Below are positions 1 through 33,422 of a stretch of 33,422 nucleotides of DNA, in pieces. The stretch is from Crocinitomix sp. (lineage in GTDB: Bacteria; Bacteroidota; Bacteroidia; Flavobacteriales_D; Crocinitomicaceae). The stretch is from positions 1 through 33,422 of the forward strand of contig WTCE01000103.1 of NCBI GenBank assembly GCA_013138735.1, given 5' to 3'. A model generated the notes under the pieces. That model ran no database searches and was not told the origin of the DNA. It saw nothing but the letters and a program-made list of their open reading frames with translations. The position numbers and the translations under genes are program-made. Numbering within the stretch: position 1 is the stretch's first letter; each line of letters begins with the position of its first letter.

Positions 1-2
1 TA

Positions 3-25
3 TTGGATTATCCCTTTAAGTCGTC
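3..25 (+). repeat. Left terminal inverted repeat of the IS1595 element
   Basis: Starts TTGGATTA and ends TTAAGTCGTC, matching the complement of 977-999 at 18 of 23 positions. Confidence 0.8.
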
Positions 26-80
26 AGAACGTAAATAGCTTACGTTTTGCTGCATTAGATTTGGTCAAAACTTAAATTTT

Positions 81-986
81 ATGGCTAAAAAAGATTTTAC
101 AATATTTGATTTGATGGCACGATTCCCAGATGAAAAGAGCTGTATCATTTATCTATCAGAACAAAAGTGGGCTTCGGGCTACTGTTGCATCAAATGTGGC
201 TCTACCAAGAATAAACAAGGGAAGAAAAAAGATAATAAACGTTGTAAAACCTGTGGCTATGAAGAGTCACCGACTTCCAATACATTGTTCCACAAGATAA
301 AATTTCCTTTGCAAAAGGCATTTTACATCTGTTATCAATTAAGTGTAAACAAAAAAGGTATGTCTACTTTGGAATTAAGTAGGCAGTATGGTTTAAGTCA
401 AAAAACATGCTGGTTTTTTAAGCGAAAAGTTCAAAAAGCAATGGTAAGCAGTGATGCTCACCCACTGGAGGATGTTTTGGAAATAGATGAATTCTCAATA
501 GGCTCGCATGAAAAAGAGAAGCCTGGACGATCTGATGGCAAGAAGAAGAAAGTAATATTAGGGGTCGAAATAGTCCTCAATAAAAAAGAAAAACTAACAA
601 TCGGAAGGGCTTATTCTCGTGTGATAGATGATTATTCAACTCAGAGTTTTAAACCATTTTTTGAAGAAAAAATAAATGCTAAATCTACTATATTTACTGA
701 CTTATGGAGTTCATACAAACCGTTGTCAAATAAATATGACATAAATCAAGAAAAATCGAATAATGGTGAGAGCATGAAACTATTACATACACACATAATG
801 AACATGAAGGGATGGCTCAGAGGGATTCACCACCATATATCAACCAAACATGCGCAATGTTATATGGACGAATATCATTTTAAGTTCAACAGACGTTTGA
901 ATTTAGAGAACTGCTTCGATAAACTTATTCTTGGAATGACTAAAAACGAATGGTTTAGCTACAAAATGGCTTCGCAGACGACTTAA
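81..986 (+). CDS. IS1595-family (ISXO2-like) transposase
   Basis: DDE-type transposase of 301 residues that catalyses cut-and-join movement of its own element. The N-terminal third carries a zinc ribbon (Cys36, Cys39, Cys55, Cys58), as usual in this family. A helix-turn-helix-like stretch follows at about 92-115. The ISXO2-like catalytic domain shows LEIDEFSIG (Asp136), IFTDLWSSY (Asp207) and the end motif YMDEYHFKFNRR (Glu264) after the HH pair near 250. Length is normal and no frameshift is seen, so it is probably functional. ATG at 81 follows the left inverted repeat by 55 bases. The TAA stop overlaps the right inverted repeat. Confidence 0.93.
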   Translation: MAKKDFTIFDLMARFPDEKSCIIYLSEQKWASGYCCIKCGSTKNKQGKKKDNKRCKTCGYEESPTSNTLFHKIKFPLQKAFYICYQLSVNKKGMSTLELSRQYGLSQKTCWFFKRKVQKAMVSSDAHPLEDVLEIDEFSIGSHEKEKPGRSDGKKKKVILGVEIVLNKKEKLTIGRAYSRVIDDYSTQSFKPFFEEKINAKSTIFTDLWSSYKPLSNKYDINQEKSNNGESMKLLHTHIMNMKGWLRGIHHHISTKHAQCYMDEYHFKFNRRLNLENCFDKLILGMTKNEWFSYKMASQTT

Positions 987-999
987 GTAATTAATCCAA
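977..999 (-). repeat. Right terminal inverted repeat of the IS1595 element
   Basis: Complement of the left repeat at 18 of 23 positions. It contains the last codons and the TAA stop (984-986) of the transposase gene. Confidence 0.8.
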
Positions 1000-1154
1000 C
1001 TAAATTAAATTCTAGACCTAGAAAACGATTTGGGTATGAAAACCCTATATTTATGATGGAAAAATTATTGTTTAACCAAGAAGTTGCATTTGTAACTTGA
1101 ATTCAGCAAGTTTCAAAACTGCCAAAGGAGGATTTAAAATTTTACAATGTTAGA

Positions 1155-1607
1155 TTGATTTACAATGATTTGAAAAAGAATAAAACACCGAAACAAAAAC
1201 GAATCTTAAAACACGCTAAAGCCCCAGAAGAGAGAGCTTTACTTTTTGAAGTATTAAATAAATTCAATAAAATTGAATTATTCCCAGATGAATTTTTGAC
1301 GAGAGAAAAGGCATCAGAAAGTTATCTGTCAAATTGGCTTTATCAACATGAAGAATACGATAGTTTACCGGATGACATTCATTGCGTCGAAAATTCAGAA
1401 TTAAATGATCGCTTAATTGTATTCAAATTTAAAAGCAATGAACCACACTTTCTTGCCAACAAAGGTTGGGTTTATGGTTACGTAGGCTATAATTTTTCAA
1501 ATGATAAACCTTACGGGAAACCAGATCTTTTAATGAGTGATTTTGATAATGTTATGCTGACTTTAGATGAATGCTTGAAAATTTTAGAGGAAACTTTATC
1601 CGGATGA
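1155..1607 (+). CDS. Unknown protein, possibly 5'-truncated
   Basis: A charged, probably cytoplasmic protein of about 150 residues, with no signal peptide or membrane segment. I do not recognise the family. The frame has no ATG at its front: it is open from 1101 and the first usual start is TTG at 1155. A strong AAAGGAGG lies at 1124-1131, but the ATG it would serve (1147) meets a stop after three codons in another frame. Short open pieces between the IS right end and this gene (1009-1053 and 1053-1100) also look like coding debris. The 5' end may therefore have decayed or been cut when the IS inserted. Coding character is better in the second half (WVYGYVGYNFS, then an Asp/Leu-rich end). Confidence 0.5.
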   Translation: MIYNDLKKNKTPKQKRILKHAKAPEERALLFEVLNKFNKIELFPDEFLTREKASESYLSNWLYQHEEYDSLPDDIHCVENSELNDRLIVFKFKSNEPHFLANKGWVYGYVGYNFSNDKPYGKPDLLMSDFDNVMLTLDECLKILEETLSG

Positions 1608-1644
1608 TTTAGTGACTTTAATGAGCCATTAACTATTTAAAGTT

Positions 1645-2262
1645 TCAAAAAGCCCCCAACTCTTTCCCCAAATTCTCCCTCGCTTCAACTTCATACAATT
1701 CTACAAAATGTGCCGTCTTAAATAACCGCTCCATCTCCAAAAAGTGCATCAACACTTTCTTACGACCAGGTTTATACAATAAATTCGGGTAAATTTTATA
1801 CTCTTTTCGGATGGCTTTAGTATAGGCTTCGTATGTCTCCCAATTTTTGCCTAAAATCGATAAATCCGCATCTGTAAACAGGTTGGCGTCTTGGTCGTCC
1901 ATTATAGCGTGGGATTTTGTAGCAATTATCTGCATCTTGCAACGCTCCACCTGCTCTTTTGGATATGCAATTTCTGACAACCGCTTCACAGCCAAATCAG
2001 CACTGCGTTCTTCATTGTCCTGCTTGCGAACATTATAAACAATATCATGATAAAACACGGCCCATGAAACAGTGTTCCAGTCATCAATTTGATCCTTGAC
2101 CTGTTCTAATTCAAGAAATAAATTCTCTAAATGTGTCAGGTTATGATAAATGCGATTTTTATTCGAATGCGCCGCCTCAATTTCCGCCCAATATGCATTC
2201 GCCAACCCCGCATCTGCAGTTTGCCGCCCAATGAGTTCAAAAAAACGAGTTTTTAATTCCAC
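1645..2262 (-). CDS. Predicted metal-dependent HD-superfamily phosphohydrolase (COG4339-like)
   Basis: Soluble 205-residue protein with the pattern of the COG4339 HD-like family. It has RIYHNLTHLE (His40, His44), FYHDIVYN (His72-Asp73) and FTDADLSILG (Asp131, Asp133), which would hold one or two metal ions. The family is predicted to hydrolyse phosphate esters or nucleotides; the substrate is unknown. The start ATG at 2262 gives the usual family length. It lies 92 bases downstream of lon on the same strand, with a small tandem repeat between them, so co-transcription is uncertain. The plus-strand gene ending at 1607 converges on it. Confidence 0.85.
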   Translation of the reverse strand: MELKTRFFELIGRQTADAGLANAYWAEIEAAHSNKNRIYHNLTHLENLFLELEQVKDQIDDWNTVSWAVFYHDIVYNVRKQDNEERSADLAVKRLSEIAYPKEQVERCKMQIIATKSHAIMDDQDANLFTDADLSILGKNWETYEAYTKAIRKEYKIYPNLLYKPGRKKVLMHFLEMERLFKTAHFVELYEVEARENLGKELGAF

Positions 2263-2303
2263 AACATTTTTTTTCTAAAAGACTAACGACAACATCATCT
2301 AAT

Positions 2304-2345
2304 AGCGAAGCGATCTAAGTACCAACAGCGAAGTGATCTAAGTAC
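2304..2345. repeat. Two-copy tandem repeat between lon and the HD gene
   Basis: AGCGAAGYGATCTAAGTAC occurs at 2304-2322 and again at 2327-2345, with one difference and a four-base spacer. No function is evident. It may be a decayed copy of a dispersed element. Confidence 0.7.
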
Positions 2346-2354
2346 TAAAAAAAA

Positions 2355-4802
2355 CTAATCAATAACCTTCGCATTACTAACCTTCACCTTCAATAAAGCA
2401 ATGGTCAAAACTTCATCCATAGTTTTCACATAGTGGAATTTCAAGCCTTTCAAATAACTTTGATCAATATCTAAGATGTCTTTTTCGTTCTTTGCAGAAA
2501 GAATAATTTCTTTGATATTAGCACGTCTAGCTGCCAAAATTTTCTCTTTGATTCCGCCTACAGGCAATACAGCGCCGCGTAAGGTGATTTCGCCAGTCAT
2601 GGCTAAGTATTTACGGACTTTGCGTTGTGTAAACGCTGAGGTAATAGCTGTTAGCATTGTAATTCCGGCAGATGGTCCATCTTTTGGAGTAGCTCCTTCT
2701 GGAACGTGAACGTGTACATCCCATTTGTCAAAAACAAGTGGGTCTACGCCAAATTCTTCAGCATTGGCTTTTAAATATTGGTGGGCCAATACAGCTGATT
2801 CTTTCATTACATCTCCTAAATTCCCCGTTAAGGTTAATTTTCCTTTTCCTTTAGATAAGCTGGTTTCAATGTATAGAATGTCACCGCCAATTTGTGTCCA
2901 AGCCAAGCCTGTCACTACACCTGCAAATTCATTTCCAAAATATTTGTCTTTGCCATGCGCAGGACCTAATATTTTAGCCAACTGATCTTCGGTTACTTTT
3001 GCCGTATATTTTTCTTCCATGGCAATTTCTTTTGCCCGGTTTCTGATTACGGCTGCAATGCGTTTTTCTAAACCACGTACACCCGATTCTCCTGTATATT
3101 CTTCAACAATTATTTCAATTAACTTGGGAGAAATACTGATGTCTTTTTTCGTGATACCATGTGCTGCTAATTGCTTTGGTACTAAATGACGTTTGGCAAT
3201 TTCAACTTTCTCTTCTACCGTATAACCGTTCACTTCTATAATTTCCATTCGGTCGCGCAATGGCCCTTGAATGGTGCTTAAATTATTGGCTGTAGCAATG
3301 AATAAGACACTCGAAAGGTCATAATCCAATTCCACAAAATTATCGTTGAAGGTTGCGTTTTGTTCCGGATCAAGTACTTCTAATAAAGCAGATGACGGAT
3401 CGCCTTGATTTCCTCTTCCTACTTTGTCAATTTCATCTAATACAAAAACAGGATTGGATGTTTTAGCTTTTTTAATGTTCTGTAAAATTCGACCTGGCAT
3501 AGCACCAATATAGGTTCTTCTATGTCCTCTAATCTCTGCTTCGTCATGCACACCGCCCAATGACATTCTCACGTATTTGCGTCCTAATGCTTCTGCAACA
3601 GATTTCCCTAATGAAGTTTTACCAACTCCAGGAGGTCCGTATAGGCAAAGAATAGGGGACTTCATATCTTTTTTCAACTTGATCACTGCCAAGTATTCTA
3701 AAATCCGATTCTTTACCTTGTCCAATCCAAAATGATCGCGATCTAGTATTTTCTTTGCACGCCTTAGGTTGAAATTATCGTCTGACATTTCATTCCATGG
3801 CAAATCTAATAACAAGTCAATATAATTGATTTGAACTGAGAATTCAGCCCCTTGAGGATTCATTCTGCCCAATTTTTTTAATTCTTTATCAAAAGTTTTT
3901 TGAACCTTTTTCGGCCATTTTTTAGCTTTGGCTCTTTTTTCAAAATTCTTAATCTCACTCTCACCCGGATTTTCACCTAATTCATCTTGAATCGTTCTAA
4001 TTTGCTGATTTAAGAAATACTCCCTTTGTTGGCGATCCATGTCAATTTTAACCTTGGTTTGGATCTCATTCTTCATCTTCAACATCTGTATTTCTACAGA
4101 CAAGTGGCCAATGACTTTTTCAATACGTTCAGTGATAGAATTGATTTCTAAAACTTCTTGTTTTTTCTCTACTTCAGAGCTCAGGTTAGAAGCTACAAAA
4201 TTTACTAAAAACGTAGGGCTTTCAATGTTCTTAATCGCAAAAGTCGCTTCAGAAGGAATGTTCGGCGATTGTTTAATAATGCGCATGGCCATTTCCTTCA
4301 TAGAATCAACCAAGGCTTTATTCTTATCCTTTGTGACATCTACTTTTTCATCAGTCAAACCTTTTACAACAGCTTTAAAATAAGGCGTTTCTTCAACGAA
4401 TTCGCTCACTTCAAAACGTCTTTTTCCCTGAATGATAACAGTAGTGCTACCATCAGGCATTTTAAGTCGTTTAAGTATTCTTGCTACCGTTCCAATTCTG
4501 TTTAAATCATCCGCAACAGGATCTTCAACCTCCGTCTTTTTTTGAGAGATTACCCCAATCGTCTTATTTCCTTTATAAGCATCTTCAATTAGCTTGATAG
4601 ATTTATCTCTACCAATCGTAATTGGAATGACAACTCCTGGAAATAATACATTATTACGGAGTGGTAAAATAGGTAACAAATCAGGAATTGATTCTTTGTT
4701 TAATGAATCCTCTTCTTCTTCAGAAATTAAAGGAATAAACTCAGCTTCTTGATCTAATATATTTGATAAGGCGAATAATTCACCCATTGTCGAGTCAGAC
4801 AT
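2355..4802 (-). CDS. lon: ATP-dependent endopeptidase Lon
   Basis: Full-length (815 residues) cytoplasmic AAA+ serine protease that unfolds and degrades misfolded and regulatory proteins. The N-terminal LON substrate-binding domain starts near [11 protein letters not shown] (about 46-56), followed by a coiled linker. The AAA+ module has Walker A GPPGVGKT (about 388-395) and a Walker B region around VFVLDEIDK. The C-terminal protease domain carries the Ser-Lys dyad: Ser711 in DGPSAGITM and Lys754 in GGIKEKIL. All key residues are present. ATG at 4802 gives a short acidic leader before the LON domain. A dyad just upstream (4817-4829) may be an operator. Confidence 0.98.
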
Positions 4803-4816
4803 TTTTTCAGTTTTTT

Positions 4817-4829
4817 TGTCAATTTGGCA
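4817..4829 (-). promoter_or_regulatory. Possible stress operator before lon
   Basis: On the coding strand this reads TGCCAAATTGACA, a near-perfect dyad (TGnCAA / TTGnCA) 14 bases before the lon ATG. A loose -7-like box, TACGTTTTG, lies further upstream. A heat-shock or stress role is inferred from lon's usual regulation, not shown. Confidence 0.3.
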
Positions 4830-4920
4830 CGTCAGATTCTAATTTGCACTTTTTGTCTGTCAAAACGTACTTAGAAACCTCTTGTAGCCGTTAGTTTTCT
4901 AATACACCCTAATAGTTCAA

Positions 4921-6081
4921 TCACTGTGCCAAACGATCGAAGAGATATGTTAAAATTTCTTTATCTCCTTCGGTTAGATTTTTGCCACGGCGTTGCATCA
5001 TGTTTTCTGCCACTTGAAATGCTTTGTCCTTGTTAAACTTCGCCGTTTTTTCAACGCCACCCCACGTAAATGATGGAATGTACTTTGGAGGAAATCCTGC
5101 TCCAAATATATTAGCGCTTACACCAACGACAGTTGCTGTATTGAACATGGTGTTAATACCTGTTTTTGAATGATCGCCCATTAAAAGGCCGCAGAAGAGT
5201 ATGTCAGTACTTTCAATTTGATTCGTTTCATAAGAGTAGACCTTAACATTTGAGTAATTGTTTTTTAAATTACTTGAATTGCTATCTGCACCGATATTGC
5301 ACCATTCTCCAATTACAGAATTCCCTAAGAATCCGTCATGCCCTTTATTCGAGTAAGATTGAAAAATACAATTCGAAACTTCTCCGCCTACTTTACATTC
5401 TGGGCCAATAGTGGTGGCACCATATATTTTAGCTCCCATTTTTACGACAGCTTTTTCGCACAAAGCAAAAGGTCCTCTAATAATTGCGCCCTCCATTACT
5501 TCAGCGTTCTTACCAATATATATAGGTCCTGTTGAAGCATTTAAAATAGCATGTTCAACTTTGGCACCTTCTTCAATAAATATGTTTTCCGGGTTTGTGG
5601 TTCGATTACTGGCGTTTAACGGCTGACTTGTTCTGTTTTTTGTTATTACTTGAAAGTCCTTAATCGAAGCTTGGCTATTACGCTCAAAAATATGCCATGG
5701 CTTCTCAATTAAGCAAGTATATTCAATGGCTAAGTTTATTGTTTTTTCTTCAATACATCCTTTTTGCGCAATCTTGTCACTGTGTGAATATAGGGCTTCC
5801 CCTTTTTTGAGGTTTAGAACCGCTTCAACTAATTCAGGACTTGCTTTGTAATTACCTGCAATTGTGATACTCTCGTCATTTGGTATGCCTTCTTTGAATT
5901 TAGCATAAAGATAAGCCTCCGTCAAGTACGCCGTTTCATAGTCAACATTATACGCATCAAAATAATATTCCCAAGATTCTCGAATCGTCATAATTCCAAA
6001 CCTTATTTCCGCCACGGGACGTGTTAAAGTAAATGGGGCTAAACTTTTGTGTAATCCGTTGTCGTTGAAAATTATTTGCAT
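4921..6081 (-). CDS. GlmU-like sugar nucleotidyltransferase/acyltransferase (TIGR03991-type)
   Basis: 386 residues. The N-terminus (IIFNDNGLHKSLAPFTLTRP, then VAEIRFGIMTIRESW) fits the Bacteroidota-restricted GlmU-like family rather than classical GlmU: the standard nucleotide-binding signature is replaced. The C-terminal half (about 170-330) is a left-handed beta-helix of hexapeptide repeats (for example PIYIGKNAEVMEGAIIRGPF), as in acyltransferases. In this phylum it is thought to make UDP-N-acetylglucosamine for peptidoglycan and LPS; that role is inferred from the family. ATG at 6081 sits only 14 bases after the rpmE2 terminator, so its mRNA leader must be very short or come from read-through. 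Confidence 0.85.
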   Translation of the reverse strand: MQIIFNDNGLHKSLAPFTLTRPVAEIRFGIMTIRESWEYYFDAYNVDYETAYLTEAYLYAKFKEGIPNDESITIAGNYKASPELVEAVLNLKKGEALYSHSDKIAQKGCIEEKTINLAIEYTCLIEKPWHIFERNSQASIKDFQVITKNRTSQPLNASNRTTNPENIFIEEGAKVEHAILNASTGPIYIGKNAEVMEGAIIRGPFALCEKAVVKMGAKIYGATTIGPECKVGGEVSNCIFQSYSNKGHDGFLGNSVIGEWCNIGADSNSSNLKNNYSNVKVYSYETNQIESTDILFCGLLMGDHSKTGINTMFNTATVVGVSANIFGAGFPPKYIPSFTWGGVEKTAKFNKDKAFQVAENMMQRRGKNLTEGDKEILTYLFDRLAQ

Positions 6082-6094
6082 AAAAAAAAGGATA

Positions 6095-6129
6095 TAAAAA
6101 AACCCGTATCAACAATGTTAATACGGGTT
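6095..6129 (-). terminator. Rho-independent terminator after rpmE2
   Basis: AACCCGTAT (6101-6109) pairs perfectly with ATACGGGTT (6121-6129) across an 11-base loop. On the minus strand the stem is followed directly by a T run. It lies 19 bases past the rpmE2 stop and just before the GlmU-like start. Confidence 0.9.
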
Positions 6130-6147
6130 ACTAAGTTATAAAAATTT

Positions 6148-6408
6148 TTATGATTTCTTCATGTTCTTACCGTAACGGTTCTTGAACTTATCAATTCTAC
6201 CCGCGGTATCTACAAACTGCATTTTACCAGTAAAGAAAGGATGTGATTCTGAAGAGATATCCAATTTAATTAAAGGATACTCATTTCCGTCTTCCCAAGC
6301 TTCTGTTTCGTTTGAACTAGCACAAGAGCTAGATATAAATTTGTAGCCGTTAGACATATCCTTGAAAACAACTAATCTGTATTCTTCTGGATGGATTCCC
6401 TTTTTCAT
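6148..6408 (-). CDS. rpmE2: 50S ribosomal protein L31, type B
   Basis: 86-residue L31 of the long, zinc-free type B form. It has the usual start [19 protein letters not shown] and the [20 protein letters not shown] core, followed by a basic end ([12 protein letters not shown]). The zinc-binding cysteine pattern of type A L31 is absent, as expected. It binds the large subunit near the central protuberance. It appears to be a single-gene transcript with its own promoter (6457-6487) and terminator (6095-6129). Confidence 0.96.
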
Positions 6409-6456
6409 CTTATTTTATTTTAATTTCGTCTTTTCTTAATTATGATTTCACTGTAT

Positions 6457-6487
6457 GAAACATACTTGTGCAAAATCGAGGTGCAAA
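6457..6487 (-). promoter_or_regulatory. Candidate Bacteroidota promoter for rpmE2
   Basis: On the minus strand TTTG (6487-6484) is followed after 19 bases by TATGTTTC (6464-6457), close to the -33 TTTG / -7 TAnnTTTG pattern of the housekeeping sigma in this phylum. It leaves a leader of roughly 45 bases. Confidence 0.5.
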
Positions 6488-6553
6488 TTTAGTATTTTTT
6501 TTTTAATCAAGATTATTTTCTGCAATAAAATAAAAAAACTAAAATTACGTAAT

Positions 6554-6561
6554 TACATTTG
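6554..6561 (+). promoter_or_regulatory. -7 box for the beta-helix lipoprotein gene
   Basis: TACATTTG matches TAnnTTTG exactly, 18 bases before the ATG at 6580. No convincing -33 element is seen. Confidence 0.45.
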
Positions 6562-6579
6562 TACAACCATTAATAAATT

Positions 6580-7959
6580 ATGCGATTAGTTCTATTTTCT
6601 TTCTTTCTTCTACTGGCCGGAATTTCTGTTTCTTGCAAAAAGGATAAAGGCTTCACGAAAAATCACTTGGATTTTTCGCAAGACACCTTGTTGTTTGATA
6701 CAGTTTTTACTACAGTAGGTTCCACAACAGAACGCTTTAAGATCTATAATAACAATACGGGCACCATTAATATTGACGAGATTCAGTTAATGGGTGGTGA
6801 GGATTCGCCTTTCAGAATTAATTTTGACGGAGTTCCAGGAGTCTATCATGAAAATATTGAATTAGAAGGAAAAGATTCACTCTATGGTTTTGTGGAAGTG
6901 ACCTTAGAAGTCAATAATGTATCTAACCCATTAGTCATTTCAGATTCAATTCGGTTTTTAACCAATGGCGTTAATCAATATTTAAAATTAGATGTTTGGG
7001 GGCAAGATGCTTATTTCCATGCAAATGAATTGGTAGGAGATCATATTGAGTTATGGCTAAATGATAAACCTCATGTCTTGTATGGGATTGTTGCCTGCGG
7101 TTTTCCAGGCTTAGATTCAAATAAAATCTTAACTATACCGGCGGGAACTCAAATTCATGGGCATAAGGACGCGCAGTTGATTGTTTATAAGAGTACACTC
7201 AACATTACAGGTGATTATGGAAATGAAGTTGTTTTCCAAGGAGATCGATTAGAAAGTTTTTACGATAACGTTTCGGGACAATGGACTGGAATTCGAATGA
7301 TTGAAGCCAGTACGAGTTCAATTAATTATGCCATTATTAAAAATGGTGCCGTTGGTTTACAGGTAGACAGCACGCAATCAGCGTTGACATTGAACTTAAC
7401 CAATACGATAATTGACAATTCTAACTTCTTTAATTTACTACTCGTTGCAAGTCCAAATGTGTTGGCAGAAAATTGTCAATTTGGCAAGGCAGGAAGCTCG
7501 TCTGGTTTTTTCTTCGCAGGCGGAACGTATAATTTCAGACATTGTAATTTTGTCAACTATTGGACCGGCGGTAGAGGAGGAGCAGCTTTTAAAATTAAGA
7601 ACTACTATACTTTTGAAAACACAACCTATGTTAGTAGCATTATAGACTCCAGGTTTGACAATTGTATTTTCTATGGCAACGCTGCAAATGAAATTGATAT
7701 CGATACTTTAGAAGGATTAACAATGGATTTTGAATTTAACGCATCCTTAATGAAGCGAGAAGAAATTTATGAGTATTCAAATTATTCCCCATCCGTAATT
7801 TGGAATGTAAATCCTTTATTTATAGATCCAAGTTTAGAAGATTTTCATTTAGACATTGGTTCTCCACTCAGAAATGTCGGTGATCCATCCTATTCAAATG
7901 CTGCCGATATAGAAGGCGTTTCCAGAACTACACCGAATATTGGATTGTACGAGTTGTAA
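6580..7959 (+). CDS. Right-handed beta-helix lipoprotein
   Basis: 459-residue envelope lipoprotein. A signal peptide ends in a lipobox with the acylated Cys at residue 19 (GISVSCKKD). Residues 25-150 look like an immunoglobulin-like beta domain (TTERFKIYNNNTGTINIDEI). From about 160 to 370 there are parallel beta-helix features: an opening of the type LTIPAGTQIHGHKDAQLIVY, then short repeats with Asn ladders. The protein closes with LIDPSLEDFHLDIGSPL-like and NIGLYEL segments, common at the ends of such cell-surface proteins. The substrate or partner is unknown. It has its own -7 box, and no neighbouring gene shares its transcript. Confidence 0.8.
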   Translation: MRLVLFSFFLLLAGISVSCKKDKGFTKNHLDFSQDTLLFDTVFTTVGSTTERFKIYNNNTGTINIDEIQLMGGEDSPFRINFDGVPGVYHENIELEGKDSLYGFVEVTLEVNNVSNPLVISDSIRFLTNGVNQYLKLDVWGQDAYFHANELVGDHIELWLNDKPHVLYGIVACGFPGLDSNKILTIPAGTQIHGHKDAQLIVYKSTLNITGDYGNEVVFQGDRLESFYDNVSGQWTGIRMIEASTSSINYAIIKNGAVGLQVDSTQSALTLNLTNTIIDNSNFFNLLLVASPNVLAENCQFGKAGSSSGFFFAGGTYNFRHCNFVNYWTGGRGGAAFKIKNYYTFENTTYVSSIIDSRFDNCIFYGNAANEIDIDTLEGLTMDFEFNASLMKREEIYEYSNYSPSVIWNVNPLFIDPSLEDFHLDIGSPLRNVGDPSYSNAADIEGVSRTTPNIGLYEL

Positions 7960-8566
7960 GGAGAGTAGGTTTATCAGCTTCCTAGAGTTCTTTATTATGC
8001 AAAATTTAGATTAGGATTATATTTATTTCTAGTAAAATATACCAATCTACATGGCTTTTCAATTCAACTTTATGCCTTTGCTTGTTCCAGCGGTCAATGG
8101 CGTTCCGTTCGAAAAGTGATTTCATCAAAACCTGTGATTAGGGAGTAGGGAAGCTCCGTAGGAGATCACCTGACCGAACTTATTACAGGGGAAGGTGCAA
8201 TTGATTTTCGAATGGGCCTCTAAAGTGTCAAGCCCTGCTAGGGAGACTTTTTTTCGCGTGTCGCCAAAGCTTTAGCGGAGGGACTGGTACTTTTTGGTCG
8301 AGCAAAAAGTACAAAATATTCATTCAATCCCTTGAAGTTGAACTTTAAAGCAAAAGTTAATTAATGGAACACAGTCCCGATCGCTGTCGGGAACGCAGAT
8401 TTACGCGAATTTTTTATTATTAATGTAAGGCCCGAACTCTGAATGTCAGGGTTTCGAACAGCAGTAATTAAATTCAGATAGTTTTCGGAACCAGCGAAGA
8501 ATGCCTTAATAAATATAAGAAAGTCTATTGAAAAATAATGAGGACGCTAAGCGTTACAGGATTCTA
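7960..8566. other. Gene-free region with hairpins
   Basis: About 600 bases with no convincing reading frame or known RNA. It holds a perfect hairpin at 8287-8312 and a smaller one near 8375 (TCCCGA/TCGGGA). ACGCAGATTTACGCG-type sequence at about 8393 resembles scattered intergenic sequence of this phylum. It may be decayed mobile DNA. Confidence 0.6.
8287..8312. repeat. Perfect hairpin GTACTTTTTG / CAAAAAGTAC
   Basis: Ten-base perfect stem with a six-base loop (GTCGAG), not followed by a T run on the plus strand. It resembles small palindromic intergenic elements rather than a terminator. Confidence 0.65.
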
Positions 8567-8899
8567 CTAAAAAATAACAATTTCCTGAATCGAAATTGAA
8601 AGCTCACCTGTAAAAGAGAATTCGCGATAAGCATAAAGCCTTACTTCATAAACACCTGGCTCGCTAAAGCTTTGTGTAAACACCAGATCAGATGAAGACA
8701 CCGTGTTTTCAGGAGAGCCAGCCGGTCCAGTGAAAAACCAAGCCTGGCTTAATGTATGGCTTGAACAAGATGTGAAAGTAATAGGTGTTCCTACACTAAC
8801 GCTTGTTTCGCTAATCTCCATACAAGCGTTTGGCTGCTTTGTGCAGCTAAAGGCTAAAATTGAAATAAGGGAGAATAAAAGAATAAACTTTCTATGCAT
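8567..8899 (-). CDS. Small PKD-like lipoprotein
   Basis: 110 residues. The signal peptide ends in ILAFSC, so Cys19 is the likely lipid anchor. The mature part is a single beta-sandwich domain resembling PKD: SVSVGTPITFTSCSS near the front, then the turn FSEPGVYEVRLYAY close to the end, which corresponds to the usual PKD closing strand. It is probably surface or periplasmic; function is unknown. It lies downstream of the SanA-like gene on the same strand with a 56-base gap, so the two could share a transcript. A gene-free region follows. Confidence 0.7.
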   Translation of the reverse strand: MHRKFILLFSLISILAFSCTKQPNACMEISETSVSVGTPITFTSCSSHTLSQAWFFTGPAGSPENTVSSSDLVFTQSFSEPGVYEVRLYAYREFSFTGELSISIQEIVIF

Positions 8900-8955
8900 T
8901 TTTCGCGAAACTTTCCCACGAATTTATAAAAGAACTTTTGATATCCAATAAATGT

Positions 8956-9561
8956 TTATAAAAATTTGGGACTTCTATTGAAAACGTATAAGTCAAAAAT
9001 AACCAAACATTTGGCAAAATATTCGCGAATGTGGGTGTAGTTTTTACTAGAGTTCACATCTTTGGCGCAGTACGCTACAGCGTTTAAACCATAATGATTC
9101 GCGATAAATAAGGCGCGTTGATTATGAAAACGTTGCGATACAATAGTTAGATTTTGACAATTAAACACTTTTTTTGCACGTACCACAGAATCCAATGTTC
9201 TAAAACCGGCATAGTCTTTTACAATTGCATTTGCAGGAATTCCAGCTTTCAATAAATAATCAGTCATGTCTTCAGTTTCATTATAATCGGCTGTGTGGTT
9301 GTCGCCACTCACAATTATTTTGGAAATTTTATGCGACGTATAAAGTAAAATTGCTGCATCCATTCGATATTTAAAATATGGATTTAAGCCATTTATTCCA
9401 TCTTTTTTTGTACCTAAAACCAATGCGAATTCACGAAAAGGGACTTCCTCGATTTCCGTATAAATTTGATTTTCGGTTTGTTGAATCACGATTTCTTGGC
9501 TGATGAAGACCATTAAAATGAAGGCGAAAAACAAATAAATATAGGTGCGTTTTTTATGCAT
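8956..9561 (-). CDS. SanA-like inner-membrane protein (DUF218/YdcF superfamily)
   Basis: 201 residues with one N-terminal membrane segment (about 6-25) and a periplasmic DUF218 domain. Characteristic SanA blocks are present: FALVLGTKKDGINGLNPYF, YRMDAAILLYTSHKISKIIV, SGDNHTADYNETEDMTDYLL, AGIPANAIVKDYAGFRTLDS and VSQRFHNQRALFIA. In enteric bacteria SanA supports the envelope barrier and vancomycin exclusion at high temperature; a similar envelope role here is inferred. It is divergent from the sigma-factor gene at 9791, with about 230 bases between them that must hold both promoters. Confidence 0.88.
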   Translation of the reverse strand: MHKKRTYIYLFFAFILMVFISQEIVIQQTENQIYTEIEEVPFREFALVLGTKKDGINGLNPYFKYRMDAAILLYTSHKISKIIVSGDNHTADYNETEDMTDYLLKAGIPANAIVKDYAGFRTLDSVVRAKKVFNCQNLTIVSQRFHNQRALFIANHYGLNAVAYCAKDVNSSKNYTHIREYFAKCLVIFDLYVFNRSPKFL

Positions 9562-9790
9562 AAGCCTAAGGTAAATCGTTTAGATTTCAGTTTAATGAAA
9601 AAAAAAGTAAATTATTATTATTTTTATTAAATGGTTCGTTTCGTAGATTATTCGCGGGATGTAGCGCACAATAAATCGGAACATTTTGCGTTTATTAAAT
9701 TGTGGCAGCAATCTTGCAATTAACCATTGTAACCAAACAAAAGGATTGTTGTTATACAAATGCAAAGAAATTAAAACCAAACAAGTAATT

Positions 9791-10372
9791 ATGCCGACTA
9801 ACCCGATTTATCACCATACGGAGGATAAGCTGTTGATGGAGCTGAAGTGGATAAAGTACGCTCAAGAAAATCCTCGTGGCTTCGAGCCATTGTACAATAA
9901 GTACTACGAACAGATATTGAGATACATTTATCAGCGGATAGATGACAAAGAAACTGCTTACGACATTGCAAGCCAAGTATTCTTAAAAGCACTAAACAAT
10001 ATTCATAAATATGAGTATCGTGGGGTTCCTTTTGCATCTTGGTTGTATAGAATTGCTAAAAGCGAGCTATACCAATCGTTTCGTGATAAAAAGGCAAGAA
10101 GAACTGTAAATGTAGACACTTCTAATCTTTCAGAAATGATTGATGAGATGGAAGAAGATACATCAGACGGTAATAGACAAGTATTGATTCAATTGATCAA
10201 AAAATTAAAAGAAGATGAGGTTCAGATGGTCGAGCTCAGATTCTTTGAAAAGCGCTCTTTTAAAGAGATAGGCGAGATATTGGATATAACAGAGAACAAC
10301 GCAAAAGTAAAATCGCATAGAGTAATCAACAAAATGAAAAAACTATTTAATCAGATAGGGAATGAAAAATAG
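9791..10372 (+). CDS. ECF-type RNA polymerase sigma factor
   Basis: 193 residues from the ATG at 9791; a second in-frame ATG at 9836 (MELKWIKYAQENPRGFE) is also possible. Region 2 covers RGFEPLYNKYYEQILRYIY to ASWLYRIAKSELYQSF and would bind core polymerase and the -10 element. Region 4 covers LIKKLKEDEVQMVELRFFEK to the helix-turn-helix ITENNAKVKSHRVINKM. No region 3 or extra domain is present. The gene overlaps the next one by 11 bases, the usual sign of a sigma factor paired with its regulator. The partner is a membrane protein, so the sigma factor is probably held at the inner membrane until a periplasmic signal arrives (inference). Confidence 0.92.
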   Translation: MPTNPIYHHTEDKLLMELKWIKYAQENPRGFEPLYNKYYEQILRYIYQRIDDKETAYDIASQVFLKALNNIHKYEYRGVPFASWLYRIAKSELYQSFRDKKARRTVNVDTSNLSEMIDEMEEDTSDGNRQVLIQLIKKLKEDEVQMVELRFFEKRSFKEIGEILDITENNAKVKSHRVINKMKKLFNQIGNEK

Positions 10373-11168
10373 AAAGATTAATTTGGATCGCCCGCAATTG
10401 AACGCAGACGAAATAATGACAGGCAAAAATTTCGAATCTGTTGTGCGCAACCACCAAATAATGTCAAAACCATTTTATAAACAGAATTGGTTTTTCGGCA
10501 CCACAGGAATAGCCTCATTAGGATTAATAATTGGAGGGACCTTAGCGTTCCAAAATTCAACTGAAAATCTAGTTTCGACGGACATGTTGAACACAGACGC
10601 CCCTCCAAACTTGACGGTCCCCGATAATAATTTTATCGTGATGAACGCAAGAACTGAGCAGTCGTTTGACGACTTTGCAAAGAAAACAATCGTAATTAAC
10701 CTTGAAAATATAACGCCAATAGAAGAAACACCGACTCTAGATAACCCAACCGAAACGAATGTCATTGAAAGTCTTGCAGATGTTGCAACTGATAATGCCG
10801 AAGAAATAATAACAGCTGAAGTTCCTGAAATTGAGAACACTAATGTTGTTGCTTCAAACCCAAGTATGGATATTAATCCTAGGATTAGTAATAAAATGGG
10901 AGGTTCTATTACACGTAACGAATTATTGGATAATAAAGGTATCACCACCGAAGGAGATGTAAATATCATCCACTTTGAATTGCATTTAATCGACGGATTA
11001 GGAGGGAAAGTATTTGCCGAAGAAGGCAACCAACTAAACGAAGATATGAAGGATGCACTTGAAAGTGTGGGGCAGGGAGAAACCATTTATTTTGAAAATA
11101 TTCGGGGCAAAGTGAAGAACGGTAGAGAGGTAAGATTAAATCCGCTTCGGTACGTTTTAATGAACTAA
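10362..11168 (+). CDS. Single-pass membrane protein with GldM C-terminal-like domain, putative sigma-factor partner
   Basis: 268 residues in three parts. The cytoplasmic N-terminus (1-43) contains a basic/aromatic stretch (MSKPFYKQNW). One membrane helix lies at about 44-63. The periplasmic part has an acidic, Asn/Thr/Glu-rich linker (70-175) and a compact end domain (180-267). That end domain resembles the last domain of the T9SS motor protein GldM/PorM: GGSITRNELLDNKGI, then FELHLIDGLGGKVF, a short helix EDMKDAL, and GETIYFENIRGKVKNG with a Leu-rich closing strand. No classical anti-sigma zinc motif is visible. Overlap with the sigma gene and this topology suggest an anti-sigma or sigma regulator that senses a T9SS-related envelope state. 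The GldM likeness is by eye. Confidence 0.65.
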   Translation: MKNRKINLDRPQLNADEIMTGKNFESVVRNHQIMSKPFYKQNWFFGTTGIASLGLIIGGTLAFQNSTENLVSTDMLNTDAPPNLTVPDNNFIVMNARTEQSFDDFAKKTIVINLENITPIEETPTLDNPTETNVIESLADVATDNAEEIITAEVPEIENTNVVASNPSMDINPRISNKMGGSITRNELLDNKGITTEGDVNIIHFELHLIDGLGGKVFAEEGNQLNEDMKDALESVGQGETIYFENIRGKVKNGREVRLNPLRYVLMN

Positions 11169-11267
11169 TTGTCAATCCATTAATCGGATGTTTTTGGTTA
11201 TTCGCCATTGAGACGTTAATTTTCAACGAAAAAGCGGGATGTTTTTATCAAGTTAAGTTGGATTGTA

Positions 11268-11275
11268 TACATTTG
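11268..11275 (+). promoter_or_regulatory. -7 box before the PorG-like gene
   Basis: TACATTTG matches TAnnTTTG exactly, 28 bases before the ATG at 11303. The gene may thus have its own transcript in addition to the sigma operon. Confidence 0.5.
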
Positions 11276-11302
11276 CATTGATTCTTTATTAAGAATTGTA
11301 AA

Positions 11303-12259
11303 ATGCGTTGTTTTAAAAGAATATACCTACTTGTCTTGTTGCTCTTTGTTTTGAGTACATCAGGCTATAGCCAAGGCTCGCATTTTACGAGATCAGATCA
11401 CTGGAAAACGCAGCGAAAAGAACTAATATTTGGGGCTGGTGCTTCAAATTTCTTAGGAGATTTGGGTGGTTTAAACAGAATAGGAACACATTATATTCCT
11501 GTAGATATTGATTGGAATACAACACGTCCATCTGGACACGTTGGTTTTCGATATCGATTCGCATCCATGTGGGCAACAAAAACATTGATTCAATACGCCG
11601 TGCTAAAAGGGGATGACGCATTGACGAATGAACCCGCACGACGAAACAGAAACCTGAGTTTTCGCACACATCTTTTTGAACTTTCACAGCACATAGAATT
11701 TCTTTTCTTTAGTAACGAACGCTATGGTGCTCGTCATAAAATATATGGCTTAAAGGGAATGCGAAATAAAAACACTGTAGCCTATTTATTTACAGGTGTG
11801 ACCGGTTTTGGATTTATTCCACAAGGGCCAGGTGATGGCGGTTGGACCAATTTACGTCCACTTCATACCGAAGGTCAAGGCTTAACTGGCGGCGGAACTG
11901 AGTATAAAAAAATTGGTTTAGGAATTCCAATAGGAATAGGTTATAAAATTGGCTTAGACCCCTTATGGCGAATGTCATTTGAATTGAGTTATACCCAAAC
12001 ATTCACGGATTATTTGGATGACGTAAGCGGTCTTTATTTTGACAATGATCTTATCCAAGCATCTTACGGCAGCACTTCCGCTTATTTCGCTGATCCATCT
12101 ACTGGCGCTTTTCCAACATGGACACATACTGGTGAGTTACGTGGCGATTCTAAACACAAAGACGGTTATCTCTTTTTAAATATTTCCTTCATCCGTAATA
12201 TAACGGATATGCGTTCTGGTAGAATCAAATGGAAATACAAGCGCCGTTATAAATTGTAG
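11303..12259 (+). CDS. Outer-membrane beta-barrel protein, PorG/DUF6089-like
   Basis: 318 residues with a signal peptide ending near residue 24 (SGYSQG). The mature protein begins with ELIFGAGASNFLGDLGG, a pattern seen at the first strand of DUF6089/PorG-type barrels. Alternating aromatic strands run through to the end, with TQTFTDYLDDVSGLYFD near the last strands and a basic C-terminal tail (IKWKYKRRYKL). PorG is the outer-membrane partner of the PorK/PorN ring in T9SS. Whether this is true PorG or a paralogue cannot be decided here. It lies 134 bases after the GldM-like gene on the same strand. Confidence 0.65.
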   Translation: MRCFKRIYLLVLLLFVLSTSGYSQGSHFTRSDHWKTQRKELIFGAGASNFLGDLGGLNRIGTHYIPVDIDWNTTRPSGHVGFRYRFASMWATKTLIQYAVLKGDDALTNEPARRNRNLSFRTHLFELSQHIEFLFFSNERYGARHKIYGLKGMRNKNTVAYLFTGVTGFGFIPQGPGDGGWTNLRPLHTEGQGLTGGGTEYKKIGLGIPIGIGYKIGLDPLWRMSFELSYTQTFTDYLDDVSGLYFDNDLIQASYGSTSAYFADPSTGAFPTWTHTGELRGDSKHKDGYLFLNISFIRNITDMRSGRIKWKYKRRYKL

Positions 12260-12385
12260 TTTTTTTCAATTATCAATGCGTTGCTGCTTGTAAATAGTAT
12301 GACGTAATAGCGACAATTCTATTTTTGCACCGCGTGCATCTCAGAGTTCCATTTTAGGGTAATTCACAACACAACATAAACCAGT

Positions 12386-12425
12386 CACTTCGAGTGATCC
12401 GCCTAAGGCGGATTGTATCGCGAAG
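12386..12425. repeat. Palindromic intergenic element
   Basis: Nested inverted repeats: CTTCG (12388-12392) with CGAAG (12421-12425), and ATCCGCC (12397-12403) with GGCGGAT (12407-12413). CACTTCGAGTG is a further small hairpin at the front. This type of element is widely scattered between genes in this phylum. It lies in the 277-base gap before the propeller gene. Confidence 0.6.
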
Positions 12426-12536
12426 CAATTAACTTTCCAAGAGTAAACGAAAAAACATCTCAAACCTCCGTATTATTTTAATTATCTTAGCATACTGAAA
12501 AAAACTACTAATCAATATTATTATTATCTCACCATT

Positions 12537-15074
12537 ATGAGAATGCTCAAACGTATTATTTTCCCTTTAGCAATCATTTGTTTCACAGCACTACAGTCTT
12601 TTGCACAAACCACTTCGGAAAGTGCAATAGACCAACCTGCAAAAGTGTTTTTAGAAAACTTGTTTACCTCAGGTAAAACATTCGTCGAAATAACTGAAGA
12701 GGCAGATGCTTATTTCGAGCTAAAATATCCAACCTTATCACCAGCAGAACTTTGCGAAGGTGAGTTTAGAGACGGAACTTTTGTGAAATACCAACGCTGG
12801 TGTTCATTTTGGAAAAATAATTTAAATGCGGATGGTACTTTAGGAGATTTCACAAAAGTAGCACGAGCTGCCACAAAAAATAGAGATTCAAGAGAAGTAA
12901 TATGTGAAGATAGTGATTCACCAATTGAATGGACAAACATTAATTATACCAGCAATATGGGTTGGCAAATAGACCAAGGGCGAGCAAGTTCACTAGCTTT
13001 TCACCCCACAGATCCAGACACGTATTATATAGGTGCAGCTTGGGGAGGATTATGGAAAACGACTGACGGTGGTTTAACGAACACAATCGTGAATGATAAC
13101 TTACCCTTATCAGCCGTTTCTTCAATCATAATTGATCCGGATAACCCAGACAATATGTTGGTTTCTTTAAGTGATATTGTATGGTACGGACCAATGAGTC
13201 TTGGTGTTTATGTTTCTGGAGATGCTGGAGTTAATTTTTCCCCAACGGATTTAGATTGGGCCTTGACGGACAATAATCGTATTTATTATATGGATCAAGA
13301 TCCTACAGATGGGGATCACATTTTAGCTGCAACATCAGACGGAATATTTAGAAGTACAGACTTTTTTACGTCAAATGAGTTGGTATTGAGTGGAGACATT
13401 CGATCAGTTAAATTTAGCAGAACTAATCCAGATATTGTTTATGCAGGTGGAGGATCAGGACAATTTTACAGAAGTGAGGACGGCGGAGAAAGTTTTGATC
13501 TGATTACCGATTTTGGAGGTGGCCATGTAAGAATTGCCGTTCCATTGGTAGATGGATCAACTCGTGTTGTTGCTACGCATAACACAAACTTACATACATC
13601 AACAGATAATGGATTAACTTTTGAATCGAAGGTTTTGCCGCAATCAAATATGGTGATTGAATTCGGAGTGGGTAGTGAGGATGTATTGAGTGTTGGGAAT
13701 TTAGAAGTGCATTCATCAGATGATTTTGGAGATAGTTTTACAGTTCGCACACATTGGTTGGGACATTATGATTTACCCCACATTCATGTTGATCAGCGCA
13801 ATGTCTTTGTCAATCCATTAAATGAGGATTTGGTTTACTATTGTAATGATGGTGGAATTTTTAGTCATGACGTAACGACTAATGGCTTTGAGAATCTTGC
13901 TACAGATTTAATTATTACGCAATATTATGACATTGCAGTTTCTCAAACAGAAGAGCAAGTATTAGGAGGCGGATCACAAGACTGTGGTAACGTTTTTAGA
14001 GGAGAAGATGGAGAATGGTGGCGATATGCCCAAACTGGAGATGGTATGGGACAAGACATTGATCCTGAATATGCGAATAGAAGATATTGGAGTTATCAAT
14101 ATGGTGCTTTAAGAAGATGGGAAGATGGCGATAATACCAACATCAAACCTGAAGGCGAAACTGGAGCATGGGAAACACCCTTTAAATTAGATCCGAATAA
14201 TAGTGACCGAATATTGGTGGGTTATACTTCAGTTTATGCATCAGATAATAATGGAGACACATGGGAAACTGTTGGAGATCCTGTTTTAGGAGGAACTGCT
14301 GATTTGGAACAATTGGCCATTTCACCTTCTAATTCTGAAAAAATTTATGCAGCAAAAGGCAGAACTTTATATGTAAAAGAGCCAGGTGTAGAAGCTTGGT
14401 CAATCATCAACACACCCGTATTTCAAGATATTACTGACTTAGAAGTTGATCCATTAGATGAGGATATCGTTTACATTTGTTATGCTGGATTCCTTGAAGG
14501 AAAAAAAGTGTATATGTCAGAAGATTCAGGCGAAAACTGGACGAATATTTCAGAAGATTTACCCAACTTACCATTTACGGCATTAGAATTATATTACGAC
14601 AAACCGGGTGCATTATTTGTTGGAACTTATGGTGCAGTTTACTACCGCGATACAATGTCAACAGAATGGCGTAAATATGGCTGTTTACCTAACACTTCCG
14701 TTAACGATATTGAAATTCAATACCATACCAATAAAATTTATGTAGGAACACATGGCCGTGGAATGTTTGAAGCGCCCATTACTCTTTACGTTTCATCAAC
14801 TGGTTCTGAATTGGAAGAGGACAACGTTCAATTGAGCCTTTATCCGAATCCGGCAGCAAATAACGTTACGATTAATAGTGCCAATTTAGATTTGAATAAT
14901 GCCGTGCTTAGCATAACAGACGTTACAGGAAGATTAATAAATGTGGAGTATAGTATTAATTCTAGCAATGAAATAACAGTGAATTGTTCCAATTTACGCC
15001 AAGGGAACTACTTTGTAACTGTAGTTGATGGGGAAAACAATAAACACGTATTGTCGCTTGTCATTAGTCAATAA
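12537..15074 (+). CDS. T9SS-secreted VPS10/sortilin-like beta-propeller protein
   Basis: 845 residues. A signal peptide (about 1-24, ending SFAQ) is followed by an N-terminal region containing a Cys/Trp motif. A large beta-propeller then runs from about 130 to 750, built of BNR/Asp-box-like units (FYRSEDGGESF, ASDNNGDTWE, MSEDSGENW, KTTDGGLT) as in VPS10/sortilin and GH74-like proteins. The C-terminus from about 764 is a type A T9SS sorting domain: LSLYPNPAANNVTI, ITDVTGRLI, then LRQGNYFVTVVDGENN. It is thus exported across the outer membrane and processed at the surface or released. The ligand is unknown. A lipoprotein gene follows after 12 bases. Confidence 0.9.
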   Translation: MRMLKRIIFPLAIICFTALQSFAQTTSESAIDQPAKVFLENLFTSGKTFVEITEEADAYFELKYPTLSPAELCEGEFRDGTFVKYQRWCSFWKNNLNADGTLGDFTKVARAATKNRDSREVICEDSDSPIEWTNINYTSNMGWQIDQGRASSLAFHPTDPDTYYIGAAWGGLWKTTDGGLTNTIVNDNLPLSAVSSIIIDPDNPDNMLVSLSDIVWYGPMSLGVYVSGDAGVNFSPTDLDWALTDNNRIYYMDQDPTDGDHILAATSDGIFRSTDFFTSNELVLSGDIRSVKFSRTNPDIVYAGGGSGQFYRSEDGGESFDLITDFGGGHVRIAVPLVDGSTRVVATHNTNLHTSTDNGLTFESKVLPQSNMVIEFGVGSEDVLSVGNLEVHSSDDFGDSFTVRTHWLGHYDLPHIHVDQRNVFVNPLNEDLVYYCNDGGIFSHDVTTNGFENLATDLIITQYYDIAVSQTEEQVLGGGSQDCGNVFRGEDGEWWRYAQTGDGMGQDIDPEYANRRYWSYQYGALRRWEDGDNTNIKPEGETGAWETPFKLDPNNSDRILVGYTSVYASDNNGDTWETVGDPVLGGTADLEQLAISPSNSEKIYAAKGRTLYVKEPGVEAWSIINTPVFQDITDLEVDPLDEDIVYICYAGFLEGKKVYMSEDSGENWTNISEDLPNLPFTALELYYDKPGALFVGTYGAVYYRDTMSTEWRKYGCLPNTSVNDIEIQYHTNKIYVGTHGRGMFEAPITLYVSSTGSELEEDNVQLSLYPNPAANNVTINSANLDLNNAVLSITDVTGRLINVEYSINSSNEITVNCSNLRQGNYFVTVVDGENNKHVLSLVISQ

Positions 15075-15086
15075 TTAATTGTTAGG

Positions 15087-15827
15087 ATGCGCTCACAATT
15101 AATCTATGTCTTATCACTTTTAGTCTTAGGAATTAACATTTGTTCCTGTACTTCTCCTGAAGAAACTAATGGCGAAGTTGAAATTGTTGAAACAAGTTCA
15201 AGTTTAATTGGGGATTGGAAAGGGCACGAATTGTTTTGGTCCAATGATAGTCTATTCGGAGAAGGCTTCGTAGGTTGGGATCTTCAAATAAGTAGTGATA
15301 GTATTCATGAATTTTCTTATCCTAATACCTATCGCCAAGGAGCAAAATTATCAATAGTTGGAGATTCACTATTTTATCACAATACTTCTTACAACTGCGA
15401 ATTTGCTTACCAATGGAGCATAGAAGATACGGTGCTGAGTCTTGTGGGCTATTCTGATATTGTACCATTAACTCCCGAACGTGATAGTATAACATTTATT
15501 AAAACTCAATTTAATACTAATATCCTTCAAGAACTAAAAAGCATTGGCTTCAACACTACATCTATTGAACGTTATGACTGGCAATTTGATATCGAATCAA
15601 CAAAAAAATATCTTTGGAAGGAATTTGATACGAACATTTTCTCTCCTCCTATGAATATGTCTTTCCATAAGCAGAAAGATTATTGGATTAATCACAATTC
15701 AATATTGTACAAGAAAGACACATTTCAAGTCTGGATGTTGGATGATCGCTCTCTTCTCGTTCGGAAGATTTTTCCTACCGATACTATAAGTTTAAACTAT
15801 ACATCTGTGGTGAAAAGCGGTCTCTAA
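15087..15827 (+). CDS. Lipocalin-like lipoprotein of unknown function
   Basis: 246 residues. The signal peptide ends in GINICSC, so Cys21 is the probable lipid anchor. The mature front (SSLIGDWKGHELFW) and the following beta strands (DSIHEFSYPNTYRQGAKLSI, GDSLFYHNTSY) look like a lipocalin-type barrel, a common layout in lipoproteins of this phylum. The second half is less recognisable. The start lies 12 bases after the propeller gene's stop, so the two are probably co-transcribed. A role with the secreted propeller is possible but not shown. Confidence 0.65.
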   Translation: MRSQLIYVLSLLVLGINICSCTSPEETNGEVEIVETSSSLIGDWKGHELFWSNDSLFGEGFVGWDLQISSDSIHEFSYPNTYRQGAKLSIVGDSLFYHNTSYNCEFAYQWSIEDTVLSLVGYSDIVPLTPERDSITFIKTQFNTNILQELKSIGFNTTSIERYDWQFDIESTKKYLWKEFDTNIFSPPMNMSFHKQKDYWINHNSILYKKDTFQVWMLDDRSLLVRKIFPTDTISLNYTSVVKSGL

Positions 15828-16052
15828 AAACGTGAAATCTTACGCTATCCTGAAGTTCTTTTCGGCAACTATCAATGCGCAGCGCTGAGCTCCTCGAAGT
15901 ATGCAATTGGAATTCTGTTCCTCATGAATGTTGGCAGATATAATTTGACAAGTTGCTAATTGAAAACAACAAGTCATCTCGTTTTTATATTGTTAATTGC
16001 ACATTGCACATTGATAATTTAAAAAACGTTAGTTTTTACCACCTCCCTGTAT
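15828..16052. other. Intergenic region before pyrD
   Basis: No gene seen. It contains the short tandem TTGCACATTGCACATTG at about 15997-16013, a low-complexity type often seen between genes in this phylum, and the string TATCAATGCG, which also occurs after the PorG-like gene near 12270. Confidence 0.5.
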
Positions 16053-16060
16053 TAACTTTG
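16053..16060 (+). promoter_or_regulatory. -7 box for the pyrD operon
   Basis: TAACTTTG matches TAnnTTTG exactly, 18 bases before the ATG at 16078. A weak -33 candidate (TTAG) lies 20 bases upstream. Confidence 0.55.
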
Positions 16061-16077
16061 CATAAATCTTTCAGGAT

Positions 16078-17121
16078 ATGTACAAAGCCTTGCTCAGACC
16101 CATCTTATTTCTATTCGACCCTGAACGCGTTCATTACTTTACGTTTAGTATGATCAAGTTGACGGCGAAAATCCCAGGTGTTAAGCAATGGAGACGACGA
16201 AAATACGTGGTCAATGATCCTTGTTTAATTCGCGAAGTATTTGGATTGACGTTTAAAAATCCTGTTGGAATTGCCGCCGGGTTTGATAAAAATGCCCTCA
16301 TCCTAAATGAATTAGAAGATTTTGGTTTTGGATTTGTTGAAATAGGAACGGTTACACCGCGTCCGCAAGAAGGGAATCCAAAGAAGCGATTATTCCGATT
16401 GAAAAAAGATCAAGCTTTGATTAATCGAATGGGGTTTAACAACCAAGGCGTTGATGAAATTTCCAATCGCTTGAAAGGTAAAACGACTAAATTAATTATT
16501 GGCGGAAATATTGGTAAAAATACCGCAACAGCGAACGAGGAGTCAAAGCCCGATTTTGTAGAGAACTTTGACAAATTGCATGCACATGTTGATTATTTTG
16601 TAGTGAATGTAAGTTGTCCAAATGTGGGTGATACTGCCAAATTGCAGGATAAAGATTTTTTGGTTGATTTATTGTCGACCTTAATTGAACAAAATAAAAC
16701 GTTTGACGTACAACGCCCCATTTTGCTGAAAATCGCACCAGATTTAAACCGTACGCAGTTAGATGAGGTGGTGGAAATTGTGCTAGAATCAGCAATTGAT
16801 GGCATTATTGCCTCAAATACGTCTGTTGATCGTTCAGAGTTAACAACGAGCGAAGAAGAATTAAAGAAAATTGGAAATGGTGGTTTAAGTGGGAAACCGC
16901 TTACAGATAAAAGTACAGCAGTTATTAAATACTTGTCCGAAAAATCAAATAAAGCCTTTCCTATAATTGGTGTTGGAGGAATTCATTCTGCACAAGACGC
17001 CTTGGATAAATTGGCTGCAGGAGCAGATTTAGTTCAAGTTTATACAGGCTTTATTTATGAAGGACCTAACTTGGTGCGAGATATTAATAAAGCCATTTTA
17101 AAATCGAAAAGCAATGCTTAA
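16078..17121 (+). CDS. pyrD: Dihydroorotate dehydrogenase (quinone), class 2
   Basis: 347 residues, normal class 2 length. The enzyme oxidises dihydroorotate to orotate in pyrimidine synthesis, passing electrons through FMN to the membrane quinone pool. The N-terminal helices ([20 protein letters not shown]) form the membrane/quinone-binding part. The barrel shows [43 protein letters not shown], the catalytic serine Ser179 in [17 protein letters not shown], and the FMN-phosphate motif [20 protein letters not shown]. All key residues are present. It overlaps the next gene by 8 bases and leads a probable four-gene operon. Confidence 0.97.
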
Positions 17122-17965
17122 ATTGATAGAATGCCCACGAGATGCCATGCAAGGTTTGCATGATTTTATTCCTACCGAAGTAAAAACAGCCTATATCAAC
17201 CAGCTTTTAAAAGTTGGATATCATACCATTGATTTTGGCAGTTTTGTTTCACCAAAAGCCATTCCTCAATTAAGAGATACAGCTGAAGTTTTAGAAGGTT
17301 TAGAATTAAATGGCAATTCAGAACTGTTGGCAATAGTAGCTAATAAACGCGGCGCAGATGATGCTTGTAATTTTGATGAAATTGCTTATTTGGGTTATCC
17401 CTTCTCCATTTCAGAAACTTTTCAGCAGCGTAATTCCAATGCATCTATTGAAGAGTCCTTGACCAGAGTAGAGGAGATTCAAAATCTTTGCATCCAGCAT
17501 GATAAAAAAATGGTGGTCTATATCTCAATGGCCTTTGGAAATCCTTATGGAGATCCTTGGGACAATGAAGTGGCTGCAAATTGGAGTAGAAGGCTTTCGA
17601 ATGATTTAGGAATTGAGATTTTGGCTTTGTCAGATACGATTGGCGTTTCAAATCGCGCGAATATCACCGAATTATTTACAGGATTAATTAGCGAATTACC
17701 AACAGTTGAATTTGGCGCGCATTTACATTCAACGCCTGAGTCCGTATTAGAAAAAGTAAGCGCAGCCTACGAAGCAGGATGTCGAAGATTTGACGGAGCG
17801 ATAAAAGGGTTTGGTGGATGCCCTATGGCGGCAGACGATTTAACAGGCAATATGCCAACAGAAGGAATGAAGGCTTATTTTGACGAAAATAATATTGGCA
17901 CTAAATTGGATGAGAAGGAATTTCAAATAGCAATGGAGCAAGCGCTTCAAGTGTTTCCTATTTAA
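17114..17965 (+). CDS. Hydroxymethylglutaryl-CoA lyase-like enzyme
   Basis: 283-residue TIM-barrel protein of the HMG-CoA lyase group, which splits HMG-CoA to acetoacetate and acetyl-CoA in leucine degradation. It has CPRDAMQG at residues 7-14, [14 protein letters not shown], the metal-binding HLHS and the GFGGCPMA loop with Cys236, followed by GNMPTEGM. Some family positions differ: the usual xEATSFVSPK is [10 protein letters not shown], and HCHDT is HLHST. This form may be common in the phylum, or its substrate may vary. The ATG overlaps pyrD by 8 bases, so translation is probably coupled, although the two pathways are unrelated. Confidence 0.82.
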
Positions 17966-18003
17966 GTAAAGGACATTGCTAAGAAATTAAAAAAGTAACG
18001 GAT

Positions 18004-18696
18004 ATGAAAAATTGGATTATAATAGCGCTTTTATTTACCGTCAGTTTTGGTGCAAAAGCTGGAACCTTTGAAAAGGATTTAGAGACATTCACCAGTATTA
18101 GAGCGGCAGGAAATTATAAAGTCATCCTAAAAAAAGGAGATGTCAATAAAGCCGAAATTGCAAATGATGATGAAGATGTTGATGATGACGAGATCTTATT
18201 AGATGTGGTGCGTGATGAATTGCGGGTACGCTTAAAAGCAGACATTTTTAAAGAGCGCGATATAGAGATTGTGATTACCTATAAAGAATTGAATTTAATA
18301 ACGGCTAAAAAAGGATGTCGCGTTGTTTTTGATACTGCAATTGAGAAAGATAAAATGGAATTTGTGGCAGAATCTGGCGGAAAGATAAAAGCTGAGGTGA
18401 AAACCAAAAAAGTTATCGCTTCAATTAGCGCAGGAGGATCAATTCACTTAAAAGGAACAACTGCCGAAGCAGCTTATAACGTGAGCGCAGGAGGAACGAT
18501 TGGAGCAGTGAGTTTGGACGCAGATAAAGTAGTGGCTACGGTAAAGGCAGGAGGAGAAATTATTTGCACAGTAGTGAATGATCTCAATATAAAAATCACA
18601 AGTGGTGGAAATGTTTCCTATTACGGTGATCCAGGAGCTTTCGAGCAAAAAATAACATTGGGTGGCAAGATTATTAAAATGAACAAAACACACTAA
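18004..18696 (+). CDS. Secreted GIN-domain (DUF2807) protein
   Basis: 230 residues. A signal peptide ends near residue 19 (FGAKAG). The mature protein is a repetitive beta-solenoid of the DUF2807 'GIN' type: FTSIRAAGNYKVILKKGD at the front, then Gly/Ala-Gly-Gly ladders (ISAGGSIHL, VSAGGTIGAV, VKAGGEIIC, ITSGGNVSYYG, ITLGGKIIK). The family is placed at the envelope; its function is unknown. The gap to the lyase gene is 38 bases and no promoter is seen, so it is probably in the pyrD operon. A lipoprotein gene follows after 5 bases. Confidence 0.88.
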   Translation: MKNWIIIALLFTVSFGAKAGTFEKDLETFTSIRAAGNYKVILKKGDVNKAEIANDDEDVDDDEILLDVVRDELRVRLKADIFKERDIEIVITYKELNLITAKKGCRVVFDTAIEKDKMEFVAESGGKIKAEVKTKKVIASISAGGSIHLKGTTAEAAYNVSAGGTIGAVSLDADKVVATVKAGGEIICTVVNDLNIKITSGGNVSYYGDPGAFEQKITLGGKIIKMNKTH

Positions 18697-18701
18697 ATTT
18701 T

Positions 18702-19298
18702 ATGCAGTACTTCAAGCAGCTTTCTATTCTTTTCATTGTTCTAATAGCGGCGGCATGTAGCGGTGATTCAGAACCTGATGAAGTAGCAATTGATCCCTTC
18801 ATTTCCGTCACTACAATTATAGATTCAACCTATCCCGATTTAGATGCCACGGCGGTTGATATTATGACTAAGTTGCAAATTTGTACGATTCTAGATACTG
18901 TATTAACCATGCCACCATGCTCGGCAGAAATTTACCGCGTATTCCAATATCGCAGCGACAAAGACATGAAAGACGGCTTTCTCGTTGAAATGGTACCCGG
19001 CTTATATGGTTCCCCCGTTCACCAAATTGTGATCATAGAAAACTACTTTGGCAAATACCGAATCGTGAACCAATATTTGGGCTATTTAATAGAAATGCGC
19101 TCAACCCCTGAAGGCTATCACGATTTATTAATCGGTTATTCCGATCCCGACATTGGCTTAGTAGCGATCCGTCACGAATGGCAAGGCGAAAAATATGATG
19201 TTGTTGATGTAGAAGAAATCAATAATCATTATGTCAAGCCAGAGATGAAAGATTCCATTAATGCAATCTTTTTGCCGGCTTTTGCTGGGGGGCATTAA
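18702..19298 (+). CDS. Lipoprotein of unknown family
   Basis: 198 residues. The signal peptide ends in VLIAAACSGDS with Cys19 as the likely lipid anchor. The mature part is acidic with a Cys pair (QICTILDTVLTMPPCSAEIY), a central segment IVIIENYFGKYRIVNQYLGY and HEWQGEKYDVVDVEEINNHY towards the end. I do not recognise the family. It starts 5 bases after the GIN-domain gene, so it is very likely co-transcribed and possibly works at the same envelope site. It ends at a terminator-like palindrome. Confidence 0.7.
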   Translation: MQYFKQLSILFIVLIAAACSGDSEPDEVAIDPFISVTTIIDSTYPDLDATAVDIMTKLQICTILDTVLTMPPCSAEIYRVFQYRSDKDMKDGFLVEMVPGLYGSPVHQIVIIENYFGKYRIVNQYLGYLIEMRSTPEGYHDLLIGYSDPDIGLVAIRHEWQGEKYDVVDVEEINNHYVKPEMKDSINAIFLPAFAGGH

Positions 19299-19320
19299 AC
19301 GCTAGCGTTTTTCTTGTTTT
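19297..19320 (+). terminator. Terminator-like palindrome ending the pyrD operon
   Basis: AAACGCTAGCGTTT (19297-19310) is a perfect 14-base palindrome overlapping the stop codon and followed by a T-rich stretch. The loop is tight, so efficiency is uncertain. Confidence 0.5.
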
Positions 19321-19352
19321 AAGTGTTTTAGAAAGTTTTTCTTACTTTTATG

Positions 19353-19480
19353 GGGTGTCATTAACCCTGATTCTAGATTTTTGTTGAGTAATTGTGGGTT
19401 TTACACTTATATAAACCTTTGCCAAGCTACGGTTTAAGAAAAAGGAATAAAGACCATCTGGTCTATAGCCGGATGTTGTA
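19353..19480. repeat. Cassette-boundary-like repeat, copy A (before the ABC-3C genes)
   Basis: Starts GGGTGTCATTAACCC and continues to ATTCTAGAT at 19378, matching the repeat at 29769-29794 in 21 of 26 positions. Its far end (19431-19480) has GGTTTAAG, an A-rich stretch, a hairpin AGACC/GGTCT (19451-19464) and CCGGATGTTG. This is the same order of parts as at 31409-31454. It sits directly upstream of the HNH gene. Confidence 0.6.
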
Positions 19481-19521
19481 TGCCATTAAACTGGTGTGTT
19501 ATAAAAGTCATGTTTATGAAC

Positions 19522-19529
19522 TATATTTG
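19522..19529 (+). promoter_or_regulatory. -7 box for the ABC-3C operon
   Basis: TATATTTG matches TAnnTTTG exactly, 11 bases before the ATG at 19541, implying an almost leaderless mRNA. A weak -33 (TGTT) lies 21 bases upstream. Confidence 0.55.
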
Positions 19530-19540
19530 TATTTAATACT

Positions 19541-20380
19541 ATGACAACAAGCAAAGGCAGAAATTATTCAAGATTAACAATCAAAAAACTTTATGCCCTT
19601 TCAGGAAATCAATGTGCTTTTCCTGATTGTCCAAGAATGTTTTTAAACAAAGACAACGATACAAATTATTCCAATATTTGTCATATTGAAGACGCTAACG
19701 CTGATACTCATAAGGCCGATAGGTATAATAGTAGTATGACCGATAAACAAAGAGCAGATTATGATAATTTAATGCTTTTGTGTCCAAATCATCACATAAC
19801 TACGAATGATGTTGAGTTATATGATGTTGCTTCTCTTAAGAAAATGAAAAGAGAACATGAATCAATAATTAGAACGCGTATTGCTGGAAAAAACATCATA
19901 GCTAAATATCCTTCAGCTTTAAATTTGGTAATTAATAGGATTGGAGATGTCCTTGTCGAGGGAGCAAAGTCTGACGAAAATATTACTGCACCAGACCCTG
20001 AGGAAAAGATCAGATATAATAATGTAATTGAATACAAGCCTTTAATTGAAACTTATAAAGTTTATCAGGGCAAATTATCTAAGATCTATCAGGAGATTGA
20101 AAAACAAGGCTCTACACGTAAAGAAATTATTTTAAAAAATATCAATACTTTATATCTTAAAGAGAAAGGTAAATTTGCTTCCTTTGCAGAAGTTCAAGCT
20201 AATGCAGACAACATTTTAAGAAGGGTTGAAATGTCTCTTTGGGATATTATAGAGAATAGTAGTAATAGAGATGAAAACATGCCAGTTGAAGCTATTCAGA
20301 TGAGCATTTTAATTATTTTAGTGGACGCTTTTATGAGATGTGAAATTTTAGAGGAACCCAATACAAATGATAGTAAATAA
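19541..20380 (+). CDS. HNH endonuclease-like effector of an ABC-three-component system
   Basis: 279 residues. The N-terminal 90 hold an HNH/beta-beta-alpha metal domain: CxxxxC (Cys25, Cys30), CHIEDA (Cys47-His48), Asn76 in NLMLLCPNHH, then Cys81, His84 and His85. The linker (about 110-150) is followed by an alpha-helical C-terminal region that would serve as the docking module in ABC-3C effectors. The likely activity is DNA cleavage, triggered by the ATPase partner encoded two genes later. It overlaps the next gene by 14 bases. It is the first gene after a repeat-like boundary and has its own -7 box. The HNH call is firm; the system assignment rests on the neighbours. Confidence 0.88.
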   Translation: MTTSKGRNYSRLTIKKLYALSGNQCAFPDCPRMFLNKDNDTNYSNICHIEDANADTHKADRYNSSMTDKQRADYDNLMLLCPNHHITTNDVELYDVASLKKMKREHESIIRTRIAGKNIIAKYPSALNLVINRIGDVLVEGAKSDENITAPDPEEKIRYNNVIEYKPLIETYKVYQGKLSKIYQEIEKQGSTRKEIILKNINTLYLKEKGKFASFAEVQANADNILRRVEMSLWDIIENSSNRDENMPVEAIQMSILIILVDAFMRCEILEEPNTNDSK

Positions 20381-20600
20381 AAATACAAGCCCACAAAGAG
20401 ATTTGTATTTCCTTGGAGGAAAGGTGATTGAAATGCTTGATGATTCAAAACAATCAGATTTTGATTTTTTTGAATTGTATAAGCAATTAAACGATAGCCA
20501 AGATGTTTCTATCAGTTTATTTTCTCTGGTCTTGGATTGGTTATTTATTCTAGGAGTTGTAAAAAATGGTGTAAACGGCAATGTAAAAAAATGTTTTTAA
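20367..20600 (+). CDS. ABC-three-component system middle component (MC6-like)
   Basis: 77 residues, probably a small winged-helix-like adaptor. The order of segments (SPQRDLYFLGGKVIEML, FELYKQLND, then ISLFSLVLDWLFILGVV) fits the ABC-3C middle component 6 group, thought to link effector and ATPase. Overlaps are 14 bases with the HNH gene and 10 bases with the ATPase gene (ATG at 20591 against stop at 20598-20600), so all three are translationally coupled. The call depends strongly on this position between an effector and a DUF2326 ATPase. The short length alone would not be decisive. Confidence 0.75.
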   Translation: MIVNKNTSPQRDLYFLGGKVIEMLDDSKQSDFDFFELYKQLNDSQDVSISLFSLVLDWLFILGVVKNGVNGNVKKCF

Positions 20601-22294
20601 AGAAACTAAACATAAAAGGTAAAGGCGGAATGATAAGAGACATATCATTCAAAAAAGGAATGAACCTTATTATTGATGAAACTTCTGACCAAGAAAATCT
20701 TCAATCTACTGGAAATAATGTAGGTAAAACTACCGTCTTGAGGCTAATAGACTACTGTTTTGGTAGTAAGGGAGAGAACATTTACAAGGACACAGAGTTT
20801 TCTGGGCAACCAAATACTACTATTCAGGATTTTTTGACAGAAAATGAGGTTCTAATTACACTTGAATTGGCAGAAAATCTGGATAAAGAATCAAGTGAAA
20901 AGGTTGTAATTGAAAGAAACTTTTTGAGCAGAGGAAAGAAAATTCAGAAAATTAATGGCCAAAATATAAAGAATAAAGGAGAGTTCGATTTAGAGTTAAA
21001 AAAAGTCATTTTAAAAACTGATGTGGATAAGCCCACTTTCAGACAAATCGTTTCAAAAAATATCCGAATTGATAAAGATCGAATGGATAAAATTGTAAAA
21101 GTTCTAGGTTCGTTTGTAAGTAATGAAACTTATGAAGCATTATATCTTTTTTGGCTTGGCATTAATACGGATAAAGCAGAGGAAAAAAGGAATCTATCTG
21201 ATGACTTAAGAAGAGAGAATAGTTTTAGAAGGCGATTAAAAAAAGAAGGGGAATTACCAATAATCGAACAAAAATTAGCCTTTCATGATGACAAAATAAA
21301 AGAGCTTGAAGTTATCCGAAATAATTTTAACCTTAATGAAGATTACAGTCTGGACATTGAGAATTTAAACAATGTTAAGTACGAGTTAAACAGTTTATCC
21401 ACCAAGTATAGCCAGCTAGAAATTAGAAAGGAATTAATTCTTGAAAGTAAAAGTGATTTAGAACTGGAATTCAATGACATTAATACTAGTCAAATTAAAT
21501 CTCTTTATGAAAAGGCAAACGCTCTCATTTCAAACATTCAAGTTACGTTTGAAGACACCCTAAAGTTTCACAATGATTTAATAAATGAAAAACTGGAATA
21601 TATCTTAAAAGAACTTCCAGAGCTAGAGAAGCAAATTATTTTCACTAAAAATGAGTTAACTCGATTGCAGAAGTTAGAACTTAGTTTAACTGAAAAACTT
21701 CAAAAATCGGGAATAGCAGAAGATTTAGAAAAGATTGTTAAAGCCCTTACCAAGCAATATGAGCGTAAAGGGAATCTAGAAGAGCAGAAGCGTTTGTGGG
21801 TCTCTTCAGATAATAAAATTGGGAGAATAGATTCAGAACTGTTACATATTAATGAGGATATAGGTTCCAATAATGAATTAATTAAAAGTAGAGTTACCCA
21901 ATTCAATAAGTACTTTACAAAAATGTCCGAGACATTATATGATGAAAATTATATATTGACACCCTTGCAAAAGGACTCAGGGTACGATCTAATAGTTACA
22001 AATATAGAAGGTAACCCGAGTACTGGAAAGAAAAAAGGACAGATTGCAGCCTTTGATTTTGCTTATCTTCAATTTGCAGATGATTTGGATATAAGTTGTC
22101 TTCATTTTATACTTCATGACCAATTGGAAAATATTCATGATAACCAGTTAAGTACTTTAATTGAAGTTGCAAATAGTTTAAATGGTCAATATATCGTCCC
22201 TATGCTGCGAGATAAGATCCCTTTAAATATAGATGTCAGTCAATATGAAAGATTGACTTTATCGCAAGATAACAAGCTTTTCAAACTCATTTAA
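20591..22294 (+). CDS. SMC/ABC-type ATPase with DUF2326 domain (ABC-3C system)
   Basis: 567 residues from the ATG at 20591; a longer in-frame start at 20537 is less likely because its added residues read through the middle-component gene. Walker A is STGNNVGKTT (about 39-48). A long charged coiled coil spans about 190-420 (ELEVIRNNFN, LEKQIIFTKNELTRLQKL). The C-terminal DUF2326 part carries AAFDFAYLQFADDLD and a Walker-B-like LHFILHDQLENI, then a closing MLRDKIP. It is a compact SMC/RecN-like ATPase, expected to recognise a DNA or invader signal and license the effector. All motifs are intact. The IS91-type module lies convergent, with a long hairpin between. Confidence 0.88.
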   Translation: MFLKKLNIKGKGGMIRDISFKKGMNLIIDETSDQENLQSTGNNVGKTTVLRLIDYCFGSKGENIYKDTEFSGQPNTTIQDFLTENEVLITLELAENLDKESSEKVVIERNFLSRGKKIQKINGQNIKNKGEFDLELKKVILKTDVDKPTFRQIVSKNIRIDKDRMDKIVKVLGSFVSNETYEALYLFWLGINTDKAEEKRNLSDDLRRENSFRRRLKKEGELPIIEQKLAFHDDKIKELEVIRNNFNLNEDYSLDIENLNNVKYELNSLSTKYSQLEIRKELILESKSDLELEFNDINTSQIKSLYEKANALISNIQVTFEDTLKFHNDLINEKLEYILKELPELEKQIIFTKNELTRLQKLELSLTEKLQKSGIAEDLEKIVKALTKQYERKGNLEEQKRLWVSSDNKIGRIDSELLHINEDIGSNNELIKSRVTQFNKYFTKMSETLYDENYILTPLQKDSGYDLIVTNIEGNPSTGKKKGQIAAFDFAYLQFADDLDISCLHFILHDQLENIHDNQLSTLIEVANSLNGQYIVPMLRDKIPLNIDVSQYERLTLSQDNKLFKLI

Positions 22295-22595
22295 AATAAA
22301 ACGGCAAACAATTAAGCTCTAATGAATTGCGGTAAGGCCGCAGTTCATTAGAGCGTGTGTTGCACTCCTCCTCTCGGGGTCATCAAAAGCTATGGGGATT
22401 CAATAGGTATTCTTGGTCATTTTTTTTTAAAACAGTAGAATAAACTGCTTCTTCAAGTTCAAACTCCAATTAGATTTAACCATTCTGTATATTTCTCGAT
22501 AACATTTCATTGGTATTGATTTTTTTTGCACAGGATAGCTTCTTTTACACCATAGCTTTCCCGCACCCGCTCATTTCTATGTCGGTAATAAATCG
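22295..22595. other. Gap between the ABC-3C operon and the IS91-type transposase
   Basis: No gene. It contains the 17-base-stem hairpin at 22316-22354 and an AT-rich tail beside the transposase stop. In IS91-type elements the replication-origin end lies beyond the transposase 3' end, so this gap probably holds it. The exact end is not visible. Confidence 0.55.
22316..22354. repeat. Long hairpin between ABC-3C and IS91-type module
   Basis: Left arm 22316-22332 pairs with right arm 22338-22354 around TAAGG. The 17-base stem has one T-G position (22327 with 22343), and its outer part is GCTCTAATGAA / TTCATTAGAGC. No T run follows on either strand, which argues against an ordinary terminator. 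It could be a transposon end or recombination site. Confidence 0.8.
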
Positions 22596-23750
22596 TCATT
22601 GCTTATTAAAATTTAGCTGTGGTTTTAATCGAAAAGTAGGTGGTCCACGTTGTGGCATTATTCCTTCAATAATCTCCAATATTCCAACTTTACATTTGGC
22701 GCATAAATCGGGGTTTAGATTGAGTTTTTCTCTGGCAATGGTTTTCCAATCAACTTCTGATTTGGTCCAAGCTTCCATCCCCAATTCGCTTTTCGCAATA
22801 TTGAGTTCGGTAGCTTTGTTTCTTGAAGCCAAAATTCCATAATGCCGCATTCGAACAAAACCTTTGGGTAAAATATGTTGACAGAAGCGCCGTAAAAACT
22901 CGCTAGCAGATAATTCTGTGGTTAATTTTTTGGCTCCTTTTCTGTAATCTTTGTATTGAAAATTAATTATACCATTTTCTATCGTATTTAATCGGTGGTT
23001 TGAAATAGCAACTTTATGCGTATATCTCCCTAAATATTCTATTACTGTTTTTGGCGTTGAAAAGGGGCGTTTAGCATAAACAATCCAGTCCTTTCTAAAA
23101 ATAGGTTTTGCGATTTCTTGGGGTATTTTCACACCATCAGCCCTGAGTTTTGAAACGAATTTTGCGCGATAAATCGTGGACATTACTTTTTGAGGGAAAA
23201 GGTATTTATCCTTGTATTTGGTATTTTTCCATTTCCCCTGTTTTGTTAAACCGCCACCAGGAACAATGCAGTGTAAATGAGGATGCAGCCATAGTTTTTG
23301 TCCCCAAGTGTGTAAAATAGCAACCATGCCCGTTTTAGCACCAATATACTTCGGATCATTTGCCAACGTTTTAATCGTATTCCAACCTGCATAAAACAGT
23401 GCATTATATACTTCTTTAGGATATTTTTTTGCTAAAACATTCAGCTCATGTGGTAAAGTAAAAACAATATGATAGTAGGCAACGGGCAAAAGTTCTGATT
23501 CGCGTTGCAAGATCCATTTTTCACGGTTGACAGCTTGGCATTTTGGGCAATGCCGATTTCGACAACTATTATAGAAGTATTTTTCACTTCCACAGGCATT
23601 ACATTTACTCTTATGACCGCCCAAAGAAGCTGTTCTACACCGCGCAATTGCGTCCAATGTTTTGAGCTTTTGTTTGGTTTGAGCAAATTGTCTTAAAAAT
23701 GATTTACCGTAAAGTTGGACTATTTCTGAAAGTTCATGTTTAGGCTTCAA
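22596..23750 (-). CDS. IS91-family HUH/Y2 transposase
   Basis: 384 residues. The zinc-binding N-terminus has Cys38, Cys50, Cys53, Cys63, Cys68 and Cys71 (CRNRHCPKCQA). The HUH metal motif is LWLHPHLHCIVPGGG (His156, His158, His160), and the Y2 catalytic segment is YLGRYTHKVAISNHRL (Tyr239, Tyr243). It nicks and transfers one DNA strand by a rolling-circle-like mechanism. Length and all motifs are normal. The start is TTG at 23750, immediately after the recombinase stop (TGA at 23753-23751), so translation must be coupled. An ATG start is not available nearby. Confidence 0.94.
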   Translation of the reverse strand: MKPKHELSEIVQLYGKSFLRQFAQTKQKLKTLDAIARCRTASLGGHKSKCNACGSEKYFYNSCRNRHCPKCQAVNREKWILQRESELLPVAYYHIVFTLPHELNVLAKKYPKEVYNALFYAGWNTIKTLANDPKYIGAKTGMVAILHTWGQKLWLHPHLHCIVPGGGLTKQGKWKNTKYKDKYLFPQKVMSTIYRAKFVSKLRADGVKIPQEIAKPIFRKDWIVYAKRPFSTPKTVIEYLGRYTHKVAISNHRLNTIENGIINFQYKDYRKGAKKLTTELSASEFLRRFCQHILPKGFVRMRHYGILASRNKATELNIAKSELGMEAWTKSEVDWKTIAREKLNLNPDLCAKCKVGILEIIEGIMPQRGPPTFRLKPQLNFNKQ

Positions 23751-24695
23751 TCAATTTCGGTAAAGCCTGTCCAAAGGACTGTGTGAACTCGTTTTATCAA
23801 TTTTTGCTACATGCAAATACAGCATAGTCGTTTCAATAGCCACATGCCCCAAAAGTTCCTTTATCGTTACAATATCCACGCCTTGCTCCAATAAATGAGT
23901 GGCATAAGAATGGCGCAAAGAATGGACACTAACATCCTTAATTATCTCTGCTTTTTTCACGGCTAATCTAAAAGTTTGTTGAACAGCTCCGTGCCCCAAA
24001 GGATCCGATTTTATTCGTCCGTTAAATAAGTAAACCTTTGGTTTTGAACTTTGAATATATCTGCGAAGTCCTTTCAATATAACTGAACTCAAAGGAACAT
24101 AACGATCGTTATTACCCTTACTTTTGATCACCCTAATCAGCATCCGATCGCTATCAATATCACTTATTTTTAAAGAACAAACTTCGCCTAATCTCAAACC
24201 CGCAGAATAAATCAAGGACAGCAAAACACGCTGTTTCAATCTTTGAGGTGCTTTAAATAAACGCTTTAATTCCTCTGATGATAATACCACTGGTAGTTTT
24301 CGGTCATTCTTAACAGTTGGTAATTTCAATACCCGATCCTCCAAATCATACAAGCGAAAGAAAAAACGTAAACCATAAACGGTATGCTTAAAAAAAGTGC
24401 TACTCGCTTTTTTCTCTTTAGCCATTGCAAATAAAAACTGATTCACTTCATCTGAATCCAAATCCAGTAAAGACTTTTTAAAATACAAACTTACCTTAGC
24501 AACTGCTCGCGAATAATTGAAAAGTGTACTTTGAGAATAGCCCCCAATAGTCATTTGCTCTTCAAATTTTGCATAATGACCAATAAACCCGGGAACCTCG
24601 CGTTTTGCACGTTCTATTAACGTTTTTGCTGTTTTTGAACGAATTATTTCCGATTTAACATCTGAATATAATTCTTGTTGTTTATTTTTATCCAT
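23751..24695 (-). CDS. Tyrosine recombinase/site-specific integrase
   Basis: 314 residues with a SAM-like core-binding N-terminal domain (about 30-120) and a catalytic domain. The catalytic set is complete: Arg168 in AGLRLGEV, Lys near 192 in IKSKGNND, His258 and Arg261 in VHSLRHSYATHLL, His284 in LLGHV, and Tyr293 in TTMLYLHV. It cuts and rejoins DNA through a 3'-phosphotyrosine. Its stop is directly followed by the IS91-type transposase start. Pairing with that transposase suggests a helper role such as resolving copies; this is inferred. ATG at 24695. Confidence 0.93.
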   Translation of the reverse strand: MDKNKQQELYSDVKSEIIRSKTAKTLIERAKREVPGFIGHYAKFEEQMTIGGYSQSTLFNYSRAVAKVSLYFKKSLLDLDSDEVNQFLFAMAKEKKASSTFFKHTVYGLRFFFRLYDLEDRVLKLPTVKNDRKLPVVLSSEELKRLFKAPQRLKQRVLLSLIYSAGLRLGEVCSLKISDIDSDRMLIRVIKSKGNNDRYVPLSSVILKGLRRYIQSSKPKVYLFNGRIKSDPLGHGAVQQTFRLAVKKAEIIKDVSVHSLRHSYATHLLEQGVDIVTIKELLGHVAIETTMLYLHVAKIDKTSSHSPLDRLYRN

Positions 24696-24768
24696 AACTA
24701 AGCTTACGTGCTATGGATATTTTTTCTTTAGCTACCGGAGATTGAGTTCAACACTATGTAAAAATGCA

Positions 24769-24800
24769 TTGAAAACGTATTTTAAACTAATTGTTTTCAA
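24769..24800. repeat. Inverted repeat upstream of the recombinase
   Basis: TTGAAAAC (24769-24776) and GTTTTCAA (24793-24800) form an 8-base perfect inverted repeat with 16 bases between. It may mark the far end of the IS91-type unit or an operator for the divergent genes. Confidence 0.5.
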
Positions 24801-24866
24801 AATGACATGCAACCCTTTGCATTATTTCTGCATCATAATTCTAACAACACAACTAATGATCTTAAA

Positions 24867-25499
24867 ATGAAAATAGGAATCCTTATCACTTTATTAATAG
24901 CCTTAACCCTGTCTTGCAATAAAAACAGGGACTTTAAGAAAAAAAATTGGACAAAAATTGTTGTGCCAGACGCGGGTGTTGTGTATTCCATGAACGGAGA
25001 TATTGATTCCGAGTTTATCATTGGTGGCAACGGAGCTATTAGAAAATCAACTGATACTGGCGAAACATGGCCCATTGTAAAGCATGACATTACCGCCTAT
25101 GACCTGATAACGATAGAAAACACCTTATTCGCCATAAGCTTATACAATGAATCGTATGCCGATTTTTATTCGCTCGATCAAGGCGATAATTGGATTCCAT
25201 CCTTAACCAAGTCTTTAGAAGATAAGCGAAGTAATGAAGTGATCACATCAACAGGCATTATTTACAAAATTGTTAAGAGTCAAACTTACCCCGCATCTCC
25301 AGACAGCGTTCTAAAATCGACAGATAATGGAGAGACTTGGACTGCTATTTTTCCTTTCAAGCATTTAATCTACTCCATTTATCTCGACGACTTTGACAGA
25401 TTATACCTGGGTATAAACGGATGGGAATGGGATTCCGATAATAACAGTTTTGACTCCAATACAGGTGATAATGCTGCTATTATTTATTATTTGAACTAA
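24867..25499 (+). CDS. BNR-repeat lipoprotein
   Basis: 211 residues from the ATG at 24867, which gives a proper signal peptide (MKIGILITLLIALTLSC, lipid anchor Cys17). A longer reading from 24807 would add 20 residues that do not look like a leader. The mature part has two Asp-box/BNR units (IRKSTDTGETW, VLKSTDNGETW) and beta-propeller-like strands between them. It is too short for a full propeller, so it may be a partial or small propeller. Function is unknown. It lies right next to the mobile unit and is divergent from the recombinase. Confidence 0.75.
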   Translation: MKIGILITLLIALTLSCNKNRDFKKKNWTKIVVPDAGVVYSMNGDIDSEFIIGGNGAIRKSTDTGETWPIVKHDITAYDLITIENTLFAISLYNESYADFYSLDQGDNWIPSLTKSLEDKRSNEVITSTGIIYKIVKSQTYPASPDSVLKSTDNGETWTAIFPFKHLIYSIYLDDFDRLYLGINGWEWDSDNNSFDSNTGDNAAIIYYLN

Positions 25500-25853
25500 T
25501 TAGTGTTTGGCTTCTGCTAACTAAGCATAGTTTAAAATAAATTTTCAATCAGCTAAAGCTTATAAAGGGCCAGCGTATATAAGGAATCCTTCACCAAAGT
25601 CACCGAGGCTTATTTGTATTCAAATCACAGCCATTATGCTCAAATAATTCTCAAGTTAGCTTAAAACACAAATTGGTGAAGTAAAAAATCGCAGCTAATT
25701 AGCAACAAACCTTTCTCATGCAATTTCATTGCTAAATCTTCTTTTTCGTATGACTTATGTCAGTTTAACAGTCGGGTGTAACTAGAGTTACACAAAAAGC
25801 TTTTAATAAGCCATAAATTGCATCATAAACCTATTTATTAAATATTAATAGCA
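25500..25853. other. Intergenic region before the peroxiredoxin gene
   Basis: No gene seen in 354 bases. It holds two dyads upstream of the peroxiredoxin gene (25751-25762 and 25776-25793), listed separately. No clear TAnnTTTG box is found. Confidence 0.55.
25751..25793 (+). promoter_or_regulatory. Two dyads upstream of the peroxiredoxin gene
   Basis: TGACTTATGTCA at 25751-25762 (TGAC/GTCA arms) and GTGTAACTAGAGTTACAC at 25776-25793 (8-base perfect arms, two-base centre). They lie 61 to 103 bases before the ATG. The arms resemble Crp/Fnr-type half-sites, which is an inference only. Confidence 0.4.
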
Positions 25854-26567
25854 ATGGAACAAGATAAAGAACAAGAAATAATTAGCATGCCAAGAATTGG
25901 TGATGCAGCACCGAAATTTAAAGCGGTTACTACGCAAGGCGATATAAACTTCCCTGAAGATTATGCAGGTGAATGGGTGATACTTTTTAGCCATCCTGCT
26001 GATTTTACGCCAGTATGTACTTCAGAGTTTATCACTTTTGCGAGTATGGAAAGCAAATTCAATGAAGCAAATTGCAAATTGGTTGGACTTTCAATAGATG
26101 GCCTATACAGTCATATTGCCTGGTTAAGAACGATTAAAGAAAAAATCGAATACAAAGGCATGAAGGATATTGAAATCAACTTCCCACTTATTGAAGACAT
26201 TAAAATGGATGTCGCCAAAAAGTATGGAATGATTCAGCCGAATGAGGATACAACTAAAGCTGTTAGAGCAGTTTTCTTTATAGATCCTAAAGGAATTATT
26301 AGAACAATTATTTATTACCCTTTGAGTTTAGGAAGAAATTTTGATGAACTCTACCGTGTAATTATTGCATTACAGGCAGCAGATGAATTTGATGTTGCAA
26401 CTCCTGCAGATTGGCGTCCAGGTGACGACGTAATAATTGGTCCAGCAGGTTCATGTGGAACAGCAAAAGATAGAATGGAGGATGAGGATATAGAATGCCA
26501 AGATTGGTTTTTCTGTACCAAAAAATTGGATAAAGAAACCGTTCTTAACCGAATTTTAAAGAAATAA
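25854..26567 (+). CDS. Peroxiredoxin, Prx6 subfamily
   Basis: 237 residues, longer than a typical AhpC. Peroxidatic Cys55 sits in HPADFTPVCTSEF, the Prx6 signature, and reduces peroxides in the cytoplasm. The C-terminal extension (WRPGDDVIIG) and later cysteines in GSCGTA, IECQDW and FFCTKK are typical of the long Prx6 group and may act in resolution. The start at 25854 includes a short charged leader. ATG at 25887 (MPRIGDAAPKF) is an alternative, but the leader reads as natural coding sequence. Two dyads upstream suggest regulation. A separate secreted-protein gene follows after 27 bases. Confidence 0.92.
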   Translation: MEQDKEQEIISMPRIGDAAPKFKAVTTQGDINFPEDYAGEWVILFSHPADFTPVCTSEFITFASMESKFNEANCKLVGLSIDGLYSHIAWLRTIKEKIEYKGMKDIEINFPLIEDIKMDVAKKYGMIQPNEDTTKAVRAVFFIDPKGIIRTIIYYPLSLGRNFDELYRVIIALQAADEFDVATPADWRPGDDVIIGPAGSCGTAKDRMEDEDIECQDWFFCTKKLDKETVLNRILKK

Positions 26568-26594
26568 TAAGCATTTACATTAAAATAAAAAATC

Positions 26595-28214
26595 ATGAAT
26601 ACTAAACGATCACTTGCAATACTCTTCCTATTAGTTTTTAACACCATGGGATTTGCACAATCCACCCCATTCAACGTAGCTATCGTGCCAATGGAAATTG
26701 AAGAACTGGGAGGCTTACAAGCATTTTCATGGGGACAAGCCGACGGGAAATGGCTCATTGTAGGTGGTCGTTTGGATGGTTTACACCGCAGACAACCATG
26801 GGCCGCTTTTGACGAAGCCGGGCATAACATTAGTTTGCTCGTGATTGATCCTGTTACGAAAGAAAAATGGTCCGCTCCCCTAACCTCTTTGCCAGCTGGA
26901 ATGCAAGAGCAATTGAGTGCTACAAATATGGAATTTAAGCAAGATGGCGACTTTCTTTATATAGTTGGTGGCTATGGCTATAGTGCTACTGAATTGGATC
27001 ATACAACTTTTGCCAAATTAAGCGCAATTAATGTACCCAATACAATTGAAGCAATTATTAATGGCGATCCGTTTGCTGAGAATTTTAGACAAATTGAAGA
27101 CCCTCTATTTCAGGTAACTGGTGGTTATTTGAATAAAATTTATGACAGTTTCTATTTAACCGGCGGACAAAAATTCTTAGGTCGTTATAATCCAATGGGA
27201 CCAGATTTTGGACCTGGTTTTATTCAAGAATACACAAACGCTATCCGTAAATTCAACATTATTGATGACGGCGTAACCTTGTCGATAGAACATCTAGAAG
27301 AAATAATTGACACGGTAAGTTTGCACAGACGTGATTTCAATGTAGTACCGCAAATCATGCCATCTGGAGAAGAAGGAATAACCGCATTCTCAGGTGTATT
27401 TCAATACGACATTGAATTGCCTTTTCTAAATTGTGTGAATATTGACAGTACAGGCTATGTTGTGAATGATGATTTTACGCAATACTATAACCATTATCAT
27501 TGCGCACAAGTGCCAATTTACAGCGAAGCGAACAATGCCATGCATACTGTTTTCTTTGGTGGAATAGCACAGTATTATGACCTTGAAGGTGTTTTGGTGC
27601 AAGATAACGACGTTCCTTTTGTGAAGACAATTGCAAGGGTTTCTCGAAGCGCAGACGGCACAATGGCCGAGTATAAATTACCGATTAACATGCCAAGTTT
27701 ATTAGGAGCTGGATCAGAATTTATTCCAATTACAACAGTTCCTCAATATGATAACGAGGTATTTGATTTAGACGAGTTTACAGAGGACTCAACCTTAGTA
27801 GGTTATATTTATGGCGGAATCAGTAGTTCGGCACCCAATATCTTTTTCACAAACACGGGTGTAGAAAGCTCAGCTAGTAGTCAAATTTTCAAAGTCTATA
27901 TTCTAACAGACACTACGCTGAATTTAGATGAATTAAATGCACAAAGTGTTGGTTCATTAAAGCTTGCGGTTTATCCAAATCCGAATGGAGGAAAATTCAC
28001 AGCAGACTTTTATTTGAACCAAGCATCTGATGTGAAAATATCACTGCACAATGCCGCAGGAAAAAAGATTGAAGATCGCGTTTATGAAAATATGCCAGCT
28101 GGACAAAACACTTATCAGAAAAAGATTCGTGGCTTAGCTAAAAGCGGCGTTTACTTTCTTACGATAGAAACTAGCTACGAAACAGCTACGCAAAAGATTA
28201 TCATTGCTGAATAA
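26595..28214 (+). CDS. T9SS-secreted Kelch-like protein
   Basis: 539 residues with a signal peptide (about 1-22, ending GFAQ). The body has Kelch-propeller-like turns: WLIVGGRLDGLHRRQPWAAF, FLYIVGGYGYSATELDHTT, LTGGQKFLGRYNP and VGYIYGGISSSAP. From about 455 there is a type A T9SS sorting domain: LAVYPNPNGGKFTADF, ISLHNAAGKKI, then AKSGVYFLTIETSYETATQ. It is exported to the surface or medium; its ligand is unknown. The start is 27 bases after the peroxiredoxin stop, so they may share a transcript although the functions differ. Confidence 0.85.
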   Translation: MNTKRSLAILFLLVFNTMGFAQSTPFNVAIVPMEIEELGGLQAFSWGQADGKWLIVGGRLDGLHRRQPWAAFDEAGHNISLLVIDPVTKEKWSAPLTSLPAGMQEQLSATNMEFKQDGDFLYIVGGYGYSATELDHTTFAKLSAINVPNTIEAIINGDPFAENFRQIEDPLFQVTGGYLNKIYDSFYLTGGQKFLGRYNPMGPDFGPGFIQEYTNAIRKFNIIDDGVTLSIEHLEEIIDTVSLHRRDFNVVPQIMPSGEEGITAFSGVFQYDIELPFLNCVNIDSTGYVVNDDFTQYYNHYHCAQVPIYSEANNAMHTVFFGGIAQYYDLEGVLVQDNDVPFVKTIARVSRSADGTMAEYKLPINMPSLLGAGSEFIPITTVPQYDNEVFDLDEFTEDSTLVGYIYGGISSSAPNIFFTNTGVESSASSQIFKVYILTDTTLNLDELNAQSVGSLKLAVYPNPNGGKFTADFYLNQASDVKISLHNAAGKKIEDRVYENMPAGQNTYQKKIRGLAKSGVYFLTIETSYETATQKIIIAE

Positions 28215-28362
28215 GCTGATTTACAGCCGTAAACGCTTTGATTTCTTCCGTTTATTCCGTATCTTAATAGTGTGCCAATAAACTAACTGCTTCATAGTTT
28301 TTTTTAAACGATTATGAGGTGTTGGCAGCAATAGGAACAGCATAAATTACTAACTAAATTAC

Positions 28363-28367
28363 GGAGG
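28363..28367 (+). promoter_or_regulatory. Unusually strong Shine-Dalgarno site
   Basis: GGAGG lies 7 bases before the ATG at 28375, a rare feature here; most neighbouring genes have no such site. It supports that start and may hint at foreign origin. Confidence 0.6.
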
Positions 28368-28374
28368 AAATATC

Positions 28375-29697
28375 ATGAAAAAAATCAGTTTAATTTTAGT
28401 AACAGTATTATTAGTTTTTACGTCTTCACTTTTTGCCCAAGAAAAAGATCATCCTTTAATTGGTCACTTAGACGGTGCTGATTTATGGGTGCAAAACGTC
28501 AATAATATACATGAATACACAATCATTACAGGAGCAATAAAAAACGATAGTTTAGCTTCGAGTATTAAGGTTGTTGGAAAAACAACAATGACTGCATATG
28601 ATTACAAGGGTGATAATTCAGCCTTTGGTATTATACACAACTATACTCAATTTTTAGAGGCGAAAGGTTTCGAAATTCTTTTTTCGTGTAAAAGCGGAGA
28701 ATGCGGAGGGAATCTTTCTAAACATTACGTCTCATTGAATAAGCTAGAGACAGGCGATAATAGTGTTGCTCCTGCATTTTCGGATGCCAGCTATTTTAGA
28801 AACTATCTTTCTGCTAAAAAGCAAGAAGATGGAAAAACAGTGTATGTCTGTATTTTTATAGCACAAGGTTACTGGGGGCATCCTGTTTATCGAATTGATG
28901 TTGTTGAAGAGGAAGAAGCAACTAGTATGATTAAGAATGATAATGACACTGATATACAAGATAAAGACAACTCTGAAATAGACAACTCAAAAGCTAATAC
29001 GGGTAATAAAAGTGATACGGGCAATGCCAGTAATACAACAGGTAATTCAAGTAATAAGAATACAAACTCGTTTACTTTTCAAGTAGGAATAGGCCAACAT
29101 AATTTTTATGACACACAATTATATGGTGATCATGTTATAATGGAAAACAATGGCTTTTACTCAGGTGTTTTAACAGGGTTTAAAGATCTTTCCGGCCCTT
29201 ATGCAAAAACAGCTTATTATTTCAATAAAAATATTGGAGTTACAGCAGATGTTGCATTTCAACATGGTGAAAATGGTGTTTTTTACGAAAATCCTGGTTC
29301 TGTTGTTACCTATGAAACAAGTGCAGACTTGAACTTTCAAAGAGTCGGACTTATAGGTAGATTTGTCGGAGAAGAATATCCTATAAAGCTCGCATTTGGC
29401 ACAGGGTTTGGTCGTGGTAGTTTTGAAGCTTATTACCAAATAAAAACACTCACGACACAAATTGATTATGAAGGAAAGGTTAGTTTTCCAATGGTTTATT
29501 TTCAAACAGAAATCGTCATTCCTATAATTAAAGGTTTGTTTATTTTTACTGAGTATGAATACTCAGTTGCTTGGTTGGACGAATTTAACCTGATCCATGA
29601 TAATGGTTCTGAGTATAATGAAATAAAATACAAGTGGCCTAGTTTGGGAGGGAATAATTTCAGATTTGGATTGGGCTATGAATTTGGGGGCCAATAA
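28375..29697 (+). CDS. DUF4892-like domain fused to an outer-membrane beta-barrel
   Basis: 440 residues with a signal peptide ending at LFAQ (about 1-21). The N-terminal domain (about 30-175) resembles DUF4892: HEYTIITGAIKND near the front, VVGKTTMTAYDY, then FLEAKGFEILFSCKSGECGG with a Cys pair (105, 110). A low-complexity Asn/Ser/Thr/Asp linker (about 185-232) joins it to a C-terminal beta-barrel region (233-440) with alternating strands and ending LGGNNFRFGLGYEF. An unusually strong GGAGG (28363-28367) precedes the ATG, although this phylum rarely uses Shine-Dalgarno sites. The parts are judged by eye, and function is unknown. Confidence 0.6.
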   Translation: MKKISLILVTVLLVFTSSLFAQEKDHPLIGHLDGADLWVQNVNNIHEYTIITGAIKNDSLASSIKVVGKTTMTAYDYKGDNSAFGIIHNYTQFLEAKGFEILFSCKSGECGGNLSKHYVSLNKLETGDNSVAPAFSDASYFRNYLSAKKQEDGKTVYVCIFIAQGYWGHPVYRIDVVEEEEATSMIKNDNDTDIQDKDNSEIDNSKANTGNKSDTGNASNTTGNSSNKNTNSFTFQVGIGQHNFYDTQLYGDHVIMENNGFYSGVLTGFKDLSGPYAKTAYYFNKNIGVTADVAFQHGENGVFYENPGSVVTYETSADLNFQRVGLIGRFVGEEYPIKLAFGTGFGRGSFEAYYQIKTLTTQIDYEGKVSFPMVYFQTEIVIPIIKGLFIFTEYEYSVAWLDEFNLIHDNGSEYNEIKYKWPSLGGNNFRFGLGYEFGGQ

Positions 29698-29766
29698 ATT
29701 GTTAAGATTTCGATTGAGCTTTTGGGTGTGAATCCTTTGTGGTTTTCAATGATATCCTTATCTTTA

Positions 29767-29796
29767 TAGGGTGTCGTTAGCCCAAATTCTTGATCG
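29767..29796. repeat. Cassette-boundary-like repeat, copy B
   Basis: TAGGGTGTCGTTAGCCC followed by AAATTCTTGATCG. The 19 bases TAGCCCAAATTCTTGATCG (29778-29796) recur exactly at 31341-31359, and the front resembles 19353-19378. Confidence 0.75.
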
Positions 29797-29859
29797 CAAT
29801 TTGTGGTATTTTGATATGTAATAGGGAATTCCGTCACACCCCATGTTTTAAAACACGAT

Positions 29860-29990
29860 TAAACCTTTTTGACAATGAAGGCAAAACAGAAGATTTTGAT
29901 GAAATGGAATATATTGGTTTCTATGAATTAGATGTAGATGAAAACGGGAAATTTTTGATGATTGGCTTATTTTCGAATAGTATTTATTAA
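29860..29990 (+). pseudogene. C-terminal remnant of an unknown gene
   Basis: Open frame ending TAA at 29990 with coding-like residues (EYIGFYELDVDENGKF) but no credible start: the only one, TTG at 29790, falls inside the boundary repeat. It may be the surviving end of a lost cassette gene, or a chance frame. Confidence 0.35.
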
Positions 29991-29994
29991 AGCA

Positions 29995-30004
29995 GCCGTT
30001 AACA
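29995..30004. repeat. Short boundary repeat GCCGTTAACA
   Basis: Identical to 31446-31455. Each copy lies shortly before an accessory gene start. Confidence 0.6.
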
Positions 30005-30083
30005 CGAAATAAAATTCACTGCTTTGCAATTCGTCATATACGGCGAACTTTATCCAAGCATAGGCAACATTAAAATAAAGATT

Positions 30084-30806
30084 ATGAAATTTATAATAAT
30101 TCTACTTACAGTAATTTCAATTACAGCATGTGGAACGAACAATAAGGAAACAAATAAATTCAAAGTGGAATATAACGGTGCATTAAAAAACATGATGCAT
30201 GGAGGAGATGTTTCTGCAAAAGTAGACTTGAAGGCATTTGAAAATGTTGAACATTTTTATGCTCTTGGCGCAATTGAGAATCTTAAAGGTGAAATTCAAA
30301 TATTTGACGGTAAGTCATTTAATACAATGGTTGTTGACAGTACTCTAAACTTTGATAATTCATTTAACAAAAAGGCAACACTTCTCGTTTATGCATCAGT
30401 TAACAAATGGAAGTCAATTAATGTTCCGGATGATATTGTGACTTATGAGCAATTAGAAAGCTACATAGAACAAACAGCTAAGGATAATCAAATAAAAATT
30501 GATGAACCATTTCCTTTTTTATTAGAGGGTACGCCTAAGTCATTTGATTGGCATGTAATTAACTGGAAAGATGGGGATATGGAACATTCACATGAAAAAC
30601 ATATAAGTTCTGGACTTCACGGAACAATAAATAGTAAACAGGTAGAAATGTTAGGTTTCTATTCTGATTCACATCATGCAATTTTCACACATCACACAAC
30701 CAACATGCACATACATGTAAAAACAGTTGATAACAAAATAGCTGGACATGTTGATGATTTGACATTGGGAGAAGGAATGATTCTTAAATTACCAGACACA
30801 GAATAA
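30084..30806 (+). CDS. Acetolactate-decarboxylase-like lipoprotein
   Basis: 240 residues from the ATG at 30084, which gives a clear lipoprotein signal (MKFIIILLTVISITACG, Cys16). A longer start at 30024 would place extra residues in front of the signal and is rejected. The mature protein shows the pattern of alpha-acetolactate decarboxylases: FYALGAIENLKGEIQIFDGK, LLVYASVNKW, then a His-rich end (FTHHTTNMHIHV, GHVDDLTLGEGMILKLP) that would bind metal. A second His cluster (MEHSHEKHISSGLHG) precedes it. Lipid anchoring outside the cytoplasm is unusual for this enzyme, so true substrate and activity are open. An ASCH-like gene follows after 64 bases. Confidence 0.6.
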   Translation: MKFIIILLTVISITACGTNNKETNKFKVEYNGALKNMMHGGDVSAKVDLKAFENVEHFYALGAIENLKGEIQIFDGKSFNTMVVDSTLNFDNSFNKKATLLVYASVNKWKSINVPDDIVTYEQLESYIEQTAKDNQIKIDEPFPFLLEGTPKSFDWHVINWKDGDMEHSHEKHISSGLHGTINSKQVEMLGFYSDSHHAIFTHHTTNMHIHVKTVDNKIAGHVDDLTLGEGMILKLPDTE

Positions 30807-30870
30807 ATAACGAAAATTTAGCAAAACCGTTATAGACCATTCTAGAAAACTAAAAATGATATAATAAATT

Positions 30871-31302
30871 ATGGACAACATAGTATATCTCGACTTTAAG
30901 GCAAAAGAACTTGAAAACTTAAGATCCGGACAGAAAACAATGATTATTCGTGGCGCTATGGGACGAAAATTACCATATGGTCGCGTGAATAAATCTGATA
31001 TTTTGTATTTCATTGAGAATAAAGGAGACGGACTTGTAAAAGGAAAAGCAATTGTTGAGAACGTTTTCAATTCAGATAAATTAACGAAGGAGCAATCAAT
31101 TGAACTTGTCGCGCAAAACCAAAACAAATTGCTTTTGAACAAAGGACTTGAAAAAAGATTTGCAGGAAAAAGATACTTAGTTCTTATCACAATTAAGGAT
31201 TTTGAGGAATTAGAATCTTTCAAAATTGACAGGTCAACTTATGGGAATATGGATGATTGGATACCTGTTGAAAATATTGAAAAAGTAAAAGTGAATGAAT
31301 AA
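30871..31302 (+). CDS. ASCH-like (PUA-fold) protein
   Basis: 143 residues with no signal peptide. The front half resembles ASCH domains: LDFKAKELENLRSGQKTMII followed by an Arg, a Gly/Arg-rich loop, LYFIENKGDGLVKGKAIVEN, then VLITIKDFEELESF-like closing strands. ASCH proteins are thought to bind RNA or modified nucleotides; nothing more specific can be said. It is separated by 64 bases from the lipoprotein gene and followed by boundary repeat copy C, so these two genes may form one cassette. The family match is by pattern only. Confidence 0.55.
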   Translation: MDNIVYLDFKAKELENLRSGQKTMIIRGAMGRKLPYGRVNKSDILYFIENKGDGLVKGKAIVENVFNSDKLTKEQSIELVAQNQNKLLLNKGLEKRFAGKRYLVLITIKDFEELESFKIDRSTYGNMDDWIPVENIEKVKVNE

Positions 31303-31330
31303 AAATGAATAGAAATGACACTTGAGGATT

Positions 31331-31455
31331 TAGGATACAATAGCCCAAATTCTTGATCGTGTTTTTAGAGTTTTGTGCCGTTCACATGCGTAAACATTTG
31401 AAAGACTTGGTTTATAAAAAAAAAGAAAAGACAGTCTTTTAGACGGCCGTTAACA
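31331..31455. repeat. Cassette-boundary-like repeat, copy C
   Basis: Left part holds the exact 19-base repeat at 31341-31359. Right part (31409-31455) has GGTTTATA, an A-rich run, a hairpin AAAAGAC/GTCTTTT (31426-31440) and GGCCGTTAACA. Parts and order match copy A at 19353-19480. Confidence 0.7.
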
Positions 31456-31469
31456 TTAATAGAAACTAT

Positions 31470-32402
31470 ATGAATAAATTATTTATTACTCTTATATTTA
31501 TTACAATGAGCACTCTATCTCATTCACAACGAGATTGGTGGAAACTATCTGAGAAGGAAACTAAATCACTTGTGAAAGAATGGGAATCTACTCAAGTTAA
31601 ATCGGACACCATTTTGAATAATTTGGGCTACGCTTTTTCTCATGGTATTGGCACTGAGCAGAACTATGAAAAAGCATTCAATTATTATTCTAAGGCAGCA
31701 GATAACAACTTCCCAATCGGATTAAATAATCTGGGTGACATGTATAAGAACGGGAACTTTGTTCAGCCTGATCCAAAAAAGGCTTTTTTATTAATTAGCA
31801 GATCAGCATATTTAGGAGATCTATACGGAATGTCAAATCTAGCCGAATGTTATGAAGTAGGCATAGGTATTTCAGCTAACATTGATAGCACTATTTATTG
31901 GTATCAAAAGGCTGCTGAATTGGGTCATTCTCCTGCTCAAAACGATTTGGGAACAATTTATCTACTCGGAGAAATTGTTGAACAAGACTTTGTTTTAGCA
32001 AAGAAGTACTTCGAATTAGCTGCAGAGCAAGGAGAATCAACAGCCATTGTTAACATTGGTAGAATTTATCGACAGGGCTTGGGTGTTTCAAAGGACTTTG
32101 AATTAGCTCACGAATATTTAAAACTAGCTGCTGATCAAAACAATCCTTTCGGCCTTTTTGAATATGGCAACCTGTTCTACAATGGAGAAGGCACTGAAAA
32201 AGACTTGAAAAAAGCTGCTGAATATTATGAGAAATCGGCCGATTTAGGTTTTATAAATGCTCAAGTTAGCATTGCTTATATGTATGAAAATGGCGCTGGA
32301 GTTAAGAAGAATGACTCGAAGGCTATTTTCTGGTATGAAAAAGCAGCCCTACAAGGGAGTTCATATGCATCTGAAAGGCTAAAGATATTGAAGAAGAACT
32401 AA
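31470..32402 (+). CDS. Secreted Sel1-repeat protein
   Basis: 310 residues with a signal peptide ending near residue 19 (LSHSQR). From about 48 to 305 it is built of roughly seven Sel1-like (TPR-type) repeats of about 36 residues, seen in repeated pieces such as KAFNYYSKAAD, NLGDMYKNG, WYQKAAELGHSPAQNDLG, KYFELAAEQGESTAI, YYEKSADLGFINAQ and WYEKAALQGSS. Such superhelices bind other proteins; the partner is unknown. Export to periplasm or surface is expected from the signal. It starts just after boundary copy C, so it is likely the gene of the next cassette. Confidence 0.88.
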   Translation: MNKLFITLIFITMSTLSHSQRDWWKLSEKETKSLVKEWESTQVKSDTILNNLGYAFSHGIGTEQNYEKAFNYYSKAADNNFPIGLNNLGDMYKNGNFVQPDPKKAFLLISRSAYLGDLYGMSNLAECYEVGIGISANIDSTIYWYQKAAELGHSPAQNDLGTIYLLGEIVEQDFVLAKKYFELAAEQGESTAIVNIGRIYRQGLGVSKDFELAHEYLKLAADQNNPFGLFEYGNLFYNGEGTEKDLKKAAEYYEKSADLGFINAQVSIAYMYENGAGVKKNDSKAIFWYEKAALQGSSYASERLKILKKN

Positions 32403-32592
32403 TGCCAACATAATTGGTAAAGTTCACTCCTGTCCTTGTCACCGCAAAAGGCTCTCAAGTGACTTGTCCATTATCTTGGGGTACCAGGTACCATCACTAC
32501 GGAACACCATAGCGCTTCGCGGTGCCATCTAAAAATGCCTAAACCTATCTAAACGCCGGGTTCATTAGCGATTAGATATGAAAGATCTGAGG
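32403..32592. other. Intergenic region with hairpin
   Basis: No gene seen. It contains CACC/GGTG with an inner GCG/CGC stem (32505-32524), the near-repeat GGTACCAGGTACC at about 32480, and AAACGCCGGGTTCATTAGCG near 32552, loosely like the other boundary segments. Confidence 0.45.
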
Positions 32593-33222
32593 TTAAGAAT
32601 AAAAAATGTGAAGCCTTTGTTGAATCATTTGAATCTTACCATTTGAATCAATAAGATCATAGAATGCGATACATCCAAAAAATATGTCTAGACTAGGATG
32701 TTTCCAACATTCTATTTTTACGTGTTTTATAAATTCAATCGCAGAATTATCAACGGAAACAAAGTCAATTTTGAAGTCTTTCAGATTGGCCAAAACTATT
32801 CCTTTATACATTGCGACAACATTCCCTTTGGCTGTTTTTATTTTGGTTTTCTTTTTCCCTTTAATTTTTTCTCCTTTAGATGTTTCAACTACTTCAAAAG
32901 AAATTTTAAAGTCAGACTCGGAGGCTAAATCAAATTCAAGACCTCTTTGGTTAAGATGATATTTTGATATGGTATCATTCGGAATGGAATCCAAAGAATA
33001 TTCATTTTTTATCTGTCGGAACCACCGTGAATTTAGGTCAGGCTTATCAGGCTTTGATTTGTTAAATACGTTTATAGAAATAAACTTTAGACCAGGCGAA
33101 TTTGATCCTACTCCAGCAATCCAAAGTACATTATCACCCGAATCAGAAAAAGCAACATGTTCTGACTGGGAAAACGAAATAAATGTGACGAGGGCGCCAA
33201 CTAGCGCTAATATCTTTCTCAT
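32593..33222 (-). CDS. Unknown secreted protein
   Basis: 209 residues when started at the ATG at 33222, which gives a clean signal peptide (MRKILALVGALVTFISFSQS). The longer start at 33234 adds four residues only. The mature part is beta-rich with a charged centre (KGEKIKGKKKTKIKTAKGN) and hydrophobic strands after it; no known family is recognised. It is transcribed opposite to its neighbours. No lipobox is present, so it is periplasmic or further exported. No T9SS sorting domain is visible. Confidence 0.6.
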   Translation of the reverse strand: MRKILALVGALVTFISFSQSEHVAFSDSGDNVLWIAGVGSNSPGLKFISINVFNKSKPDKPDLNSRWFRQIKNEYSLDSIPNDTISKYHLNQRGLEFDLASESDFKISFEVVETSKGEKIKGKKKTKIKTAKGNVVAMYKGIVLANLKDFKIDFVSVDNSAIEFIKHVKIECWKHPSLDIFFGCIAFYDLIDSNGKIQMIQQRLHIFYS

Positions 33223-33422
33223 ATAGTTTACCAAGATAATGAATTACCAATCGAAAAGTAACTCTTCCCAGAGCTATAAGACAGAAAACGTCACCCAAAA
33301 AACAATTAGAACCCAAAATCACGTGGGCGCAGGGCGTCCCCACTGATTTTTTCTAAGTGTTGCACTATGCCGCTACGCTTTGGCTTTTAGAATTTTTTCC
33401 TTACTGTGTAATTTCAATAAAT

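Follow-up and report, generated by a model that had tools for sequence, protein, structure and literature searches.

It is largely an open question how gliding and T9SS gene expression is adjusted to the condition of the machinery, and the best described route, PorXY-SigP, comes from a non-gliding species, Porphyromonas gingivalis. According to the available portions of its descriptions, the ECF sigma factor SigP requires a response regulator and binds to it as well as to the promoter regions of porT, ruvA, porV, and porP (PMC4800418, PMC7712824). In its available portion, the latter paper names candidate anti-sigma genes located 3′ of other ECF genes and none for SigP (PMC7712824). In Flavobacterium psychrophilum, an ECF-type promoter (SM6) with a CGT −10 box precedes a PorG homologue, gldN, porU, and the ECF/anti-sigma pair THC0290_1774/1773, and the paper, in its available part, does not attribute SM6 to a single sigma factor (PMC9723704). 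As to the machine itself, the available texts report that the D4 domain of PorM alone suffices for PorN binding in two-hybrid assays (PMC5790014), that a model unites GldJ, GldK, and GldN in one track and predicts that the PorM tip sits in a cleft of PorN, and that a cysteine in the periplasmic C-terminal tail of PorG bonds GldK (PMC12635249).

Here, we analyze a three-gene locus of Crocinitomix sp. in which an ECF sigma factor gene is followed by genes for a membrane protein with a GldM-like tip domain and for an outer-membrane barrel. All coordinates refer to the forward strand of the window, i.e., the whole stretch of 33,422 nucleotides that was analyzed. New here is an ECF-type promoter motif common to the sigma gene and gldJ, a gliding-track/T9SS gene.

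An ECF sigma factor gene and its overlapping neighbor

The sigma gene occupies positions 9791 to 10372, with its ATG at 9791 and the stop codon ending at 10372, and encodes 193 residues. Its product matches Sigma70_r2 (E 6.1e-13) and Sigma70_r4 (E 3.1e-9) in Pfam, both above cut-off, and shows no region 3 match, having regions 2 and 4 only, as is characteristic of ECF factors. Moreover, it reaches 84.2 bits with the NCBIfam sigma70-ECF model (cut-off 42.9) and is 57–98% identical to 13 relatives. The second gene (10362 to 11168, 268 residues), hereafter protein 2, encodes a single-pass membrane protein and candidate anti-sigma factor. It adjoins the sigma gene with an overlap of 11 nt (10362–10372), so that the overlap described in the original prediction is real and correctly placed. 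In some genomes (e.g., G018, G050, and G002), a strong sigma match occurs without a match to protein 2.

Protein 2 displays one hydropathy peak (residues 44–63), as expected for the single-pass protein originally proposed, with the maximum in 19-residue windows starting at 44–45. The AlphaFold2 model has a helix at residues 47–62, and we place the transmembrane helix at residues 47–66 (10500–10559). Residues 1–46 (10362–10499) form the predicted cytoplasmic segment and candidate sigma-binding part, conserved in alignments as K.N.DRP..S..I...NF..V.....KP.YK..WF, while residues 67–172 (10560–10877) constitute a disordered, acidic linker with 21 D/E versus 3 K/R. The pLDDT is 52–62 in the N-terminal segment and below 50 for residues 64–166. 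The predicted topology, with a short cytoplasmic N-terminus, one transmembrane helix, and a periplasmic C-terminus, fits the layout of transmembrane anti-sigma factors.

The first ~45 residues belong to an unnamed family, which lies behind a sigma gene of the same subfamily in 73 of 75 ORFs, counting nine fused loci twice and with both exceptions near contig starts. The family also occurs as proteins of 68–98 residues adjoining the sigma gene. Residues 1–46 have no Pfam match at E up to 1, and at the same threshold protein 2 shows none of the domains described for anti-sigma factors, such as FecR or zinc-binding ones; the only matches are GldM_4th and one at chance level (E 0.86). With protein 2 as query, a sequence search of the PDB gave no hits at E up to 10. 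Many distant relatives retain the N-terminus without D4 and carry other periplasmic parts instead. Thus, the family uses several sensor ends, of which D4 is one. Judged by adjacency and topology, protein 2 is very probably an anti-sigma factor.

The original prediction proposed to check whether the three-gene order is conserved, and 24 of the 25 distinct relatives that we inspected have it. In these fused loci, the PorG-like gene lies 49–441 nt 3′ of protein 2, and the 25th locus is cut by a contig end. In the split-form genera (L055, L056, and L073), the N-terminal part resides on a protein of 540–590 residues, and D4 is a separate small protein encoded between this protein and the PorG-like gene. 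The long periplasmic protein, folded from four sequences (mean pLDDT 56.7), has no PDB match at E < 0.001; therefore, we make no claim on its fold. Neighborhoods were taken from 20 places of matches and from 40 regions, the latter being chosen with the best or structurally distinct ones first. The counts for the N-terminal family and the gene order comprise these, the window, and 20 further loci, with nine fused loci present twice. A tally of 181/395 also covers the genes of GldM proper and does not measure how often the sigma/protein 2 system occurs, and a further tally of 123/249 takes in very short frames as well as some frames with a stop.

The tip domain and the neighboring barrel

The original prediction had noted a resemblance of the last 90 residues of protein 2 to the final periplasmic domain of GldM. 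The Pfam match to GldM_4th (E 0.0046, 18 bits) lies below the gathering score of 24.6 bits and by itself means little, because matches of this kind under the cut-off also occur in 5 of 14 control genomes. In a profile–profile comparison (hhalign), the last 96 residues of 17 relatives align to columns 437–536 of a 537-column profile of 20 GldM sequences with a probability of 98.6 (E 1.3e-15) at 12% sequence identity. The probability is 99.2 against D4 alone and at most 1.7 against D1, D2, and D3, and 60 column-shuffled GldM profiles yield 2.2 at best. Three sigma-linked GldM genes were omitted from the GldM reference set, which kept that of locus L167, also with a subfamily sigma gene nearby. 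AlphaFold2 is confident in this domain only, with pLDDT values of 86–93 in ten-residue blocks from residue 171 on (one block 78). All seven Foldseek matches in the PDB below E 1e-3 are PorM/GldM (E 9.5e-6 to 4.6e-4), six of them with an rmsd of 2.0–2.5 Å and 6ey4 with 3.4 Å. Hence, two of the checks suggested at the outset, profile–profile search and structure prediction, yield a match that is specific for D4, and the homology of residues 173–268 (10878–11165) to the periplasmic tip domain D4 of GldM/PorM is virtually certain. Protein 2 has no Pfam match to GldM_1st, GldM_2nd, or GldM_3rd and is not a four-domain GldM/PorM protein.

GldM domains recur beside the same sigma subfamily in other families and in several arrangements. 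At L123, a stand-alone D3-D4 protein lies behind the sigma gene (GldM_3rd 25.8 versus a cut-off of 25.2; GldM_4th 24.2, under its cut-off of 24.6), as does a close relative of this protein at L125. At L129, L130, and L133, a full-length GldM gene is followed by the sigma gene and a member of the N-terminal family with 86–91 residues.

The third gene (11303 to 12259, 318 residues) encodes a barrel protein that is strongly conserved among relatives and matches DUF6089 (PF19573) with 37.4 bits, above the gathering score of 23.2. With the NCBIfam model T9SS_PorG, it scores 86.4 bits, under the cut-off of 130. The protein has a basic tail and no cysteine beyond residue 25; the last 45 residues are cysteine-free in 14 of 15 aligned barrel rows (window included), the exception being a tail-less row of 270 residues. 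A PorG with the tail cysteine is encoded elsewhere in the source genome (169.8 bits, above cut-off). Given the score under 130 bits, the missing tail cysteine, and the true PorG elsewhere, we reject the identity of the barrel as canonical PorG: of the PorG/DUF6089-like assignment in the original prediction, the DUF6089 part stands, and the protein is a PorG paralogue. The region upstream of its gene in the window lacks an ECF motif and holds a TAnnTTTG-like box, TAnnTTTG being given as the main-sigma consensus in the available part of PMC9723704. The unrelated pyrD is usually next after the PorG-like gene in the loci inspected.

A promoter motif shared by the sigma gene and gldJ

An ECF-type promoter, TGTAACC-N16-GTTATAC (TGTAAC-N17-GTTATA), precedes the sigma gene at 9728–9757 and is likely autoregulatory. 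The motif is conserved upstream of the sigma gene: TGTAAC-N16/17-RTTATA or a near-identical sequence is found in 20 of 23 loci, counted with a looser pattern that includes one site with CGTAAC and one with C before TTATA. Farther upstream in the window, a sigma-54-like −24/−12 box, TGGCAGCAATCTTGC (GG-N10-GC), is located at 9703–9717, for which a promoter function is suggested by its sequence. The pattern TGGCA-N6/7-TTGY precedes 21 of 71 sigma genes versus 3 of 720 other genes (fetched loci, not deduplicated).

A matrix derived from the sigma sites only scores at least 12 in 39 of 49 gldJ upstream regions versus 10 of 621 other genes, among them the second gldN of the source genome. As L263 and L269 are one gene, this corresponds to 38 of 48 distinct gldJ genes. 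From the gldJ set, one match without N-terminus and one with a truncated upstream region were dropped, and 2 of 29 genomes have no gldJ match at the cut-off. The score is below 12 in 10 of the 49 upstream regions, and five of 21 genera are without any gldJ at or above this value. The gldJ motif appears again in two distant families (L309 and L316; random-position control drawn from the loci of the six relatives and seven distant genomes). More distant sigma genes of the subfamily likewise have high-scoring upstream regions (e.g., L080, L078, and L138). The recurrence of the sigma-gene motif upstream of gldJ across the family strengthens the link to the T9SS that had been suggested for this locus. 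The original interpretation is supported overall, as neither of the two outcomes named as refuting it, a missing GldM-like structure and an unconserved gene order, occurred.

Among the motif neighbors in six relatives, gldJ and the sigma gene itself are the most frequent (5 and 4 of 18 matches, including two sigma rows with extended ORF starts); 16 of the 18 were counted close upstream of a start, L225 being omitted as it overlaps an ORF and L235 lying inside one. Further neighbors are genes for NlpC/P60 and thioredoxin-like proteins of the general envelope. In the source genome, the candidate further targets include genes for a GldJ-like and a PorP/SprF protein, its gldKLMN region has no exact motif site, and at least one other ECF sigma gene carries its own motif ~242 nt upstream. 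Genome-wide motif counts show no clear excess over the reversed control in the source genome (12 versus 14), the six relatives (18 versus 21), or seven distant genomes (19 versus 15). Therefore, the regulon rests on position and conservation, and these counts are not used as evidence.

The three genomes of genus g2 show only a weak sigma match (1.7e-54, 2.0e-49) or none and no match to the N-terminal family, and yet their gldJ upstream regions score 15.0, 15.0, and 18.8. Thus, the gldJ site can exist without the sigma/protein 2 pair, which speaks against control of gldJ by this sigma factor. As 28 of the 29 genomes picked for the gldJ-promoter comparison have a sigma match at E ≤1e-45, they provide no clean sigma-free control set. 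From the shared motif, which the sigma factor would read, we consider it likely that the sigma factor drives gldJ, an estimate we lowered to this level because of the sites kept in genus g2.

Proposed sensing by a copied motor tip and its relation to known systems

On balance, we favor reading the locus as an ECF/anti-sigma pair under its own control, with a periplasmic sensor that copies the GldM motor tip, reports the state of the ring or track, and adjusts gldJ. The short cytoplasmic N-terminus of protein 2 would hold the sigma factor at the inner membrane, and the long, flexible, acidic linker would let D4 reach the targets of the GldM tip, namely the ring or gliding track at its GldN side, where it may dock to GldN, perhaps jointly with the PorG-like barrel encoded next. 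Ring or track assembly out of balance would change tip occupancy and release the sigma factor, which could then transcribe its own operon, the track lipoprotein gene gldJ, and a few envelope genes. The scheme builds on the D4 homology, the conserved gene order, the coupling of the sigma factor to the N-terminal family, and the shared motif; its homeostatic logic and the direction of the response are inferred. That the pair senses the T9SS or track state is by a little the better guess, and it is doubtful that the logic is negative feedback rather than another one.

Four other explanations bear on parts of this scheme. The D4-like domain may have lost its T9SS link and become a general reader of the outer membrane or cell wall, e.g., a binder of the PorG-like barrel, in an ordinary envelope-stress pair with gldJ as an incidental target. 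The low identity to GldM, the general envelope genes among the motif neighbors, and the other periplasmic parts that relatives put on the same N-terminus agree with such a role, which we nevertheless rate as rather unlikely, given the prominence of gldJ among the motif neighbors of six relatives and the recurrence of GldM-derived domains with the sigma subfamily. A different ECF sigma factor could read the TGTAAC promoter of gldJ, leaving the window system with other targets; this would suit genus g2, the additional ECF sigma gene of the source genome, and the total motif counts. The conservation of the motif before the window sigma's own gene and the high scores upstream of distant subfamily members argue against it and make this an unlikely reading.

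It is improbable that protein 2 is an activator of the sigma factor or a membrane tether required for its activity. Although protein 2 lacks a known anti-sigma domain and it is adjacency and topology that suggest an inhibitor, a sigma gene followed by an overlapping single-pass protein under a likely autoregulated promoter is the usual ECF/anti-sigma layout, and the versions of 68–98 residues persist beside the sigma gene. Anti-sigma genes are placed downstream of ECF genes also in the available part of PMC7712824. The role of the barrel is less firm: the main-sigma box in place of an ECF motif and the adjoining pyrD would fit a mere neighbor kept by local synteny outside the system, whereas its gene directly follows protein 2 even where the left flank differs and is found behind the split form, too. 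We regard such a bystander as possible, yet not as the better account.

Under the favored reading of an ECF/anti-sigma pair with a copied motor tip, the proposed regulator carries a ring-touching motor part and its promoter motif precedes gldJ, a modelled component of the gliding track, which would offer a concrete, testable connection from the state of the track or ring to transcription. Through the unnamed N-terminal family, it may become possible to identify the partner of an ECF subfamily that is widespread in Bacteroidota. Tentatively, this sigma/anti-sigma family might, class-wide in Bacteroidota, directly read the T9SS motor and gliding track, with a decoy motor tip that either competes with GldM for GldN on the moving track or follows GldM there, and that turns track assembly or load into gldJ transcription. 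If true, a duplicated motor part would have been made into a checkpoint of mechanics or assembly, with a logic like that of FlgM-FliA in flagella.

Protein 2 shares with GldM/PorM the fold and sequence profile of D4 (PF12080) in its last ~96 residues and the overall arrangement, in which an inner-membrane helix lies close to the N-terminus and the C-terminus forms the tip. It differs in its N-terminus, a sigma-associated segment, and in its gene partner, a sigma factor. The barrel resembles PorG in its DUF6089 match above cut-off, in contrast to its basic tail without cysteine. As in F. psychrophilum SM6 promoters with their CGT box, at least 12 gldJ sites here read CGTTAT at −10, whereas the printed selection of SM6 targets contains the PorG homologue, gldN, and porU, not gldJ. 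With PorXY-SigP, the locus would have in common an ECF sigma factor that regulates T9SS genes, as suggested here by the motif, while the promoter motif proposed for SigP differs from TGTAAC. The claimed distinctness from PorXY-SigP is based on the adjoining membrane protein and the promoter motif, with SigP compared through its descriptions. Finally, FecR-type cell-surface signaling brings together an outer-membrane protein, a periplasmic sensor, a single transmembrane helix, and an ECF sigma factor. The same four-part combination would be present at the window locus; in contrast to FecR-type systems, protein 2 lacks a FecR domain, a TonB receptor is not found alongside, and the proposed sensor is derived from a motor protein.

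ECF sigma gene and motor-tip homology

On one contig of the 6.8 Mb host genome, an ECF sigma gene identified by family scans (9791-10372, + strand) overlaps by 11 nt the gene of protein 2 (10362-11168, +), a single-pass membrane protein of 268 aa whose nearest named relatives are uncultured Crocinitomix MAGs (86-89% identity). The third of these consecutive genes encodes a PorG/DUF6089-like protein (11303-12259, +), and the layout and coordinates of the original prediction are thus borne out. Further 3′ follow a T9SS-sorted BNR/sortilin-like protein, a 246-aa protein, and pyrD. The first of these (12537-15074) is a Por_Secre_tail cargo carrying repeats of the BNR/sortilin-like kind; its insertion behind the PorG-like gene and ahead of pyrD is shared by the window with three near relatives among 21 loci compared.

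Protein 2 had been proposed to end in a domain resembling the final periplasmic domain (D4) of the T9SS motor protein GldM. The Pfam model GldM_4th scores 18 bits on protein 2, below its cut-off of 24.6, and sub-threshold matches also occur in 5 of 14 control genomes. Since Pfam alone was therefore insufficient, we aligned a profile of the last 96 residues, built with 17 relatives, to a GldM reference of 20 sequences (18 from 20 purpose-fetched regions and two of the host genome), which left out the three sigma-linked GldM genes then known (L129, L130, L133). The match (probability 98.6, E 1.3e-15) is confined to the last 100 GldM columns. Against single domains, the probability is 99.2 for D4, compared to 1.7, 0.1, and 0.2 for D3, D2, and D1, respectively, while 60 column-shuffled GldM profiles reach at most 2.2 and reversed GldM 0.8; none of three unrelated profiles exceeds 0.5. 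The structure predicted from 18 sequences is confident in the D4-like domain only, and all seven PDB matches of the protein 2 model below E 0.001 are PorM or GldM. In the reverse direction, the C-terminal part of the whole-family profile matches long frames in many genomes of the class, and a GldM-like ORF is present in 18 of 20 fetched regions of such matches. As judged from profiles and predicted structure, the resemblance to GldM D4, which the original prediction had expected both to reveal, is homology.

Elsewhere in the host genome, contig C26 encodes a stand-alone exported protein of 247 aa (L149:5647-6390) with GldM_4th above cut-off (33.4 bits); by eye, no sigma-like gene was noticed among the neighboring ORFs listed.

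Conserved order and exchangeable parts

Protein 2 is matched at E 0.001 or less in 90 of 200 genomes and 18 of 24 genera of the bacterial family, in some by its N-terminus only. The predicted three-gene order is kept: in 24 of 25 distinct fused loci, a PorG-like gene lies 49-441 nt behind protein 2, and the remaining locus meets a contig end. Closer relatives share the left flank, which differs greatly in more remote ones (L053-L059); even there, the group of sigma, protein 2, PorG-like gene, and pyrD is intact. In the window and its near relatives, pyrD is set apart by one or two inserted genes. The module is thus real and conserved. Sigma identity to its 13 aligned relatives is 57-98%, whereas that of protein 2 falls to 19%; as far as sequences tell, this is the pattern expected if the regulator is fixed and its sensor evolves rapidly.

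The host genome encodes several DUF6089 proteins, one of which, at another locus, exceeds the PorG cut-off (169.8 bits) and carries the tail cysteine. The window barrel has a basic tail lacking this cysteine; a reading as PorG proper was therefore rejected, and the protein classifies as a PorG paralogue. In the model outlined in the accessible text of PMC12635249, PorG is joined to GldK via tail cysteines; by this published criterion, no such bond to GldK is expected of the window barrel. That the barrel gene always lies behind protein 2 suggests that it takes part in the system, perhaps as the outer-membrane counterpart of D4. The ECF motif was not found in its upstream region. The PorG-like gene is duplicated in tandem at one locus (L052:6793-8731), and three tandem PorG-type genes, of which two were family-scanned, lie on host contig C105 (L151:4648-7434), two with and one without a tail cysteine.

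The two halves of protein 2 also occur apart. In some genera (L055, L056, L073), the N-terminal ~60 residues sit on a protein of 540-590 aa and the D4 part forms a separate protein of 130-150 aa; the PorG-like gene and pyrD come next here as well. Another family joins the N-terminus to a long protein, followed by a D3-D4 protein (assigned by Pfam in L123, by resemblance in L125). In distant families, GldM is encoded at full length directly upstream of sigma and an N-terminal membrane protein of 86-91 aa (L129, L130, L133), and in L129 Pfam recognizes each of its four domains; L167 places a sigma gene of the same subfamily beside a GldM gene, and further loci carry partners of other kinds. At order level, the N-terminal profile matches 123 of 249 genomes. 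ORFs of the N-terminal family lie directly behind a sigma gene of the subfamily in 73 of 75 cases (nine fused loci counted twice); the two exceptions begin close to the edge where their contig starts. Because the N-terminus tracks sigma while the ends vary, it is likely the sigma partner, and D4 is likely one of several sensor ends, though a recurrent one.

In genus g22 (e.g., G040:C11:58566-58697 and G022:C23:35467-35565, both a few nt behind sigma), protein 2 has apparently shrunk to frames that mostly span 57-82 aa and comprise little beyond the N-terminal segment and TM; some have an internal stop. The host genome counts two N-terminal profile matches, one being protein 2 of the window, so a second such protein may exist.

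Sigma promoter and gldJ

TGTAAC-N16/17-RTTATA, exact or one letter off, precedes the sigma gene in 20 of 23 loci. At 19 of these, the site begins 61-86 nt ahead of the start codon, and at the remaining one the distance is 129 nt; in the window, this motif conserved among relatives lies at 9728-9757 (+). Exact scanning of the host genome gives no excess (12 matches versus 14 in the reversed control). These matches include the region upstream of gldJ (460.8 bits versus a GldJ cut-off of 458.2), which lies directly behind a porP-family gene; others precede a PorP/SprF gene, a 277-aa GldJ-like protein, and sigma itself. The same site precedes gldJ in relatives. With a matrix trained on sigma-gene sites only, 39 of 49 gldJ upstreams, which are related genes rather than independent samples, score 12 or more, versus 10 of 621 other genes (14 or more: 26/49 versus 5/621), and a gldJ upstream at 12 or more occurs in 16 of the 21 genera.

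Six relatives yield 18 exact matches versus 21 in the reversed control: five gldJ, four sigma, one GldJ-like, one FGE-sulfatase-domain, two NlpC/P60-type, one thioredoxin-like, and four others (one NlpC/P60 protein and the thioredoxin-like protein being named by resemblance to a scanned relative). Sixteen of the 18 lie close upstream of a start, versus 3.4% when positions are drawn at random from the fetched loci. Seven distant genomes give 19 matches versus 15, including one sigma of the subfamily and two gldJ genes cut by locus ends, for which GldJ is the best model (390.8 and 451.2 bits versus 458.2). The motif would thereby tie the sigma/protein 2 pair to the gliding track gene gldJ, a predicted target. 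Genus g2 speaks against this link: in its three genomes, gldJ sites score 15.0, 15.0, and 18.8, although the sigma match is weak or absent and the N-terminal profile finds no match; hence, either the gldJ site can serve another sigma or g2 has lost the pair.

On host contig C71, the gldL-gldM-gldN run is directly followed by another gldM and another gldN (L150:5675-7399 and 4544-5536); upstream of this additional gldN stands a high-scoring copy of the promoter (18.0). On host contig C89 (L188:309-6116), the motif-bearing 277-aa GldJ-like protein adjoins a large protein that, by reading only, resembles Cas9; beyond it, by the same reading, come Cas1/Cas2-like genes and then a repeat array. Ahead of the ECF promoter, a sigma-54-like -24/-12 box lies at 9703-9717; in counts made without deduplication, such boxes precede 21 of 71 sigma genes versus 3 of 720 others, a hint that sigma-54 may act above the ECF sigma in a cascade.

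Proposed signaling and known systems

In the accessible texts, P. gingivalis PorM-D4 alone suffices for PorN binding (PMC5790014), GldJ, GldK, and GldN are modeled as one moving track with the PorM tip predicted in the PorN cleft (PMC12635249), and removal of the GldJ C-terminus reverses the machine's rotation direction (PMC12239597). Given this binding, the cleft position, and GldN as part of the track, the membrane-held sigma partner, whose flexible linker bears a motor-tip copy, could detect GldN that is free or in motion, and the predicted target gldJ would supply a track part. A homeostatic checkpoint is taken as the most likely logic; whether the response is positive or negative is a guess. 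The module would represent a new form of ECF/anti-sigma signaling whose sensor derives from the T9SS motor, and is of more interest than a first reading of the DNA could show; the path by which track state would reach transcription is a proposal.

Our literature search, limited in depth, found no published report that describes an anti-sigma factor with a GldM domain or connects an ECF sigma with gldJ. The nearest report, as far as its accessible text extends, is the ECF-type SM6 promoter class of F. psychrophilum, which has a CGT -10 box and precedes a PorG homologue, gldN, porU, and an ECF/anti-sigma pair (PMC9723704). CGT at -10 is common to both, at least 12 gldJ sites here reading CGTTAT, and SM6 and the sigma/protein 2 promoter may therefore belong to one system.
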